Shown in pieces: positions 1 to 64,000 of a stretch of DNA of 64,000 nt (its first letter is position 1; each line of letters opens with the position of its first letter). The notes under the pieces are model-generated. The model was given only the letters and a program-made list of their open reading frames with translations. It was not told the DNA's origin and did no database searches. The stretch spans positions 930,001 through 994,000 of the forward strand of contig JACPYL010000010.1 in assembly GCA_016196065.1 (NCBI GenBank). Reading direction: 5' to 3'. The DNA comes from Acidobacteriota bacterium (GTDB lineage Bacteria; Acidobacteriota; Terriglobia; Terriglobales; Acidobacteriaceae). Both the position numbers and the translations under genes were made by a program.

Positions 1-896
1 AGCAGCCAGTCAAGGTAATTGCGGGAAACGGTCGACTCGGCGGACATGGGCGGCATGGCTTCCAGTTTCTTCAGTTCCTGGAGCGCTTTGTCGCGGACTT
101 CTTTCGACATGCCGGCGGCTTCGATCTTTTTCTTCAGTTCGTCGAATTCGCTCTTCTCGCCACGGCCCAGTTCTTTCTGGATGGCCTTGATCTTCTCGTT
201 GAGGTAGTACTCTTTTTGCGCTTTTTCCATCTGGCGCTTGACGCGCGACTGGATGGTGCGGTCCATGTTGAGCTTTTCGATTTCGACGTCAAGCACATCA
301 CCGATGCGGCTTAAGCGCTCGGCGGGATCGAAGATTTCGAGCAGCGCCTGCTTTTCCTCAATCGAAAGCTGCAGGTTGGCGGAGATCGTGTCGGTCAGCT
401 TGGCGGGATCTTCCATCCGCACCGCTGCGATCATCGTCTCGTAGTTCAGGGACTGGCACAGCTTTACGTATTGCTCAAACAGGGTCGTAACGCGCTGCAT
501 GCCCGCTTCGATCTGGGCGTTGGTCTCGGTAGCATAACGGGCGACACGCACCGTCGCCTGCATGAAGCCTTCGGTGTCGACGATTTGCAGGATCTTGCCG
601 CGTTCAATGCCTTCGACCAGCACTTTGATGTTGCCGTCGGGCAATTTCAGGCTCTGCACGATGTTGACGATGGTGCCGACCTGGAAAATGTCTCCAGACT
701 TGGGTTCATCGATGCTGGCGTCGTGCTGGGTGGCCAGAAAAATCTTCTTATCTGCGGCGAGAGCTTCTTCCAGGGCGCGTACGCTGGACTCCCGGCCCAC
801 GACGAACGGCGTCATCATGTACGGAAAGATGACCACGTCCCGAATGGGCATCATGGGTAATTTCTTGCTCTCGAATTTTTCCTTTGGGTTCGACAA
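1..896 (-). CDS. lon: ATP-dependent protease Lon, N-terminal part (cut by window edge)
   Basis: Lon is a cytoplasmic AAA+ serine protease that degrades misfolded and regulatory proteins. Only about 298 codons of the substrate-binding N-domain are in the window. The reading MMPIRDVVIFPYMMTPFVVG near the start and AMPPMSAESTVSRNYLDWL at the left edge are typical of Lon just before the ATPase domain. The start is uncertain: a TTG at 896 has GGGAG upstream with good spacing and gives a short charged leader; the paired ATG codons at 854 and 851 are alternatives. The gene lies 20 bases after clpX, last in a tig-clpP-clpX-lon cluster, so it is probably co-transcribed. The ATPase and Ser-Lys protease domains lie outside the window. 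Confidence 0.93.
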   Translation of the reverse strand, partial: MSNPKEKFESKKLPMMPIRDVVIFPYMMTPFVVGRESSVRALEEALAADKKIFLATQHDASIDEPKSGDIFQVGTIVNIVQSLKLPDGNIKVLVEGIERGKILQIVDTEGFMQATVRVARYATETNAQIEAGMQRVTTLFEQYVKLCQSLNYETMIAAVRMEDPAKLTDTISANLQLSIEEKQALLEIFDPAERLSRIGDVLDVEIEKLNMDRTIQSRVKRQMEKAQKEYYLNEKIKAIQKELGRGEKSEFDELKKKIEAAGMSKEVRDKALQELKKLEAMPPMSAESTVSRNYLDWL

Positions 897-916
897 ACTC
901 AGGCTCCCGTCTCCGT

Positions 917-2203
917 TTAGCTGGCGGCCTTCTCAATCACGGAAAGCGATACTTCCCGCTTTTCGACCATTTCCCGCGTGACTTCGAACTCCTTGACCTT
1001 CTTCTGACTCGGCAGACTATACATCAGCTCCAGCATCAATTCTTCCAGAATCATGCGCAGCCCACGGGCGCCGACTTTGCGGGCCATGGCCTGCCGCGAG
1101 ATTGCCCGCAGCGCGTCTTCGCTGAACTTCAGGCGGACATTCTCGAATTCGAACAGACGCTGGTACTGCTTCACAATCGCGTTCTTGGGCCGGGTCAGGA
1201 TTTCCACCAGCGCATTTTCGTCCAGATCCTGCAGCACGCCGACGACCGGCAAGCGTCCTACAAATTCAGGGATCAACCCGAACTTGATCAGATCCTCCGG
1301 TTGAACATCGGAAACCATCTCAAAATTCCGCTTGTTGGGCATGGCCGCTGCGGCGGATTCTTTGTCGGAATCTTCGCCTGACTTGAAGCCCAGCGCTTTC
1401 TTGCCCATCCGTCGGGCGATCATCTTTTCGAGGCCGACAAACGCTCCACCGCAGATAAACAAGATGTTCGTCGTATCCACCGGGGTAAATTCCTGGTGGG
1501 GATGCTTGCGGCCACCTTGCGGAGGAACGTTAGCGATGGTTCCTTCCAGAATCTTCAACAACGCCTGCTGGACGCCTTCTCCGGAAACATCGCGGGTAAT
1601 GGAAGGGTTTTCGTCCTTGCGGCCGATCTTGTCAATTTCGTCTATATAGATGATTCCGGTCTGCGTTCGACTCACGTCGCCTTCGGCGGCCTGTAAGAGC
1701 TTGAGAATAATGTTCTCAACGTCTTCGCCGACGTATCCGGCTTCGGTCAGCGTGGTGGCGTCGACGATCGCAAACGGAACGTCGAGCATCCGAGCCAGGG
1801 TCTGGGCCAGCAGGGTCTTACCGGTGCCGGTTGGACCGATCAGCAGGATGTTCGACTTCGCCAGTTCCACACCGTCATTGGTGCGCTGGCGGTTCATATA
1901 AATGCGTTTGTAGTGGTTGTAGACTGCGACCGCCAACTTTTTCTTGGTCTGCTCCTGCCCGATGACGTATTCGTCGAGGAAGGTTTTCACTTCCAGGGGC
2001 TTGGGCAGTTGGTTGGGTACGGAAGAGGCAGGAGTGGTGGTTCGATCGTCTTCCAGAATGGAATTACAGACCGCAACGCACTCGTCGCAGATGTATGCCC
2101 GGGGATAGTCGCTCGGAGAGGAAATCAATTTGGCGACTGCGTCCTGCGATTTATGGCAGAACGAACAGCGCAATATTTCCTCAGAACCCGTTCTGTTTTT
2201 CAC
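917..2203 (-). CDS. clpX: ClpX, ATP-dependent unfoldase subunit of ClpXP
   Basis: ClpX unfolds tagged substrates and feeds them to the ClpP peptidase. The 428-residue protein has the full family length. An N-terminal zinc-binding domain is visible with Cys13, Cys16, Cys39 and Cys42. The AAA+ core has Walker A GPTGTGKT at residues 123-130 and a Walker [11 protein letters not shown]. The C-terminal part carries the usual small domain. It sits between clpP and lon in the same direction, about 100 bases after clpP, which matches the order known from many bacteria. Nothing looks altered; all nucleotide-binding motifs are present. Function is assigned from family resemblance and context. Confidence 0.97.
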
Positions 2204-2301
2204 TCGGCCCTACTCCTTAATTTTCCCACCGTTCCAGGGTTGACGAATGCCACCGCCAAAACCTCGAAGGACCCGACCGGCGCGGAAAGCCGATCATACC
2301 T

Positions 2302-2931
2302 TTACTTGGTCTTGTAGATGATATCGTCGATGATTCCGTATTCCTTCGCCTGCTGCGCGTTCATGATGAAATCGCGCTCTACATCCTTTTCTACCTTATC
2401 GATCTTTTGACCGCTGTGCTTAGCCAGTAACTGATTAGTAATCTCCCGCATGCGTAAAATTTCGCGCGCGTGTATGTCTATATCGGTCGCTTGGCCGGAA
2501 AGTCCACCCATCGAAGGTTGGTGGATCAAAATTCGCGAGTTGGGCAGAGCCAGTCGCTTTTTGTTCTCACCGGAGGCTAATAGTAGTGCCGCCATGGACG
2601 CTGCCTGTCCGATACAGATCGTGGTGACATCGTTTTTCACATACTGCATGGTGTCGTAAATGGCCATGCCGGCTGTGATCGATCCACCCGGAGAATTGAT
2701 GTAGAGCTGGATGTCTTTCTCGGGGTCTTCCTGGGCCAGGAAAAGCATTTGTGCGATCACCAGGTTGGCGATGGTGTCGTCAATCGGTGTGCCGATGAAA
2801 ATGATGTTGTCGCGGAGCAGCCGGGAGTAAATATCGTAGGCGCGTTCGCCTCGTCCGGTCTGCTCGATCACCATAGGTACCAGCATTTGTCGCTCCTCGT
2901 TCCGGTTCAATCGTTCACGCTCGTTCGTCAC
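2302..2931 (-). CDS. clpP: ClpP, proteolytic subunit
   Basis: ClpP forms the tetradecameric serine-protease chamber that works with ClpX. The protein is 209 residues, the normal size. The triad can be read as Ser112 in [10 protein letters not shown], His137 in [11 protein letters not shown] and Asp187 in VERDFIMN, with spacing close to that of the E. coli enzyme. The N-terminus [15 protein letters not shown] is longer and more charged than in E. coli and could include a short propeptide. It lies 57 bases after the trigger factor gene and about 100 bases before clpX, so the three genes probably form one operon. Confidence 0.97.
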
Positions 2932-2988
2932 ACTCCACCCTGTAAAACGATCAGTTGCTTGGCAAGGGGAGGATCGAAAATGTCCGTC

Positions 2989-4266
2989 TCAGGCGGACTG
3001 GCGATACAGCAAATCGATGGTTTTCTCGTTGCGGATTCTTGTCCGGATTCTATCGAGGCCACCATCCTGTGTCAAACGAGCGCGCACCGCTTCCGGGCTC
3101 TGTTTTGACTGTTGCGCCAGCGCTTCCACTTCACGATCCATCTCTTCGTCACTGACTTCGACTTTTTCTTCATCGGCCACTTTTTCGAGCAGCAGCGAAG
3201 CCTTCAGGTCCTGAATAGCCTGCTCGCGCTGTCCCACGCGCAGGCGTTGAAAATCCATCTTCTTCATCTGTTCGGCGGTGAGCCCTTGTGCAGCCAGAGC
3301 GCGCAGGCCGCGTTCGAGACGAATATCGATCTGGCGTTCGATCAGCGAGTCGGGCACTTCAAATTCATTGCGGCGCACCAGTTCCGCGACCAGTTTGTCC
3401 TTGGCTTCGTGTTCCGCCTGATGCTTGCGCTCGGATTCCATCTGCTCGCGAATCCGTTGGCGGACTTCGTCAATGGTAGAGAACTCGCCCAGCTTCTTCA
3501 CGAACTCTTCGTTGAGTTCGGGAAGTTGCTTGCTCTTCACCCCTTGCACCTTCACCGTATAGGTGAGGGTTTTGCCCGCGAGTCGTTGATCCTGCGTATC
3601 ATCGGGATATTTCACATCGAACGTGCGTTCGTCGCCGACGTTCGCGCCCGTGAGATGTTCGGTGAACTCAGGCATGGTGTTCTTCCCGCCGATTTCAACC
3701 AGAACCTCATCCATGTGAACGGGCTGTCCTTCTTCTGATTTGGGCGTGCCATCGAGCGAGACTTGGGCAAAGTCGCCTTCTGCCAATGCTCGTCCTTCGA
3801 TGGGATTGAAACTCGCCGCGCGCTCCTGGAGATCGGCGACAGCCTGGGCAATGTCTTCGTCAGTAACGTTGATTTCTGTTTTTTCAGCTCGCAGGTCTTT
3901 GTAGCCTTCGGCTTTGACATCGGGCAAAACTTCGAACGCCGCTTTAAAGCGCAGCGGTTCGCCATCATGCACATGCAAGTCCGTCACGCGCGGCTGGGAA
4001 ACAGGATGCATACCGAGGCGCTCGGTTTCCTGCCGAAAATAACGGGGAATGAGAGCTTCGACGACGTCGGTCTTGATCTCTTCGGAAAAGCGCTGCTTGA
4101 TGATGGACGCTGGCACGTGGCCAATCCGAAACCCGGGCAGACGCGCCATCTTCTGATATTTCTGGATAAGGATCTCGGTTTGGCGGGAAACCTCTTGCGC
4201 CGGAATCTCGACTTCAATCTCGCGCTTGGTGGTGCTTTCTTTCGTTGTAGTGTCTGTGGGGCTCAC
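2989..4266 (-). CDS. tig: Trigger factor, ribosome-bound chaperone
   Basis: Trigger factor binds the ribosomal exit tunnel and assists folding of new proteins; it also has peptidyl-prolyl isomerase activity. The 425-residue product matches family length. The ribosome-binding domain has the segment ARLPGFRIGHVPASIIKQRF, a close variant of the GFRxGK signature, with His in place of the usual Lys. A central FKBP-like domain and the helical C-terminal substrate-binding arms (ending around DRIRTRIRNEKTIDLLYRQ) follow. It is the first gene of the tig-clpP-clpX-lon cluster, so the promoter probably lies in the 200 bases upstream. Confidence 0.95.
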   Translation of the reverse strand: MSPTDTTTKESTTKREIEVEIPAQEVSRQTEILIQKYQKMARLPGFRIGHVPASIIKQRFSEEIKTDVVEALIPRYFRQETERLGMHPVSQPRVTDLHVHDGEPLRFKAAFEVLPDVKAEGYKDLRAEKTEINVTDEDIAQAVADLQERAASFNPIEGRALAEGDFAQVSLDGTPKSEEGQPVHMDEVLVEIGGKNTMPEFTEHLTGANVGDERTFDVKYPDDTQDQRLAGKTLTYTVKVQGVKSKQLPELNEEFVKKLGEFSTIDEVRQRIREQMESERKHQAEHEAKDKLVAELVRRNEFEVPDSLIERQIDIRLERGLRALAAQGLTAEQMKKMDFQRLRVGQREQAIQDLKASLLLEKVADEEKVEVSDEEMDREVEALAQQSKQSPEAVRARLTQDGGLDRIRTRIRNEKTIDLLYRQSA

Positions 4267-4436
4267 AATCGCCTTTCCAACGGCTCTGGGATCGTCGACA
4301 ACACCGCGGCGGACTCGTACGCGCTCGACCTGCCTGCCTCGATCCCTATGTTTGAGTGTAAAGACTCGCCAAAGGCAACGTCAAACGCAGGAAGGGTAGA
4401 AATCACCAAAGTAATGCGTGCTGGCCATCACCAAAC

Positions 4437-4464
4437 GTAGAGACGTGGCAAGCCTCGTCTCAAC
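4437..4464. repeat. Imperfect palindrome, GTAGAGACG family, copy 1
   Basis: This 28-base fold-back lies between tig and the glycosylase gene, which are divergent. Each arm is 13 bases with an AA loop and two mismatches. It shares its sequence with the perfect copy at 10277-10304 and a diverged copy at 48104-48130. It is likely a dispersed acidobacterial palindromic repeat rather than a gene-specific terminator. Confidence 0.75.
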
Positions 4465-4484
4465 AAAATTGTTGTTTCACTACA

Positions 4485-5192
4485 ATGGAGCGAATGCACA
4501 CTCCCCAGTGGCTGAAGATTCTGAACACCGAGGTCGTAGCGTGCAGGCTCTGTCCGCGCCTCGTGACCTATCGCGAGAAGATCGCGCAGGAGAAGCGCCG
4601 CGCCTACCGTGATTGCGAATACTGGGGAAAGCCGGTGCCTGGCTTTGGAGATCCGAACGCCCGCGTTCTGATTATGGGACTTGCTCCCGGCGCGCATGGT
4701 TCCAACCGTACAGGGCGACCCTTTACGGGGGATTCTTCCGGAAATTTCATGTATCCGATTTTGTATGAGACTGGATTTGCGAATCAGGCGACCGCTGTCG
4801 ATCGGAACGATGGGCTGGTGTTGACCGATCTATACATCACCGCCGCCGGGCGGTGCGCTCCGCCCGATAACAAGCCTTTGCCGCAAGAATTTGCCAACTG
4901 CGCGCCATTTCTCGATCGCGAGTTGGATGGATTGGAGGGTCTGAAGGTCATCGTGGCATTGGGGAAAATCGGCTTCGATGCCTACCTGAACTTTTTGAAA
5001 CGCCGAGACATTATTTCCACAAAGTCGCAGTATGTGTTTCGACACGGCGCTCGCTACAAGATGCCCAGTGGCAAGATTCTGCTGGCGTCGTATCATCCTT
5101 CAAATCAGAACACCAACACCGGCAAACTTACCCGGCAGATGTTCTTCGCGATATTCAAAGAAGCCCGCCGGTTGGCGGACAGTGCAGGGTAA
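4485..5192 (+). CDS. Uracil-DNA glycosylase, family 5 (UDGb-like), 4Fe-4S type
   Basis: This enzyme family removes uracil and some deaminated bases from DNA. The 235-residue protein has the family motif GLAPGAHGSNRTGRPF at residues 65-80 and the second active-site motif ASYHPSNQNTNTG near the C-terminus. Cys20, Cys23, Cys124 and Cys139 are well placed to bind a 4Fe-4S cluster. As in family 5, the first motif lacks the catalytic Asp or Asn of families 1 and 4. The start is ambiguous: ATG at 4485 has no Shine-Dalgarno, and TACAAT overlaps it, so translation may be leaderless or begin at ATG 4494, which has GGAG only three bases upstream. It is a lone gene, divergent from tig. Confidence 0.9.
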   Translation: MERMHTPQWLKILNTEVVACRLCPRLVTYREKIAQEKRRAYRDCEYWGKPVPGFGDPNARVLIMGLAPGAHGSNRTGRPFTGDSSGNFMYPILYETGFANQATAVDRNDGLVLTDLYITAAGRCAPPDNKPLPQEFANCAPFLDRELDGLEGLKVIVALGKIGFDAYLNFLKRRDIISTKSQYVFRHGARYKMPSGKILLASYHPSNQNTNTGKLTRQMFFAIFKEARRLADSAG

Positions 5193-5289
5193 TGTGGGGC
5201 GGGCGCCCTCGCCCGCCTGTCATTCGTAGCAAGGAGTCAGCAGGATTGCTGGGATACAACTTTGGCGGGCGAGGGCGCCCGCCCCACAT
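5192..5289. repeat. 26-base perfect GC-rich inverted repeat with 46-base loop
   Basis: The left arm is 5192-5217 and the right arm 5264-5289; the arms are exact reverse complements. They contain the word GGGCGCCCTCGCCCGCC. The left arm starts at the stop codon of the glycosylase gene, and the next gene is convergent, so the structure may work as a two-way transcription stop, although it has no T-run. Its composition differs from neighbouring coding sequence and suggests a mobile or amplifying palindromic repeat. Confidence 0.85.
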
Positions 5290-5308
5290 ACCCTACACTG
5301 AACCTGCT

Positions 5309-5842
5309 TTACTTCAGCCTTGTCGCGGTTACTTCCAGTTGGAACTGCCGTTTGGAGTTGGGGTCATCGACGACGCCAATAACAATTGGTTTTCCCGTCG
5401 ACACGATGGTCGCCCCGCTGATCCGAAGCTGCCGTAGCACGGGCATGCTGGTCTTGGTCGCCTGGTCGGGCGCGGCGAAATTGCTCAGGTCGGCGCGAAC
5501 TTCCAGTTGCAGGACAGACTTGATCTCCTGCAGGCGTGCCGAAATGTTGGTGCCGACGTCGAGGTATTCAACTTCTCCCTGCTTCATCTCCACCGGCACG
5601 CGCGTGCCAATCTTCAGTTCCTGCCATTGAACGCCCTGGATCAATCCCATCGAGTACTGTCGAGTGTTGATCTTCTTCCCGTCTTCCAGTTCATGAAGAG
5701 AAAAGTCGAGCCGGTAGGCGGCGGCGTTGTCCGACATGGTTTTAGCAGTCACGCCTTCTGAGCTTTGTGCTGTGCCGGTTCCGGCGCCAACACAGACATA
5801 GATTCCGATTGCCAATAGTCCAACCATCACGTTCCTGAACAT
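5309..5842 (-). CDS. Secreted protein of unknown function
   Basis: I do not recognise the family. The 177-residue protein starts with a clear signal peptide (hydrophobic stretch up to about residue 24, ending GTGTAQS), so the mature part is probably periplasmic. The rest is predicted from its composition to be mainly beta strand, with no cysteines in the mature part and no catalytic motif that I can see. It begins 16 bases after the anti-sigma gene on the same strand, so it is probably the third gene of the sigma/anti-sigma operon and may be part of, or a target of, that envelope response. The operon link is inference. Confidence 0.8.
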   Translation of the reverse strand: MFRNVMVGLLAIGIYVCVGAGTGTAQSSEGVTAKTMSDNAAAYRLDFSLHELEDGKKINTRQYSMGLIQGVQWQELKIGTRVPVEMKQGEVEYLDVGTNISARLQEIKSVLQLEVRADLSNFAAPDQATKTSMPVLRQLRISGATIVSTGKPIVIGVVDDPNSKRQFQLEVTATRLK

Positions 5843-5857
5843 GTGTGCTCTCCTTTG

Positions 5858-6448
5858 CTACTCCGGTTGATCTGAATCTGTGGGGCCAGGAGGCCCCAGC
5901 CTCGGGGCCGCCCTGTCCCGTTCCTCCTGCTTGCGCAAGTGGGTTTGTGCTCGCGCGACTAACACTGCGCGCTCTGGAAACTCTCGTACGTACTGCGCCA
6001 GCAACTTCTCTTGGTCTGTTAAAGGCACAGGGGATGGAAACTGATCGAGCTTCGGTTCGCCTGTGCGAACCGCCACGGCTTGTTTCCGTGGCCGGGCAGC
6101 ACGGCTGGGCACCTGTGCTTGCCCGGTATTCAGCGAGCGAGGAGGGGCCGGCTGATGAAGGGCCGCGTCATCTGTGGGTTGCGTCGTCGCACTTCCTGCG
6201 ACCTGGTTCGGAACCGAGCGCCGATTGTGCACTTCAATCCATAGCGTTGCCAAGATCGTTACCGCCGCAGCGGCCGTGCCCCAAGTCCACCACCAGCGTC
6301 GAACCGCCAGGCGGCGCTTTTCAGCCTGCAGGTTCGCCAGAACTCGGCTCTCCAGGCCTGTTCGTGATTCGACTTTGCCATAGGCGCGAAGCGCAACGTC
6401 CAGCCACTGCTCGACTTCGCGATCTCGATCCATCGGGTCCATATTCAT
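5858..6448 (-). CDS. Putative membrane-anchored anti-sigma factor
   Basis: The 196-residue protein follows the ECF sigma gene with an ATGA overlap (ATG 6448-6446, sigma stop 6447-6445), a common sign of translational coupling and of a sigma/anti-sigma pair. It has a charged N-terminal cytoplasmic part of about 50 residues, one membrane helix (WWWTWGTAAAAVTILATLWI) and a proline-rich periplasmic tail ending in a charged segment. I see no HxxxCxxC zinc motif, so it is not of the classic ZAS type. A GAGG lies just before the start; the ATG two codons downstream would have better spacing. The longer upstream reading overlaps the sigma gene out of frame and is rejected. Confidence 0.7.
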   Translation of the reverse strand: MNMDPMDRDREVEQWLDVALRAYGKVESRTGLESRVLANLQAEKRRLAVRRWWWTWGTAAAAVTILATLWIEVHNRRSVPNQVAGSATTQPTDDAALHQPAPPRSLNTGQAQVPSRAARPRKQAVAVRTGEPKLDQFPSPVPLTDQEKLLAQYVREFPERAVLVARAQTHLRKQEERDRAAPRLGPPGPTDSDQPE

Positions 6449-7005
6449 GTCCTCGAGCTGATCAGGCCCATCAGCTTGTCCTTCAAAATCTGCCGCGCAC
6501 GAAAGGCTCGCGATCGGACAGCGGCTTCGCTGATCCCCAGCATCCCGGCGACTTCTCTCGCCGAAATCTCCTCCAGCGCCGAGAGGACCAGCGGATCGCG
6601 CAATTCTTCCGGCAAGGACGCAATCATCTGGTCCAACATGGCACTGCGTTCCTCGCCTAACAGAACTTGCTCGGCGCCAGCGCGCTCGGATCGTATTTCG
6701 TTCGCGACATCCTGCGTGTTCGCACTTGCGCGCAGAGTCCTCTTTCGCTTTTCTACTGCTACGCGCCACGCAATCCGCGCTAACCACGCCTTCGGGTCCT
6801 CAACGCGCTCGAACTTCTTCCGGTAACGGAGCACGCGTAGGAACGTTTCCTGGGCCGCGTCTTCGGCATCCGCCGAATCCCGTAAGACGGAGTAGGCGAT
6901 CTGGTAAACCATCCGGGAATGTGTCCGGACGGTGGCTTCCAGTCGATCCTCAGCCTCGTGCGTCAGGGTCGGGACCTCGCTTGCCGTTGTGGCGATTGCC
7001 GTCAC
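6445..7005 (-). CDS. ECF (extracytoplasmic function) RNA polymerase sigma factor
   Basis: This sigma-70 family protein (186 residues) should direct RNA polymerase to a small set of promoters. Region 2 is visible around YQIAYSVLRDSADAEDAAQE and TFLRVLRYRKKF; region 4 has the helix-turn-helix LEEISAREVAGMLGISEAAV. Regions 1 and 3 are absent, as expected for ECF factors. The next gene overlaps it by four bases and codes for a membrane protein that probably holds it inactive, so an envelope signal is the likely trigger. The target promoter is unknown. Confidence 0.92.
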   Translation of the reverse strand: MTAIATTASEVPTLTHEAEDRLEATVRTHSRMVYQIAYSVLRDSADAEDAAQETFLRVLRYRKKFERVEDPKAWLARIAWRVAVEKRKRTLRASANTQDVANEIRSERAGAEQVLLGEERSAMLDQMIASLPEELRDPLVLSALEEISAREVAGMLGISEAAVRSRAFRARQILKDKLMGLISSRT

Positions 7006-7198
7006 CGCCTGCTCCTACCCATAAAGAACGTCCGACAATCCCTTTCGTTCGTGAAAAACTTAAGTCCGGGCCGGATTTGGCCGATAAGCGAGTTGAGGGC
7101 GGATCCTTGCGGGATCGAAGCGCCTCTCGGGCCGGCCCGAGAAGTTGTTCGTTCCAGGGATGATGCCGCCCTTTATTCCAACCACGTTAGGTCAGCGA

Positions 7199-7214
7199 TC
7201 ACAGGCCACTGTGA
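7199..7214. promoter_or_regulatory. Inverted repeat TCACAGGCCACTGTGA
   Basis: A perfect 6-base inverted repeat with a 4-base centre lies between the divergent sigma-factor and outer-membrane protein genes. The arms resemble the CRP half-site read outward, with different spacing from CRP. It may be an operator for one of the two genes; no binding protein can be named. Confidence 0.3.
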
Positions 7215-7263
7215 TGTTCGCCGCTTCGGGGCGCCTTCGCGTTGCGCTACAGTAGACGTGAAA

Positions 7264-7280
7264 ATGAAATTGAATTTCAT
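7264..7280. promoter_or_regulatory. Palindrome ATGAAATTGAATTTCAT, Fur-superfamily-like operator
   Basis: This perfect palindrome has 8-base arms around one central base. Its core reads as 7-1-7, the architecture known for Fur, Zur and PerR sites, although the letters are not those of the classical Fur box. It lies 22 bases before the start codon of the outer-membrane protein gene, where a bound repressor could block transcription or translation. A Fur-family gene exists at 38775. The regulatory role is inference. Confidence 0.4.
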
Positions 7281-7301
7281 GTTCATATAAGGGCCTTCTC
7301 T

Positions 7302-8138
7302 ATGCGCGGTGCCTTCCTATCGTTCGTGGTTGCGATTTCCTTTACGCTTTTTTGCCATCAGCCGACCTTTGCCCAGAAGGAAACCCCTCCCATCCAGGAC
7401 AATAGCTTCCTGGTCGAGGAGGCCTATAACCAGGAAAAGAGCGTAGTCCAGCACATCAATACGTTCACCTATTTGGCCGACAGCCACGACTGGTCCTATA
7501 CCTTCACGCAGGAGTGGCCGGTAGGCGGGCAGCGGAATCAGTTCAGCTACACGCTGTCCTCGGTGCGGCCGGGAGCGTTCTCATCGCAGGGACCAGGATT
7601 CGGAGACGCCATTCTCAACTACCGCTACCAGGTCTTGGGCAATGGTCAGACTCGCGTTGCCTTCGCTCCCCGGCTGTCCATGATTCTGCCGTCTGGCGAT
7701 TCCGATCTAGGGCACGGATATGGCGGGGCAGGTGTGCAGACCAATCTCCCGTTGAGTGTCGTACTGCTTCCAAAACTCGTGAGCCATTGGAATGCCGGCA
7801 CAACCTACGTTCCGCACGCCCGCAACAGTGCCGGAGATCGCGCTTCTGTCTGGAGCTACAACGCCGGGCAAAGCATGATCTGGCTGGCTCACCCGCGCTT
7901 CAACGTCATGCTGGAGACCTATTTCCTGAATGCCCAAGCCGTCGCTGGTCCGGGCAAGACCGAGTGGTCAAAAGTGCTTCTGCTCAATCCGGGGATTCGA
8001 TGGTCGTACAACTTTTCGAACGGACTGCAAATTGTCCCAGGCCTGGCATTTCCGATTGGGGTGGGGCCGAGCGGAGGCGAAAAGGGAGTGTTCGTTTACC
8101 TGAGCTTTGAACATCCTTTTCAGAAAATCAAAGACTGA
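7302..8138 (+). CDS. Outer-membrane beta-barrel protein, MetA-pathway/transporter type
   Basis: The 278-residue product has a signal peptide (residues 1 to about 25, ending CHQPTFAQ) and then alternating aromatic strands such as FSYTLSSVRPG, GFGDAILNYRYQVLG and RVAFAPRLSMILPSGD. This pattern matches the family annotated as MetA-pathway phenol-degradation or generic outer-membrane transporter; its real substrate is unknown. ATG 7302 is preferred over the upstream start at 7242 because it begins a clean signal peptide and has AAGGG nine bases before it. A 7-1-7 palindrome lies just upstream. Confidence 0.75.
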   Translation: MRGAFLSFVVAISFTLFCHQPTFAQKETPPIQDNSFLVEEAYNQEKSVVQHINTFTYLADSHDWSYTFTQEWPVGGQRNQFSYTLSSVRPGAFSSQGPGFGDAILNYRYQVLGNGQTRVAFAPRLSMILPSGDSDLGHGYGGAGVQTNLPLSVVLLPKLVSHWNAGTTYVPHARNSAGDRASVWSYNAGQSMIWLAHPRFNVMLETYFLNAQAVAGPGKTEWSKVLLLNPGIRWSYNFSNGLQIVPGLAFPIGVGPSGGEKGVFVYLSFEHPFQKIKD

Positions 8139-8192
8139 AAATGGTGCTTGCGGAGAACGGGAAGCTTTGGTGAGATTGGACACGCCAGCACA

Positions 8193-8654
8193 ATGCCTTT
8201 GCCGGCAAGTTCCATGAACCTCGGCGATTTCAATCAACGTTTCGGAATCTACTGGTTGTTTTTCGGCTACACGCTCGCATTGCACGTCCTGGACGAAGCG
8301 GGCCACGATTTTCTTTCGGTCTACAATCCCAACGCGTTGGCGATACGGCGGGCCGTGCCCTGGCTGCCCGTGCCAACTTTCACATTCACGGAATTTATTG
8401 GAAGCCTCGCGCTGGGTCTGACGTTGTTACTCGCGTTGACTCCACTGGCATTCCGAGGATTGAAATGGATGAGAATGCTGGCGATTCCCATCTCCGCGCT
8501 TGCCGGAGTCCTGAACGGGCTGATGCATATCTTGTCTTCGATCTATCTGCATCGGTGGATGCCCGGTGTGTACAGTGCACCGTTGATCATGTTGTCTGGA
8601 GTGCTGCTTCTCAAGGAGTCTCTGCCCCAGCACTACAAGACCGTCGCGCGGTGA
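8193..8654 (+). CDS. HXXEE-type polytopic membrane protein
   Basis: The 153-residue protein has four likely membrane segments. The first contains LALHVLDEAGHDF, which fits the HxxE(E) motif of a family of small four-helix membrane proteins with unknown function; a second histidine cluster, NGLMHILSSIYLHRW, is in the third segment, and a final segment follows. The conserved His and acidic residues in the membrane could bind a metal. The start is not certain: TTG 8148, ATG 8193 and ATG 8214 are all open; none has a strong ribosome binding site. It lies 55 bases after the preceding barrel gene and is convergent with murB. Confidence 0.65.
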   Translation: MPLPASSMNLGDFNQRFGIYWLFFGYTLALHVLDEAGHDFLSVYNPNALAIRRAVPWLPVPTFTFTEFIGSLALGLTLLLALTPLAFRGLKWMRMLAIPISALAGVLNGLMHILSSIYLHRWMPGVYSAPLIMLSGVLLLKESLPQHYKTVAR

Positions 8655-8658
8655 GATT

Positions 8659-9708
8659 CTAGAAACCCAGGAACACCGGCTCCGGTTCCAGATTGATCCC
8701 CCATGTTTTATGAACTCCGCTCTGAACCTTTTCTTTCAGTTGCTGGATGTCGGCGGCGCGGGCGTTGCCGGTGTTGATGAGAGCGAGCGCGTGCTTGCCT
8801 GAAATTCCCGCCGCGCCCAGCCTGAATCCCCTGGTGAAACCGGAATGCTCCACCAGCCACGCCGCGGAAATTTTGTGCTGCGCGTCGAGCGCCGGATAGC
8901 TGGGAATTGTTAATCCTTTGCTTTGCGCTCGTGCAGTTAAATCACTGAACTGCTGTTTGTTCAGCACGGGATTCTTGAAGAAGGATCCGGCACTGCGGCT
9001 GTCCGCGTCGCCGGGGACAATCACCATGCCTTTGCTTTCGCGAATCTCGAGGACTGCATCCCGTACCTGGGCGAGAGAGGGAGAACCGGTCGACCCCGTA
9101 AAGTGCTTTTGCAGGTCGGCGTATTTCAGACGGGGGCCGCCTCCGCGAGTGAGGCGGTAGGTGACGCTCAGGATGATGTATCGTCCGCGCTCGGTTGTGT
9201 TGAAGATGCTGCTGCGATAGCGAAAGCCGCAGGCTTTCGCCGTCAGAGTTACGGCGTAATTCTTGGTCGTGTCGAACGCGCTGACGGATTCGATGGTGTC
9301 CGAAACTTCCTGTCCGTATGCGCCGACGTTCTGCACCGGTGTGCCGCCGACGGTGCCGGGAATTCCGCTCAGGCACTCGATCTCGGCGCAATTCTGAGAG
9401 ACGGCTTCGGCGACCAGATGGTCCCAACTCACTCCCGCGCCCACAATAAATGTACCGGCACCGACGCCCGCTCCAATACCCATTCCGCAAATCGAAATCT
9501 TCAGTACGATACCGGGCCAACCGGAATCGGCGACCACGAGATTGCTTCCGCCACCCAGTACAAACAGGGGTAACGCCTTCGTCTTGGCGAATTCCACTGC
9601 TTCGTAAACGTCGCGCTCGCAGGTTGCTTCCACGAAATAGCGCGCTGGTCCACCAACTTGCAGGGTGGTCAGAGGCGCGAGCGGAACGTTTTCCTGAATC
9701 GTGATCAC
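8659..9708 (-). CDS. murB: UDP-N-acetylenolpyruvoylglucosamine reductase MurB
   Basis: MurB uses NADPH and FAD to make UDP-N-acetylmuramic acid for peptidoglycan. The protein has 349 residues, as in the type I (E. coli-like) enzymes. The FAD-binding region has VLGGGSNLVVAD and IECLSGIPGTVGGTPVQNVG with the tyrosine GAYGQEV. The catalytic serine lies in SAGSFFKNPV and the C-terminal glutamate in EPEPVFLG. Here murB is alone, away from a division-cell-wall cluster, divergent from the bacilliredoxin gene and convergent with the HXXEE gene four bases away. Confidence 0.95.
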   Translation of the reverse strand: MITIQENVPLAPLTTLQVGGPARYFVEATCERDVYEAVEFAKTKALPLFVLGGGSNLVVADSGWPGIVLKISICGMGIGAGVGAGTFIVGAGVSWDHLVAEAVSQNCAEIECLSGIPGTVGGTPVQNVGAYGQEVSDTIESVSAFDTTKNYAVTLTAKACGFRYRSSIFNTTERGRYIILSVTYRLTRGGGPRLKYADLQKHFTGSTGSPSLAQVRDAVLEIRESKGMVIVPGDADSRSAGSFFKNPVLNKQQFSDLTARAQSKGLTIPSYPALDAQHKISAAWLVEHSGFTRGFRLGAAGISGKHALALINTGNARAADIQQLKEKVQSGVHKTWGINLEPEPVFLGF

Positions 9709-9834
9709 GTGAATAGCACTCTATATGTTTCCGAGCATCTCATGTGGGCAGCACGTTGGCATATTAGAATGCCGTTACCGATTCAGGGCTTGCTGGAAAT
9801 CCAGGGGTCTGAATACGAGAATCAAGGAGCAATA

Positions 9835-10263
9835 ATGTATCCAGAAATCATGGTCGTACCGATGCGCGAAGAACTGACGCGTCTCGGAGTGCAAGAGCTT
9901 CGTACCGCCGCTGAGGTCGACCAGGTCCTGCCGCAACCAGGCACGACCATGGTGGTGGTCAACTCGATTTGTGGTTGTGCAGCCGGACGGATGCGTCCTG
10001 CAGTTCGCATGGCGCTTCAGAATGCCGCCAAGCCTGCGAAGATGTTCACTGTTTTTGCCGGGCAGGACCTGGAAGCGACGGAACGTGCGCGCTCCTATTT
10101 CACCGGGTATCCACCGTCGTCGCCGTCGATCGGAATTCTGCAGGACGGCAAGCTCGTCTACCTGATGCAGCGTAGAGAAATCGAATCGCGCGACGCGCAA
10201 GCCATTGCCGCCGACCTGAAATCCGCTTTCGATCAGCACTGCGCGGCCACAGCGACCAACTAA
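9835..10263 (+). CDS. Bacilliredoxin, BrxA/BrxB (YphP/YqiW) family
   Basis: These small thioredoxin-fold proteins remove bacillithiol from protein cysteines after oxidative stress. The 142-residue protein has the CGC motif at Cys46-Gly-Cys48 in VVNSICGCAAG, and the family ending around SPSIGILQDGKLVYLMQRRE. The ATG at 9835 is chosen because AAGGAGC lies just before it and because it gives the family N-terminus MYPEIMVVPMREEL; a longer open frame upstream runs into the murB promoter region and is rejected. Its presence suggests that the cell makes bacillithiol, which cannot be checked here. Confidence 0.9.
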   Translation: MYPEIMVVPMREELTRLGVQELRTAAEVDQVLPQPGTTMVVVNSICGCAAGRMRPAVRMALQNAAKPAKMFTVFAGQDLEATERARSYFTGYPPSSPSIGILQDGKLVYLMQRREIESRDAQAIAADLKSAFDQHCAATATN

Positions 10264-10276
10264 AGAAATCCTTTCT

Positions 10277-10304
10277 GTAGAGACGAGGCTTGCCTCGTCT
10301 CTAC
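10277..10304. repeat. Perfect palindrome, GTAGAGACG family, copy 2
   Basis: Two perfect 13-base arms flank a TT loop in the 59 bases between the convergent bacilliredoxin and DUF5916 genes. The sequence is shared with the copies at 4437 and 48104. It could stop transcription from both sides but has no clear T-run. Confidence 0.85.
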
Positions 10305-10322
10305 CCGTCTTGTTTGGGATTA

Positions 10323-12695
10323 CTAGAACCGGAACAAGTACGACACCTTCACAAAGAAGTTCCGGCCATCGTTGAGCAGGCGCCCGCCTCTCGCTAGATC
10401 TCCGCTGGCATCCAGTTGCGGCGGGTTCACGATATTTTCCAGATTATTGTTGTATCCCACGTAAATCGCAGTGCTGGGATGGACGAGATACGTGATCAGG
10501 AAGTCGGTATTGAAACTTTTCGTCGTCTGCAGGGAAGTGAAGTTCGGAGTAACCAGGACGGCGTTGTATTGTCCGATGAAGCGGAAGGAAAGTTCCTTGT
10601 TGAACTGGTAGTTCACGCGTGTGCGAATGATGTGGTTGTTCAAGCTCCCGAGTGGGGAGTCGCAGTTCGCACAGTGATGCAGACGGAACAGAATATAGGT
10701 GTTGTCGATCTTCAGCGATTTGGTAGGTCTCACTGTGAGTTGGACGTTGGCGCTGTTGCGGCTCGCCAGAAAAGGCGCGAGGCTCCGGGTATGGGTGGGA
10801 TCGTTCGGGTCTAACGGTGCGTCGTAATTGATGCGCTGGCCCCAGCGGTAGTCGGCGTGCACGGAAAACAGACGGAAGTAGTTCGTGTCGAGCGTGAACT
10901 CGGTGGTGTGGCGCGTGTATTTCTGAATCCCGTTAATGCCGTCGAAGTCGGACGCTTTCAGCTGCTCCATTTCCTTCGCGTAAAGCGCCGTCAGGAACGT
11001 TTTCCCAATCAACTCCACGTGCAGAGAAGGGAAGTAGCCGGAGCCGATTTCGTTCCCCTCGTGATCGTAGGCAAGATAGTGCTCGAACCTTGGCCCCCAT
11101 GAAATCAGGTGCTTGCCCTCGGGACGAAAGGTATAGCGCAGGCTCTGGTTCAGGTTGTGAATGTCGGGCTGCGGATCGAATCCTGTCAGTGTGCGGAAAT
11201 TCGGGCTGCGGTCTTCGTAGTCCAGAAAATAATTCAGCTTCAGGCCATCGCGTTGCACAACGACCGATCCCGCCGATCCTGCCTGGTAGCGCCCGTTGGT
11301 GTCGAACAGGTTGAAGTTGTCGTCCTCCGGGTTGATGGTTGCGCTGAAAGCGCCTTGCAGTGTTGCAACCCAGTTTTCATTGAGCTTGAAGTGCCCGTCC
11401 ACGCTTCCCACGCGATTGAAGAATCCGCCGGCCTCACGATCGGCATAAAGCAAGCCGACCGACGATTGCTTGCCAATATCGCGACTGACGCGCCCGATCG
11501 CAAACAGCGCGTGCTTGCCAAACAAAGGATTGCCTTGAACGCCTTCACTGGGTGGCGTCACCGCTTCGCCGGGTGAATCCGTTTCCGCGATCAGAGTTCC
11601 GACCGCCCAAGGGCCGTCTTTGCCGGTCAATCGAACACCCAATTTGGGATCGGCGATGCGGCGTGTAAAGAGAAGTTGAATTGGCGTCTGAAAGTAGTTC
11701 GAGTTCTCCAAAAAGAAGGGACGCTTTTCAGGAAACTGGACTTCAAAGCGCTGATTGACTGTGATCTGCGGGTCGTCCGACTCGATCTGACTGAAATCCG
11801 GATTCACCGTGGCGTCGAGGACGAACTTGTCCTTGATTACCGCTTTTGCGTCCAACCCAATCTGCCCAAATGCCGTTCGTTGGGTGTAGCGTGGATCATT
11901 TGGATCGCGCAGGTCGAGTTCTTTGAACGAACGAAAAACTCCGTAAGGTATCAGTTGCAAGTTTCTACCGGGCGAAATTTTCTCGAGGCCAGTCGCCTGC
12001 CCTGCCTGGTTCAATCGCCCCTGAATTCGGCTGGAATATTGTGGCCAGAATGCCTGCTCGTTTTTTCGAGGAAGATCGCGGGCGAGCAGGATTCCCCAGG
12101 TCTGCGGATCGCTCGAAGCAAAGCGCAAACTGCGAAATGGGATTTCCATCCAAATGACGTAGCCGCGATCAGTTAGTCGTCCGGCGGAGTTCCACACGGT
12201 ATCGAACGACATATCGAAATTCTGGTCGTTCGCGCCAGGGCCTTCCGACCACAGGGCATCGGATTGCACGCCGAGAGGATTGGAAAAGAACGCGTAGGAG
12301 TGGCGGTGATCGTTGAAGGTGTCGAGCATGAGTTCGACGAAGTCGTCGTCGAACACATCTTCGCGGCGCGACAGGCGCGCGCGCAGCTTCTGGGGCTCCC
12401 GGTCGAAGCAGATAAAGATCGCGTAGAGACTCTTCGCGTCATATCCGAAATAGACGTCGGTACGCTCGGTCGACGCGGCGCCATCGCTCGGGATACGCTG
12501 GCGGAACTGCTCTGCCTTGGCCAGCTTGCCTTGCCAGGCTGGGCTCGGTTCCATGGTAAGAAACTCTTCGATGCGAGGTGGAGAGTCCACGTGTGGAATG
12601 CGAATCTTGCCGAAATTGGAGTCGTCGGCCACAAGAAGATGGGCCGAGCACACGAGCGCCAGCAGGAGCCACCGGAGGTATTGGGTTGCGTACAC
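10323..12695 (-). CDS. DUF5916 outer-membrane protein with N-terminal CBM9-like domain
   Basis: The 790-residue protein has a signal peptide (ends about SAHLLVADDS). Residues of about 30-220 form a carbohydrate-binding family 9-like beta sandwich (TDVYFGYDAKSLYAIFICFD, WMEIPFRSLRF). The larger C-terminal part, with QFPEKRPFFLENSNYF and many aromatic-ended strands up to a terminal FVKVSYLFRF, is typical of the DUF5916 beta barrel; the final Phe is the usual barrel insertion signal. The function is unknown, probably surface binding or uptake linked to a carbohydrate or peptide. It is a single gene. A long family of such proteins is common in Acidobacteriota. Confidence 0.85.
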   Translation of the reverse strand: MYATQYLRWLLLALVCSAHLLVADDSNFGKIRIPHVDSPPRIEEFLTMEPSPAWQGKLAKAEQFRQRIPSDGAASTERTDVYFGYDAKSLYAIFICFDREPQKLRARLSRREDVFDDDFVELMLDTFNDHRHSYAFFSNPLGVQSDALWSEGPGANDQNFDMSFDTVWNSAGRLTDRGYVIWMEIPFRSLRFASSDPQTWGILLARDLPRKNEQAFWPQYSSRIQGRLNQAGQATGLEKISPGRNLQLIPYGVFRSFKELDLRDPNDPRYTQRTAFGQIGLDAKAVIKDKFVLDATVNPDFSQIESDDPQITVNQRFEVQFPEKRPFFLENSNYFQTPIQLLFTRRIADPKLGVRLTGKDGPWAVGTLIAETDSPGEAVTPPSEGVQGNPLFGKHALFAIGRVSRDIGKQSSVGLLYADREAGGFFNRVGSVDGHFKLNENWVATLQGAFSATINPEDDNFNLFDTNGRYQAGSAGSVVVQRDGLKLNYFLDYEDRSPNFRTLTGFDPQPDIHNLNQSLRYTFRPEGKHLISWGPRFEHYLAYDHEGNEIGSGYFPSLHVELIGKTFLTALYAKEMEQLKASDFDGINGIQKYTRHTTEFTLDTNYFRLFSVHADYRWGQRINYDAPLDPNDPTHTRSLAPFLASRNSANVQLTVRPTKSLKIDNTYILFRLHHCANCDSPLGSLNNHIIRTRVNYQFNKELSFRFIGQYNAVLVTPNFTSLQTTKSFNTDFLITYLVHPSTAIYVGYNNNLENIVNPPQLDASGDLARGGRLLNDGRNFFVKVSYLFRF

Positions 12696-12848
12696 GTAGG
12701 GATTCGGCTAGATATCCAAGATTTAGACGAATGACTATCTTACTCGTGAGCGCCGGGCCGGGGGGCTGTCCACAGTGGTTACAAGAATCGAGCTCTTGTG
12801 TGCGGCGCCCGAAAGGCAGAGAATTAGGCATTCCCCGGAGGGCATTCA

Positions 12849-13277
12849 TTGGCGAAATACCGGCAGCATGGTTATCAGGACTCGGACAGAGAACCGCATA
12901 AGAAAATGGAGCAGCCGTCCTCCGCTCCTTCGCGCCGGGACAATACTTTCGGCCCACGGCCACTCAACATGCCGGGAACGCGTACGGTATCACGCTGTGC
13001 GCAGTGCGGAAACCTCCTGCAGTCCATCGCCGAGCCGCTGGGGCAATGTCCGAAATGTGGATTTGATCTGCACTCCTGCAAGCAGTGCGAACACTTTGAG
13101 CCCGCCAGCCGGTTTGAATGTAACCAGCCCATTCCGGAACGCATCGCCCCCAAAGACAAGCGCAACGAATGCTCGTTTTTTTCCATGCGTGTCGCGCTCG
13201 AGAAGGAAACGTCGAGCAAGGGCACTGCACGCCCCAACGATGCGCGTGCAGCGTTCGACAATCTATTCAAAGACTGA
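12849..13277 (+). CDS. Small zinc-ribbon protein of unknown function
   Basis: The 142-residue protein has a basic, disordered N-terminus of about 45 residues and then a zinc ribbon: CAQCG and CPKCGFDLHSCKQCEHF, followed by FECNQPIPERI and NECSFF. That makes eight cysteines in two probable zinc sites. The tail is predicted helical. TTG 12849 is preferred because GGAGGG lies seven bases upstream; ATG 12906 would remove the disordered part. It resembles conserved acidobacterial hypothetical proteins, but no activity can be named. It is convergent with the short-chain dehydrogenase gene. Confidence 0.75.
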   Translation: MAKYRQHGYQDSDREPHKKMEQPSSAPSRRDNTFGPRPLNMPGTRTVSRCAQCGNLLQSIAEPLGQCPKCGFDLHSCKQCEHFEPASRFECNQPIPERIAPKDKRNECSFFSMRVALEKETSSKGTARPNDARAAFDNLFKD

Positions 13278-13304
13278 TTGTGGATACGATCGACGGAAAC
13301 CTTG

Positions 13305-14033
13305 CTACGGTTTCTGGGTCGGCCGCAGCAAGATTTCGCTCACGAAACTCTGCGGAGCCTGCGTGACCAGCATTTCTACCGCATGCGCGACGTCCGAAGC
13401 TTGCAACATCTTGTCAGCGCTCTTTCCGGCGTGCGGACTGAAGTCGGTATGCACCGATCCGGGACAGACCACCGACACGCGAATGTTGTGCGATCGTAAT
13501 TCTTCCGCCACGGTATACGTCAATCCGTTGAGTCCCCACTTGGAAGCGGAGTAGGCAGCGCCATTCGGCACCGTATTCTTCCCGGCAAGCGACGAGATGT
13601 TGATGATGTGTCCGCTGCGGGCTCGGATCATCAGCGGAGCGAAACTGCGAATGCAGTAGTAGACGCCGCGCAGGTTGGTGTTCATCATGCGATCCCAATC
13701 CTCGGGGGATAGCTGGTGCAGAGGAGTGCCAAAAACGCCTATTCCGGCGTTGTTAACCAGAATGTCAACACGGCGGAGGCTCGCCTCAACCTGCTTCGCC
13801 AGGGCCTCGACTGAACGCAGATCCGCCACGTCACATGCCATGGCCGTGCTGTTTCCGCCTTGTTTATTGATTTCTGCGGAGGTTGTTTGAAGAGGCGGAA
13901 GAGCGCGTCCGCAGAGAACAACGTGCGCGCCGAGACCCGCGAGAGAGGCGGCGATCGCGGCACCGATACCTCGCCCGGCACCAGTGACGACCGCGACTTG
14001 CCCGGTCAGGTCCGCTTTGGGTCCGTGGGTCAT
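13305..14033 (-). CDS. Short-chain dehydrogenase/reductase (SDR family)
   Basis: This NAD(P)-dependent oxidoreductase of 242 residues has the Rossmann motif TGAGRGIG at residues 17-24, the NNAG motif and the catalytic Ser and YSASK (Tyr-x3-Lys). It resembles classical SDRs annotated as 3-oxoacyl-ACP reductase, but that is a default name and the substrate is unknown. The arginine after TGAG slightly favours NADP. The start has GGAG seven bases upstream. It stands alone. Confidence 0.9.
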   Translation of the reverse strand: MTHGPKADLTGQVAVVTGAGRGIGAAIAASLAGLGAHVVLCGRALPPLQTTSAEINKQGGNSTAMACDVADLRSVEALAKQVEASLRRVDILVNNAGIGVFGTPLHQLSPEDWDRMMNTNLRGVYYCIRSFAPLMIRARSGHIINISSLAGKNTVPNGAAYSASKWGLNGLTYTVAEELRSHNIRVSVVCPGSVHTDFSPHAGKSADKMLQASDVAHAVEMLVTQAPQSFVSEILLRPTQKP

Positions 14034-14156
14034 GGGATAGCTCCTTTGGGTAGGATCGTAACTCTTTTAGGGTAGGCGACGGGAGCGGCAGAATCCATCC
14101 GCCTCTCCCGATTTCCGCATCGAAGCACATAGGAGGCGCTAAGGTGTGCAAACGTC

Positions 14157-14185
14157 TTGCCTTAGCAGGATGACATCCTTATAAT
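14157..14185 (+). promoter_or_regulatory. Sigma-70 type promoter
   Basis: A TTGCCT -35 box (14157-14162) is followed after exactly 17 bases by a perfect TATAAT -10 box (14180-14185). It would drive the secreted protein gene at 14345 with a leader of about 150 bases. The rest of the 311-base gap between 14034 and 14344 shows no other feature. Confidence 0.7.
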
Positions 14186-14344
14186 CCGCACACCGGATTA
14201 ATCGCAGGCCGCGGTACATTTTGTAGCGGTCTAGGATTCGCGGGACCTTCGCCTGTTTGTTCGAGGTGGAGCCCGGCACGAAGCTCGGGTGCGCCGGTCA
14301 GGATGTCGATTCCAGCTTCCCCAAAGAGTTAAGGAGCCTAAGTA

Positions 14345-15652
14345 ATGAAGAAGATTCTTGTCGCGATGTTGCTGGTAACTGCCATTGCCGCCGTCGCTCA
14401 AACCACTGCTGCTCCGGCGCCTGCGCCGCAGAGCTCAGCCGCGCCGGCCGCGCCAGCGAAGAAAGAAATCAAAGATCCCGCCGAATACAACGCCTACATC
14501 GGCGCGTTCGGACAACAGGATCCGGCAGCCAAGGTCAGCGGTTTCGAGGCCTTTGTCACGCAGTATCCAAACAGCGTGATGAAGGAAGAAGCCCTGGAAC
14601 AGCTGATGGGTGCATACCAGCAGACGGGCAACGTTGCCAAGATGGTTGAGACCGCGCAAAAGGTCATCGCGGTGGACGCAAGCAACCTGAAAGCCCTGGC
14701 GTTGCTGGTCGTAGGGAAACGCATCACGGCGAAGACGCCGCAGGATTTGGCGGACGCTGCGCAATACGGTGAAAAAGGTTTGGCCGTGTTGCCGACGTGG
14801 CCGAAGCCGGAAGGCATGGCCGACGCCGACTTTCAGAAATTCAAGACTCAGACCGGCGTAATTTTCAACGGCGCCGTTGGCATGACCGCGTTTCAGAACA
14901 AAGACTACGCCAAGGCCCAGCAGAATTTGCGGGCAGCAGTCGAGGGCGAACCGACTGATGTGAACAACATCTATCCACTCGCGTTGGCTTATCTCACGCC
15001 GGGTCCGACGGAAAAATCGCTGGATGGCCTGTTTTTCATCGCGCGTGCCGCGAACCTGATCAACGACCCCAAGGGCAAGGCGGACGTGATCAAATTCGGC
15101 AAGAGCAAGTTCGTCAAATACCACGGCAGCGAAGAAGGTTGGGGCGATCTGCTCACGCTGACTTCGTCGACTACACTGCCACCCGCCGATCTGAATACGA
15201 AGATCAGCCAGTACGTTCCGCCCACTCCGGCCGATCAATGTGCTGACTTACTGAAGACGAAGAAGGTTGAGGAAATGAGCTTCGCCGAGTGGCAGTTGTG
15301 CCTCTCGGAAGGCAAACAGGAGGATGCGGACAAGGTTTGGGGAGTTCTGAACGGGAAACCGCTGCAAATGATTGCTCATATCATGAGCATCGATTCCGCG
15401 AAGAGCCTGAAGCTTGCCGGCAGTTCCGATGACATTGAAGCCAAGCGAGCGGACATCGATCTGACCATGACCGCAGCGATTCCGGTCCGTCAAATGCCGA
15501 AGGCCGATACCGACCTTCAGTTTGAGGGAACGCCTGTTTCTTACGTCGCCAAGCCGTTTGTGATGACGATGAAAGACGGCGCCCTATTGGTCAAGGCCGC
15601 GCCCGCTGCTCCCAAGAAGCCGGTTGCTCGCAAGAAGCCGGCGGCTAACTAA
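14345..15652 (+). CDS. Secreted TPR-like protein of unknown function
   Basis: The 435-residue protein begins with a signal peptide (MKKILVAMLLVTAIAAVAQ) and an Ala/Pro-rich linker to about residue 40. Residues of about 45-260 look like helical tetratricopeptide-type repeats (EALEQLMGAYQQTGNVAKMV, AVGMTAFQNKDYAKAQQNL). The tail is lysine- and alanine-rich (KKPVARKKPAAN). It is probably a periplasmic scaffold; this type of protein is frequent in Acidobacteriota and often highly expressed. It has a strong promoter, a ribosome binding site (AAGGAG) and a strong terminator of its own, so it is a single-gene unit. Confidence 0.8.
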   Translation: MKKILVAMLLVTAIAAVAQTTAAPAPAPQSSAAPAAPAKKEIKDPAEYNAYIGAFGQQDPAAKVSGFEAFVTQYPNSVMKEEALEQLMGAYQQTGNVAKMVETAQKVIAVDASNLKALALLVVGKRITAKTPQDLADAAQYGEKGLAVLPTWPKPEGMADADFQKFKTQTGVIFNGAVGMTAFQNKDYAKAQQNLRAAVEGEPTDVNNIYPLALAYLTPGPTEKSLDGLFFIARAANLINDPKGKADVIKFGKSKFVKYHGSEEGWGDLLTLTSSTTLPPADLNTKISQYVPPTPADQCADLLKTKKVEEMSFAEWQLCLSEGKQEDADKVWGVLNGKPLQMIAHIMSIDSAKSLKLAGSSDDIEAKRADIDLTMTAAIPVRQMPKADTDLQFEGTPVSYVAKPFVMTMKDGALLVKAAPAAPKKPVARKKPAAN

Positions 15653-15672
15653 GCAATCTGTAATAGAAACAG

Positions 15673-15704
15673 AAAAGCGGTCCCAAAATTGGGACCGCTT
15701 TTTT
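15673..15704 (+). terminator. Rho-independent terminator
   Basis: A 14-base-pair perfect stem (arms 15673-15686 and 15689-15702, core GCGGTCCC) with an AA centre is followed by a T-run, 20 bases after the stop codon of the secreted protein gene. The A-run on the other side means it could also stop the Fis-type gene on the minus strand. Confidence 0.9.
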
Positions 15705-15739
15705 ATTGCAGAGGGTTTGATTTCTCAGGCTGGATCGCG

Positions 15740-16018
15740 CTAACGAACGACCTTGCGCTCCAGCGCGATCGGACGAGCGCTGCGAGGGGGACGCTTGGTG
15801 CCTTCGCGCAATTGCCGCACATCGATCTTCAATTCCTGCATGGTGCGGCTGAGCGTGTTGCGGTGCATGCCCAGCTCCCGCGCGGCCTTGCACTGGTTGC
15901 CGCGGTTCTCCTCCAGCACCGTGACGATGAACCGTTTCTTGAACTCGCGGACGGCTTCTGAGTACAGGATGTTGCTGCGAACCATTTGAAATATGAGTGC
16001 TTCCAGTTGATCTTTCAC
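15740..16018 (-). CDS. Fis-type helix-turn-helix regulator
   Basis: The 92-residue protein has a C-terminal Fis-family DNA-binding domain, FIVTVLEENRGNQCKAARELGMHRNTLSRTMQEL, given here as positions 31-62 in outline: helix EENRGNQ, then AARELGMHRNTL. It has no AAA+ domain, so it is a stand-alone DNA-binding protein like Fis rather than a sigma-54 activator. A basic tail (KRPPRSARPIALERKVVR) may add DNA contact. The GTG start has GAGAGG seven bases upstream. It follows cvpA on the same strand with a 68-base gap. Confidence 0.85.
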   Translation of the reverse strand: MKDQLEALIFQMVRSNILYSEAVREFKKRFIVTVLEENRGNQCKAARELGMHRNTLSRTMQELKIDVRQLREGTKRPPRSARPIALERKVVR

Positions 16019-16086
16019 GAAGTCCTCTCGTTTCCGCGATTCTCAGATCTTGAGACAGTGCTGCAACTATAGTTCTTCCTGGCGAT

Positions 16087-16632
16087 CTACCGGGCCGGAG
16101 TATTCGGCGGCGGAGGTGGAATTTGCGCCTTCCGCAGATATTCCAAGCCCTGGTCGAACCGGTGACGCAATTCCTCGGGTGCAAGCCAAATCGCCGCCCT
16201 ACCCACGACCATGAAGTATGGAGCCAGTTGCGAACCCGGCATCCAGCGGGCAGTGGGCGCGAAAGCAGCCATGGCTACGAGTACGATCGCCACGACCAAG
16301 CTCCCTTTCAGCAAGCCCAACACACCGCCGAGTGTCCGATCAATCGCGGACAAGCCCGCTTCCTTCATCATCCAACGCGTTAACCGTCCTGCTAGCGCGG
16401 CAACCAGCAATACAGCAAAGAAAATAATCAGAAACGCGCTTAGATCACCCAGCCACGTTTGCTTCAGGAATATCCCAAACCAGTCCGCCAGGCGCCGGTA
16501 TTGCCAGGCTGCCAGCAGATACCCGACAACCAGGCCTGCGAGTCCGAAGGCTTCATGGAAAAAGCCTTCCCAGGCAGCCGTGGCCACCGAGAACACCAGG
16601 AATGCAAGGATAATCCAGTCCGCAACGCCCAT
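16087..16632 (-). CDS. cvpA: CvpA family membrane protein
   Basis: CvpA proteins are inner-membrane proteins with four helices, first linked to colicin V export and later to envelope integrity. The 181-residue protein starts MGVADWIILAFLVFSVATAA and has the family features of a glycine in the first loop (GFFHEAFGLAG), and later helices LIIFFAVLLVAALAG and VLGLLKGSLVVAIVL. A proline-rich C-terminal tail follows. GGAG lies seven bases before the start. It follows purC by 24 bases; in many bacteria cvpA is next to a purine gene, so the pair is meaningful. Confidence 0.9.
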   Translation of the reverse strand: MGVADWIILAFLVFSVATAAWEGFFHEAFGLAGLVVGYLLAAWQYRRLADWFGIFLKQTWLGDLSAFLIIFFAVLLVAALAGRLTRWMMKEAGLSAIDRTLGGVLGLLKGSLVVAIVLVAMAAFAPTARWMPGSQLAPYFMVVGRAAIWLAPEELRHRFDQGLEYLRKAQIPPPPPNTPAR

Positions 16633-16656
16633 GATTGTGCTCCAGAGCGCCGGTTG

Positions 16657-17568
16657 CTAAATCTCCAACTCGCGTCCTGTGAGCTGGCGATACGCCCCGA
16701 GATACTTTTCGCTGGTCCGCCGTGCTACGTCCTGGGGGAGGGCAGGCGCGGGCGGCTGTTTGTTCCAGCGAATTTCTTCGAGGTAATCCCGTACATACTG
16801 CTTGTCGTAAGAATTCTGCACTTTACCCGGTTGATAAGTGTCGGCCGGCCAGAAGCGGGAAGAATCCGGTGTTAGAACTTCATCCGCCAGCGTGATGCCC
16901 TGGGCGGTGATGCCAAATTCAAACTTGGTGTCGGCGATGATGATGCCGCGCTGCAGCGCGTAGTCGGACGCTTTCTGGTAGATCTTCAAACTCACGTCGC
17001 GGAGCTGCCGGCTGAGTTCGGGATCGACCAGCTTGCACATTTCCTCGAATGAAATGTTGATATCGTGACCAGTGGTCGCTTTGGTTGCGGGCGTGAAGAT
17101 TGGCTCTGGCAACTTGTCAGACTCTTTCAATCCTGCCGGCAGTTGGATGCCACATACTTTGCCGCTGGCCTGATATTCCTTCCATCCCGAGCCCGAGAGG
17201 TAGCCGCGCACCACGCATTCGACGGGGAACATATCCGCGCGCATGACCATCATCGACCGGCCGCGCAGTTCCTCAGCATGCGAACGGATTGCGGCGGGAT
17301 AACGATCAACATCGGCGGTCACGAAATGGTTGGGTGTGACGTCCTTGAGAAAGTCGAACCAGAACAAGGAAATCTGCGTGAGCACCCGGCCCTTGTGCGG
17401 AATGCCGGTAGCCAGCACGTAGTCGAATGCCGAGATGCGATCGGTTGCGACGAACAACAAATGGTCGCCATCGAGGTTATAAACGTCGCGCACCTTTCCG
17501 CTGGCATGCAACTCAAGCTCAGGGTAGTCGGTTTGCAAAAGGACGGGGTCGAGGAGTTCAGGGCTCAT
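16657..17568 (-). CDS. purC: SAICAR synthetase PurC
   Basis: PurC joins aspartate to CAIR with ATP in purine synthesis (SAICAR formation). The 303-residue protein has the ATP-grasp-like fold with GKVRDVYNLDGDHLLFVATDRISAFD near the start (written here in two parts: GKVRDVYNLDGD and LLFVATDRISAFD) and IIADTKFEFGI and DEVLTPDSSRFWP later, all family signatures. Length is typical of the longer, yeast-like form. It is the first gene of a purC-cvpA-fis-type run on the minus strand. Another purine gene, purQ, lies separately at 41184. Confidence 0.95.
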   Translation of the reverse strand: MSPELLDPVLLQTDYPELELHASGKVRDVYNLDGDHLLFVATDRISAFDYVLATGIPHKGRVLTQISLFWFDFLKDVTPNHFVTADVDRYPAAIRSHAEELRGRSMMVMRADMFPVECVVRGYLSGSGWKEYQASGKVCGIQLPAGLKESDKLPEPIFTPATKATTGHDINISFEEMCKLVDPELSRQLRDVSLKIYQKASDYALQRGIIIADTKFEFGITAQGITLADEVLTPDSSRFWPADTYQPGKVQNSYDKQYVRDYLEEIRWNKQPPAPALPQDVARRTSEKYLGAYRQLTGRELEI

Positions 17569-17971
17569 GATGTAATTCTAGTAGCAAAAAACCTCGCGTA
17601 TTCTAACTGGCGAGAAAAATTTGTCAACGACTTCCGTTATCAAGATGGGCTGGTAAACGTCACTATGGGAGTGAAAAAGATTGACAGTTCGGGGATCGGT
17701 GAGAAGCCTTGCGGGATAAGGCGTCTGGCATAGCTGTGGTGTGGAAAAACTGAGGATGGCGGAGGATAATTCGTCCTCGGCATGTTGCAGCGGAATTGTG
17801 ATTCTACAGCGTTTGCATCTCCCACCGATTGCTCGAAAATCGCGCACTGTCAGACAATGACGACCAGGAGAGTCGATTGAAGCGCTCAAGCATGCCGGAC
17901 AGAGTAACGGGCAGGGCAATCTCAACTCTGCGAACAGTCGCGATCAGTATGCTGTTGGTACAGTTCCTCTA

Positions 17972-18097
17972 CGCCCGGGCGATGACGGCGGAGCCTGGTT
18001 CGGTGGAGACGGAGCCGAACTGCAAGGAATGCCTCGTCTCGACCGCTATAAGAGTTTTGTGAAGGTGCTGGAGAAGAAACTTATGGAGAAACGATGA
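17972..18097 (+). pseudogene. Relic of a type-B carboxylesterase C-terminus
   Basis: In the frame ending at TGA 18095-18097 the sequence reads RPGDDGGAWFGGDGAELQG and then MPRLDRYKSFVKVLEKK. The intact esterase that follows ends with MPHLDRYAVFMKVLAKK, so this is the tail of a paralogue whose body is lost. The frame stays open upstream to 17861 but has no esterase signature that I can see and no convincing start. The stop overlaps the next start codon as ATGA, so the lost gene was once coupled to its neighbour. Confidence 0.7.
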
Positions 18098-19773
18098 GCC
18101 AACGATCTGGACGGTTTGTCGCAGTGATCGCGTTGTTGTTTGAATTTCTTGCCGCGCTTCCCGACGCAGCACAGTCCGGTCCCTCCGCCACGGAACTGGC
18201 AGTGCAAGTCCGCACCGAATCCGGCCTGCTCAAAGGCGCTCGTTTCGGTGACAAAGCGAACGAGCTGATGTTTCTGGGGATTCCCTATGCTGCTCCTCCG
18301 ATTGGGCCTCGGCGTTGGATGCCTCCCCAGTCGCCAGTCTCTTGGACAGGCGTCCGCGACGCTGATGCTTTCGGAGCAAGCTGCATGCAACAGGATAAAT
18401 GGCCGGCGGATACCGCCAGCTACTACGCCACCCTTCCCAGCCTCAAGCATTACGCTGGTTATCACACGAGCGAAGACTGCCTGTATCTGAATGTCTGGAG
18501 CACCAACGTCGGCGGAGCCAAGCCGCTACCGGTGATGGTGTGGATCCACGGCGGCGGCAATGTGGGGGGAACCGGGGAGTTGTCGCCGCTTGGCCCAGCT
18601 CTGGCGAGACGTGGCGTCGTCCTGGTCAGTATGAACTACCGGCTCGGCGTTTTCGGCTTCACTGCCCATCCGGCGCTGACCGCTGAGTCTCCACATCACG
18701 CGTCTGGCAACTATGGTTTGATGGATCAGATTGCCTCGCTGGAGTGGGTGCAACGAAACATCGGCGTCTTTGGCGGAGATCCCCGAAACATCACCGTCAT
18801 GGGCTCATCGGCGGGCGGCGTAAACATCTGCTACCTGATGGCATCGCCGCTCGCTCGTGGACTGTTCCATCGAGCCATCGTCGAGAGCAACGGGTGCGCT
18901 GACTATTTTGTCCCGGAATTGACACGCGTAACAGCATTCTACGGTGGCACGGACTCCAGCGAAGCCGCCGGGGTTCGACTTGCCCATCGCCTGGGAGTGG
19001 ATGGCGGTCCTGACGTGCTGGCGCAACTCCGGGCGAAGAGCGCCGAAGAAGTGTTGCAGGCTACCGATCCAGCTGGATTCTTTGACGGAATGGTGGACGG
19101 CTACGTGATCCCCGAGCAACCAGCAATTGTGTTCGCGGCAGGCCGGCAGGCGGCGATTCCACTGCTACTAGGTAGCAACGCCGACGAGGCAGCTTTGTTC
19201 GTAGATGACGCGCCGAAGACCATACCCGACTACCAGCGCTGGCTGCAAAAAGATTTTGGCGAGGACTGGAAAACTATCTTCGATGCTTATCCGGCAAAGA
19301 GCGATGCGGAAGCACCCAAGGTTTGGGACGCGATGTTAACGGACTATGAGTTTGGCAGCAGCACATACCAACTGGCGCAAGCCCAGCGACGCATCAATCA
19401 GCCGGTGCATTTTTACTACTTGACCTACCCTGCCAAGGCTGGCATGGGAAAATACGCGGGACGCGCGTACCACGGTATTGAATTGAATTTCTTATCAAAC
19501 GTGTTTCCTCGGCCGAGCAAGTGGGAGCAGGACGCAGCAGACCTGAAGCTGGCCGAAACCATGGGCGAGTACTGGACGCGATTTGCCTCAACCGGAGACC
19601 CCAATGGCCATGGTCTCCAGAACTGGCCGCCCTATGACCCCGGCACGAACCAAGTACTCGAATTAGGACATGAAGTGAGAATCGTAGGGATGCCTCACCT
19701 CGACCGCTACGCGGTTTTCATGAAGGTACTTGCGAAGAAGTTTGCGGATCGCATGGCAGCCCAGCGCAAATAG
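18094..19773 (+). CDS. Type-B carboxylesterase, secreted
   Basis: This alpha/beta hydrolase of 559 residues should cleave ester bonds in the periplasm or outside the cell. A signal peptide is present (residues 1 to about 28, ending ALPDAAQS). The oxyanion-hole motif VWIHGGGN, the nucleophile elbow GSSAGG within ITVMGSSAGGVN, an acidic residue near GSNADEAALF and the His in AYHGIELNFL complete the expected Ser-Glu/Asp-His set. The EDCLYLNVW signature of the family is also present. The substrate is unknown. The start overlaps the stop of the esterase relic, and no separate promoter is evident. Confidence 0.92.
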   Translation: MSQRSGRFVAVIALLFEFLAALPDAAQSGPSATELAVQVRTESGLLKGARFGDKANELMFLGIPYAAPPIGPRRWMPPQSPVSWTGVRDADAFGASCMQQDKWPADTASYYATLPSLKHYAGYHTSEDCLYLNVWSTNVGGAKPLPVMVWIHGGGNVGGTGELSPLGPALARRGVVLVSMNYRLGVFGFTAHPALTAESPHHASGNYGLMDQIASLEWVQRNIGVFGGDPRNITVMGSSAGGVNICYLMASPLARGLFHRAIVESNGCADYFVPELTRVTAFYGGTDSSEAAGVRLAHRLGVDGGPDVLAQLRAKSAEEVLQATDPAGFFDGMVDGYVIPEQPAIVFAAGRQAAIPLLLGSNADEAALFVDDAPKTIPDYQRWLQKDFGEDWKTIFDAYPAKSDAEAPKVWDAMLTDYEFGSSTYQLAQAQRRINQPVHFYYLTYPAKAGMGKYAGRAYHGIELNFLSNVFPRPSKWEQDAADLKLAETMGEYWTRFASTGDPNGHGLQNWPPYDPGTNQVLELGHEVRIVGMPHLDRYAVFMKVLAKKFADRMAAQRK

Positions 19774-19793
19774 ACCGGGAGATCGCAGCTGCC

Positions 19794-22700
19794 CTACGCT
19801 GCCCCGAATCGCACGGACACCAACTTCGACACGCCCGGCTCTTGCATCGTCACCCCATACATCACCGGCGCGATGCTCATCGTCTTCTTGCTGTGGGTGA
19901 TGAGCACGAACTGGGTCTGCACGGACATCTCCTTGACCAGTTCCGTGAAGCGTTCGATGTTGGCTTCATCGAGTGGCGCGTCAACTTCGTCGAGGATGCA
20001 GAACGGTGCCGGCTGATATTGGAAGATGCCGACCAGCAACGAAAGTGCCGTGAGCGCTTTCTCGCCGCCCGACAGCAGCAACACGTTCTGAAGCTTTTTG
20101 CCGGGAGGCGAAGCGACCACGTCGATGCCGCTCTCGGCGCTGTTTTCTTCGTCCGTGAGGCGCATGAAAGCGTGTCCGCCGCCGAACAGTTTGCGGAAGG
20201 TGGTGCTGAAGTTCTCGTTGATCTTGCCGAAGGCTTCTTCGAATTTTTGCCGCGATACCTGATCGATTTCCTTGATGGTCGCGGCTGTGTTCTCGATGGA
20301 ATCCAGCAAATCTTTTCTCTGAGTTTCGAGAAACAGGTGACGCTCCGAGGTCTCTTTGTATTCTTCGAGGGCCATCATGTTGACTGGACCCATGCCGTCG
20401 AGACGGGCCCGCATCTCGCGCTGGGCCTGATCTTCAGCGGCGAGTTCCTCGCCCGCAACCAGGACGATGGTGGTGTCCGCCATCAGGACAGGCCGCTCGA
20501 TGCCGAGATCGTTGAGGCAAGTATCGGCAAGGTGCTGGAGGTCGGATTGAAGTTTGGCCGCGGTAGCGGAAATCTCTCCGCGGCGGTCACGGGCCTGATC
20601 GAGCTGAAGGCGCGTGCTTTTCAGCAATTCTTCGATTTCGACCGCGCGGGCTCGTACCTGCTCGGATTCAAACTGGAGCAAGCCGTCCCGGGCTTCGCCG
20701 GCATTCCGTTCCGAATCGAGTTCTACGAGTTGCTCTGCCAGTTGCAGGGTCTCTGCCTGGCGCTGCGCAATTTCGCCGACTGCGGCTTCCATCTGCGCCT
20801 GCAAAACGCCTGCCCGCTCCCGCATCTCGGCTACCAGTGTTTCAATGCGTTGCAGTAGCGTTGCCGCGGACCGATGACGCTCTTCGAGCGCCGCGGCGCG
20901 CGATGCTCTTTGCGAGGCCACTTCGGCTGCCACATCACGGCGCGATCGCAGGCCGGAGAGGCGTTCCTGGCCGTCCGCGGTTTGCAATTCGAATTGTGCG
21001 CGTTTCTCTTCGATGGTTTCCAGCTCCGACACGCGTGCGGCGATCAGGCTTTCCTGTTCCTGCCGCTCGCCGGCGAGGCGGCGCAGTTCGCGTTCAATCA
21101 CGTCCATGCGCTCGCGAACGCGTCCCAATTCATTGTTCAGCTGGGACAGAAGATGGCCGGACGTCATGGCCGATTTTTCGGCATCGCGCTTCTCGTCTTC
21201 CAGGCGATCCAGCAGGGAAGTGAAGTCCTTGATTTCGTGGCCCAGTGAGAGCGTCCGCATCTCCTTCTCACGCAGCGCACGTTCGAGTTCTTCAAGTAGC
21301 CGCAAAACATCGCGCAGCTCGCGCTTCATCGACAGCGGACCTTCGCTACGCTGCTTGCCGCCGGTCACGGTCACGTTGTGGAAGCACTCTCCCGATTGCG
21401 ACAGAAAAAATGCGTCGGGATTGCTCAAAGCCAGATCACGAGCCACCGTCGGATCGGGGACGATAAAGCCGTTGCCGAGCTTCGGCAGGATCATCTCCAA
21501 CGATTTCCCGAATCCATTCAGCACGCGAATCGAACTCTTTAACGGAACAACGGAGGAGTTCGAAGGCGTGTGGCGAAGGCTCTCGTCGACCACGAAAGAA
21601 AACTTGGCCTGCGAATCTTCCGGATGTACGAGGAACGTGGCGCGGCCATCCACATCGGCGCGAAGCAGGGCGAGGCCTTCATCGGCCGCATCCCAGGACT
21701 TCACGACCACGTAGTTGAGTTCGTCGCGGAGGAAATCTTCAACCACCTGTTCGTAGCGGGGATCGACCTCCAGGAAGTCGGCGAGAACGCCGGCGGGCGC
21801 GTGTCCCCCTTGCAGAGCGCCTGATTGAAACAGGCGGCGCACGGATTCGGTCGAGTACCCGTGTTCGGCGATGACCGCTTCGAGCGATCCCTTCTTCCCG
21901 AGTGCGGTAGCGTATTCCGAACGGATCGAATCGAGATAGTGCTTGGTGTCGGATTCTTCCTTGCGCTTCTCTTCAAGCGTCCGGCGCAGGTCGGTGATTT
22001 CGGCCGCGAGTCCGCTGGCGCGCTGAACAACGGTTTCGAATTCCAGCTGAATCTGTCCGCGCTGTCCGCCGAAGGTCTCGCACTGAGTCGAGGCGGTCCC
22101 GATCTCGGCGCGCAGCCTCTGCTCTTCGCGATCGACCCCAGCCAGCCGTTCCTGCGATTGCGTCAATTGATTGCGCAGGTCGGACGCGGTACCCACGGCT
22201 TGCAGAATGGCTGCCCGCGATGCTTCCTGTTCCATTTCCAGAATCGCGAGTGCCGAAGCTGCGTCAGAGACTTCCTGCTGGCTGACCGACAATTCCTGCT
22301 GGGCTGCAGCCAGATCCGCAGTGGCCGATTCCAACACCTGCTGGTGGCCATTGCGTTCGTCTTCGAGCGCCGTAAGGCGGGTTGTTGCCTGGGCGAGTTC
22401 CGCTTCCGAAGAAGCCGTGCGCACGGTCAGTTCAGCGCAGCGCTCTTCGTTGGTGCGTTGCCGGGCATGACTGCGGTCCACTTCGATCGCGATCTGGTTT
22501 AGGCGTTCGCGATTCTGCCGCAACTCGGTCTCAATCGAATAGCCGCGTTGCGTGCGCTCGGAGTGTTCAGCGTCCAGTTGTTGCACGCCGTCGGACTGGT
22601 GCCGGATCTCTTCGCCCAGTTGATTGATCTGAGTGTCAAGAGACAGGCTCTCCTGATCCATCTGCGTGAACTTGCTGGCCAGTACTACACGCAGCTTGGC

Positions 22701-23624
22701 GCGCATCTCGTCACGCAGGCGAGCGTAACGTTCTGCTTTGCTGGCTTGTCGCTTCAGCGAATTCAACTGGCGCGTGACTTCTTCGAAAATGTCGTTGACG
22801 CGATTCAGGTTCAGCTTGGCTTCTTCCAGGCGAGCTTCGGCGAGACGCTTTTTCGTCTTGAACTTCGTGATTCCCGCCGCCTCTTCGATCACGGCGCGGC
22901 GGTCCGTCGGACGGCTGCTGAGGATCTGACCAATACGACCCTGCTCGATCAGCGCGTAGGATTCCGGACCAAGGCCGGTGCCCATGAACAATTCCTGAAT
23001 GTCGCGCAAGCGGCAGAGCTTCCCGTTAAGGAGGTATTCGCTGTCTCCGGAACGGAACAGGCGGCGCGTAACCATGATCTCGCCGGCATGCGCTTGTTGC
23101 TGATTGAACTTGCGGCGGCGAATCTTCAGCACAACTTGCAGTCCAGCCGGCGCTGCTTCACTGGCTTCGACCGACGGAGCAACGGCACCTTCTACTTCTT
23201 CGGTCTTTCCAGGTTGCGCCTCTTCAACGGCCTGCTCGGTGTCAGCGGTGGCCTGAGCGCGCAGTTCCGCTTCGTCCCAATCTTCCTGTCCGGCAGGGAT
23301 ATCGTTCTGAATATCGATCTGGGTGGGTTCGCTGGCGTCCGGCCCGGCGTACACTTCGGGATCGATCAACGTCAGGGATACTTCGGCCATGCCCGTAGCA
23401 TTACGGCCGGCGGTGCCGGAGAAGATCACGTCTTCCATCCGCGAACCGCGCAGAGACTTCGCCGACTGCTCGCCCAGGACCCAGGAGATCGCGTCCGCAA
23501 TGTTCGATTTTCCGCAACCGTTCGGTCCAATGATCGCGGCAATACCTTCCCCGTGAAACTTCAGGTCAGTGCGATCGCAGAACGACTTAAATCCCAGGAT
23601 TTGTAGCCTTTTGAGTTTGAGCAA
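19794..23624 (-). CDS. smc: Chromosome segregation ATPase SMC
   Basis: SMC forms the condensin core that compacts and segregates chromosomes. The 1276-residue protein has an N-terminal head with Walker A GPNGCGKS at 33-40, long coiled coils, a hinge region near the middle (about residues 540-690) and a C-terminal head with LSGGEKALTALSLL and CILDEVDAPLDEANI. It is roughly 90 residues longer than common SMCs because the N-terminal head carries an insertion at about residues 92-175, very acidic and then basic (see findings). Its gene is not next to scpA or scpB here. A possible promoter is at 23824-23851. Confidence 0.96.
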   Translation of the reverse strand: MLKLKRLQILGFKSFCDRTDLKFHGEGIAAIIGPNGCGKSNIADAISWVLGEQSAKSLRGSRMEDVIFSGTAGRNATGMAEVSLTLIDPEVYAGPDASEPTQIDIQNDIPAGQEDWDEAELRAQATADTEQAVEEAQPGKTEEVEGAVAPSVEASEAAPAGLQVVLKIRRRKFNQQQAHAGEIMVTRRLFRSGDSEYLLNGKLCRLRDIQELFMGTGLGPESYALIEQGRIGQILSSRPTDRRAVIEEAAGITKFKTKKRLAEARLEEAKLNLNRVNDIFEEVTRQLNSLKRQASKAERYARLRDEMRAKLRVVLASKFTQMDQESLSLDTQINQLGEEIRHQSDGVQQLDAEHSERTQRGYSIETELRQNRERLNQIAIEVDRSHARQRTNEERCAELTVRTASSEAELAQATTRLTALEDERNGHQQVLESATADLAAAQQELSVSQQEVSDAASALAILEMEQEASRAAILQAVGTASDLRNQLTQSQERLAGVDREEQRLRAEIGTASTQCETFGGQRGQIQLEFETVVQRASGLAAEITDLRRTLEEKRKEESDTKHYLDSIRSEYATALGKKGSLEAVIAEHGYSTESVRRLFQSGALQGGHAPAGVLADFLEVDPRYEQVVEDFLRDELNYVVVKSWDAADEGLALLRADVDGRATFLVHPEDSQAKFSFVVDESLRHTPSNSSVVPLKSSIRVLNGFGKSLEMILPKLGNGFIVPDPTVARDLALSNPDAFFLSQSGECFHNVTVTGGKQRSEGPLSMKRELRDVLRLLEELERALREKEMRTLSLGHEIKDFTSLLDRLEDEKRDAEKSAMTSGHLLSQLNNELGRVRERMDVIERELRRLAGERQEQESLIAARVSELETIEEKRAQFELQTADGQERLSGLRSRRDVAAEVASQRASRAAALEERHRSAATLLQRIETLVAEMRERAGVLQAQMEAAVGEIAQRQAETLQLAEQLVELDSERNAGEARDGLLQFESEQVRARAVEIEELLKSTRLQLDQARDRRGEISATAAKLQSDLQHLADTCLNDLGIERPVLMADTTIVLVAGEELAAEDQAQREMRARLDGMGPVNMMALEEYKETSERHLFLETQRKDLLDSIENTAATIKEIDQVSRQKFEEAFGKINENFSTTFRKLFGGGHAFMRLTDEENSAESGIDVVASPPGKKLQNVLLLSGGEKALTALSLLVGIFQYQPAPFCILDEVDAPLDEANIERFTELVKEMSVQTQFVLITHSKKTMSIAPVMYGVTMQEPGVSKLVSVRFGAA

Positions 23625-23823
23625 TGCCTACTCCTTCGTGCGCGGACACTTCTGATCTGCTGGCAACATCGGCTGGTGTGCGCCGGGTGACCGTGCGGAA
23701 CCTGTTAACTACTTAGATTCCCAACTTCATTCCACGGTGCGATGCTGTCCCATCAGGCCGGGCAGCTACCACGGCTTTTCACCAACTCTAACGGCGATTG
23801 CGGCAAGGGTCAAGAGGTAAAAC

Positions 23824-23851
23824 ACCATATATAGGGGCCCCTTCCCGTCAA
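23824..23851 (-). promoter_or_regulatory. Candidate promoter for smc
   Basis: On the minus strand TTGACG (23851-23846) is separated by 16 bases from TATGGT (23829-23824), about 200 bases before smc. The surrounding 400-base gap (23625-24024) shows no credible gene on either strand; short open frames there have no ribosome binding site or family resemblance. Confidence 0.35.
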
Positions 23852-24024
23852 CCGCCTTTAGTTGCACACGGATTGCAGCACGTGCGCGTACGTTTGCGGT
23901 GAGGACGAAGGAGGTGGGAGGACCGCGAGAGCAAATTCAATGTACGCCTGGCGAGTCGGAGGAGCAAGACCCGGAAATACACAGTTCGAGACCGAAATCT
24001 CGCTGCAGCGACGCGCCGTCTATT

Positions 24025-24906
24025 TCACTTCTTGCGCTCGACCAAAAAGCGCGCCAGGTCTTTAAGGGTGGTGGCACGGTCGCCGAATTCGTAGAGTTCT
24101 GCGCAGGCTTGGTCGACTAGCGCGTCAGCCTTGTGAAGCGATTCCTCGATCCCAAACAGCGCCGGGTAAGTGGACTTCTCGGCAGCGGTATCTTTGCCCG
24201 CGGTTTTTCCCAGTTGCTCGGACGTCTGGGTCACGTCGAGGACATCGTCGACGATCTGAAACGCAAGTCCGACGGATTGGCCGAAAGTGCGCAACCGGGC
24301 CACCTGGCTACGCGTGGCGCCTGCGTAGATTCCTCCGGCGACCACACTCGCAGTGATTAGAGCAGCAGTTTTCGAGCGATGAATGTACTCGAGTGTCTCT
24401 AATCCCGCGTGAGTATGCTCCGCTTCAAGGTCGACTACCTGGCCGCCGATCATTCCGTCGATCGTACCTGTCCCGTGCGCAATCTCGCGAATGATCTCGA
24501 CGCGAGCTTCCGCCGGACACTGCAACTGCGCAAGCACCTCATAAGCCTGCGTTTGGAGTGCGTCTCCGGCCAGGATGGCGATAGCTTCCCCGAAGGCTTT
24601 GTGACAGGTGGGACGTCCGCGGCGGAGATCGTCGTTATCGAGAGCGGGCAGGTCGTCGTGGATCAGGGAATAGGTGTGGAGCATCTCAAGCGCTGCCCCG
24701 ACATCTTCAATCCCAGGAGGCAGACTGCTGGCGACCATCCGTCCGGCTTCCATGCAGAGGATCGGCCGCAGACGCTTTCCGCCTGCGAACACACTGTGGC
24801 GCATGGCCTGATGAATCGAAGTGGGATGCTGAGTGGCAGCAGGCAACAACCGTTCAAGCGCACGGTCGGCGGCTTCGCGCCCCTCCTCCAGAACCTGTTT
24901 CAGCAT
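24025..24906 (-). CDS. ispA: Short-chain polyprenyl diphosphate synthase (farnesyl type)
   Basis: The enzyme condenses IPP with allylic diphosphates, giving geranyl or farnesyl diphosphate for quinones, carotenoids and undecaprenyl phosphate. The 293-residue protein has the first Asp-rich motif DDLPALDNDDLRRG, with the two-residue insertion of bacterial type farnesyl synthases, and the second, QIVDDVLDVT. ATG 24906 is preferred to the upstream TTG at 24924. It is downstream of xseB and a receiver-like gene on the same strand; xseB-ispA adjacency is very common in bacteria and supports the call. Confidence 0.92.
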   Translation of the reverse strand: MLKQVLEEGREAADRALERLLPAATQHPTSIHQAMRHSVFAGGKRLRPILCMEAGRMVASSLPPGIEDVGAALEMLHTYSLIHDDLPALDNDDLRRGRPTCHKAFGEAIAILAGDALQTQAYEVLAQLQCPAEARVEIIREIAHGTGTIDGMIGGQVVDLEAEHTHAGLETLEYIHRSKTAALITASVVAGGIYAGATRSQVARLRTFGQSVGLAFQIVDDVLDVTQTSEQLGKTAGKDTAAEKSTYPALFGIEESLHKADALVDQACAELYEFGDRATTLKDLARFLVERKK

Positions 24907-24942
24907 GGCACCGCAGTATAACAAGCAGGCTGGGGAGAAATG

Positions 24943-24966
24943 AAAAGGGACGCCTGCAGGCGTCCC
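24943..24966 (-). terminator. Likely terminator after the receiver gene
   Basis: A 20-base perfect palindrome (GGGACGCCTGCAGGCGTCCC, 24947-24966) is followed on the minus strand by TTTT. It lies between the receiver-like gene and ispA, so ispA may have its own promoter or depend on read-through. Confidence 0.65.
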
Positions 24967-24988
24967 GGTTGTGGCGATGAACTTATTC

Positions 24989-25354
24989 TCAGGCAGCAGC
25001 GCGACGCGCGTGTTCGCGGGTCAGCGAATTCACGATGTCTTCTGTATTCCAGGGCACGCACATGTCAGCGGCGCCCCGTTGCAGGACCTCCGTCCAGAGT
25101 TCATCGTTTGCGAGCCGATGCGTGCAGACGATGTAGAGGTCGGGAAATTCATTGTGAAGATGTTCGACTTCGGTGGATTCCGAAGTTTCCACGTCCAACA
25201 CCAGCACTTCCGCGGAGAAGCGAGTAATCGCCGGCCGGATTTCTTTGCGACTGTGGGTTAAGTAAACGACAGGGAAGTAACGTGAGAGGCTGGACGCCAA
25301 TCTTTCAGCGATGGCAGCGTCATCCTGGTAAAGGACTACGTGTAGTGGCTCCAT
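24989..25354 (-). CDS. Stand-alone receiver-like (CheY-fold) protein
   Basis: The 121-residue protein has the pattern of a response-regulator receiver: an acidic pair Asp11-Asp12 after LHVVLYQ and a candidate phospho-acceptor Asp54 in EVLVLDVETSE. The segment where the conserved Lys-Pro should be reads ADMCVPWN, with Val before Pro, so the switch lysine is missing and phospho-signalling may be altered. There is no output domain. It lies between xseB and ispA on the same strand, with a stem-loop (25370-25385) upstream and a terminator downstream. A role cannot be given. Confidence 0.7.
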   Translation of the reverse strand: MEPLHVVLYQDDAAIAERLASSLSRYFPVVYLTHSRKEIRPAITRFSAEVLVLDVETSESTEVEHLHNEFPDLYIVCTHRLANDELWTEVLQRGAADMCVPWNTEDIVNSLTREHARRAAA

Positions 25355-25369
25355 ACATCCCCCTTACTT

Positions 25370-25385
25370 CACCGCTTCGGCGGTG
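25370..25385. repeat. Stem-loop with TTCG/CGAA loop
   Basis: The arms CACCGC and GCGGTG enclose TTCG, a very stable tetraloop form on the plus strand. It lies in the gap between xseB and the receiver gene. There is no T-run on either side, so a terminator role is doubtful; it might protect or process the minus-strand transcript. Confidence 0.45.
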
Positions 25386-25444
25386 GCCTTGGCTGCGACA
25401 GCAAACTGCTACCACAGGCGTGGACGATCCAGCGCGAACCAGCG

Positions 25445-25681
25445 TTACTTGCGTGACGCCTTTTCGGCCGGGGGCTCGAACGGTACGGTTTGGAGCTTTC
25501 CGTTCTGTTTCAACAGGATTTCTACTTTGCCTTCGGCGTCTTCCAGTTGTTTACGGCAAGTCGCCGAAAGTTGCATGCCCTCTTCGAACAGCGTCAGAGA
25601 TTTTTCCAGTGGAACCTCTCCTTGTTCCAATTCATGGACAATCTTTTCCAGACGCTCGAGGCATTCTTCAAACTTGGCCAA
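25445..25681 (-). CDS. xseB: Exodeoxyribonuclease VII small subunit
   Basis: XseB is the small helical subunit that assembles with XseA to form a single-strand-specific nuclease used in DNA repair. The 78-residue protein has the family core FEECLERLEKIVHELEQGEV and LEKSLTLFEEGMQL, predicted as two helices. The TTG start is supported by AGGAG eight bases upstream. The xseA gene is not in the window. It is upstream of ispA on the same strand, with one receiver-like gene in between, a variation of the common xseB-ispA order. Confidence 0.93.
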   Translation of the reverse strand: MAKFEECLERLEKIVHELEQGEVPLEKSLTLFEEGMQLSATCRKQLEDAEGKVEILLKQNGKLQTVPFEPPAEKASRK

Positions 25682-25802
25682 ACCTATTGCTCCTGTACCT
25701 ATATTCTAATGCCGTGTTTTGGTCGTGAAGTCCAATGAAATCGATCAAATTCAAAAATTTCTTGTGCTACTTCGGCACATAAACGATTCGGCAGTTACCG
25801 AT

Positions 25803-27644
25803 CTAGCCGAGCGCCTCCAACACGTCCACTGCGGAACTGTATCGTCCCTGCGGCGCGCTGATTTGTGCACCCTGGACTCGGTCGCGGACCGCCCTCAGCA
25901 TCTCGCGCGCGATCGCGATACCTTCCTCGCGGGCCGCTTCCGGTGTCGGTGCATCGTTCATCCTCTTCAGGATCGAGTCCGGCACGGATACTCGCAATTC
26001 ATTCTTCATGAACTCCGCGTTTCGCGCGCTGACCAGCGGCCAAATTCCCGCTACTACTGGGATGCGGCAATGCTCAATGTGCTTCAGGAAATTCTCGAGC
26101 AAGTTGAGATCGAATACCGGCTGAGTCACGACGTACTCAGCGCCAGCTTCTACTTTGTATTCAAAACGACGGATTTCTTCGTCCAGGTTCGGCAATCCCG
26201 GATTGGCTCCGACACCAATCACAAAACCCGTACCTTTACCGATCGTGTTTCCGCCCAGGTCAAGTCCGCGGTTCAGGTTACGGACAATGTTCACCAGTCC
26301 GATGGCATCCACATCAAACACGGCCGTGGCATCGGGATAGTTGCCCATCTTTGGCGGATCGCCGGTGATGCAGATCAGGTTGCGAATACCGGTTGCCGCC
26401 GCGCCCAGTAGGTCCGACTGGATGCCAAGCACGTTCCGGTCGCGGCAGGTGTAGTGCAGGATCGCTTCGATCCCAACTTCCTGCTGCATCAGGAGAGATA
26501 AGGCCTGGTTGCTCATACGCGCGGAGGCGCGCGGGCTATCCGGAATATTGATCGCGTCCACGCCGACCGACTTGAGAAACTTCGCGCCATCAACTTCTTT
26601 GCGGATGTCGATGCCCTTAGGGGGAACGATCTCGACCATTGCGACAAACTCGCCGCGAGCGATTTTCGCCCCCAGGCGTGAGCGCTCCGCCAACGGCGTG
26701 GTGGCCGCAGTCGATGGTGCTGCGTGATCGTGCGTGACGCCGGCGATGGCAGTCTTCTGACGCGCTTCTCCGGCACGCAGCGCCGACTTCATCGCGCGAA
26801 TATGTTCCGGAGTCGTCCCGCAACATCCGCCTACCAAACTCACGCCCGCGGCGACAAATTTGCGGGTGTAGCTGGCCATATATTCGGGCGAGCAGAGATA
26901 GATATTGCGTCCCTCGACAGATCTTGGCATACCGGCGTTTGGTTGCGTCGCCAGTGGAAGGTTGGTGGCAGCACGCACGCGTTCAATCGCTTCCAACATC
27001 GCGACCGGTCCTACGCTGCAGTTGATGCCGATCACGTCGACTTTCCATTCCTCCAGCCGGGCCGTAAAAGCCTCGGGGTCCGAGCCGTCCAGGCAGTTGC
27101 CGTCTTCGTCGATCGTGACGTGCGCGACGAGCGGAATCTTCGGATTGACCTCGCGGCTAGCCAGCACAGCCTGGTGGAGTTCCTCCATGTAGCCGAACGT
27201 TTCGAGCATGAGCAAGTCGACTCCGCCTTCGACCAGGGCAGCGACCTGCTCGCGAAAGGAGTCGCGTGCCTCTTGAAAAGAGGTCTTACCCAGCGGTTCG
27301 ATGCGGACTCCGATCGGCCCGACGGACCCGGCGACGAAGACATCAAAGCTCTTGGCGGCCTCGCGTGCCAGCCGGACTCCTGCCAGGTTGACGTCGCGGA
27401 CACGATCAGCCAGCCCATGACGGGCCAACCGGAAACTATTGGCGCCAAAGGTGTTTGTCTCGACTATCTCGGCACCAGACTGCAGATATTCGTGGTGAAT
27501 GCCGCGAATCAGATCGGGCTGCGAGAGATTCAGCTCGTCATAGCACTGGTTGATGAAGATGCCTTTGGAATACAAAAGCGTCCCCATCGCTCCATCGCAC
27601 AGGATGGGCGACTTACTCAGGCGTTCGAGGAAATTTGCTGCCAT
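25803..27644 (-). CDS. Bifunctional homocysteine S-methyltransferase / methylenetetrahydrofolate reductase
   Basis: The 613-residue protein joins two enzymes. Residues of about 1-300 are a homocysteine methyltransferase with DGAMGTLLYSKG near the start and the zinc ligands Cys in GINCSVGP and the pair in GGCCGTTPEH. Residues of about 320-610 are a MetF-like reductase (VEIVPPKGIDIRKEVDGAK, LICITGDPPKMGNYPDAT, TQPVFDLNLLENFL). It resembles YitJ of Bacillus and would couple 5-methyl-THF formation to methionine synthesis. The ATG at 27644 gives the family N-terminus MAANFLERLSK; the open frame extends 19 codons upstream. Single gene, divergent from the patatin gene. Confidence 0.93.
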   Translation of the reverse strand: MAANFLERLSKSPILCDGAMGTLLYSKGIFINQCYDELNLSQPDLIRGIHHEYLQSGAEIVETNTFGANSFRLARHGLADRVRDVNLAGVRLAREAAKSFDVFVAGSVGPIGVRIEPLGKTSFQEARDSFREQVAALVEGGVDLLMLETFGYMEELHQAVLASREVNPKIPLVAHVTIDEDGNCLDGSDPEAFTARLEEWKVDVIGINCSVGPVAMLEAIERVRAATNLPLATQPNAGMPRSVEGRNIYLCSPEYMASYTRKFVAAGVSLVGGCCGTTPEHIRAMKSALRAGEARQKTAIAGVTHDHAAPSTAATTPLAERSRLGAKIARGEFVAMVEIVPPKGIDIRKEVDGAKFLKSVGVDAINIPDSPRASARMSNQALSLLMQQEVGIEAILHYTCRDRNVLGIQSDLLGAAATGIRNLICITGDPPKMGNYPDATAVFDVDAIGLVNIVRNLNRGLDLGGNTIGKGTGFVIGVGANPGLPNLDEEIRRFEYKVEAGAEYVVTQPVFDLNLLENFLKHIEHCRIPVVAGIWPLVSARNAEFMKNELRVSVPDSILKRMNDAPTPEAAREEGIAIAREMLRAVRDRVQGAQISAPQGRYSSAVDVLEALG

Positions 27645-27770
27645 CTCTTTCAGAATACAAGAAGCAACGGGCGGCTGCATCCGGGGCAAGCCAGTTGACA
27701 CGAGCCTGCAAGTCGAACTAATGTTCGAGTCCTTCCCGCAACTTTCTTCTTCCCCAGACTGAGGAAAGCC

Positions 27771-28925
27771 ATGAATGCTTCAGCGCCACTCGTTCCGGTT
27801 CGACCCAAGCGTCTCTTGTCGATTGATGGCGGAGGACTGGCCGGCCTGATTCCGGCCGAATCGTTGATTCTGATCGAGAAGCAGTTAGACGACATCACCG
27901 GGGAATCAAAGCCTCTCTGCGATCGCTTCGATCTGATCGGCGGCACGAGTACCGGAGCGATCCTGGCGGCCGGCCTCTGTCTGGGACTGAGGGCGGAAGA
28001 ACTGCGCAATTTCTATCTCGATTTCGGAAAGGACATTTTCGCGAAAGTGTTTCTTCCCATACGTTTTTGGCATAGCTATCCGAGTCAGCCACTGGAGCGG
28101 CATTTGAAGGATGTCTTCGGCGAGAATACGACGCTGGGCGGTGCGCAATTACATACGCAGCTTTTGATTGTGGCCAAGAACGCGACCCAGGGAACCACGT
28201 GGTTTTTCAGTAACAACCCAAATGGGAAGTATTTCGGCACGAATGCTGCCTTGCCGTTATGGCATATTGTGCGAGCCAGTTCCGCTGCGCCAACGTTTTT
28301 TCCGCCGCAAAAAATCAACGTACCCGACGACCAAGGACAAATCCATAACTACGAATTCATCGACGGAGGCGTGAGTAGCTACAACAATCCTTCGCTCCAG
28401 CTTTTCCTGGAAGCCACCGACCGGCAATACAACTACGGATGGCCAACTGGCACGGAGAAACTGCTGTTGCTTTCGCTGGGGACCGGGTTCAACACCGCCA
28501 CGATCGACGAGGGCAAGGCGTCCAGCTATAACCTGTTGGATTGGGCGCGCTATTCCGTCAAGGGACTGCTGGGCGATGCCAACCTGCAGCAGAATGTTCT
28601 GATGCGATTGATTGGACAACATCCGGCGGGACCTGTGGTTGTGTCTACTGCTGAAAGGGATGCGGTACGCGCCAGCGGAGCGCCGGCGGAATCGGTGCTG
28701 GCGTCTATGGATACCGGACTCGCCATGAAGAAACTGCTCACCTATCAGCGCATCACGGTCAGCCTGACGCGCGCCCGGCTGGATGGACTGGGCCTTACCG
28801 ACATCGATCCGGTGAAGGTCCGCGAGATGGATGCGGTCGATCAGATCGGAAATATCCAGCGGGTGGGCGCGGCGGTTGCGAAAGAGCAAGTCAACATGAA
28901 TGTTCTCAAGCAGTTTTTCTCGTAA
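27771..28925 (+). CDS. Patatin-like phospholipase
   Basis: Patatins are acyl hydrolases with a Ser-Asp dyad. The 384-residue protein has the oxyanion loop IDGGGLAGLIPAE near the N-terminus, the nucleophile motif IGGTSTGAILAA (GxSxG) and the catalytic Asp in FIDGGVSSYNNP. There is no signal peptide, so it is probably cytoplasmic. Patatins in some bacteria are effectors of nucleotide-signalled phage defence, but no cyclase gene lies beside it, so there is no support for that here. A lipid turnover role is more neutral. The start has no strong ribosome binding site (GAGGAAAGCC is near). Confidence 0.9.
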   Translation: MNASAPLVPVRPKRLLSIDGGGLAGLIPAESLILIEKQLDDITGESKPLCDRFDLIGGTSTGAILAAGLCLGLRAEELRNFYLDFGKDIFAKVFLPIRFWHSYPSQPLERHLKDVFGENTTLGGAQLHTQLLIVAKNATQGTTWFFSNNPNGKYFGTNAALPLWHIVRASSAAPTFFPPQKINVPDDQGQIHNYEFIDGGVSSYNNPSLQLFLEATDRQYNYGWPTGTEKLLLLSLGTGFNTATIDEGKASSYNLLDWARYSVKGLLGDANLQQNVLMRLIGQHPAGPVVVSTAERDAVRASGAPAESVLASMDTGLAMKKLLTYQRITVSLTRARLDGLGLTDIDPVKVREMDAVDQIGNIQRVGAAVAKEQVNMNVLKQFFS

Positions 28926-28979
28926 CGTGGTGCAAGATACGATTTCCGGGTTCCGGACCGCAGGCAACGTTTCAAGCTT

Positions 28980-28988
28980 TGCTATAAT
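28980..28988 (+). promoter_or_regulatory. Extended -10 promoter element
   Basis: TGCTATAAT contains the TG extension and a perfect TATAAT box, 50 bases before the lipoprotein start. No good -35 box lies 17 bases upstream, as is usual for extended -10 promoters. Confidence 0.5.
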
Positions 28989-29038
28989 CCAACTCTTACA
29001 TCTAAGTGATTATCCTGCATGCTGTTGGAGTCCCCGGT

Positions 29039-30331
29039 TTGAAAAGAGCCCTGACACTCGTGTGGTTCCTGCTGCCCGTCTCCCTTCTATTTGTCAGCTG
29101 CAACAGTTCCAACAGCGGCAGCGGAAGCGGCGGGGGTAGCGGCCTTAAATTCCGCGCCTTCATTTCGCAGGATGTTTCCGCAGGCGGTGTTGGTGCGGGC
29201 ATTCAGATCATAGACGCCAAAAAAGATGTGCGGGCCTTTGTAGCGCCCATTGCCGCCGGCGCCACACCGGGCCAAATGGTGGTCACTCCCAACCGTCTGC
29301 AGACGCTGGTTTTCAGTCCATCCGACAATCGATTCACCTTGATCAGCAACAGCGGCGAGAGTGCCTCCACCGGAATCACGTTGCCCGGTTTCACCGAGAG
29401 TTTTGCCGTGACACCCGACAGCCTGACCGCTTACATCGCCGTCCCTACCGCTACGGTCGTTGGACAGTCGCCGGGCGTTGTGGAAATTCTCAATCTGAAT
29501 AATGGTGTGGTGACCGGACAGATCGATATCCCGGCGGTTCGGCACGTAGCAGTCGGGCACACGGGAAATCGGGTGCTGGCGTTCAGCGACAACTCGAATT
29601 CAGTCGCGGTCATCACGTTTGGCACCGGCAATCCGACCGTCACATATGTGGGGGGCTTTGATCGTCCAGTAAACGCGTTTTTCAGTGGCGACGACAGTCA
29701 GGCGTTCGTTCTCAATTGCGGCGCGGAATGCGGTGGGATTCAGGCCGGCGTAGAGGTACTCGACCTAAATACCGTCACCTCGGGCACCCAGGTCGGGGCG
29801 TGCACTTCAGTTGTGCCGGTTGTGTGCGCGGGCAGCGTGGCGGTGGTGGATGGAACCACGATGTATCTGGCGGGTATTCCGTTCAATGCCGATGGCTCTC
29901 AGTTCGCACAGCCCTGTACGGGGGAAACGACCGCGGCAACCTCATGTGGACTACTGACCGTCATTGATCTCGCCAGCCTGTCGGTGACGAAATCCGGCAT
30001 CGTGATCACCGACGGACTCCATAACCGGATGGCACTCGGGTCCAATGGACAGCTCTTTGTGGGGGCTCGTGACTGTACTGAGATTCTTGCTGTGAACACC
30101 GGGGACGAAGTCCGCGGGTGCCTGTCCATCTACGACACGCTGACCGATGCGGTTGTGATCCCACCAGCGAACGGGAACGTAACGGGCATCGAGCCGATCG
30201 CAAACCGCAACGTTGTGTACCTCGTTCAGGGCGGCGAACTGCAGATCTACGACACCACCACCGACAAACTCCAGAAGACCCAGATCGACGTGTCTGGGGA
30301 AGTAGTGGACGTGCGGACCGTAGATTTCTAG
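29039..30331 (+). CDS. Surface lipoprotein with beta-propeller-like repeats
   Basis: The TTG at 29039 gives a clean lipoprotein signal, MKRALTLVWFLLPVSLLFVSC, with Cys21 as the lipidated residue; GGAG lies eight bases upstream. A GTG at 29006 is the longer alternative. A Ser/Gly linker follows, then about 390 residues of repeated strands such as VVVTPNRLQTLVFSPSDNRFTL-type units (first part QMVVTPNRLQTLVFSPSDN), RHVAVGHTGNRVLAFSDN and RPVNAFFSGDDSQAFVLN, like YVTN/NHL beta propellers. It contains many Cys in the second half. Function is unknown; it may bind a surface partner. The gene has its own extended -10 promoter. Confidence 0.75.
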   Translation: MKRALTLVWFLLPVSLLFVSCNSSNSGSGSGGGSGLKFRAFISQDVSAGGVGAGIQIIDAKKDVRAFVAPIAAGATPGQMVVTPNRLQTLVFSPSDNRFTLISNSGESASTGITLPGFTESFAVTPDSLTAYIAVPTATVVGQSPGVVEILNLNNGVVTGQIDIPAVRHVAVGHTGNRVLAFSDNSNSVAVITFGTGNPTVTYVGGFDRPVNAFFSGDDSQAFVLNCGAECGGIQAGVEVLDLNTVTSGTQVGACTSVVPVVCAGSVAVVDGTTMYLAGIPFNADGSQFAQPCTGETTAATSCGLLTVIDLASLSVTKSGIVITDGLHNRMALGSNGQLFVGARDCTEILAVNTGDEVRGCLSIYDTLTDAVVIPPANGNVTGIEPIANRNVVYLVQGGELQIYDTTTDKLQKTQIDVSGEVVDVRTVDF

Positions 30332-30433
30332 GGCAGGCGGCGTTGGGCGTTCGTTCTTAGGGAAAAGCTGAAGCACCTGGAAATCGTTGACCCCACTCCA
30401 CTGAGTGCTTATCCAAAAATACCCCCGAAGAAA

Positions 30434-30516
30434 TTGTCATCCTGAGCGAAGCGAAAGATCTGTTGTCCTTACTAGCAGCGACGAAAGCAGGTCCTTCGCT
30501 TCGCTCAGGATGACAA
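30434..30516. repeat. CATCCTGAGCGAAGCGAA fold-back repeat, copy 1
   Basis: Two arms carrying CATCCTGAGCGAAGCGAA and its reverse complement enclose a loop of about 30 bases between the lipoprotein gene and the acylase gene, which are convergent. A second copy is at 39829-39911 and the match covers both arms and part of the loop. This is a dispersed intergenic repeat. Confidence 0.9.
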
Positions 30517-30579
30517 CTCTGATAGGGGGCGCCCTCGATGTTTCTGCAGCAGGCTACTGAGTACTGAGTACCGCCCTTC

Positions 30580-33150
30580 CTACTGCGGAACGAGCGTCAT
30601 CTCGTGTTGTTTCCGTTTTTCCACGTTGGCCGCAGAAAAGGCGAAGTTGAAGGTTCTTCCCCCGTACCACGCGGGCCACTGGTCCATGTAGTACTTGCTG
30701 AGGAATATCCCGCTTTCTCCAGTGACAAGGTTCAATGTGCTCTTGTCGAAGTCCGCAAAGTTCCAGGTCACGCGTTCCGATGGTCCAAATTCCTTGCCGA
30801 CCGCTTTGACCGTGAACCCACTGCCACTGAGGGGGTGAACGCCCGGGCCAGTGAATTTTCCAACCAGCGGGAGATGGCTGAGCACGGGATGCTCTACGTC
30901 CACGGGATAAATCTTGCCCCACTTCCATTGGCTCACGTCGGAGGGGACGTCCGGTTGTTTGAGCACGTTCTCGACTGCGGCCACGAGCAGGCTCGGGTAG
31001 TCTTTGTAGGTCGAAGGCAGCCATCGAGCGGGTTGCTTGGTGAGAATCGTCTCCATCCAGACAGTAGACATGCCCCAGCGATAGCTCTTCCAGTTCAGCG
31101 TGCCGCTGTTGTCGGCTGGATCGCTCGGAGCTACGCCGAGTTTCGGTTCAAGAATCAATCTCTCCAGTTCCTTGCGAGCTTTCGTTTCAATGGACGGCGC
31201 GGCAGAATCGGCGGACATGCGTCCATCCCAATCGCGCAGGATGTCGGCTGCCTTCTTCGCCTTGTCGGAAATCTTGCCGGCGTGATCGAGCGCGTAAACA
31301 AACTTATCGGCACAGAAATGGTCATAGGTGGAAGAGACGTCCATCTGTAAGGCGAGCATGTCGGCGGGCGCGAACTTTTTGCCCGACTCCAGCACTCTAT
31401 AGATGCGATCGGTTCGCCACGGTGCTTCCCACTCGGTGCTGATCGAATATTTATAGCCGTCGGGCGTGATGCGTCCATTCGCGCTCGCCAGGACGCCCGA
31501 TTGCGGGTCATAGACGCGCGGCATTTCGTCCCAGGGAATGTAGCCCTTCCATTCGTGCGCGTCGTCGCTGCCGCTGACTGGGAGGCTGCCGTCGCCCGAC
31601 GCGCGGATGGGAATCTTGCCGGTCGTCTGATAGCCGATGTGGCCGTCGACGTCGGCGTACATCACGTTTTGTCCAGGCGCGACGAAAACGGAAAATGCTT
31701 TGCGAAACTCATCCCAGTTCTGGGCCGAGTTCACGTCGAAGAAGGGAAGTGTCATACCGTCGTAGAGGATCCAGCGCAACGCGATCTTGCGGGTCTCTCC
31801 GGGCACGATGTCGGTGATGATCGGGCCGTGACGAGTAGTGACGACGTCGAGGGTCACGTCCGGCTGGTTTTTTACGTGGATGACTTCCTGCCGATGTTGA
31901 GGATCGCGCCAACCTGCGGGCGTCTTGTATTGTCCGTGATCGTTGAACTCTTCGATGAATACATCTTCAACGGTCGGTCCGACGTTGGTGAATCCCCAAC
32001 CAATGCGCTGATTGTGGCCGACGATGACAAAAGGCGTGCCGGGCAGAGTTACACCGGCGACTTCGTACGTCCCACTCTTCAGGTGCGCCGCGAACCACAA
32101 GTTGGGCATCTGGTGGTCGAGGTGCATATCGTTCGACAGCAGGGGCTTTCCGGTGACGGTATGCTCTCCGGACACGACCCAGTTGTTGGAGCCTGGTCGG
32201 AACAGATCGGCTTCGGCGGCTGAAAAGCCCTCGAAGATCGCTTCTGCGGAGACGGGCCGCGCGGAGACCAAGAAGTGGAAGGGTGCGGCTTCAGCGGTGC
32301 CGTAAAGGCTCACAGCCCCTGAGGTCGCTCTCGATGCGGAGATCAAGCGGGAATCTCCACCCACTGGTTCGCCTTCGTCGTCATCGTCATCTTCTTCCTC
32401 GCTGCTGACGGCGGGATTGTCTTCGTCGATGCGGGGACGAGTGGCCGCGGGCGGACGATCTCTCCACGACGAATTCGTGTACAGGTCGGAAGTAAGCTCG
32501 GGCCCGAGCTTGGCAAGAATTTTTTCACGGGTCAGAGCACGCGCATAGCTGTAGTGATTCAGATCCTGCACCATGCGGGCGCCGACCAGCAGGGAATCGG
32601 CAACCGTCCACGGTTTTGGAGAATATTTCAGCAGGCGAAACTCGAGGGAAAGCTTGTCACGATGTGATTCCATGAACGCATTCACGCCCCGAGCGTACGC
32701 TTCGAAGTATGCGCGATCGCGTGCGGACATCGCCTTTTCCGTATCCTGCGTTGCGGCGCGCAGGCCGAGGATGCGCTGTTCACGGTCCATCTTGAGCAGG
32801 CTGGGTCCAAGGATCTCAGACAGCTCTCCAGCGGCAGCACGGCGCATCGCATCCATTTGCCACAGGCGATCCTGAGCGGTGACATATCCCTGCGCGAAAA
32901 ACAGGTCGTCAAGCGAAGCGGCTTCAATCGTCGGGATACCGTGGTTATCACGAACAACTCGCACTTTCCCCGAGAGGCCCGACACAGCGACACTGCCGTC
33001 AATCTGTGGCAGAGCTGAGCGCGCGATGGAATAGAGCCAGGCCGCGCCGCCCAGAATAATCACGAGCAGCACCAGGCCAAGGATCAAGATTGCGCGGAAC
33101 AACGGACTACGCTGGGAGCGAACATCGGGAAGCGATGTGGTCACGGACAT
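30580..33150 (-). CDS. Penicillin acylase family hydrolase
   Basis: Members are Ntn-hydrolases that cleave amide bonds, including beta-lactam side chains and acyl-homoserine lactones. The 856-residue precursor has an N-terminal membrane anchor or signal (ILILGLVLLVIILGGAAWLY). The alpha region has VVRDNHGIPTIEA and YVTAQDRLWQMDAMRR. Autoprocessing is expected at Gly320-Ser321 in RPGSNNWVVSG, with Ser321 as the nucleophile, followed by NDMHLDHQMPNLWF. The linker before it contains a very acidic run, SSEEEDDDDDEGE, which may be the removed spacer. The natural substrate cannot be told from sequence. Single gene. Confidence 0.92.
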   Translation of the reverse strand: MSVTTSLPDVRSQRSPLFRAILILGLVLLVIILGGAAWLYSIARSALPQIDGSVAVSGLSGKVRVVRDNHGIPTIEAASLDDLFFAQGYVTAQDRLWQMDAMRRAAAGELSEILGPSLLKMDREQRILGLRAATQDTEKAMSARDRAYFEAYARGVNAFMESHRDKLSLEFRLLKYSPKPWTVADSLLVGARMVQDLNHYSYARALTREKILAKLGPELTSDLYTNSSWRDRPPAATRPRIDEDNPAVSSEEEDDDDDEGEPVGGDSRLISASRATSGAVSLYGTAEAAPFHFLVSARPVSAEAIFEGFSAAEADLFRPGSNNWVVSGEHTVTGKPLLSNDMHLDHQMPNLWFAAHLKSGTYEVAGVTLPGTPFVIVGHNQRIGWGFTNVGPTVEDVFIEEFNDHGQYKTPAGWRDPQHRQEVIHVKNQPDVTLDVVTTRHGPIITDIVPGETRKIALRWILYDGMTLPFFDVNSAQNWDEFRKAFSVFVAPGQNVMYADVDGHIGYQTTGKIPIRASGDGSLPVSGSDDAHEWKGYIPWDEMPRVYDPQSGVLASANGRITPDGYKYSISTEWEAPWRTDRIYRVLESGKKFAPADMLALQMDVSSTYDHFCADKFVYALDHAGKISDKAKKAADILRDWDGRMSADSAAPSIETKARKELERLILEPKLGVAPSDPADNSGTLNWKSYRWGMSTVWMETILTKQPARWLPSTYKDYPSLLVAAVENVLKQPDVPSDVSQWKWGKIYPVDVEHPVLSHLPLVGKFTGPGVHPLSGSGFTVKAVGKEFGPSERVTWNFADFDKSTLNLVTGESGIFLSKYYMDQWPAWYGGRTFNFAFSAANVEKRKQHEMTLVPQ

Positions 33151-33218
33151 GTTGCTGACGATTGTAGGTGGCGGTTACGCCGGTGACAACCGTTGAGCCG
33201 CTTCCGCAACAAGAACAT

Positions 33219-33320
33219 AACCACGAAGATCACCAAGGTGAACACGAAGGATCACGAAGGCCTCGGCGTAAGGTTTTCCTTTGTGTACCTTAGTGGATCG
33301 ACTTCGTGTCCTTCGTGGTC
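33219..33320. repeat. Fold-back repeat of CACGAAGG words
   Basis: The left part has ACCACGAAG, AACACGAAGGA and TCACGAAGG; the right part carries the reverse complement (CTTCGTGTCC, TTCGTGGTC). The element lies between the acylase and S9 peptidase genes, which run in the same direction, and accounts for most of the 209-base gap. Similar repeats occur widely between genes in several soil phyla. Confidence 0.8.
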
Positions 33321-33359
33321 AAGATTTGGAAGGTGCCGGTCCAACTGTGACAGCCGGCG

Positions 33360-35381
33360 TCACTTTTGATTCTTAAGATAAGTGTCAAACCACGCAACAT
33401 AGCGCTCCAGACGATCATGAATGTAGCTGGGCCTCGTCAATAAATGGTGTTGTCCTGGATAGATCACCAACTGTGTTGGAACCTTCAGTGTTCTGAGAGC
33501 CTGGTACATCTGTTCGCTGCCGATAATCGGCACGTTGAAATCGTCTTGTCCACCTACGAATAACGTTGGCGTGTGTATACGGTCAGCATGAAAGAACGGA
33601 TACGAAAGTTTCATCCACAAATCCGGAGTACGCCACGGCGGTCCCAGTTCATTGTGGTACTGCACAATGTACTGGTCGCTGCCGTACATCGAAATCTGGT
33701 TCGCGCTGCCGGCGCCGCTGATCGCCGCCTTGAAACGTGAATCGGTCGCGATGGTGTAATCGGTCAGAATTCCGCCATAGCTCCAGCCTCCGATGCCAAG
33801 GCGTTCCGGATCCGCGAATCCCTTCTGCACCGCGTAGTCAATTCCCGCCAGCAGGTCCGCGACTTCTTTGTTGCCCCAGTCGGCAAATATGCTGCGCGTA
33901 TATTCCGCGCCGCGTCCACTGCCCCCGCGATAGTTGATGGCGAGAACCACATAGCCATGTGCGGCAAAATACTGCCGCTCGAGTTGCAGCGGATACAAAC
34001 TGAAGCTCAGCGCATGGTCGTCCTGCATGTTCGGCCCACCGTGAATCCAGAGCAGTGTGGGATATTTCTTCCCCGCCTCGTACGATGGCGGCTTTATGAC
34101 CATGCCGTGAACTTCCGTGCCATCCTTGCTGTGAAAACTGATGTCCTCAACTGCGCCCAGTTGCAGTTCGGAGAGCAGAGCATCGTTGTGAGAGGTGAGT
34201 TTCCTTAGGTTCCCATTTTCAAGCGCATAAACGTCCGCGGCGGAAGCATCGGTGGCCGCAATCAACGCGGTGTGTCCTCCTCCGCTCTCGCGTTCCATGA
34301 GGACGGCATTGCCAACGTTGACATGCTCAACGTTGCCGCCGGCTGCGAGTTTCGCGAGATACGCACGCCGGTCGTCTTCCACCAGAAACGTCAGCGCGGA
34401 ACCATCTGCCGTGAACTCAGGATCGGACGCGCCGCGATCAAATTGCGCCGTCAGAATCTTCGGTGTGCCGCCGGCTGCGGGTATCACGGCCAGCCGGTTC
34501 ATGTTGTATGCGTTGTACTTTGCCTCCAACCCCTGCAGGAACGCGATCTGTTTTCCATCCGGACTCCATGCCAGCTTTTGCCCGTTTGGACTAAACGTGC
34601 TGACCAACTTGCGCGGTTGTGCTCCGGCGCGGGCGTCCACGACGAAAATGCCGTGCACGCTACTCTGGTCGGGTTCGTCCAATTGGCTCGCTACGAAAGC
34701 AATCTGTGACCCATCGGCCGACCACTCTGCATCGCCCTCCTCGTTCTTGTTGCCGGTGAGCGCTTCCAGTTTCTTGCTTTCGATATCGAATAGGTAAATA
34801 TGCGGCACTGCCAAAGCAGTCAGGTAGCCGTCCACGTCCCGCTTGAAGTGAAAGCGGTCGGTGACGATCGGCTTCGCCACTCTTGGCTTCGCGTCCGTCG
34901 CATCGTTACCGGCATCTTCGGACTCCGCCATTTCCAGCATCAGGCGATTGCTGTCGGGTGACCAGCGATAGTCGTCAATCTCTCCTTTGACGTTGGTGAG
35001 TTGCCGCGCTTCGCCTCCTCGCCGGTCGAGCAGCCAAATCTGTGACGTCGTATCCGCGGGGCGCGCAGACATAAACGCGAGGTACTTTCCATCCGGACTC
35101 CAGCGCGCCGACGAGTCCGACGACGACTCGGCGGTGAGCGGTAGATCCTGAGTGCCCTCCCAGTTCACCATCCAGACCGCATTGCGGCGTTTGTCGGCCT
35201 TGCGATCGACAGTGGTGAGCGTGTAGGAAATCCATTTGCCTTCCGGCGATACCTGGATGTCGTGGACATACTGCGTGCGGTACACGTCGTCCGCGGTGAG
35301 CAGTCTCTTTGCCGGGGACTGAGCGAAGAGGGAGGTCGCGAGTAGCAGTGCTGCAAGAGAAGACGTCAGTCGAAAGGGCAT
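33360..35381 (-). CDS. S9 family peptidase (prolyl oligopeptidase/acylaminoacyl peptidase type), secreted
   Basis: The 673-residue protein has a signal peptide (MPFRLTSSLAALLLATSLFAQ), an N-terminal WD40-like propeller (repeats such as SSARWSPDGKYLAFMSA and GDAEWSADGSQIAFVAS) and a C-terminal alpha/beta hydrolase. The catalytic set is Ser in GGWSYGGILTD, Asp in GGQDDFNVP and His in YPGQHHLLTRP. The ATG at 35381 is chosen because it begins the signal peptide; an open frame runs 26 codons upstream. It is divergent from the pqq operon. Related S9 peptidases occur in some pqq clusters, so a role in PqqA processing is possible but the signal peptide argues against it. Confidence 0.92.
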   Translation of the reverse strand: MPFRLTSSLAALLLATSLFAQSPAKRLLTADDVYRTQYVHDIQVSPEGKWISYTLTTVDRKADKRRNAVWMVNWEGTQDLPLTAESSSDSSARWSPDGKYLAFMSARPADTTSQIWLLDRRGGEARQLTNVKGEIDDYRWSPDSNRLMLEMAESEDAGNDATDAKPRVAKPIVTDRFHFKRDVDGYLTALAVPHIYLFDIESKKLEALTGNKNEEGDAEWSADGSQIAFVASQLDEPDQSSVHGIFVVDARAGAQPRKLVSTFSPNGQKLAWSPDGKQIAFLQGLEAKYNAYNMNRLAVIPAAGGTPKILTAQFDRGASDPEFTADGSALTFLVEDDRRAYLAKLAAGGNVEHVNVGNAVLMERESGGGHTALIAATDASAADVYALENGNLRKLTSHNDALLSELQLGAVEDISFHSKDGTEVHGMVIKPPSYEAGKKYPTLLWIHGGPNMQDDHALSFSLYPLQLERQYFAAHGYVVLAINYRGGSGRGAEYTRSIFADWGNKEVADLLAGIDYAVQKGFADPERLGIGGWSYGGILTDYTIATDSRFKAAISGAGSANQISMYGSDQYIVQYHNELGPPWRTPDLWMKLSYPFFHADRIHTPTLFVGGQDDFNVPIIGSEQMYQALRTLKVPTQLVIYPGQHHLLTRPSYIHDRLERYVAWFDTYLKNQK

Positions 35382-35604
35382 GGGTGGCCATCCTCTCGCA
35401 GAGCGAAGTTCGCCGTCAAGGTAGTCCCCAGAATCCGCGCGGGGCAGGGGTTTCACCAACCAGGCCGGGTAGGTACAGGGTTTTCAGCGACTTGGCACCC
35501 ATGCCTTTCCGAGTGAAAAACCGCTGGCCCCGGCTGTCAGCCAATGCTATTCTCTTTGGAACCTGCAACCCCCGCAGGGCATATCCCAGATGAGGTGGTA
35601 CACA

Positions 35605-35682
35605 ATGGTTTGGACAGCTCCGGTTTTCGAAGAAGTTTCCCTCTGCTGCGAAATTAACTCCTACGTGAGTGCAAAGCTGTAA
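35605..35682 (+). CDS. pqqA: PqqA, precursor peptide of pyrroloquinoline quinone
   Basis: This 25-codon gene is not obvious because of its size. It reads MVWTAPVFEEVSLCCEINSYVSAKL in outline: N-terminus MVWTAPVFEEV, core CEINSY, tail VSAKL. The Glu-x3-Tyr pair of the core is the pair that PqqE crosslinks to make PQQ, and the W-x-x-P-x-F-E-E leader resembles known PqqA peptides. A ribosome binding site (GAGGTGG) lies six bases upstream. It ends 9 bases before pqqB. The two cysteines just before the Glu are unusual and could matter for processing. Confidence 0.9.
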   Translation: MVWTAPVFEEVSLCCEINSYVSAKL

Positions 35683-35691
35683 TCTGAATTG

Positions 35692-36606
35692 ATGCAGGTC
35701 AAAATCCTCGGCTCTGCTGCCGGAGGAGCATTCCCCCAATGGAATTGTGCTTGCCCGAATTGCCATGCCGTGCGCGGCGGGCAGTTCCAGGGTAAGCCTC
35801 GTTCGCAGACGCAGGTCGCGGTCAGCGCCGATGGGGAATCATGGTTTCTGCTCGGTGCGTCTCCCGACCTGCGATCGCAAATCGAATCCACTCCAGAACT
35901 GCATCCTCGTTCCGGCACGCGTAGTTCTCCGATTCGCGGTGTCGTACTGGCCAGCGCCGATCTGGATCACGTTCTTGGATTGTTGCTGATGCGGGAACTC
36001 CAGCCTTATCCGGTGTACGCTGCCGAGCCTGTGATCAGGATTTTGCGCGACAACAGCATGTTCCGGATGCTGAACCGCGTTCCGAATCAAGTGCAGTGGC
36101 AGCCCATTCGCGCGCAGGAGAGTTTCAAGCTGGACTCGCCCACTGCGAAAGGTGGCGGCATCAGTTGCGAGGCCGTAGCGGTATCTTCGCACTATCCAGC
36201 GTATGCGAGCGGCATGCAGGCATCGGACGAGGCGATTCTAGGACTCATCCTGAAGTCGACATCGGGCGGCACGCTTGGGTTTTTCCCACAACTGGCGGAG
36301 CTTACGCCGGAATTGATGAGCGTATTTGCCAAACTTGATTGCCTCCTGCTCGACGGAACGTTCTGGAGCGAGGACGAGTTGATCCGGTTACAAGGGTCCA
36401 CTCAACGCGCTGCCGACATGGGACACATCCCAGTCGGTGGAGAGAATGGTACTTTGCAGCGGCTTGCGGACCTGAATACGCCGCGGAAAATGTATATTCA
36501 CATTAACAACACCAATCCCATGCTCAATGAATCGGGCGCGGAATATCGCGCGGTCCGCGAGGCGGGATGGGAACTGGCGGAAGACGGATGCCACTTCACA
36601 CTGTGA
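35692..36606 (+). CDS. pqqB: PQQ biosynthesis protein PqqB
   Basis: PqqB is a metallo-beta-lactamase-fold protein that acts on a late precursor of PQQ, probably as a hydroxylase. The 304-residue product has the family N-terminus VKILGSAAGGAFPQWNC with CxC/CPNC metal-binding cysteines, ADLDHVLGLLLMRE and C-terminal YIHINNTNPML. The ATG at 35692 is used, as the previous TTG adds only one residue. It follows pqqA and its end overlaps pqqC. Confidence 0.95.
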   Translation: MQVKILGSAAGGAFPQWNCACPNCHAVRGGQFQGKPRSQTQVAVSADGESWFLLGASPDLRSQIESTPELHPRSGTRSSPIRGVVLASADLDHVLGLLLMRELQPYPVYAAEPVIRILRDNSMFRMLNRVPNQVQWQPIRAQESFKLDSPTAKGGGISCEAVAVSSHYPAYASGMQASDEAILGLILKSTSGGTLGFFPQLAELTPELMSVFAKLDCLLLDGTFWSEDELIRLQGSTQRAADMGHIPVGGENGTLQRLADLNTPRKMYIHINNTNPMLNESGAEYRAVREAGWELAEDGCHFTL

Positions 36607-37361
36607 ACGCGGACGACGAAAAGCTGCTTTCGATGGATGAACTGCGCGCGGCCTTGCGCAAGGTCGGTGAAGAACGCTATCACCACCAGCATCCATTTCA
36701 TCTTCTGATGCACGAAGGCAAGCTGAGCCGAGGCCAGTTGCAGGCCTGGGCGCTCAACCGCTACTACTATCAAAATATTATTCCGATCAAGGACGCGATC
36801 ATCCTCTCGCGCAGCGACGATTCCGAATTTCGCCGGGCATGGCGCAAGCGCATCGTCGATCACGACGGCGATGCGAATTCCGGCGTCCGGGAAAAAGACG
36901 GCGGCATTCAGCGCTGGATCAAGTTGGCGGAAGCCACCGGCTTGGATCCGGCCCGTGTCATCAGTAAGGAAGGAATTCTGCCGGCGACGCGATACGCGGT
37001 GAATGAATATCTCAACATCGTGCGTACTCGATCGCTATTGGAAGCAGTAGCGTCGTCGCTGACGGAGCTGTTTTCGCGTGATCTGATCTCGCTCCGCATG
37101 GATCGTCTCCGGCTGCATTATCCGTGGCTATCGGGTGGACTCGATTATTTCCAGGCTCGGCTGACGCAAGCCCCCGAAGACGCGGCTTTTGCCATCCAGT
37201 ATGTTTACGAGCACGCAAAGACGCGCAGCGAGCAAGAGAAAGCGATTCAGGCATTGCGCGACAAGTGCGACATCTTGTGGGCTCAGCTCGACGCGCTCTA
37301 TTTCGCCTATGTGCAGCCGGGATGGCCGCCGCCGGGCGCATTCAGGATTGAGAAACAATAA
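36588..37361 (+). CDS. pqqC: Pyrroloquinoline-quinone synthase PqqC
   Basis: PqqC carries out the final eight-electron oxidation and ring closure of PQQ without a cofactor. The 257-residue protein has YHHQHPFHLLMHEGKLS, NRYYYQNIIPIKDA and the histidine-rich region IVDHDGDANSGVREKDGG typical of the family. The start is uncertain: ATG 36588 has GGAAG four to five bases upstream and overlaps pqqB by 19 bases; GTG 36603 would give a GTGA overlap but no ribosome binding site. Coupled translation with pqqB is likely either way. Confidence 0.95.
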   Translation: MPLHTVNADDEKLLSMDELRAALRKVGEERYHHQHPFHLLMHEGKLSRGQLQAWALNRYYYQNIIPIKDAIILSRSDDSEFRRAWRKRIVDHDGDANSGVREKDGGIQRWIKLAEATGLDPARVISKEGILPATRYAVNEYLNIVRTRSLLEAVASSLTELFSRDLISLRMDRLRLHYPWLSGGLDYFQARLTQAPEDAAFAIQYVYEHAKTRSEQEKAIQALRDKCDILWAQLDALYFAYVQPGWPPPGAFRIEKQ

Positions 37362-37633
37362 TGCAGATTGCCGAAACCAGTAAGCCGGTTCTTGCCGTCG
37401 GGTGCAAATGGGGTGGGACTGAAGAAGCGCCGTTGGTCCTCTATCCCGAGGGCGCAATGAAGGTGCACGGCACCAGCCTCGCGATCCTCGCGTTGTGTGA
37501 CGGCCAGCGGACCTTCGTGGACGTGGTTGAAGAATTGCAGCGCCAGTATTTTGGCGCCGACCCGAAGCGCATACGAGAAGATGCCACCAAGTTTCTGGAA
37601 CAAATGCACGACAAGCGCATCGTGGACTTTTGA
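37361..37633 (+). CDS. pqqD: PQQ peptide chaperone PqqD
   Basis: PqqD binds the PqqA peptide and presents it to the radical-SAM enzyme PqqE. The 90-residue protein has the winged-helix core LYPEGAMKVHGTSLAILALCDGQRT in outline (LYPEGAMKV, AILALCDGQRTF) and the helix VVEELQRQYFG. Its ATG shares one base with the pqqC stop and its stop shares one base with the pqqE start (TGATG), so the genes are tightly coupled. In some bacteria PqqD is fused to PqqC; here it is separate. Confidence 0.95.
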   Translation: MQIAETSKPVLAVGCKWGGTEEAPLVLYPEGAMKVHGTSLAILALCDGQRTFVDVVEELQRQYFGADPKRIREDATKFLEQMHDKRIVDF

Positions 37634-38736
37634 TGCTCTCGAATCCGCTCGCCCTCATCGCCGAGGTCACCCACCGCTGTCCTCTGCACTGCGTGTACTG
37701 TTCCAACCCGCTGGAATTGGCTGCAGCAAGTTCGGAACTGAAAACCGAAGACTGGCTGCGCGTGTTCGCCGAGGCCGCCCAGATGGGTGTACTGCATGTT
37801 CATCTGACCGGCGGCGAACCGCTGGCGCGTACCGATCTCGAGGAACTGGTTGCCGCTGCACATCAGCGCGGACTCTACATCAACCTGATCACCTCTGGTC
37901 TAGGGCTTTCACGAGACCGTCTGAAACGCTTGGTGGACGCTGGACTTGACCACATTCAACTGAGCTTTCAGGATTCCGAGCAGGAGCGCGCGGACTGGAT
38001 CGCGGGTACCAAGTCGCACGCTCATAAGATTGAAGTCGCGGCATGGATCCGCGAGCATCGGGTGGCGTTCACTGCGAACTTGGTCGTGCATCGTCAGAAT
38101 CTGGATCACCTTGAAGAAACAATTGCCTTCATTGAAACGCTGCGGCCTGGCCGGATCGAGATTGCTCACACGCAATACTACGGGTGGGCGCTGCAAAACC
38201 GCTCCTCCCTGATGCCAACCGCCGCGCAACTCGAGAACGCGCTCCGGGTCGTCGCAGCGGCGGAAGAGCGGCTGAAGGGAACGATTCGTATCGACAGCGT
38301 GATTCCTGACTACTTCGCGAAATTTCCCAAGGCATGCATGGGAGGATGGGGACAACGCTTGATCCTGATCGATCCTGCGGGGAAGGCGATGCCATGCCAC
38401 GCGGCCGGCGTGATCCCCGGGATTGTTTTCGAAAACGTTCGCGACAATTCCTTGCAGGCAATCTGGAATGAGTCCTCAGCCTTTCAGCGCTTTCGTGGAG
38501 AGTCCTGGATGCAGGAGCCGTGCCGCAGTTGCGATCGCCGTACCGAAGATTTTGGCGGATGCCGTTGTCAGGCACTTTTACTGACCGGAGACGCTGCGGC
38601 TACGGACCCGGTATGTTCGCTCGCGCCAACGCATGACGTTGTATTGCGGACGATTGGCGATGCGCCGGCGGATATGATTTCGACCGCGAGCCTCGCCGAA
38701 AACTGGAAATATCGCCCGAATCCCGGTCGGGCGTAG
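37633..38736 (+). CDS. pqqE: PqqA peptide cyclase PqqE (radical SAM)
   Basis: PqqE is a radical SAM/SPASM enzyme that links the Glu and Tyr side chains of PqqA. The 367-residue protein has the CxxxCxxC cluster motif Cys16-Cys20-Cys23 (RCPLHCVYC) and the glycine-rich SAM motif HLTGGEPLAR. The C-terminal SPASM region has CMGGWGQ, PCHAAG and EPCRSCDRRTEDFGGCRC, enough cysteines for two more clusters. It is the last gene of pqqABCDE; no PQQ-dependent dehydrogenase is in the window. Confidence 0.96.
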   Translation: MLSNPLALIAEVTHRCPLHCVYCSNPLELAAASSELKTEDWLRVFAEAAQMGVLHVHLTGGEPLARTDLEELVAAAHQRGLYINLITSGLGLSRDRLKRLVDAGLDHIQLSFQDSEQERADWIAGTKSHAHKIEVAAWIREHRVAFTANLVVHRQNLDHLEETIAFIETLRPGRIEIAHTQYYGWALQNRSSLMPTAAQLENALRVVAAAEERLKGTIRIDSVIPDYFAKFPKACMGGWGQRLILIDPAGKAMPCHAAGVIPGIVFENVRDNSLQAIWNESSAFQRFRGESWMQEPCRSCDRRTEDFGGCRCQALLLTGDAAATDPVCSLAPTHDVVLRTIGDAPADMISTASLAENWKYRPNPGRA

Positions 38737-38774
38737 CGGCTTTCATTGGCGCAATTGGTGCTCGCCCGTTTATT

Positions 38775-39326
38775 ATGACTTCGAACCATGCCGCGGTACG
38801 TTTCGCGGGCGCATTCGAATCCGACATGTTGCAGAAAAGAATTGACGATCAGCCGAGTATCTCGCCAGAGAACATGCGCGAGGCCGAGGATATCTTTCTG
38901 CGCCATCTGCGCCGTGTCGGCCTGAAGCAGACCGAGCAGCGCGGCACGATTCTGCGCACGTTTCTGGAGACTCGCGAACATCTTTCTACCGATGAGCTTG
39001 CGCAGCTTGTGAAAAAGAAAGATGCGCACATCGGATTCACGACTGTCTATCGAACGCTCAAGCTGCTCGCCGACTGCGGATTGGCCAGCGAAGTGGCCTT
39101 TCACGATGGCATTGCGCGCTACGAACATCAATACAACCGGCGCAGTCATCACCACATGGTGTGCACCGAGTGCGGAGCGTCGGTGGAATTTTTCTCTCCT
39201 GAAGTAGGAGTGCTCGAACAGCAGGTTGGCCGCAAGCATCGCTACGTAACGACTCGACATACCTTCCAGATTTACGGCGTCTGTGAAGATTGCCGCAAGA
39301 AAAGCAATGGCCGGCGCCTCGTTTAA
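38775..39326 (+). CDS. Fur-family metal/peroxide-sensing regulator
   Basis: The 183-residue protein has the winged-helix domain (LKQTEQRGTILRTFLETREHLS, given in part as QRGTILRTFLET; then IGFTTVYRTLKLLADCGLA) and a C-terminal dimer domain with the metal ligands RRSHHHMVCTECG and a second pair in VCEDCRK, a structural zinc site of the Fur/PerR type. Which metal or oxidant it senses cannot be decided. Starts at 38826 and 38874 would remove an unconserved N-terminus and are plausible. It lies 38 bases after pqqE and may be independently transcribed. Confidence 0.9.
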   Translation: MTSNHAAVRFAGAFESDMLQKRIDDQPSISPENMREAEDIFLRHLRRVGLKQTEQRGTILRTFLETREHLSTDELAQLVKKKDAHIGFTTVYRTLKLLADCGLASEVAFHDGIARYEHQYNRRSHHHMVCTECGASVEFFSPEVGVLEQQVGRKHRYVTTRHTFQIYGVCEDCRKKSNGRRLV

Positions 39327-39756
39327 TTCCCCTACATCCGCGCAATCCGAAGCACCGTGCCCACGCTGCGATGCGCCTGTACCTGCGAATGCGGCATTCT
39401 GCCCTGACTGCTCGCGCTCGATGCTGCCGCTTACGCCCGCAGAAAGGTTGGCCTCGGCGAGCGCCTATTTCACTCTGGTGCCTGCGGTTGTGTTGTTGTT
39501 CCTGCCGGTATTTCGAAAAAGCCGTTTTGTCCGCTTCCACGCATGGCAGAGCATCCTTCTCTGGGGAGTTTTTTTTATCGCCTCGATCACGGGAATCTTG
39601 ATCTCGAACATCGCCGCTGCCGTCGCTCTCCTGCTGCTGGGAATCCTCGGATCGCTGGGGATGTTTTTCCTGTGGGCGGTTCTGTCTCTCAAGGCGTGGC
39701 AGGGAGAACGCTTTGAGTTGCCGTGGTTCGGATCGCTGGCGGAGCGATTGGGATAG
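39307..39756 (+). CDS. Zinc-ribbon membrane protein (DUF4870-like)
   Basis: The 149-residue protein has an N-terminal zinc ribbon (APCPRCDAPVP, AAFCPDCSRSM) and then three hydrophobic helices (YFTLVPAVVLLFLPVF, SILLWGVFFIASITGIL, VALLLLGILGSLGMFFLWAV). The part KSRFVRFHAWQSILLW is typical of the DUF4870/TIC20-like family. The start at 39307 overlaps the fur-type gene end by 20 bases and has AAGAAAAG upstream; 39283 is an alternative. Function is unknown. Confidence 0.8.
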   Translation: MAGASFNSPTSAQSEAPCPRCDAPVPANAAFCPDCSRSMLPLTPAERLASASAYFTLVPAVVLLFLPVFRKSRFVRFHAWQSILLWGVFFIASITGILISNIAAAVALLLLGILGSLGMFFLWAVLSLKAWQGERFELPWFGSLAERLG

Positions 39757-39828
39757 CACTGGCCGCGAGTGACAGGTCACGGGGCGCGCAAGACCCATTT
39801 CCACCGCTGGAAATAGAACGAGAAATGA

Positions 39829-39911
39829 ATTGCCATCCTGAGCGAAGCGAAGGACCTGCTGTTTTTTGCTAGCGAGGAAAGCAGGTCCTTCGCTTCGCTC
39901 AGGATGACAAT
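39829..39911. repeat. CATCCTGAGCGAAGCGAA fold-back repeat, copy 2
   Basis: This is the second copy of the element at 30434-30516, with the same length (83 bases), the same two arms and related loop letters (GCAGGTCCTTCGCTTCGCTC in the right arm). It lies in the 307-base gap between the zinc-ribbon gene and fabH. Confidence 0.9.
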
Positions 39912-39969
39912 CTATATATTGAACTCTCAAGCTGTTCTGGTGACATCCACGCCGGGTGACGTGAATCCT

Positions 39970-40003
39970 AACACCTGAGACCCGACACCTAACACCTGCT
40001 TCA
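39970..40003. repeat. Short tandem words CCTAACACCTGAGACCCGACA
   Basis: The gap before fabH also holds direct near-repeats of the word ACCTGA/ACACCT (AACACCTGAGACCCGACACC, then TAACACCTG). Together with the fold-back at 39829 they fill most of the 307 bases between 39757 and 40063. They resemble intergenic low-complexity repeats and not a coding sequence. Confidence 0.5.
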
Positions 40004-40063
40004 TAGACATTCCTCTCTCCATCGTTCAAAATAGTCGGTTCACTTATCATCCAGGAGACCTCA

Positions 40064-41062
40064 TTGAGTCAGCTTCGCCGCGCGAAAATCAGCGCCCTCG
40101 GAACCTACGTTCCGCCTCGCCTTTTGACCAACGCCGACCTCGAGAAAATGGTCGATACCAACGATCAATGGATTCTCGAGCGTACCGGAATTCGGGAACG
40201 CCACCTCGTCGACAAGGGAGTCGCCACCAGCGATTTGGCCACGGAAGCGGCCAAGAGAGCCCTGGCGGAACGTGGCATTGCAGCTTCCGACCTCGACGCG
40301 ATTATGGTTGCGACCGTCACTCCCGACATGTTTTTCCCGTCCACGGCCTGCCTGGTGCAAAACAAGCTGGGCGCGAAAAACGTCTGGGGATTCGATCTGT
40401 CGGCGGCGTGTTCGGCATTCGTCTACACGCTGCAAACCGGAGCGCAGTTCATCGCTACTGGAGCGCACGACAAAGTTCTAGTCATTGGCGCGGACGTCAT
40501 GTCCTCGATCATTGACTACACCGACCGCGCCACCTGTGTGATCTTCGGGGACGGTGCCGGCGCAGTTCTTCTGGAACCTGCCACCGACGATTCGCTAGGC
40601 ATCATTGATTTCGCCCATGAGGTGGATGGTTCAGGTGCGGCGTCACTCTACATGCCGGGCGGCGGAAGCCTGAACCCGTCAACCCATGACACCATCGACA
40701 AGAAGATGCACTTCGTACATCAGGACGGCGGCGCTGTTTTCAAATTCGCGGTGCGAAAGATGTCAGATTTGTGTGACCAGCTTCTGACGCGGAATAATCT
40801 GAAAGGCAGTGATATCGACGTCTTCATACCCCACCAGGCCAACCAGCGCATCATCCAGGCAACCGCGGATCGCCTGAAGATGCGTCCCGAGAGCGTCATC
40901 ATCAATATCGACCGTTATGGGAACACTACGGCCGGGACGATCCCGCTGGCGATGGCGACGGCGCGCGAGGAAGGGAAGCTTAAGAAGGGAAGCCTGGTGC
41001 TGTTGGCATCCGTGGGAGCCGGATTCACCGTGGGTGCGACGTTGCTGCGGTGGGCCTACTAG
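40064..41062 (+). CDS. fabH: 3-oxoacyl-ACP synthase III (FabH)
   Basis: FabH starts fatty acid synthesis by condensing acetyl-CoA (or branched acyl-CoA) with malonyl-ACP. The 332-residue enzyme has the catalytic Cys116 in [16 protein letters not shown], His in [12 protein letters not shown] and Asn in [14 protein letters not shown]. The TTG start is supported by CAGGAG eight bases upstream and by the family N-terminus. The gene stands alone after a repeat-rich gap, convergent with purQ; it is not beside plsX or fabD as in many genomes. Confidence 0.95.
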
Positions 41063-41187
41063 AGCAGTTCTTAGTTCCCGGTTCTCAGAAAACTACACTT
41101 CACACGGTGAGCTGATTATCGACTCGTAGTTTCCAAAAATTGGATGCTGGTTCTGCTGAGAACTGAGAACCAGGAACTGAGAACTAT
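41063..41187. repeat. Fold-back repeat of AACTGAGAAC words
   Basis: The left part (CAGTTCTTAGTTCCCGGTTCTCAG, positions 41065-41088, key words GTTCTTAG and GGTTCTCAG) and right part (GAGAACTGAGAACCAGG, AACTGAGAACTA) are complementary. The element fills the gap between the convergent fabH and purQ genes and may stop both transcripts. Confidence 0.8.
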
Positions 41188-41879
41188 TTTTCCGCCATCG
41201 CGCCGACCAGCGACTCAAAAATCCTGACGCCATCGGTACAGCCCAGTTCCGGTTCGGCGGCGCGTTCCGGGTGCGGCATCATGCCGAGTACGTTTCGTCC
41301 AGGGCTGCAAATGCCGGCAATATTTTCCAACGATCCGTTCGGATTCGCTTCGGCGGTAACCTCGCCTGCTTCATTTGTGTATCGAAACACGATGCGCTGG
41401 TCGCGCTTGAGTTCCGCGAGCGTCGCTTCGTCACAGAAATAGTTACCCTCCATGTGGCCGATCGGGATCGTGAGAACCTCGCCTTTCTGACAGTTCTGTG
41501 TAAAGGGTGTCTGGTTGTTTTCAACCCGCACATGAACGGGCTTGCAGACATACTTCAGTCCAACATTGCGCATGAGGGCGCCCGGCAGCAGTCCAGATTC
41601 GCAAAGAATCTGAAAGCCGTTGCAGATTCCCAGCACCAGGCCGCCGCGGTCGGCAAACTTGCGGACTGATTCCATGACCGGCGAAAATTTCGCGATCGCT
41701 CCCGTACGCAGGTAGTCTCCAAACGCGAAACCGCCGGGAACAATGATGACATCGCAATTCTGGAGATCATGCGACTCGTGCCACAGGAATGTTGCCTTTT
41801 GCTTGGCGACATGTGTGGCAGTCCAGTGAGCATCGTTATCGCAATTCGATCCGGGAAAGATGATGACACCGAATTTCAT
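41184..41879 (-). CDS. purQ: FGAM synthase glutaminase subunit PurQ
   Basis: PurQ supplies ammonia from glutamine to PurL in purine synthesis. The 231-residue protein has the [14 protein letters not shown]-terminus, the nucleophile elbow [13 protein letters not shown] and the His-Glu pair in GMMPHPERA. The ATG at 41879 has AGGAG four bases upstream; the longer reading begins in a repeat and is rejected. It lies downstream of tpiA with a repeat-filled 160-base gap, away from purL and purS. Confidence 0.95.
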
Positions 41880-41921
41880 GGGACTCCTCGGGGTCAGGAT
41901 AACATGCGAGGTTTGTGGATC

Positions 41922-42039
41922 CAGTTTCCGGTTGCTAGTTTCTCGTTTCTCGTTTCCAGTTCCTCGCTCGATGGAAGGGAAAGCCTCTCCGCACACCAAG
42001 CACGAAACAAGAAACTGGAAACAAGAAACCGGAAACTGT
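41922..42039. repeat. Fold-back repeat of GAAACTGGAAAC words
   Basis: Arms carry CAGTTTCCGGTTGCTAG and TTTCTCGTTTCTCG on one side and GAAACAAGAAACTGG and AACCGGAAACTG on the other. It lies between purQ and tpiA, which run the same way. Its short near-repeat words resemble the elements at 41063 and 44780. Confidence 0.8.
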
Positions 42040-42041
42040 TT

Positions 42042-42794
42042 CTAGTACTTGACGATTGCCGCAAACGATTTCGGATCGAGCGAAGCTCCGCCCACCAGCG
42101 CGCCGTCAATTTCCTCCTGCGACATCAATGAGGTCGCGTTTTCGGGCTTGACTGATCCGCCGTAGAGAATGCGTAGTCCGTCCGCAAGTTCCTGGCCGAG
42201 CGCTTTGGCGGCTTCAACGCGAATGATGGCGTGTGCGTCGGCGGCCATCTGTGGCGTAGCAGTCTTGCCGGTACCGATTGCCCATACGGGTTCGTAGGCG
42301 ACGACGAGTTTGTGAGCCTTCTTGGCGGAGATGGCGTGGAAAGCGCGCAGGCACTGGCGGCGTAGCACGTCGTCGGTGAGTCCAGCTTCGCGTTCTTCGA
42401 GCACTTCACCGACGCAGACAATCGGCGTGAGTCCGGCTTCGAGCGCGGACTTGAGTTTCAGGTTCACCGTATCATCCGTCTCGCCAAAATGCTGGCGGCG
42501 CTCAGAGTGGCCGATGATCACGTGGGTCAGGCCCACGGCAACGAGCATCGCGGCGTTGACCTCGCCGGTGAATGCCCCTTCTTTTTCCCAATACAAGTCC
42601 TGTGCGCCGACGGCGATGTTCGAGCCCTTGGCGCAGTTGATTCCGGCATCGACCGCGAGGAACGTTGGGCAGACGACGATTTCATCGCGAGTGTGGTCTT
42701 TGACCAAAGGCAGAAAGTCGCGAAAGAAGTCGCGAGCCTGGTCAGGGGTTTTGTACATCTTCCAGTTGGCGGCAATTAGTTTTTTTCTAGGCAT
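42042..42794 (-). CDS. tpiA: Triosephosphate isomerase
   Basis: TIM interconverts dihydroxyacetone phosphate and glyceraldehyde 3-phosphate. The 250-residue protein has Lys in AANWKMYKT, His in HVIIGHSERRQHFG and Glu in VVAYEPVWAIGTGKT, and the phosphate loop GGSVKPEN. The ATG at 42794 lies inside the end of the macro-domain gene (eight-base overlap), so translation is probably coupled. It is part of the gap-pgk-macro-tpiA run. Confidence 0.97.
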   Translation of the reverse strand: MPRKKLIAANWKMYKTPDQARDFFRDFLPLVKDHTRDEIVVCPTFLAVDAGINCAKGSNIAVGAQDLYWEKEGAFTGEVNAAMLVAVGLTHVIIGHSERRQHFGETDDTVNLKLKSALEAGLTPIVCVGEVLEEREAGLTDDVLRRQCLRAFHAISAKKAHKLVVAYEPVWAIGTGKTATPQMAADAHAIIRVEAAKALGQELADGLRILYGGSVKPENATSLMSQEEIDGALVGGASLDPKSFAAIVKY

Positions 42795-43539
42795 GAAGGA
42801 TTCCAATTCCAATTTCGTAAGATTTACCAGATTCGGGATGATGCTGTGCGAGTGCGGTATGTGCAAATATATCGAGAGTGGCCCTGTCATACAGGACGAC
42901 AGAGACCATTACGAGGTGCTGTGTTGTCGGGAGTGTCCGCAGAATGGTGGGGACCGCGACCCACGCTGCCTGCTCTACGGGGTAGCCAAAAATCCCAGTC
43001 GAGATTGCGGGAAAGGCGATGCTGTGGAGCTTGAGTTCGTCTGCAATCCGCATGCTCTCGCGGTAACAGCTGGCGAGAAGTTTCGGTTCGCCACGAGTGC
43101 CCCCGCTCCAGATTGGCCCGACCGCGTGAATGACGATCTTCGCGGGCAGGTCTCCTGCGCTGGTGGCTACGGCTTGCCCTGTCGGGATCGAACCGCGATC
43201 CGCAATGATGCGCCGACAATCGTCGGCAATGGCTGGACCGGCACCTCTAAAAATCGCGCCGCAAACGCCTCCACCAGGAGTCAGGTGATCATTGGCCGCG
43301 TTCACGATGGCGTCGGCGCCGTACTTGGTGAGATCTCCGTGCAGCAATCGCAGTTCGCCAGGGTCGCCCGTCTTCACAGTAAGAATGTAGTTCTCTGATG
43401 GAAGTTGACCTGGGCGATACTGATCCACTCGCGAATCCTCACCAGCCCCGGAAGGGGCAACTAGCTCCGCCGGAATTGCGGCATCGCTCAAGCGATACCC
43501 TGATACGAAACTGCGTTTCTCAGTCACCGGACCGCGCAC
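42787..43539 (-). CDS. Macro-domain protein (ADP-ribose/O-acetyl-ADP-ribose binding)
   Basis: Macro domains bind ADP-ribose and many remove ADP-ribose or its acetyl ester. The C-terminal 190 residues have LLHGDLTKYGADAIVNAAN, the ligand loop GGGVCGAIFRGAGP and PAISTGIFGYP, all family signatures of the MacroD type. A 60-residue N-terminal extension (RSFVSGYRLSDA onward) is of unknown nature. The start is tentative: GTG 43539, 21 bases after the pgk stop; the longer open frame overlaps pgk and is rejected. Its stop overlaps the tpiA start by eight bases, so it belongs to the glycolytic operon. Confidence 0.85.
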   Translation of the reverse strand: MRGPVTEKRSFVSGYRLSDAAIPAELVAPSGAGEDSRVDQYRPGQLPSENYILTVKTGDPGELRLLHGDLTKYGADAIVNAANDHLTPGGGVCGAIFRGAGPAIADDCRRIIADRGSIPTGQAVATSAGDLPAKIVIHAVGPIWSGGTRGEPKLLASCYRESMRIADELKLHSIAFPAISTGIFGYPVEQAAWVAVPTILRTLPTTQHLVMVSVVLYDRATLDIFAHTALAQHHPESGKSYEIGIGILHA

Positions 43540-43559
43540 GACAATGGACTCGCCACCGT

Positions 43560-44771
43560 CTATTTCTTGTCCGTCAGCGCTTCGACGCCTGGCAACTTCT
43601 TGCCTTCCAGGAATTCGAGCGACGCGCCGCCGCCGGTCGAAATGTGGGTAATCTTGTCGGCGACTCCGGCTGCGTTCACGGCGGCTACAGAATCTCCGCC
43701 ACCCACAATCGAGATTGCTCCGGGATTCTCGGCAATCGCATGGGCGATTTTGAAAGTGCCTTTCGAGAACGACGGCAATTCGAATACTCCCATCGGGCCA
43801 TTCCACACGATCGTCCGGGCTCGAGAAACTTCTTCCGAGAACGCTTCGATGGTTTGTGGGCCGATATCCAGCGCCATCATGTTGGCGGGGATCGGTTCGC
43901 CGGCGTTCACAACTTTCGGAACCGCAGTAGCATCGACGCGGTCGGCGATCACGTGATCGGTGGGGAGAAGAAATTTGAGCTTGTGCGTCTTTGCCTGCTG
44001 GAGGAGGTCCCCGGCGAGGCCAATCTTGTCTTCTTCGACCAGGGATTTGCCGACTGGCTCCCCTTGTGCTTTCAGGAAGGTATAAGCCATGCCTCCACCG
44101 ATGATCAGCGAATCCACTTTGCTGAGCAGGTTCTGGATGACGCCGATCTTGTCACTGACCTTGGCGCCCCCGAGGATTGCGACAAATGGCCGCTCGGGAT
44201 TCTGAAGGGCGCGGCCCATGTACTCCAGTTCCTTTTCCATCAGCAGGCCGGCAGCAGATTTCTGGACGAATTTGGTAATCCCAACCGTGGAAGCGTGGGC
44301 GCGGTGCGCGGTGCCGAACGCGTCGTTTACGTAGAAGTCCGCCAATTTTGCCAGCAGCTTCGAGAATGCTTCGTCGTTCTTTTCTTCTTCGGCGTGGAAG
44401 CGCAGGTTTTCGAGTAAAAGGGTCTGGCCTTTTTCGAGCTTTAACGCCATCTCCTCGGCTTCGGGGCCGACGCACTCGGGGCAGAATCCGACATTTTCAC
44501 CGCGAGCGAGGTCGCGGTCGAGCATCATACGCAGCCGTTCGGCGACCGGCTTCAAACTCATTTTCGGATTCGGCTTGCCCTTCGGACGTCCGAGGTGCGA
44601 AGCGAGAATCAGGCGCGCACCGTGACGCAGCGCGTACTCGATAGTAGGCAGTGTTTCGCGGATGCGGGTGTCGTCCATGACGCGCCCATCTTCGAGCGGA
44701 ACGTTGAAGTCGACGCGCATGAAGATGCGGTGATCGTTGAGAGGCAGATCGCGAATAGAAAGTTTGGACAT
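43560..44771 (-). CDS. pgk: Phosphoglycerate kinase
   Basis: PGK makes ATP from 1,3-bisphosphoglycerate. The 403-residue protein has the substrate site [26 protein letters not shown], the hinge region and the nucleotide site [10 protein letters not shown], and a catalytic segment [11 protein letters not shown]. It is of normal length and intact. It lies downstream of gap with a repeat-filled 179-base gap and is followed by the macro-domain gene. Confidence 0.97.
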
Positions 44772-44779
44772 GGGAGATT

Positions 44780-44946
44780 CGTCCTTGGTCGTTTGTCGTT
44801 GGATGTCCGTCCTTCGCTATTCGCTGTTCGCCGTTCGCCCTGTCGCGTTTGCGAGTGCGCCAATGCTCGAATTCTTAAGGCTACACTCACGCGTACTGCG
44901 AAGGACGAACGACGAACGGCCATCGACTCAAATAGCGAACGACGGT
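44780..44946. repeat. Fold-back repeat of GAACGACGAACG words
   Basis: Left words (CGTCCTTCGCTATTCGC, GTTCGCCGTTCG) and right words (GAACGACGAACGGCC, AATAGCGAACGACGG) are complementary. The element fills the gap between gap and pgk. It may lower read-through and set the ratio of the two enzymes; that is inference. Confidence 0.8.
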
Positions 44947-44950
44947 TAAC

Positions 44951-45961
44951 TTACAGGCCCTTGGCCGCCATGTAGTTGATCAGGTCATGGACGCGGCAGG
45001 AGTATCCCCACTCGTTGTCGTACCACGCGATCACCTTCAGGCAGTTGCCGCCGACCACGAGGGTCGAAGGCGCGTCCACGATGGAAGAACGGGCATCGCC
45101 TTTGAAGTCGGACGAAACCAGTTCGTTCGATTCGTAGCCGAGATAGCCCTTGAGCGAACCCGATTCCGAAGCTGCTTTCAAGGCCGCGTTGACTTCTTCC
45201 TTGGTGGTCTTCTTTTCGACGAACACAACCAGGTCGACGACGGAGACGTTTGGCGTGGGTACGCGCATCGAGAAACCGTCCAACTTGCCTGCCAGATCCG
45301 GAAGCACCAGTTTGAGCGCTTTGGCCGCACCGGTCGAGGTCGGGATCATATTGATCGCCGCTGCCCGGGCGCGCCGGAGATCTTTGTGCGGGAAGTCGAG
45401 GATCACCTGGTCATTGGTGTAGGAGTGGATAGTGGTCATCGTCCCGCTGACGATCTTGAAATGCTCGTGAAGCACCTTGGCGACGGGCGCCAGGCAGTTG
45501 GTAGTGCAGGACGCATTTGAAACGATGTGATGCTTGCCAGCGTCGTATTTTTCTTCGTTGACGCCCAGCACGACTGTGAAATCTTCGTTCTTCGCCGGTG
45601 CCGAAATGATGACCTTCTTGACCGATCCGCGCAGATGTTTCTTCGCCTCAGTGGCATCGGTGAACCGGCCGGTCGATTCCACCACTACCTGCGCGCCAAC
45701 CGACTCCCAAGGCAGCGCGGCGGGATCCTTCTCTTTGAAAACCTTGATGACCTTTCCGTCGATCGAAATGCTGTCCGGGCCGGCCGTGATGGTGTGGGGC
45801 AGGTTCCCAAGGATCGAGTCGTACTTCAGCAAGTGCGCTAATGTCTTTGGATCGGTGAGATCGTTGACCGCCACAAAATCGAGATTCTTGTCTGCGAGCG
45901 AGGTTCGCAGCACATTGCGGCCGATACGCCCGAATCCATTAATTCCAACCTTCACAGCCAT
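44951..45961 (-). CDS. gap: Glyceraldehyde-3-phosphate dehydrogenase
   Basis: GAPDH oxidises glyceraldehyde 3-phosphate with NAD. The 336-residue protein begins [19 protein letters not shown], has the catalytic Cys in [12 protein letters not shown] and His after TIHSYTND, and ends with [16 protein letters not shown]. The ATG at 45961 has GGAGG four bases upstream, which is strong; the longer upstream reading has no support. It heads the glycolytic run and lies 141 bases after the PPOX-type gene. Confidence 0.98.
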
Positions 45962-46039
45962 GTTGCCTCCGAAAAAAGAGTTTGATTGCGACAGAATAAA
46001 TACTGAAAAATCGGTACGACTATTGATGTTAACAGGCCT

Positions 46040-46078
46040 TGTGACGCAGCGTAAACGTTCCGCGTCACAGAGGAACGT
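46040..46078 (-). promoter_or_regulatory. Interleaved inverted repeats with H-type pseudoknot geometry before gap
   Basis: On the minus strand the order is ACGTTCC, TC, TGTGACGC, GGAACGT, TTACGCT, GCGTCACA. The first and third words pair (7 base pairs) and the second and fourth pair (8 base pairs), both perfect. The loops are 2, 0 and 7 bases, which fits an H-type RNA pseudoknot. It lies between the PPOX gene stop and gap, 79 bases before the gap start. An alternative is two DNA operators. Confidence 0.45.
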
Positions 46079-46102
46079 ATCGTGGAGCACTTGGCCGCGA
46101 TT

Positions 46103-46471
46103 TTATGCAGGTCCTGGAGTGATCTCCAGATAAGTGTCCGTGTTTCGCCACAGAAACGGGATTCGGGCCATGAAATATTTCGCGTTAATGAATTTTCGTG
46201 CGCGCGCAAATTCCGCTTCCCGCATGAATCGGACTCTCGCCGAAAATTCCGGGCCGGTGACCTTCCCGCGCATGGTAGAAGCAGCGATTCTTACCTCAGG
46301 ATTGTTGCGAAGACGTTTTGCTTTTCCCGATTTGCCGCTGGTCATTACGAAGAGACGTCCATCCTCTTCGCCGAACCAGACCGGGGTGTAGACGGGAGTT
46401 CCGTTCTTGCGGAAGGTTGCCAGGCTGATGTAGCGTTGGCCACTAATCTCAGGGGGAATTGAAGGAGCCAT
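46103..46471 (-). CDS. PPOX-class (pyridoxamine-oxidase-like) flavin/F420 fold protein
   Basis: The 122-residue protein has the split-barrel fold of the pyridoxamine 5'-phosphate oxidase superfamily, with YISLATFRKNGTPVYTPVWF and FVMTSGKSGKAKRLRNNPEVRI typical of the group often annotated as PPOX-class F420-dependent. The cofactor may be FMN or F420 and the substrate is unknown. It is upstream of gap on the same strand. It is divergent from the pseudokinase gene, 110 bases away. Confidence 0.85.
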   Translation of the reverse strand: MAPSIPPEISGQRYISLATFRKNGTPVYTPVWFGEEDGRLFVMTSGKSGKAKRLRNNPEVRIAASTMRGKVTGPEFSARVRFMREAEFARARKFINAKYFMARIPFLWRNTDTYLEITPGPA

Positions 46472-46581
46472 GCCGATATTGTAAACATCAGAAGGGCAGC
46501 CTGCTCGTGAAGACGTCGATTGTCGAACAGAACGGGCTTACAATAAGCGGTCGGATAAGCAATACCGTGAAATAAACGTCC

Positions 46582-47985
46582 ATGAGTGAGACTTGGAAAC
46601 AGTGGGAAGGGCAGGTCGTGAACGGGGAGTTTCCCCTTTTGCGGTACCTGGGAGGCTCTCGCCATAGCGCCGTGTTTCTCACCGGACGAAAAACGGGTGA
46701 TCCGCAGAAAGCAGCCATCAAGTTAATCCTGGCAGACCCGAGTAGCGCGGAGAATCAACTGAAGCGCTGGCAGCAGGCGGCGCAGTTGAACCATCCCAAC
46801 CTGGTTCGTGTTTTTGAATTTGGACGTTGCGAGATTGAGAGCACCTTGCTCCTCTACGTCGTCATGGAAGCGGCGGAAGAAGATCTTTCACAGATTCTTC
46901 CGGAGCGCGCTCTAACAGCCGGGGAAGAGCGCCAGATGCTCCCATCCGTCCTCGATGCGCTGGCCTATCTGCATGGCAAAGGGATGGTGCATGGGCGATT
47001 GCGGCCATCCAACATTCTTGCGGCGGGAGACCAGGTAAAAGTGTCCGCCGACACGTTGCGCCCTTCGGGAGAACGGGTCGTTTCGCCGGACGGCTGGGGA
47101 GGATACGATCCGCCTGAGTCGTCGAGCGGAAGATTGACGCCGGCATCGGACGTCTGGTCGCTCGCGATCACGATCGTGCAGACATTGACGCAGCAACGTC
47201 CGCTGTGGCATCCCGCAGAACCGGCAGCTCCGTCGTTGCCGGAAAATACGCCCGCGCCCTTTGCGGAAACTGCAAGACACTGCCTGCAAGTCGATCCTCA
47301 ACAGCGTTGGACGGTAGCGGAGATCACTGCTCGGTTGGCCGATGCTCCCTCGAAGCCCGCTGCCGCGGGATCACGATCGCAGCGAACTGCGGCCGAGAAC
47401 AACGGGAAGACAAAGCCCCCTAAACGAAGTTACGCCTCGGCATTGATTGCGGCGGTGGCGGTGAGTGCAGTGATCGCGTTGGTCGTGCTGGTCGGCAACC
47501 GGCACAGCAGTTCGTCGCTTCCTGCGTCGCCAGTAGAAGGTGATTCTCAGCGGGCAACGCCGGCTAGTGCAGCTCTTCCTGAAACTCAATCGCCTCCAGC
47601 AGAAAATAAGCCCAGTGCGGTGGTCGGTTCCAAGAAATCCACTTCGCACGGAAGCGCCGATAAGCCGGTCACGAGTGCGGCGGGCAAGGGAACGGTATTA
47701 GAGCGCGTCATGCCGCGCGTGTCTCCAAGCGCCCGGCGCACGATCGAAGGCAGGATCAAGGTGGCGGTGCGAGTGGATGTGGATCCTTCTGGGAAAGTGA
47801 CCGAAGCGAAGCTCGTTTCGCCGGGTCCAAGCCAGTATTTCGCGCGACTGGCATTAGAAGCGGCGCGGGAATGGAAGTTCTCTCCTGCACAGGTCCAGGG
47901 TCAGGCGGTCGCCAGCCAATGGAATTTGCGCTTTGGATTTCGGCGAAGCGGCACCGATGTCGATGCGAAGCCGATCGCTCCCTAG
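46582..47985 (+). CDS. Pseudokinase-TonB C-terminal fusion protein
   Basis: Residues 1 to about 250 have the protein-kinase fold (Lys47 in AAIKLIL, LLYVVMEAAEEDL, catalytic-loop region at 137-144). The loop reads HGRLRPSN where active kinases have HRDxKPxN: Gly replaces Arg and Arg139 replaces the catalytic Asp. The DFG position is about AD157T, so Gly is lost too. A glycine-rich loop is weak (LGGSRHSAV). A membrane helix (about 284-306, ASALIAAVAVSAVIALVVLVG), a Ser/Pro linker and a TonB C-terminal domain (VDPSGKVTEAKLVSPG, AREWKFSPAQVQGQ) follow. It may carry a cytoplasmic signal to the periplasm. The substrate or partner is unknown. Confidence 0.85.
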   Translation: MSETWKQWEGQVVNGEFPLLRYLGGSRHSAVFLTGRKTGDPQKAAIKLILADPSSAENQLKRWQQAAQLNHPNLVRVFEFGRCEIESTLLLYVVMEAAEEDLSQILPERALTAGEERQMLPSVLDALAYLHGKGMVHGRLRPSNILAAGDQVKVSADTLRPSGERVVSPDGWGGYDPPESSSGRLTPASDVWSLAITIVQTLTQQRPLWHPAEPAAPSLPENTPAPFAETARHCLQVDPQQRWTVAEITARLADAPSKPAAAGSRSQRTAAENNGKTKPPKRSYASALIAAVAVSAVIALVVLVGNRHSSSSLPASPVEGDSQRATPASAALPETQSPPAENKPSAVVGSKKSTSHGSADKPVTSAAGKGTVLERVMPRVSPSARRTIEGRIKVAVRVDVDPSGKVTEAKLVSPGPSQYFARLALEAAREWKFSPAQVQGQAVASQWNLRFGFRRSGTDVDAKPIAP

Positions 47986-48064
47986 CAGGCTGCGGCAAAA
48001 GTCATTCCCGAGCGAAGGTCGCGGCCTCAGCGGCTAAAGCAGCATTCAAAGAGGAGGTGACCGT

Positions 48065-48078
48065 AGCGGTGAACCGCT
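48065..48078. repeat. Short stem AGCGGTGAACCGCT
   Basis: A perfect 6-base-pair stem with a GA centre lies between the convergent pseudokinase and LuxR genes, and with the repeat at 48104 fills the 141-base gap. It may serve as a weak two-sided stop; no T-run is present. Confidence 0.4.
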
Positions 48079-48103
48079 GCGCCACCCAAAATCTAGATCG
48101 GGA

Positions 48104-48130
48104 GATAGACGAGGCAAGTGCCGTCTCTAC
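48104..48130. repeat. Diverged palindrome, GTAGAGACG family, copy 3
   Basis: This copy has AGACGAGGCAAG and CCGTCTCTAC in the same order as the copies at 4437 and 10277, with several mismatches. It overlaps the last codon and stop of the LuxR-type gene, so the repeat appears to have been fixed inside the end of a reading frame. Confidence 0.6.
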
Positions 48131-49161
48131 GAACTCGGCAAAGCTTGTCGTTTGCGACGCACCTTCTCGATTCTGCCGGCATCAGCTTTGCTGCTGGCGT
48201 TCTTCTGCCATGCGTCGGCGCGCCGCTCGGCCTCGGATCGTTCCTCAGCGGACATCTGCGGCATGAGACTTGTCTTGGCATTCTCAATCTGCCTTCGCAT
48301 GGCTGCTGTGTTTTCCTCGGACAGCAAGCACCACATATACGCAGCGATTCGGTCAGCAGGACTACCGTTCGTCCGACCGTAGTGTTCGGCCAATCGTAGT
48401 TGAGCCCAGGACTGTCCCGCCTCGGCTGCCTGGAGCAGCGCGGGGACGTCGTGGCCCTCCTCCTCTGAGGGACCCTGCTTGCGGGCCTGCGCACCGCTCA
48501 TGGTGAGGTAGAGCAATTCAGTACGGCTGGAAACGCCCAACTTGTCGAAAATGCGGAATAGATAATTTTTTACTGTGTGGGGGCTCAGGCTGAGCGATTC
48601 CGCAATTTCGCGGTTGGTCATGCCTCCCGCCAGATACTGCACGACTTGGCGTTCGCGGGCCGAGAGGAGTTCGAGCCCCTTGTGGTTGGTCGCACGCACG
48701 AGCGGAGAGTTGGCGAGAGCTTCGAGAGCATGCTCGAGTTCGACGCTGCGTGCCCATATCTGACCTTCATGAACGCAGCGGATGCATTTGCAGAGGCTCT
48801 CCAGCTGTTCGTGCTTGGCAAAAATTCCTCTGGCGCCCGCGCGGAAACATTCCAACACGTCCGCGGGGCGCGACGAGTCGAGCAGCAGGATACCTTTGAT
48901 CTGAGGCCGAAGGCCTCGAATTTCCCTCAGCACTTCGGTCCCCTGTCCGGGCTGATCGTCCAGGCTGTAGCTGATGATGGCAACATCGACCGGTACGCGC
49001 ACGACGGCAGAGAGCAATTCCGCGGACGACAAGGCCGTGGCGACGACTTGTATCCCCTGGTCGCTCCGCATCGCCTCGGCAAGAAGCTGGGTGTGGATGC
49101 GAGTGCTGTCGGCGACGACGATGCTGATAAAGTCCGCGGCTCGCAGGTCTTGGGACGGCAT
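48127..49161 (-). CDS. LuxR/NarL-type regulator with defective receiver and Sel1-like tail
   Basis: The 344-residue protein has an N-terminal receiver-like domain, a LuxR helix-turn-helix (LSARERQVVQYLAGGMTNRE, then SPHTVKNYLFRIFDKLG) and a helical C-terminal part (QLRLAEHYGRTNGSPADRIA, YMWCLLSEEN) like Sel1 or TPR repeats. In the receiver, the phospho-acceptor place (DVAIIS64YSL) holds Ser instead of Asp, and only Asp18 is left of the acidic pocket, so phosphorylation is unlikely. It is divergent from the exopolysaccharide locus, 667 bases away, and is a candidate regulator of it. Confidence 0.88.
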   Translation of the reverse strand: MPSQDLRAADFISIVVADSTRIHTQLLAEAMRSDQGIQVVATALSSAELLSAVVRVPVDVAIISYSLDDQPGQGTEVLREIRGLRPQIKGILLLDSSRPADVLECFRAGARGIFAKHEQLESLCKCIRCVHEGQIWARSVELEHALEALANSPLVRATNHKGLELLSARERQVVQYLAGGMTNREIAESLSLSPHTVKNYLFRIFDKLGVSSRTELLYLTMSGAQARKQGPSEEEGHDVPALLQAAEAGQSWAQLRLAEHYGRTNGSPADRIAAYMWCLLSEENTAAMRRQIENAKTSLMPQMSAEERSEAERRADAWQKNASSKADAGRIEKVRRKRQALPSS

Positions 49162-49418
49162 CAGATCTCCTGAATCAATATTTCCGTGGAGCCGGCGCTG
49201 CTACTGACCAGGTTCCAGCAAAGGATGTTCGCCACCGAATGCAAACGCTCTTGGTATCGCAAATTCGAGGGGAGAGCAGCAGAAAGCGGCTAAGCAATAA
49301 CCCTTAATTTGGCTTCCTGCTACTGCCCTGAGCGTACCATTGCGGGCAGCCATCTTCAAGAACTTGGTTTGCAACCTATGCAAATCGGTGCATAGTCGAA
49401 CGATTCGACAATCTCATG

Positions 49419-49796
49419 TTGACACAATTTCGTAATGTCGCAAGTTATTGCCAACGAGAGTTCCTGTGTGAGGCTCGGAAATAGGGTTTTTATATTCACA
49501 CAAAGTATTCATTATCAATGATATAAAGTGAATTTAGAGAATCTTCATCGGAGCAGCTAGCTCGGCCTCTACCACCCTCGTGTTAAGGTCTACCACTGAT
49601 GTGCTAAATAGTATTATCTCTGATCTAAAATTCTCATGAATAAGAAATAAAGACCTAATTATGATAGAGATGTTTATCCACGGGATTTTATACCACTTGC
49701 ACGGTATTGCAGGGGACTTTACCTTGAACCTGCGACCACGAAAGCCGAGCTGTAAAAGAACTCTCCCCCTGCGGTAACTCTCCCCTAAGAGAACCT
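49419..49796. other. AT-rich intergenic leader before the exopolysaccharide locus
   Basis: The gap from 49162 to 49828 is the longest without a gene. Its centre is clearly more AT-rich than the rest of the window (for example TAAATAGTATTATC and AATAAGAAATAAAG). It holds a TTGACA box at 49419-49424 without a good -10 at the right distance, a palindrome at 49509 and a near sigma-54-like pair near 49694. No open frame is convincing. It is probably the promoter and leader region for two divergent units. Confidence 0.6.
49509..49521. promoter_or_regulatory. Small palindrome TCATTATCAATGA
   Basis: Two 5-base arms flank ATC in the AT-rich leader between the LuxR-type gene and the NusG-like gene. 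It could be an operator. The evidence is only its symmetry and location. Confidence 0.25.
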
Positions 49797-49828
49797 GTAC
49801 TTGCTGTGCATTTCATTCAGGCGGACCC

Positions 49829-50407
49829 ATGCGATGGGACCCAGAGGGCGAAGCTTTGAGTAGTTCAAATCAGGGAGTAGCCAGCGCGTTGTCGCCCGCA
49901 TCGGAAGGTGCGGCACTTTGCTGGTATGCGCTGCACACCCGCGCACGACACGAGAGAGTCGTCGAACATCGTCTCCGCGAGGAGGGTATGGAAACTTTCC
50001 TGCCCACGATTCGCGAGACGCATCGCTGGAGCGATCGCAAAAAAGTCGTCGATGTTCCTTTATTCAGTTGCTATGTGTTCGTCCGTTGCACCCTGAATGC
50101 GGATGATCGGACACGAGTGCATCGAGTGGACAGCGTTCTCGGATTTGTCGGAACGCGGGGCTCAGGTGTTCCGATTCCAGATGAGCAGATTGAAAACGTA
50201 CGTGCGGTTCTTTCGCAGACGACCCCTTGCCGGACTCATCCTTTCCTGAAAGTGGGGCAGCGAGTGCGGGTATGTGGCGGCGCCATGGACGGCGTGGAGG
50301 GAGTGTTTCTCTCCGAAAATGGCGACCATAGCCTGGTCATCTCTGTGGACGTGATCCAGCGTTCCCTGGCCGTGCGGATCGACGGCTATCAAGTAAAACC
50401 TGTCTAA
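49829..50407 (+). CDS. NusG-like (UpxY/LoaP type) antiterminator for polysaccharide locus
   Basis: Specialised NusG paralogues ride with RNA polymerase and stop early termination of long polysaccharide operons. The 192-residue protein has the NGN domain (WYALHTRARHERVVEHRLRE, FSCYVFVRC) and a C-terminal KOW-like part (VGQRVRVCGGAMDGVEGVFL). The ATG at 49829 has GGCGG upstream; TTG 49856 has GAGGG eight bases upstream and also fits. It is the first gene of the locus, as is typical for this class, and the leader upstream may carry its recruitment site. Confidence 0.9.
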   Translation: MRWDPEGEALSSSNQGVASALSPASEGAALCWYALHTRARHERVVEHRLREEGMETFLPTIRETHRWSDRKKVVDVPLFSCYVFVRCTLNADDRTRVHRVDSVLGFVGTRGSGVPIPDEQIENVRAVLSQTTPCRTHPFLKVGQRVRVCGGAMDGVEGVFLSENGDHSLVISVDVIQRSLAVRIDGYQVKPV

Positions 50408-50443
50408 AGTCTTCAGTCTTCCAGAGTTGTCCTAGATTCCATC

Positions 50444-51526
50444 ATGCATCAACCTGAAATCGAGCAGATCGGCGAAGAGCTGTACTTTGTCGCCGCGAGT
50501 CCCGCGACCCGCCGTTTGCGGACGCAGGCCGAACTGCTCTCCCAAACCGACGTTCCTGTGCTCATTACCGGCGAGGCCGGTAGCGGCAAGGCTACGGCTG
50601 CGCGGTTGATTCATTCGCTCTCCATTCGATCCAGTTTCCAGTTCACAAGAGTCAGCTGTGCTGCTCTCACTGCGGACATGCTGGAGAGTGAGTTGTTCGG
50701 ATACGAACATTCAAATGGCAATGGACGTCTCGAATCGAAGCCTGGCAAGTTCGAACAGTGCGCCAAGGGAACGATCCTGCTGGAAGACTTCGAAGCCATG
50801 CCTGGTCCGGTCCAACTCCGGTTGTTGAAACTCCTCCAGACCAAAGAATTCGTACGCTCCGGCGGGCAGACTCCGATCCGGGTGGATGTGCGCATCATTG
50901 CGTCGACGGAAGGCAATCTCGATCAGGCCGTCGCCGAAAAGCGAGTGCAGGAAGAGCTTTACTATCACCTGAGCGCATTCGAACTGCACGTTCCCGCTTT
51001 GCGTGATCGTCGGGAAGAAGTCCCCTTGCTGCTGGGACATTTCATGAACCGTCTGACGCGCCGCTACGGAGTACCTGCCCCTCATTTTTCGGGTGCGCTG
51101 CTCGACGCCTGCCAGCACCACGCATGGCCAGGAAATCTTCGCGAACTGGAAGTCTTCGTCAAGCGCTTCCTGGTGTTCGGCGACGAAGCGGCTGCGGTCG
51201 AAGAGCTTAGTTCGCATTCCCAGTCCGCGAACGGCACTCCCAGTCACAACGGCATTGCTGTGATTCACAATCACGTCAAGACCGGAAATGGCAGCGGAGA
51301 CGAGCAGTCGTCGCTGAAACTGCTGGTCAGGAATGCCAAGGGTGAGGCCGAACGCAGCGCAATTGCGCACGCACTCGAAGAGACTCACTGGAATCGCAAA
51401 GCTGCCGCCCGCCTGTTGAGCATCAGTTACCGGGCGCTGCTCTACAAGATCCAAGAGTACCGGCTTATTCCGCCGCATGATTCACAGCGGCTGCATCACT
51501 ACAATGGATTTCGTGAAGCAAAGTAG
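50444..51526 (+). CDS. Sigma-54 activator-like AAA+ protein, degenerate
   Basis: The 360-residue protein matches sigma-54 enhancer-binding proteins: Walker A GEAGSGKA at 43-50 and C-terminal Fis-type helix-turn-helix (AHALEETHWNRKAAARLLSI). But the GAFTGA loop is replaced by SNGNGR at about 90-95, Walker B reads ILLEDFE instead of LFLDEI, and the arginine fingers (FR..LYYRL) read VQEELYYHL. It probably cannot remodel sigma-54 and may act as a DNA-binding or ATP-sensing regulator. It has no receiver domain. It sits between the NusG-like gene and the export gene. Confidence 0.88.
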   Translation: MHQPEIEQIGEELYFVAASPATRRLRTQAELLSQTDVPVLITGEAGSGKATAARLIHSLSIRSSFQFTRVSCAALTADMLESELFGYEHSNGNGRLESKPGKFEQCAKGTILLEDFEAMPGPVQLRLLKLLQTKEFVRSGGQTPIRVDVRIIASTEGNLDQAVAEKRVQEELYYHLSAFELHVPALRDRREEVPLLLGHFMNRLTRRYGVPAPHFSGALLDACQHHAWPGNLRELEVFVKRFLVFGDEAAAVEELSSHSQSANGTPSHNGIAVIHNHVKTGNGSGDEQSSLKLLVRNAKGEAERSAIAHALEETHWNRKAAARLLSISYRALLYKIQEYRLIPPHDSQRLHHYNGFREAK

Positions 51527-51569
51527 TCCTGCCAGTTCGACACTGTCGATTGGCCGGGAGGCATCGCTC

Positions 51570-52208
51570 ATGACCCTGAAACCGAATCCGTTTCGCGTCG
51601 TACTCACCTTCAGCCTGGTGCTGATGATTTCCGCCGCCGTTATGGCGCAATCGGATGCTGCGGCGCCAACTACACCGCCCGCAGCTGTGCAGGCTCCGGA
51701 TAAAGACAAAGGCCACTCCGACGACGCCTATATGATCGGCGCCAATGATGTCCTCACGGTCAATGTCTGGAAAGAGCCGGACATCTCGCGGTCCGTGCCC
51801 GTGCGGTCGGATGGCAAGATCTCTCTACCCCTGGCCGGTGAGTTGCAGGCGAGCGGACAGACGCCCCATCAGCTTGAGCAAGAAATCACGAAGCGTCTGC
51901 AGAGCTATATTTCTGATCCCGAAGTGACGGTGATTGTCACCGAAAGCAAGAGCCAGAAGATCAATATTCTGGGAATGGTCTCGCGGCCGGGCACGTATCT
52001 GTTATCTGGCTCGACGACTGTTCTCGATGCGATTGCGATGACGGGCGGTTTCAAGGATTTTGCGAAGCAGAAAGCGATCTATATTCTGCGCTCGAATCCG
52101 GACGGCACGCAGAAGCGATTCCCGTTCAACTACAAAGAAGTGATCAAGGGAAAGAGCCTGGAGCAGAACATCCGACTGCTGCCGGGCGATACGGTCATCG
52201 TCCCGTAG
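51570..52208 (+). CDS. Polysaccharide export protein (Wza-type, SLBB)
   Basis: Wza-type proteins form the outer-membrane/periplasm channel for capsule or exopolysaccharide. The 212-residue protein has a signal peptide (LVLMISAAVMAQ), the poly-export domain (YMIGANDVLTVNVWKEPDIS, VPVRSDGKISLPLAGELQA) and one SLBB-type part (KINILGMVSRPGTY). There is no lipobox cysteine, unlike E. coli Wza. The ATG at 51570 has GGGAGG eight bases upstream; the longer frame runs into the previous gene and is rejected. It is shorter than Wza, so the pore may need the barrel protein that follows. Confidence 0.9.
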   Translation: MTLKPNPFRVVLTFSLVLMISAAVMAQSDAAAPTTPPAAVQAPDKDKGHSDDAYMIGANDVLTVNVWKEPDISRSVPVRSDGKISLPLAGELQASGQTPHQLEQEITKRLQSYISDPEVTVIVTESKSQKINILGMVSRPGTYLLSGSTTVLDAIAMTGGFKDFAKQKAIYILRSNPDGTQKRFPFNYKEVIKGKSLEQNIRLLPGDTVIVP

Positions 52209-52211
52209 GGG

Positions 52212-53651
52212 ATGGCTATGAACATTCGACAAGTATCCATGTTGGCAGTGATGTTGTTGGGTAGTCAGGTCCTGACGCTCGGGCAGAACACGTCTCCACC
52301 GAACTCGGGCACCGACGATTCCCGATCGACGCCCGCTCCTGCGTTGACTGGAGTGATTGGAATCGACTCGCAGATCGGCGAAGAAGATACGAGCGGCAGC
52401 CTGCCCCAGATTCCGGCGATGCTGGGCGGACCGAGATTGTCGGTCGCTCTCAAGTCGGAATCGGAACGATCGAATTACCTGCGCGGCGGCCTCAACGTAG
52501 GCGCTAGCTACGACGACAATGCGTTACTGACTCCGCATGACGAACTCAGTAATACGACGTACTCGTTTTTCCCGAATATCAGCCTGGAGCAGGTTCATTC
52601 TCGCGTGCGCTGGACGCTGGGCTACGCGGCCGGATTGACGGTGAACCAGCGATTGTCGAGCCGCAACACGGGATCACATGGCTTGAATTTCGACTCGCAG
52701 TTCCGGTTGAGTCCGCATGTGAATCTGCGAGTTTCCGAAGAGTTTTCATTGACCAGCGGCTTCTTCAATCCAAGCGGCTCTGGCTTAGGAATTGGGAACG
52801 GTGGGCCGAACGCAAATCTGATTACGCCTTTGTCGCAACAGCGTTCATCTTCGACGGTGGTTGAAACCAACTACCATCTCGCGCTCAACGATATCGTCGG
52901 CGCGAGCGGGTCGTTCAACGATTTGCATTTCGGCGACGTCCCGACGGGTTTTGCGCTGGCCAACACGCGTACGGCCTCCGGTTCGGCATTCTGGCTGCAT
53001 GGATTTGGGAGAGACTGGCTCGGCGTCGACTACCGCTTTGACCGCGTGACTTTTGATTCGAGCGGAGACAACAGCGGAGGCGAAACGCGCGTACACAGCA
53101 TTTTGGCGGTCAACACGATTACTCTGCCGAATCACTTCACCCTGAGCGGATTCGCCGGCCCAGAGTACTCGCAGAACCAGGGCATTAATGCAGCGGGCGG
53201 GACGGGAAGTTCTCCTTCGAGCTTCAATGAATGGTCATTCTCCGGCGGCGTCGAAGCAGGCTGGCAAAAAGACCATACCGGCGTCGCCGTAGGCTACTCG
53301 CGACGAATTAACGACGGCGGCGGGGTACTTGGAGTTGTTCGTCTGCAGGGGGTCCATGCCGATATCCGGCAGCAGTTGTTGCCAGGTTGGGCTGTTTCCT
53401 TTGGCGCGAGTTACGGAAACAACAAATCGCTCACTATTCCTGTGGAGGGTAGTGCATCAAAGATCAATTCGGCATCGATCGGCATGGGATTGGAGCGCAA
53501 CTTGGGTAAGAGCCTTGCCCTGCGAGTTGGTTATGCGCATGATTTTCAGGAGCAGTTTGGCGGCACGAATCTCAGCCAACAAGGGCCGGCACACCGCAAC
53601 CGCTTTTCCGTTACGCTGGGATATCAGTGGTCCCGGCCTTTAGGACGTTAA
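52212..53651 (+). CDS. Outer-membrane beta-barrel protein of the exopolysaccharide locus
   Basis: The 479-residue protein has a signal peptide (MLAVMLLGSQVLTLGQ) and then alternating strands from about residue 90 to the end, such as VHSRVRWTLGYAAGLTVNQR, HFTLSGFAGPEYS and RFSVTLGYQWSRPLG, as in barrels of exopolysaccharide loci. It would be a secretion channel or part of one. It begins three bases after the export protein stop and its end is just before the chain-length gene (53654), so the genes are coupled. The family name cannot be given with certainty. Confidence 0.8.
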   Translation: MAMNIRQVSMLAVMLLGSQVLTLGQNTSPPNSGTDDSRSTPAPALTGVIGIDSQIGEEDTSGSLPQIPAMLGGPRLSVALKSESERSNYLRGGLNVGASYDDNALLTPHDELSNTTYSFFPNISLEQVHSRVRWTLGYAAGLTVNQRLSSRNTGSHGLNFDSQFRLSPHVNLRVSEEFSLTSGFFNPSGSGLGIGNGGPNANLITPLSQQRSSSTVVETNYHLALNDIVGASGSFNDLHFGDVPTGFALANTRTASGSAFWLHGFGRDWLGVDYRFDRVTFDSSGDNSGGETRVHSILAVNTITLPNHFTLSGFAGPEYSQNQGINAAGGTGSSPSSFNEWSFSGGVEAGWQKDHTGVAVGYSRRINDGGGVLGVVRLQGVHADIRQQLLPGWAVSFGASYGNNKSLTIPVEGSASKINSASIGMGLERNLGKSLALRVGYAHDFQEQFGGTNLSQQGPAHRNRFSVTLGYQWSRPLGR

Positions 53652-53653
53652 CG

Positions 53654-55243
53654 ATGGAAGAAGATTTTCAAGACAAACCAGCTGAGTTTCCTGAAGCACA
53701 CCAGATCCTCGGTTTTGTAAGCCGACGGCGCTGGCACTTCTTGCTGCCATTTTTTGCTGGCTGGCTACTGGTGTGGGGAATCAGTTGGTTCCTGCCGTCC
53801 GTGTACCGGTCGGGCACGTTGATCCTCGTCGAGCAGCCGGCTGTGCCGGAAAAGCTGGTGGCTTCCAATATCGACAACGATATTCAGCGACAGATGGACA
53901 GCATTTCGCAGCAGATTCTGAGCCGAACGCGATTGCTGCAGATTATCGATCACCTGAATCTTTACGCCGCCGATCGAAAACATAAGAATCCGGACGATTT
54001 GGTCGAAGTCATGCGCAAAGACGTGGAGATCGAACTCTCGCGCGGGGACGACCGTAAGCTTTCGGCGTTCAACATCTACTATTCCAACCGCGATCCGAAG
54101 CTGGCGCAAGAGGCAACCAACGAACTAGCCAATCTGTTCATCACCGAAAGCGAGGAGCAGCGCCAGGGACGTTCCGCGGATATCACGGGCTTCCTGCAGG
54201 ACCAGCTCGATCAAGCACGCCAGAACCTGGCCGAGCAAGAAGCCCGCGTCCGCGAATTCAAAGACAAGCATATTGGCGAGCTGCCTAGCCAGACCCAGAG
54301 CAATCTGCAGATCCTCGCTGGCCTCCAGACTCAGTTGCAGGCGCAGGAAGATGCACTCAACCGAGCCCGCCAGCAGAACACGTATCTGGAGTCCTTGGTG
54401 AGCCAATACAAGACCCTCGATCGCGGTACAAAAGCGGGAGAAGGGGGGCCGGTGGGGTTAGCGGCCATCGACAAGGATTTGGACCGGCTGCGGGCCCAGT
54501 TGGCCGATTTGAGCGCGCGCTACACCGACAAGCATCCGGACGTCCGGAAGACGAAGGAGCAGATTGCCAGCACGGAAAAACAGCGCGAGCGGCTCGCAGC
54601 AGAGATCAGCAAGCGCGGTAACGATGGAACTCCGGACACCAGCGCATCTCCGGAATTGAAAAGCGCGCCGATGCTGGAGCTCGAAAGCCAGTTGAAAGCG
54701 AATCGCGCGGAATTGGTGAACCGGCAAGCCTCGGTGCGGGAGTTTGAAGGCAAAATTGGCGAGTACCAGTCGCGCTTGAACCATGCGCCAGTGATGGAAC
54801 AGCAATTTACTGACATCACGCGCGACTACGAACAGTCCAAAGCAAACTACGATTCTCTGCTCGCCAAAAAGAATCAGTCGGAGATGGCGACCGACCTGGA
54901 AAAAACGCAACGCGGCGAACACTTCCGCATGCTCGATCCGCCGAATTTGCCGGTGCGTCCGGACAAGCCGAACCGGTTGCGGCTATGTGGACTGGGCCTG
55001 TTGGTGGGAATAGTATTTGGAGTGGTCATCGCGGGTGCGGTCGAGTTTATTGCCGGCAAGGTTCACACGGAACGCGAAGTCAAGAAGATCGTGCCTTTTG
55101 ACATTCTGGTCGAGATTCCAAACCTGCCGACTCCGGCTGAAGAAGCGGAGACGCGCCGCAGCAATTGGATTGCGGGGGCGGCGGCGGCGGTGATTCTGTT
55201 CGCCATTGCGGTTGGGTCGGCGATAACGTATTTACGCGGCTAA
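53654..55243 (+). CDS. Wzz/GumC-type chain-length determinant
   Basis: This inner-membrane protein sets the chain length of exported polymers. The 529-residue protein has a first membrane helix (FLLPFFAGWLLVWGISWFL) with the Wzz N-domain (PSVYRSGTLILVEQPAVPE), long coiled coils in the periplasm (about 180-400), a second membrane helix (LCGLGLLVGIVFGVVIAGA) and an additional C-terminal hydrophobic stretch. It lacks the fused kinase; the partner kinase is at 56278. The ATG at 53654 is taken as start. Confidence 0.9.
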   Translation: MEEDFQDKPAEFPEAHQILGFVSRRRWHFLLPFFAGWLLVWGISWFLPSVYRSGTLILVEQPAVPEKLVASNIDNDIQRQMDSISQQILSRTRLLQIIDHLNLYAADRKHKNPDDLVEVMRKDVEIELSRGDDRKLSAFNIYYSNRDPKLAQEATNELANLFITESEEQRQGRSADITGFLQDQLDQARQNLAEQEARVREFKDKHIGELPSQTQSNLQILAGLQTQLQAQEDALNRARQQNTYLESLVSQYKTLDRGTKAGEGGPVGLAAIDKDLDRLRAQLADLSARYTDKHPDVRKTKEQIASTEKQRERLAAEISKRGNDGTPDTSASPELKSAPMLELESQLKANRAELVNRQASVREFEGKIGEYQSRLNHAPVMEQQFTDITRDYEQSKANYDSLLAKKNQSEMATDLEKTQRGEHFRMLDPPNLPVRPDKPNRLRLCGLGLLVGIVFGVVIAGAVEFIAGKVHTEREVKKIVPFDILVEIPNLPTPAEEAETRRSNWIAGAAAAVILFAIAVGSAITYLRG

Positions 55244-55248
55244 ACGAC

Positions 55249-56244
55249 TTGTATAAAACTTTCTACAATTTGAAGCTGAACCCGTTCGAGATCACACCGG
55301 ACCCATCGTTCCTGTTCTCGACCTCGCGCCACAACGAAGCCTTGGCTTCGCTCTACTACGGTGTGCGGGCGCGCAAGGGGTTCGTGGTCCTGACCGGCGA
55401 AGTCGGTACGGGCAAGACCATGCTGGTGCGCTGTGTGTTGGAATTACTGCGCCGCACCGGTGTCGCGTTTGCATACGTTTTTAATCCCAGTTTGTCGGCG
55501 TTGGAATTCATCCGCTACATCGCGAGTGATTTTGGACTGCCCGTTGCCGGCAAGGCGAAAGACGAGCTGGTTTTGTCGCTTAGCTCGTTTTTGGTGGAGA
55601 GGCACCAGCGCAAGTTGTCCACTTTGCTAGTGGTCGACGAAGCGCACCATCTGTCTCCGGAATTGCTGGAAGAAGTTCGGCTGCTCACGAACCTGGAAAC
55701 TACGCAACAGAAACTGCTGCAAATCGTCCTGGCTGGCCAGCCTGAGCTCGACGAAATGCTCGACTCGTTCGAACTTCGTCAGATCAAGCAGCGGATTGCG
55801 TTGCGTTGTCATCTTGAGCCACTCAATCTGGAAGAGACGCGTGGATACGTGCAGAGGCGTTTGCAGATCGCAGGCGTTGCGCCCGACACCACCATTTTTT
55901 CGGAAGCGTCTGTCAGCGCGATTTTCAAACACTCCAACGGCTTTCCGAGGCTGATCAACACCATCTGCGAAAACGCGCTTCTCTCTGGATATGGCAGGCG
56001 TGCGGCAGTGATCCCGGGAGAAATCATTGACGAGATCGCGCAGGACCTTCGACTCGGCGTAGTCGTGACGCGTGGCGAAAAGAAAAATAGCGCAGCGTCC
56101 GCAACTAAGGAAGCCAAGGAACAGGAAAAAGACGAGTTGTTGCGCGCCGTCAAGACTCTGCTCGAACTGCACGACTATTTGCAGGATATGAAGACTGCCG
56201 AGAAGGCGAAGGAAGAAGCGGTTGTCATTCGCAGGCCTTACTAA
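55249..56244 (+). CDS. ExeA-type AAA+ ATPase of the exopolysaccharide locus
   Basis: The 331-residue protein has the family N-terminus YKTFYNLKLNPFEITPDPSF, Walker A GEVGTGKTM and Walker B TLLVVDEAHHLS, then a helical C-terminus. Such ATPases occur next to exosortase and polysaccharide export genes and may energise or sense assembly. The TTG at 55249 is chosen because it gives the family N-terminus; a longer frame overlaps the chain-length gene. It starts 6 bases after that gene and ends 34 bases before the tyrosine kinase. Confidence 0.88.
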   Translation: MYKTFYNLKLNPFEITPDPSFLFSTSRHNEALASLYYGVRARKGFVVLTGEVGTGKTMLVRCVLELLRRTGVAFAYVFNPSLSALEFIRYIASDFGLPVAGKAKDELVLSLSSFLVERHQRKLSTLLVVDEAHHLSPELLEEVRLLTNLETTQQKLLQIVLAGQPELDEMLDSFELRQIKQRIALRCHLEPLNLEETRGYVQRRLQIAGVAPDTTIFSEASVSAIFKHSNGFPRLINTICENALLSGYGRRAAVIPGEIIDEIAQDLRLGVVVTRGEKKNSAASATKEAKEQEKDELLRAVKTLLELHDYLQDMKTAEKAKEEAVVIRRPY

Positions 56245-56277
56245 GCTGCTGACTGAGGTCATTCAACAAGACTAACT

Positions 56278-57177
56278 ATGAGCCGTATATTTGATGCACT
56301 CAAGCGGTCCGAAACGGAACGGTGGGGCAGCGATCTGCTGACGCCTCCCGAGTCAGTGAAAGAACTGCTTGAAGCAGCTGAAAGCCGTCGCGCACCGTTT
56401 CACGTCGAGACACTAGAGTCGCCAGCAGCGGTCGCGCCGCCAGAGGCATTTTCTCTGGAATCGCTTCCCACGATGAGGCCTGCTCCGTTGCCGGATGCCC
56501 GCCTGATCTGCCTTACTGACCCAGGAAGTCTAGGTGCTGAAAAATTCCGCGTTCTGGGACTGAAGCTTCGCAACCTTCGCGAGCAACGTAAACTCAAGCG
56601 GATCGTTGTTACCGGCACCGCCCCTGAGGAAGGGAAGAGCTTGGTGGCGGCCAATCTGGCTCTCAACCAATCGCGCAGCAAGATATTGAAAACACTGCTC
56701 GTGGACGGGGATTTTCGCCGTCCGATGGTAGCCAAGCGCTTTGGAGTTGGAACCCTATTGCCCGGGCTGAGCGAGTGTCTGCGCGGCGAGAAGCAGCTTT
56801 CTGACGTCGTTTACCGGCTTGAGGGGACTGGGCTTTCCATCCTTCCGGCTGGCATGGCTCCGGAAAACCCGCTCGAACTGATGCAATCAGGGCGGTTGCT
56901 TGAGTATCTTGACCGATTGGGAACAGTTTTCGATTGGATCATTATTGATACCCCCCCGCTCTTTCCGCTGGCGGATACGACCTTTTGGATGAAAATGTCC
57001 GATGGTGTCTTGTTCGTCGTCCGCGAGGGAGTTACAGAGCGCAAAACTTTGCAGCGTGCGGTAGATACGCTAGATCGCGCAAGCTTGATTGGAGTGGTGG
57101 TAAATAGTTGCACCAGTGGACGTGAACACAAATACTATTATTCCAGATACGGACAAGATGCGGTAAAATCCGAGTAG
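56278..57177 (+). CDS. BY-kinase (CpsD/CapB type tyrosine autokinase)
   Basis: Bacterial tyrosine kinases of this type control chain-length assembly. The 299-residue protein has Walker A GTAPEEGKSLVAANLAL, A' LLVDGDFRRP and Walker B WIIIDTPPLFPLADT. The C-terminal cluster KYYYSRYGQ is the expected autophosphorylation site. The N-terminus MSRIFDALKRSE is typical of the soluble partners of Wzz proteins. It works with the chain-length protein at 53654 (inference from family). Confidence 0.92.
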   Translation: MSRIFDALKRSETERWGSDLLTPPESVKELLEAAESRRAPFHVETLESPAAVAPPEAFSLESLPTMRPAPLPDARLICLTDPGSLGAEKFRVLGLKLRNLREQRKLKRIVVTGTAPEEGKSLVAANLALNQSRSKILKTLLVDGDFRRPMVAKRFGVGTLLPGLSECLRGEKQLSDVVYRLEGTGLSILPAGMAPENPLELMQSGRLLEYLDRLGTVFDWIIIDTPPLFPLADTTFWMKMSDGVLFVVREGVTERKTLQRAVDTLDRASLIGVVVNSCTSGREHKYYYSRYGQDAVKSE

Positions 57178-57332
57178 TTTCCCCCCTTCAGCCGCGACGC
57201 TGATCGTAAAATTTCAGCCTGGTTGTCCCCCACCCGGGTTAGTAAAGTCCTTCCCCCAATTGCATCCGTGCCCACTTGGCAGCGGCTTTGAGCCGCAGGC
57301 CTGCGTGGCTTTCAACACGAGGAGTGCGACCC

Positions 57333-58481
57333 GTGGCATCGACGACGACAAGACGGCTATCAACTGATCGATCTGTCCGGTCACAGAATCCGGCTCCAAC
57401 CAGCGAGATCCTGACCGAGGACATCTTTCGACGCATGATCTCCCTGGAACGGAAGCGTAGTGAGCGCACGCAGCGACCGTTTGTTCTTCTCCTTATGGAC
57501 ACGGGCCGGAACTTGCCTACCGAAAAGAACGGACGTATTCTGCTGGAGATTCTCAATGCCCTCCAGGCTGCGACGCGCGAAACCGACGTCATGGGATGGT
57601 ATGAACCAAATTCCGTCGTGGGCGTGATGTTCACCGAAATCACTCCCGACAACAACCTTATTCTGAGCACGATTCTTTCGCGTATCAGTGATGTGTTGCG
57701 CGGCCGCTTGACCAACGAGCAGTTCAGCCAGATCAAGTTTTCATTTCATTTGTTTCCGGAGGAGTGGGATCCGACCAATCCAGAACGGCCCAGCAATCCG
57801 ACGCTCTATCCCGACTTACATGAACGCAACGGTTCCAACTGGTTGAGCCGCGGCATCAAGCGCTTAATGGACGTTAGTGGCAGCCTGGTTCTACTGCTGC
57901 TGTTGTCGCCGGTGTTTTTCATCATTGCAGCAGCCATTAAATTAACTTCCCGTGGGCCGATCCTATTCAAGCAGCAGCGCGTTGGCGAGCATGGAACTCC
58001 ATTTACATTTCTTAAGTTTCGTTCCATGTACGTCAACAACGATGCGAGTAAGCACAAGGAATACGTACGCCAGTTGATTGCCGGGCAGGCCGAAAAGAAT
58101 CCGGCGAATGGAAGCGAGGAAGGGATATTCAAACTAACCAACGATCCCCGCATCACCCGTGTCGGATCGTTTCTGCGCCGTACGAGCCTCGACGAGTTGC
58201 CGCAATTCTTCAACGTGTTGCGTGGAGAAATGTCACTCGTTGGACCGCGTCCGCCGGTGCCGTACGAAGTGGAAGCCTATGCGACCTGGCATCGGCGCCG
58301 CTTGCTGGAAGCGAAGCCCGGAATCACGGGATTGTGGCAAGTCCAAGGACGCAGCAGAGTCGGGTTTGATGACATGGTCCGCTTGGATCTCCAGTATGCA
58401 CGCCTCAGTTCTCCGTGGCTCGATGTGAAGATTCTTCTACAAACCCCCAAAGCGGTTATCGCTGGAAACGGCGCCTGCTAG
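57333..58481 (+). CDS. Sugar-phosphate transferase (WbaP/WcaJ type) with N-terminal GGDEF-like part
   Basis: This integral membrane enzyme places the first sugar-phosphate on undecaprenyl phosphate. The C-terminal 200 residues have the membrane helix GSLVLLLLLSPVFFIIAAAI, RSMYVNND, RRTSLDELPQFFNVLRGEMS and SLVGPRPPVPYE with the KPGITGLWQVQGRS motif. Before it, about residues 30-170 form an unusual domain (DIFRRMISLERKRSERTQRP, VLLLMDTGR, ATRETDVMGWYEPNSVVGVM) that resembles a GGDEF fold without the active motif. The GTG at 57333 has AGGAG nine bases upstream; TTG 57276 is less likely. Confidence 0.88.
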   Translation: MASTTTRRLSTDRSVRSQNPAPTSEILTEDIFRRMISLERKRSERTQRPFVLLLMDTGRNLPTEKNGRILLEILNALQAATRETDVMGWYEPNSVVGVMFTEITPDNNLILSTILSRISDVLRGRLTNEQFSQIKFSFHLFPEEWDPTNPERPSNPTLYPDLHERNGSNWLSRGIKRLMDVSGSLVLLLLLSPVFFIIAAAIKLTSRGPILFKQQRVGEHGTPFTFLKFRSMYVNNDASKHKEYVRQLIAGQAEKNPANGSEEGIFKLTNDPRITRVGSFLRRTSLDELPQFFNVLRGEMSLVGPRPPVPYEVEAYATWHRRRLLEAKPGITGLWQVQGRSRVGFDDMVRLDLQYARLSSPWLDVKILLQTPKAVIAGNGAC

Positions 58482-58594
58482 CTGTCTCCAGTTGTTGTTC
58501 AAGAACTCCCCTGGCTGTTCGTAGTCATCGTGTGCTCCCTCATCATCTCTTCTTTCCAGGACCGGCACGGGTCGCGTCCTCAGGGTGAATTCTT

Positions 58595-59596
58595 ATGTTG
58601 AAGTTTGGTGTCATCGGTTATGGATACTGGGGTCCGAACATCGTTCGGAACCTGCGCAGTCTGGAAGGCTGTGAGGTGGTGGGCATTTGCGATCAGAGTC
58701 CTGCCGCCCGTAAGCGTATACAGTCGGCTCATCCAGGTGTTCCTGTTTTTTCCGATCACAATGAATTAGTGAAGTCGCCGGACGTCGATGCGATCGCGGT
58801 CATCACTCCCGTCTGGACGCATTACGAAGTGACCAAGGCGGCTCTGGAAAATGGCAAGCATGTTTTCGTCGAAAAGCCATTCACCAGCACGTCCGCACAA
58901 GCGGAAGAACTGATCAATCTTGCCGCACAGAAGAATCTGCAGATCATGGTGGACCACACCTTTTTGTTTACCGGTGCGGTCCGCAGAATTCATAAATTGC
59001 TGCAGGAAGGAGCGCTTGGCAATCTCTATTACTACGATTCCACGCGCGTGAACCTGGGCCTGTTCCAGCACGACTGCAACGTGATCTGGGATCTCGCGCC
59101 GCATGATCTTTCGATCATGAATCACCTGTTGCACAAGGATGCCGAGGCTATTTCCGCCACCGGCCAGGCTCATCTCAATTCGCACGAAGACATTGCTTTC
59201 ATCACCGCATATTTCCCCGACAAGATGATCGCGCATGTGAACGTTAACTGGATTTCCCCAGTGAAAGTCCGCACGACGCTCATCGGGGGTGAAAAGAAAA
59301 TGCTGGTGTGGAACGATCTCGAAGCCGACGAGAAATTGAAGATCTACGACAAAGGCGTCGACGTGAAAAGCCAGGAAGGCGTCTACAACCTGCTGGTCAG
59401 CTATCGGTCAGGCGACATGTGGGCGCCGCAGGTGGAACAAGTTGAAGCGCTTCGTCTGGAACTCGGATATTTCGTCGAATGTATCAAGAAGTCTGAGAGA
59501 CCTTTCAATGACGGCTGTGCCGGACTGAAAGTCGTCCGCATGCTTGAGGCAGCGACCAAGTCCCTCGCCAAGCGTGGAGAAGTGGTTTACTTGTAG
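58595..59596 (+). CDS. Gfo/Idh/MocA oxidoreductase (WbpB/WlbA-like)
   Basis: This NAD(P)-dependent sugar oxidoreductase of 333 residues has the Rossmann motif FGVIGYGYWGPNIVRN and the catalytic region EKPFTSTSAQAEEL (Lys in VEKP), with a later DLAPHDLSIM His. Together with the next two genes it forms the set known for 3-amino-2,3-dideoxy-uronic acids: oxidation at C3, amination and N-acylation. The substrate is probably a UDP-sugar uronic acid. The start is a normal ATG after a 110-base gap. Confidence 0.9.
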   Translation: MLKFGVIGYGYWGPNIVRNLRSLEGCEVVGICDQSPAARKRIQSAHPGVPVFSDHNELVKSPDVDAIAVITPVWTHYEVTKAALENGKHVFVEKPFTSTSAQAEELINLAAQKNLQIMVDHTFLFTGAVRRIHKLLQEGALGNLYYYDSTRVNLGLFQHDCNVIWDLAPHDLSIMNHLLHKDAEAISATGQAHLNSHEDIAFITAYFPDKMIAHVNVNWISPVKVRTTLIGGEKKMLVWNDLEADEKLKIYDKGVDVKSQEGVYNLLVSYRSGDMWAPQVEQVEALRLELGYFVECIKKSERPFNDGCAGLKVVRMLEAATKSLAKRGEVVYL

Positions 59597-59641
59597 CGCC
59601 CTGAATCCCTAACCGAAACTGAGGAGAATAAGGAATTGGGA

Positions 59642-60151
59642 ATGGAAAACGACTTCCGCTGTGTCGCTCCTAGTGTAAAGCTCGGGCAGAATGTGAAGCT
59701 TTCGCAGTTCATCAATCTTTATGGCTGCGAAATTGGCGACGAAACAAAAATCGGAGCTTTCGTCGAGATCCAGAAGAATGCCACTGTCGGTAAACGCTGC
59801 AAGATTTCCAGTCACACGTTTGTGTGCGAAGGCGTGGTCATTGAAGACAACGTTTTTGTCGGCCACAACGTGGCTTTCATCAACGATTCCTTCCCGCGGG
59901 CAACCGCCGGCGACAAGTTGCAGACGGAAGCCGACTGGAAGGTCGAGCGGACTTTTGTCAAGAAAGGTGCATCAATCGGGTCCGGCTGCACGATCTTGTC
60001 GAACATCACGATTGGCGAAAACGCGCTGGTGGGTGCCGGTAGCGTAGTGACAAAAGACGTTCCCCCGAACAGCATCGTGGCCGGCAATCCGGCAAAAGTT
60101 CTTCGTTATATCGATCAAAACGTTGCACAGACCTCGGAGGCTACAAAGTGA
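59642..60151 (+). CDS. Left-handed beta-helix N-acetyltransferase (WbpD/WlbB-like)
   Basis: The 169-residue protein has hexapeptide repeats (IGDETKIGAFVEIQKNATVG, VIEDNVFVGHNVAFIND, GCTILSNITIGENALVGAGS) of the left-handed beta-helix and ends with PPNSIVAGNPAKVLRY. Members acetylate the amino group on UDP-amino sugars. The ATG at 59642 has AAGGA six bases upstream; TTG 59636 is an alternative. It overlaps the next gene start by GTGA. Confidence 0.92.
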   Translation: MENDFRCVAPSVKLGQNVKLSQFINLYGCEIGDETKIGAFVEIQKNATVGKRCKISSHTFVCEGVVIEDNVFVGHNVAFINDSFPRATAGDKLQTEADWKVERTFVKKGASIGSGCTILSNITIGENALVGAGSVVTKDVPPNSIVAGNPAKVLRYIDQNVAQTSEATK

Positions 60152-61389
60152 GCGTTTCTAATATTCCTTTTCTTGATCTGGTTACTCCGCACATTGAATT
60201 GGAGCAGGAACTAACCAAGGTATTTCAGCAGGCTCTTCGCACTGCCGGATTTATTGGCGGTCCCGTAGTCGAGAACTTCGAAAAGGCGTTTGCCGCCTTC
60301 TGCGAGACCAAGCATTCAGTCGCCGTCAACAGCGGCACCGATGCTCTGCGCTTTGCCCTGATGGCCGTCGGCGTCCGCAACGGCGACGTAGTCGTAACCG
60401 TCGCGCACACCTTTATCGCAACCACCGAAGCGATTTCGCAGGCCGGTGCATTGCCGGAATTCGTCGACGTCGACGATCGCACCTACAACATGGATCCGGT
60501 GAAACTGCGCGAGTACCTCGAGCAGGATTGCACGAAAGACGCGGCTGGAAAACTAATCAGCAAGCGCAGCGGACGTCCGGTGACTGCGATTGTCCCCGTT
60601 CATCTCTATGGGCAGATGGCCGACATGGACGCCATCGTCGACCTGGCTAACCGTTTTGGCCTGATCGTAGTCGAAGACGCTTGCCAGGCACACGGCGCGA
60701 AGTATTTCTCGCGTAAACAGAATCGCTGGCAGACAGCCGGTTCCGTCGGACGCGCAGCTGCATTCAGTTTTTATCCGGGGAAAAACCTCGGAGCTTGTGG
60801 AGAAGCTGGTGCGGTTACAACCAATGACGAAGCACTCGTCGTGCAGATTCGCATGATTCGCGATCACGGGCAAGCCAAGAAGTACTACCACGACGTCGAA
60901 GGCTACAACGGCCGCTTGGATGCGATTCAAGCCGGCTTGCTGCATGTGAAGTTGCAGCATCTGGCGAAATGGAACGACCAGCGGCGCGAGCACGCAGTCG
61001 AGTACAAGCGCCTGTTCGAAGCGGCGGGCAATCCTGTGGACGCCCCGTTTGAGCCTTCTTCATCAAAGGCTGTTTACCACCTCTACGTCGTACGCACGGA
61101 TGATCGCGAAGGTTTGATGGCTCATTTGAAGGACGCGGGCATCGGAACAGGAATTCACTATCCAATTCCGCTCCATTTGCAGAAGGCGTACAAGTCTCTC
61201 AACTACAAACAAGGCGATTTCCCGGTCACCGAACGTGCTGCGGAAGCGATCGTCTCCTTGCCGATGTTTCCTAACCTGACCTCGGCGCAGCAGGCTCGGG
61301 TCGTCGAAGAAGTGCGGCGTTTTGTCGAATCGAAGCGCAAAAATGGTTCGGGCGACGCTCAACTCGAAATGGCAGAACGTTTGTCATAA
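60148..61389 (+). CDS. DegT/DnrJ/EryC1 sugar aminotransferase (WbpE-like)
   Basis: This PLP-dependent enzyme transfers an amino group to a keto sugar on UDP. The 413-residue protein has NSGTDALRFALMAVG, EDACQAHGAKY and the PLP lysine in SFYPGKNLGACGEAGA. The GTG start overlaps the acetyltransferase stop by four bases. It would act on the 3-keto product of the oxidoreductase at 58595 and pass it to the acetyltransferase; this order is inference from the known Wbp pathway. Confidence 0.93.
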   Translation: MSVSNIPFLDLVTPHIELEQELTKVFQQALRTAGFIGGPVVENFEKAFAAFCETKHSVAVNSGTDALRFALMAVGVRNGDVVVTVAHTFIATTEAISQAGALPEFVDVDDRTYNMDPVKLREYLEQDCTKDAAGKLISKRSGRPVTAIVPVHLYGQMADMDAIVDLANRFGLIVVEDACQAHGAKYFSRKQNRWQTAGSVGRAAAFSFYPGKNLGACGEAGAVTTNDEALVVQIRMIRDHGQAKKYYHDVEGYNGRLDAIQAGLLHVKLQHLAKWNDQRREHAVEYKRLFEAAGNPVDAPFEPSSSKAVYHLYVVRTDDREGLMAHLKDAGIGTGIHYPIPLHLQKAYKSLNYKQGDFPVTERAAEAIVSLPMFPNLTSAQQARVVEEVRRFVESKRKNGSGDAQLEMAERLS

Positions 61390-61424
61390 TGAGTCAGGCG
61401 ATTTCATTCGAGGGAACGCATTCC

Positions 61425-62828
61425 ATGAAAATATCAGTGATTGGCGCCGGATACGTTGGCCTGACTACGGCCGCGTGTCTGGCGGAAATCGGGCACCACG
61501 TCCGTTGCGCGGACAACGACGAAAGCAAACTGTCGCTTCTGCGGAGCGGGCAGGTGCCGTTTTTCGAACCTCATCTCGAAGAACTGGTAGCCGCGAACAC
61601 AAAAGCGGGACGGCTTCGATTCCATTCCACCGAAGAAGCGGTCTTGGGCGCGGATGCGATCTTTATCTGCGTGGGCACACCGCCGCTCGAGAACGGCGAC
61701 GCCGATCTCTCGGCGGTTGCCAACGTCGCGCGCACGATCGGCCAGCTTTCGTCGGGATCATGTCTGGTGATTGAGAAGAGCACCGTTCCGGTGCAGACCG
61801 GGCAGCAACTGAAGAAGCAACTGATGCGCTATTCGCGTCCCGATCTGCGCTGCGATCTGGTGTCGAATCCCGAGTTCCTGCGCGAGGGTTCGGCGATTGA
61901 GGACTTTTTTCATCCCGAACGAATCGTGATCGGGGTGGAGCGCGACGAGGTGGCGGCGAAAATGCGCGAAATTTATCGTCCCGTACTCGAGCAGAGCTTT
62001 ACCTGCGCGGTGCACAGGGAATGTCCTTCGCGAACCGCGCCGGCCTGGGTGGTGACGGACACTAATTCCGCGGAATTGATCAAACATGCATCGAATTCAT
62101 TTCTGGCCATGAAGATTTCGTTCATCAACATGGTCGCGAACCTGTGCGAAGCGGTGGGCGCGGACGTCACCAAGGTCGCGCTCGGCATGGGTCTGGATGC
62201 GCGCATCGGGCCTTCGTTTTTGAATCCGGGGATTGGCTTCGGAGGATTTTGTTTTCCGAAAGATGTCCAGGCTTTCGTTCGCATCGCGGAAAAAGCGGGC
62301 TGCGATTTTTCTCTTTTGAAAGAAGTGGAGAAAATCAATCACGCCCGCATCGAGCATTGCGTCGCGATGTTGCGGAACGAACTGTGGGTGCTCCGCGGAC
62401 GCAAGATCGCGATTTTAGGCCTGGCGTTTAAGCCGAATACCGATGACGTCCGTTTCGCTCCCGCGCTGGAACTGGCGCGCGCGCTGATTCGCGAAGGTGC
62501 GGTGGTGAGTGCGTACGATCCGCAGGCGGGCGAAAAAGCGAAATCTGTGTTGCCGGAGATTCGGTACGTCGCTAATGCGTACGAGGCAGCTGAAGATGTG
62601 GAGGCGATCGTCATCGCGACCGAGTGGCCGGAATTTCGCGATCTCGACTGGGCGCGGCTGCGCTCGATCGTCCAGCGTCCGCTGATTGTCGACGGGCGCA
62701 ACATGTTCGATCCCGCCGCCATGACGGCTCACGGATTTCACTATCTCAGCATCGGCCGCAAGCCGGCGTTCAACGCCGGAGAAGAAGTCGCCCGGGACAA
62801 GCGTGTTGACCCCGTGGTCGCGCACTAG
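61425..62828 (+). CDS. ugd: UDP-glucose/UDP-sugar 6-dehydrogenase
   Basis: The enzyme oxidises C6 of a UDP-sugar to a uronic acid with NAD in two steps. The 467-residue protein has the NAD-binding GAGYVGLTTAACLAEIGHH, the catalytic Cys in GFGGFCFPKDVQAF and a lysine region SNSFLAMKISFIN. The ATG at 61425 has GAGGG eight bases upstream and gives the family start MKISVIGAGYVG; the ATG at 61389 overlaps the aminotransferase stop and adds 12 residues. The exact UDP-sugar (glucose or GlcNAc) is unknown. Confidence 0.92.
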   Translation: MKISVIGAGYVGLTTAACLAEIGHHVRCADNDESKLSLLRSGQVPFFEPHLEELVAANTKAGRLRFHSTEEAVLGADAIFICVGTPPLENGDADLSAVANVARTIGQLSSGSCLVIEKSTVPVQTGQQLKKQLMRYSRPDLRCDLVSNPEFLREGSAIEDFFHPERIVIGVERDEVAAKMREIYRPVLEQSFTCAVHRECPSRTAPAWVVTDTNSAELIKHASNSFLAMKISFINMVANLCEAVGADVTKVALGMGLDARIGPSFLNPGIGFGGFCFPKDVQAFVRIAEKAGCDFSLLKEVEKINHARIEHCVAMLRNELWVLRGRKIAILGLAFKPNTDDVRFAPALELARALIREGAVVSAYDPQAGEKAKSVLPEIRYVANAYEAAEDVEAIVIATEWPEFRDLDWARLRSIVQRPLIVDGRNMFDPAAMTAHGFHYLSIGRKPAFNAGEEVARDKRVDPVVAH

Positions 62829-62858
62829 GCTCTGACCTACGACACGCATTGGATTCCT

Positions 62859-63728
62859 ATGACCCCGCGTTACGTATTGATCACGCCCGCCCGCAACGAG
62901 GCCCGCTTTCTCGGACTCACAATCGAGTCGGTGGCGGCGCAGACCCTGCGTCCGCTGCGCTGGGTGATTGTCAGCGATGGATCGACCGATGGGACCGATG
63001 AGATTGTCCTCCAGGCAGCGGAACGCAATCCCTGGATTGAGTTAGTCCGCATGCCGGAACGCCAGGAGCGCAACTTTGCTGGCAAAGTCCACGCGTTTAA
63101 TGCTGGCTACGCACGGATGCAGGATCTGGAGTGGGAATTTGTTGGCAGCCTCGATGCGGATATCACTTTCGAGCCTGACTACCTGGCCTTCTTGCTCGGC
63201 AAAGCTCAAGAAGATCAGACCCTTGGTTTGGTAGGAACTCCGTTCCAAGAGACGTCTGGCGAATCCTACGACTATCGATTTGTAAATATCGAGCACGTTT
63301 CCGGTGCCTGCCAGATATTCCGGCGCGAGTGCTTCACTGCGATCGGCGGCTACATGGCAGTGAAGGGTGGATCCATCGATCACATCGCGGTTATCACCGC
63401 GCGGATGAAGGGATGGAAGACCCGGACGTTTACTGAAAAATTCTGTTTGCATCATCGCGAAATGGGCACAGCGCAGCAGGGCGTGGTGCGCTCACGTTTC
63501 CTGTACGGAGCCAAGGACTATCGAATTGGCAACCATCCGCTCTGGGAAGCGTTTCGTACGATCTACCAGATGCGCAAACGTCCATGGATTGTCGGCGGCG
63601 CCGCCTTGGGGTCAGGCTATCTCTGGGCATGGATCACCGGCATCGAAAGGCCTGTGTCGGGAGAATTGATGGAGTTCCACCGCCATGAGCAGATGCAGCG
63701 GCTGAAGAAATTCGTAAGAGTTGGATAA
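62859..63728 (+). CDS. Family 2 glycosyltransferase
   Basis: This inverting glycosyltransferase of 289 residues has the GT-A fold: YVLITPARNEARFLGLTIES, VSDGSTDGT, and the DxD motif SLDADITFEPDYL. A later EHVSGACQIFRRECF fits the acceptor region. The donor and acceptor are unknown. There is only one short hydrophobic region near the C-terminus (GGAALGSGYLWAWI), so it may be peripheral to the membrane. The start is the first ATG after a 30-base gap. Confidence 0.9.
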   Translation: MTPRYVLITPARNEARFLGLTIESVAAQTLRPLRWVIVSDGSTDGTDEIVLQAAERNPWIELVRMPERQERNFAGKVHAFNAGYARMQDLEWEFVGSLDADITFEPDYLAFLLGKAQEDQTLGLVGTPFQETSGESYDYRFVNIEHVSGACQIFRRECFTAIGGYMAVKGGSIDHIAVITARMKGWKTRTFTEKFCLHHREMGTAQQGVVRSRFLYGAKDYRIGNHPLWEAFRTIYQMRKRPWIVGGAALGSGYLWAWITGIERPVSGELMEFHRHEQMQRLKKFVRVG

Positions 63729-63794
63729 GACCTCGGGAACTCCCGGGCCCCATCGTCCGCCGAAATGCGTCTAATCTAATTTCGATTTGGTGCT

Positions 63795-64000
63795 ATGACT
63801 CATTTGACCCTAGTCCTAGAAAGACTGATTACTTACGTATCGACGCTCGGCGGCACCATCCTGGGGCCGGCGACTTTCCACGGGGCGGAGACTGAACTGG
63901 CTACGGACTCCTCGGACGTTCTCGGGAACAATGCCTCTCATAGTTCTGGCTTCCTGGTCCTGAACGCCGATGATTGGGGACGAGATGCTAACACCACCGA
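63795..64000 (+). CDS. ChbG/HpnK-type deacetylase, start only (cut by window edge)
   Basis: Only about 68 codons are in the window. After a poorly conserved 50-residue start, the reading FLVLNADDWGRDANTT matches the N-terminal NADD(F/W)G motif of the ChbG/HpnK (YdjC-like) family; the Asp pair binds the metal. Members remove acetyl groups from oligosaccharides or lipid-linked sugars, so it may trim the polymer. The start ATG at 63795 has no obvious ribosome binding site and the true start may be downstream. The rest lies outside the window. Confidence 0.6.
   Translation, partial: MTHLTLVLERLITYVSTLGGTILGPATFHGAETELATDSSDVLGNNASHSSGFLVLNADDWGRDANTT

Follow-up and report, generated by a model that had tools for sequence, protein, structure and literature searches.

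The window analysed here is a stretch of 64,000 nucleotides of DNA from a soil acidobacterium, and the gene at positions 50,444 to 51,526 on its forward strand encodes a bEBP-like protein in which GAFTGA is missing. With a probability of about 0.58, this protein is a regulator that binds DNA and controls the exopolysaccharide operon in which its gene lies, was derived from an NtrC-type sigma-54 activator by stepwise dismantling and is uncoupled from sigma-54. Its sequence retains the AAA+ fold along with Walker A, sensor II and the Fis HTH; what it has lost is the loop that contacts sigma-54, the Walker B pair and the arginine fingers. Comparison of alignments and trees within one bacterial family suggests that GAFTGA was lost at least three times at the same operon position. 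Sigma-54-deaf bEBPs are an already known kind of protein, and what is new here is that the loss recurs at a single operon position.

A GAFTGA-less protein between upxY and wza

The gene lies between upxY and wza, which agrees with the first-pass annotation in placing it within a polysaccharide locus. The genes around it are the following.

48127..49161, minus strand: LuxR-type response regulator, divergent from upxY, with Ser at the phospho-acceptor position of its receiver
49829..50407, plus strand: UpxY-family NusG-like antiterminator, the gene before the EBP (NF033644, 125.5 bits, cut-off 100)
50444..51526, plus strand: GAFTGA-less bEBP-like protein of 360 aa, with AAA+ domain, lid, linker and Fis-type HTH and without an N-terminal sensor
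51570..52208, plus strand: polysaccharide export protein (Wza-like), following the EBP; its start is placed at the Met where conservation begins, instead of at the ORF-list ATG at 51477
52212..58481, plus strand: remaining export module of five genes, from a beta-barrel-like protein to a sugar transferase

Judging from gene order and strand, the genes upxY, EBP-like gene, wza, beta-barrel-like gene, chain-length determinant, ATPase, autokinase and sugar transferase probably form one operon. The first gene of the export module encodes an uncharacterised protein with no Pfam match that is beta-barrel-like by eye, the chain-length determinant is XrtA-type (TIGR03007 above its cut-off), and the XrtA-type ATPase and the tyrosine autokinase both fall below their NCBIfam cut-offs. 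"XrtA-type" is a label by similarity, as none of the ATPases in the family and phylum searches passed the family's curated cut-off. Beyond the sugar transferase, which ends the module, lie nucleotide-sugar genes and a glycosyltransferase. The receiver of the divergent LuxR-type regulator is degenerate, with D-S where an acidic pair is expected.

Within the EBP-like protein, the signature positions are distributed as follows.

50570..50593, plus strand: Walker A GEAGSGKA, residues 43-50, kept
50711..50728, plus strand: L1 loop SNGNGR, residues 90-95, replacing GAFTGA
50783..50788, plus strand: Walker B acidic pair E114-D115, replacing D-E
50948..50950, plus strand: first arginine-finger position, Q169
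50966..50968, plus strand: second arginine-finger position, H175
51341..51469, plus strand: HTH_8 region, residues 300-342; WNRKAAARLLSISYRALLYKI, similar to two canonical EBPs of the same genome

Pfam assigned Sigma54_activat (156 bits), AAA_lid_14 and HTH_8 to the protein. A structural model built from nine sequences (pLDDT 79.7, pTM 0.65) matched EBP structures (NtrX, Z 29.2; FleQ, 28.2; VpsR, 26.3) over residues 8-260, the extent of the fold match, and the HTH assignment rests on Pfam. The statement that the fold and the Fis-type domain are kept was therefore borne out. The start codon is supported because Met1 is invariant in the 13 aligned members of the protein's clade.

Alignment to canonical EBPs placed FGYEH-SNGNGR where these have FGYE(A/K)-GAFTGA, LLEDF where they have LLDEI, and VQEELYYHL where they have LREDLYYRL, so that both finger arginines are gone. 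The alignment thus confirms the three changes named in the first-pass annotation (SNGNGR for GAFTGA, LLEDF, and HL in the finger region), and adds to them the loss of the first arginine finger and the absence of a receiver domain: Response_reg of Pfam has no match in the protein, and the receiver of its relatives is missing. The sensor II motif GNLRE is present, and with the GxxGxGK of Walker A and the sensor II R the ATP-binding residues are preserved. All of the NCBIfam matches listed (25 of 26) were below their cut-offs and were mostly sigma-54 regulators; TIGR02915 (PrsR) scored 208.9 bits against a curated cut-off of 502.6. Judged by its motifs, the protein should be unable to act as a normal sigma-54 open-complex activator, and the annotation "sigma-54-dependent regulator" is likely wrong for its group.

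The other EBPs of the window genome are different in this respect. All 25 other strong PF00158 matches carry a GAFTGA-type loop, the most divergent being LSFPGA (L020); these counts cover strong matches, four weak ones (21-36 bits) being left unscored. The only two without such a loop are the window EBP and a split match (L027/L029), each directly upstream of wza. The latter is part of the genome's second XrtA-type polysaccharide locus (L084; C10 about 1,106,000, about 1098000-1115000), which lies outside the window, and its EBP L027, directly before wza, has the loop deleted. The canonical L022 (C25:338479-339504) is 49% identical to the window protein. L022 and a further canonical EBP, L016, lie near each other in L083 (C25:330000-349000), and the reading frames between them are histidine-kinase-like and PilZ-like by eye.

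Orthologues and recurrent loss of the loop

The orthologue search covered 23 same-genus genomes besides the window genome. There are 12 full orthologues, 58-84% identical to the window protein, from 11 same-genus genomes and 1 genome of another genus of the family; a thirteenth (G021) is partial, starts 3' of the loop and is not among the 12. GAFTGA is absent in all 12, and all 12 keep the gene order in which a divergent LuxR-type regulator gene is followed by upxY, the EBP and wza. Identity within the 13-member clade is 88% for Walker A, 95% for sensor II and 84% for the HTH, compared with 74% for the whole protein and 49% for the L1 loop (residues 89-96); the tail, the loop and the linker are the least conserved parts. 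Thus the L1 loop looks as if it was released from constraint, and the ATP and DNA parts do not.

The reading frame is open in all 13 clade members, and dN/dS was 0.13-0.23 in the eight closest pairs. The window protein is in none of these pairs; its dS is at or close to saturation. The values show purifying selection on the closest pairs of the clade. Decay of the gene into an activator remnant would be compatible with the loss of the loop, the fingers and the Walker B order and with the low conservation of tail, loop and linker. This explanation was already disfavoured and we consider it highly improbable: the 13 open frames, the conserved place, the low dN/dS and the conserved Walker A, sensor II and HTH stand against it, and purely local decay is ruled out by the loop loss shared by all 12 orthologues together with the conserved place and the dN/dS values. 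The window protein looks more like a repurposed regulator than a broken gene.

The three changes are listed side by side in the first-pass annotation, and all are indeed found in the window protein, but they did not arise together: GAFTGA is missing clade-wide, and the changes in fingers and Walker B are scattered. The first finger is lost in 12 of the 13 members (window included), loss of the second finger is confined to the window protein and the 84% orthologue, the Walker B pair is variable, and the combination of Walker B ED with the H finger is common only to the same two proteins.

Loci of the same kind were collected from an XrtA ATPase search (family genomes, 75 of 120; phylum genomes, 69 of 149), and 80 chosen upstream regions were fetched. 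Among these, wza was found in 61, of which 43 have a scorable EBP directly before wza, 16 have no EBP there and 2 have a cut or fragmentary one. Together with the window, L084 and 13 further loci, the 43 make up 58 scored wza-linked EBPs, for which adjacency to wza was the selection criterion. Seven EBP matches were dropped: L116 (cut), L164 (fragment), the second piece of L125, L063 (the same protein as L126), and weak matches in L120, L138 and L149 (37-56 bits). The first-pass annotation had proposed a comparison with homologues from other exopolysaccharide loci, and the same GAFTGA loss as in the 12 full orthologues was seen there, in 51 of the 58 scored EBPs of the family, spread over three separate clades. 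Outside the family, in 12 regions from 11 genomes (L152-L155, L157-L163, L165), neither an EBP nor wza was detected, so that these regions carry little weight for the spread of the trait.

The loci were divided into three types, our own classes based on the tree and on locus order. In type I (n=27), which mostly has the order upxY-EBP-wza, the loop is lost in 24, and the remaining three carry GAFTGA (L112), GAFPGA (L120) and GEFTAT (L137); besides the window, all loci but L126 and L133 (cut) have a detected upxY (24 of 26). In type II (n=25; EBP-wza-chain length-ATPase), the loop is deleted or rewritten in 25/25. In type III (n=6), where a divergent second EBP is present in 5 of 6 (it was undetected in L147, which was grouped here), the loop is kept in 4 and lost in 2. 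An EBP pair similar to L022 and L016 adjoins wza in five type III loci. It had been argued beforehand that homologues of the same clade with an active GAFTGA would point to local decay. An exact GAFTGA does occur, once, in L112; the loss in 24/27 and the purifying selection on the closest pairs of the 13-member clade speak against decay.

In trees computed with the loop columns omitted, the three types form separate clades with canonical EBPs in between. The hypothesis of a single common loss, with all lost rows in one clade, was rejected on a 40-row tree (AU p 9e-96), with rows hand-picked from 83, GAFPGA and GEFTAT treated as lost and the loop columns omitted. A single loss joining types I and II only was likewise rejected on this tree (p 0.002). 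A single loss within type I alone was not rejected (p 0.187), and therefore several losses inside type I are not claimed. The fewest changes required were 6 on the 83-row quick tree, where GAFPGA and GEFTAT were coded as kept, and 4 on the 40-row tree.

Other motifs changed to different degrees. The loop-less type I rows keep the Walker B D-E in 13/24, the first finger in 12/24, and the second finger in 21/24; the Walker A lysine is present in 21 of the 23 in which it was scored; the type II rows keep D-E in 4/25, the first finger in 23/25, the second finger in 20/25, the Walker A lysine in 25/25 and the full GxxGxGK in 14/25. A separate set of 25 GAFTGA-bearing reference rows has Walker A in 25, D-E in 24/24 scorable and fingers in 23/23 scorable rows. 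Walker B therefore drifts more than the fingers in the loop-less rows, and the ATP-binding lysine is mostly kept.

In terms of origin, canonical EBPs such as L022 branch beside the type I clade, and a series is seen in the receivers: intact in the nearest canonical relatives, degenerate in sister proteins, and absent from the window protein. All 14 aligned canonical receivers have an intact acidic pair, phospho-Asp and Lys (a further canonical row, L060, has no receiver to align). In the 11 type I rows aligned for a receiver-like domain, a set that does not include L121, the acidic pair is gone in 11/11 and Lys is replaced in 9/11, with the phospho-acceptor Asp retained in 10/11. This distribution, which carries no dates, suggests as the likely order of losses that the receiver pocket was degraded, the loop was then lost, the receiver was deleted, and the fingers and Walker B followed.

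Promoters, upstream elements and the recognition region

No sigma-54 promoter above shuffle level was found upstream of the window upxY, where the best site in the 686 nt scanned scored 13/16 and shuffles reach 14; the sigma-54 scans used a general consensus with ad hoc weights. Three other elements were noted in this region.

49369..49383, no strand: inverted repeat TTGCA-N5-TGCAA, aligning with TGCA-rich sequence of orthologues
49591..49606, no strand: imperfect palindrome TACCACTGATGTGCTA, pattern TACCAC-N4-GTGCCA in 8/13 clade loci
49692..49711, plus strand: conserved upstream block ACCACTTGCACGGTATTGCA, with one exact match in the genome

The block CTTGCA-N5-TTGCA occurs in 12 of 13 clade loci, has no sigma-54 signature, and recurs in L112 as well as in five further type I loci. 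Genome-wide, ACCWCTTGCA-N5-TTGCA has one exact match, at the window, and with 2 mismatches 9 sites against 30 in the control. As a genome-wide operator, TTGCA-N5-TGCAA was unconvincing, with 8 sites against 4 in a reversed control. These conserved blocks may serve the divergent LuxR-type regulator rather than the EBP-like protein, a point against reading the latter as the regulator of the operon.

Across type I, a sigma-54-like site scoring at least 14 on the coding strand was present in 4 of 26 upstream regions, compared with 0.55 expected from dinucleotide shuffles. The four loci (14-15 of 16) are L078, from the window's own clade, L121, L137 and L145. Sigma-54 may therefore still act at some sister operons, which counts against an uncoupled regulator. 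These four sites, the presence of rpoN in the window genome and the intact AAA+ fold would also fit a protein that is a sigma-54 activator still and works through a different loop. Such an activator is most improbable: GAFTGA and the Walker B pair are lost together with both fingers, and no sigma-54 promoter was seen at the window operon.

The type II loci are different. A sigma-54 promoter scoring at least 14/16 was found upstream of 16/25 (0.40 expected from dinucleotide shuffles), and among the controls this score was reached in 0/25 inside genes and in 1/25 on the opposite strand; at least 13 was reached in 21/25 regions, compared with 2.90 expected and 4/25 in-gene controls. A dyad, GGGAAA-N4-TTTCCC, matched at 10/12 or better in 21/25 (0.10 expected from mononucleotide shuffles; 0/25 inside genes), a score that is not independent of discovery as the dyad was discovered in these same regions. 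In 19 of the 21 it sits 114-149 nt above the sigma-54 promoter. The loop-less EBP genes of type II are thus apparently transcribed from a sigma-54 promoter, which another EBP would have to open. Dyads of at least 10 were also found in 4/6 type III regions (0.35 expected) and in 0/26 type I upstream regions, and the dyad is absent from the window operon, where the best match is 9/12. The results so far speak against a joint loss of GAFTGA and the sigma-54 promoter, as type II keeps the promoter and four type I loci may keep it.

The sole exact copy of the dyad in the window genome (12/12) lies upstream of L027 in the second locus, where the sigma-54-like site has a modest score of 13/16; at this locus the dyad is a stronger sign than the promoter score. 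With at most 1 mismatch, the dyad has 28 sites genome-wide compared with 4 in a reversed control, possibly the regulon of EBPs with this type of HTH. One of them is about 3.5 kb past the window end (C10:997527). L127, which has upxY and wza and no EBP detected before wza, carries a 12/12 dyad upstream of upxY.

The recognition region of the window protein (residues 316-339) is identical at 19/24 positions to that of the canonical L016 and at 18/24 to that of the canonical L022, at 14/24 to that of L027, and at no more than 11/24 to those of 21 other EBPs of the genome, a comparison that excludes two EBPs of the genome. This similarity bears on the main rival to an uncoupled regulator, in which the window protein is an antagonist or partner in the sigma-54 network that damps or gates sigma-54-dependent exopolysaccharide expression through mixed rings or site competition with L022 and L016. 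The type II EBPs behind a dyad and a sigma-54 promoter, which another EBP should drive, would fit this explanation, and the hetero-oligomers HrpR/HrpS and VnfA1/VnfA3, as mentioned in part of PMC9542535, are a precedent. However, the window locus shows neither the dyad nor a sigma-54 promoter, the dyad is missing from all 26 type I regions, and the similar HTH may merely mirror descent; we consider the antagonist unlikely, although it is the leading alternative. More speculative, and in our opinion rather doubtful, is the wider idea that in acidobacterial exopolysaccharide operons the EBP directly before wza has repeatedly turned into a sigma-54-deaf protein that binds DNA and ATP, has a recognition helix like that of canonical EBPs in its own cell, and would be a built-in brake, a decoy of the operon's own activator that occupies the same enhancers or poisons mixed rings.

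Proposed mechanism and comparison with known regulators

In the reading that we prefer, an operon regulator uncoupled from sigma-54, the protein would bind ATP without productive hydrolysis, oligomerise at sites upstream of upxY, and tune transcription by a sigma-70-type polymerase, much like VpsR, HupR, TyrR or Caulobacter NtrC. Some observations were counted against it besides the four type I sites: L112 combines the same promoter block with a full GAFTGA, and the phospho-Asp is kept in 10 of the 11 degenerate receivers. A third concerns c-di-GMP, for which the FleQ arginine R185 is given as Walker A K180 plus 5 in the part of PMC10723142 that describes it. In a comparison with FleQ that covers the R185 position only, this position is R54 in the window protein and Q in its closest orthologue, which may also weigh against the proposal.

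A non-transcriptional role as an ATP-bound scaffold that docks on the export and kinase proteins of the operon is improbable. It would agree with the retained Walker A and the drifting hydrolysis residues, and, in the scored loci, with the adjacency of the gene to wza, although this was a selection criterion. It is disfavoured by the HTH, one of the best conserved parts, whose 84% identity in the clade points to DNA. The first-pass annotation had offered a choice between a repressor and an ATP-bound scaffold, and this choice is not established; known loop-less bEBPs also include activators at sigma-70 promoters (excerpts of PMC10274813 and PMC3162934).

Several known proteins share parts of this pattern. 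HupR carries a receiver domain. TyrR, DhaR and PhhR have ligand-sensing N-terminal domains and unrelated targets. According to the excerpted text of PMC3162934, bEBPs with a defective GAFTGA comprise TyrR, DhaR, HupR, VpsR and YplP, about 110 homologues show minor deviations, GAFTGA is altered in TyrR and DhaR, which depend on sigma-70, and PhhR is a TyrR paralogue. Like the window protein, TyrR, DhaR and PhhR are bEBP-derived (same excerpts). Caulobacter NtrC, which is loop-less and works at sigma-70 promoters (PMC10274813, in part), Rhodobacter capsulatus NtrC and HupR resemble it in having a missing or changed GAFTGA and acting at sigma-70 promoters (excerpts of PMC10274813 and PMC3162934). 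All three have receivers, unlike the window protein, in which the fingers and the Walker B pair are also changed.

The protein is also likened to VpsR of Vibrio cholerae (7v2b), which has the bEBP fold (Z 26.3) and no GAFTGA and controls exopolysaccharide genes independently of RpoN (excerpts of PMC3162934 and PMC5552954). VpsR differs in its N-terminal domain, which carries an aspartyl site; it binds c-di-GMP (PMC10274813, PMC5552954 and PMC4877007, in part). C-di-GMP-linked bEBPs that govern exopolysaccharide appear in the excerpts of PMC5552954, PMC4877007 and PMC10723142. PrsR (TIGR02915) is similar in being a bEBP tied to exopolysaccharide loci, acts with sigma-54 in proteobacterial PEP-CTERM systems, and has an activator site plus sigma-54 promoter that resembles the type II loci found here (excerpts of PMC1569441). 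It is a receiver-bearing sigma-54 regulator, whereas the window protein has no receiver and is below the TIGR02915 cut-off. L022 is close in identity (49%), in the recognition region (18/24) and in its neighbouring branch of the tree, but differs in carrying GAFTGA, DE, both fingers and a receiver whose acidic pocket is intact.

So far, VpsR and other loop-less bEBPs have been treated as scattered exceptions. At the wza-linked position, intact relatives persist (L112 and four type III loci), so that a natural series runs from active to sigma-54-deaf proteins, and this series allows direct testing of the role of a bEBP once promoter opening is lost. In the open-licence literature, no paper was found that pairs Acidobacteria with GAFTGA, and the open-licence titles and abstract openings listed contained nothing on sigma-54 or EBP control of acidobacterial exosortase or exopolysaccharide loci.

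Near the operon, the protein encoded at 46582-47985 on the plus strand combines two domains, a Ser/Thr kinase and a TonB C-terminal one (Pfam). Its relatives adjoin the same locus in L070, L073 and L077, with a weaker match in L080.
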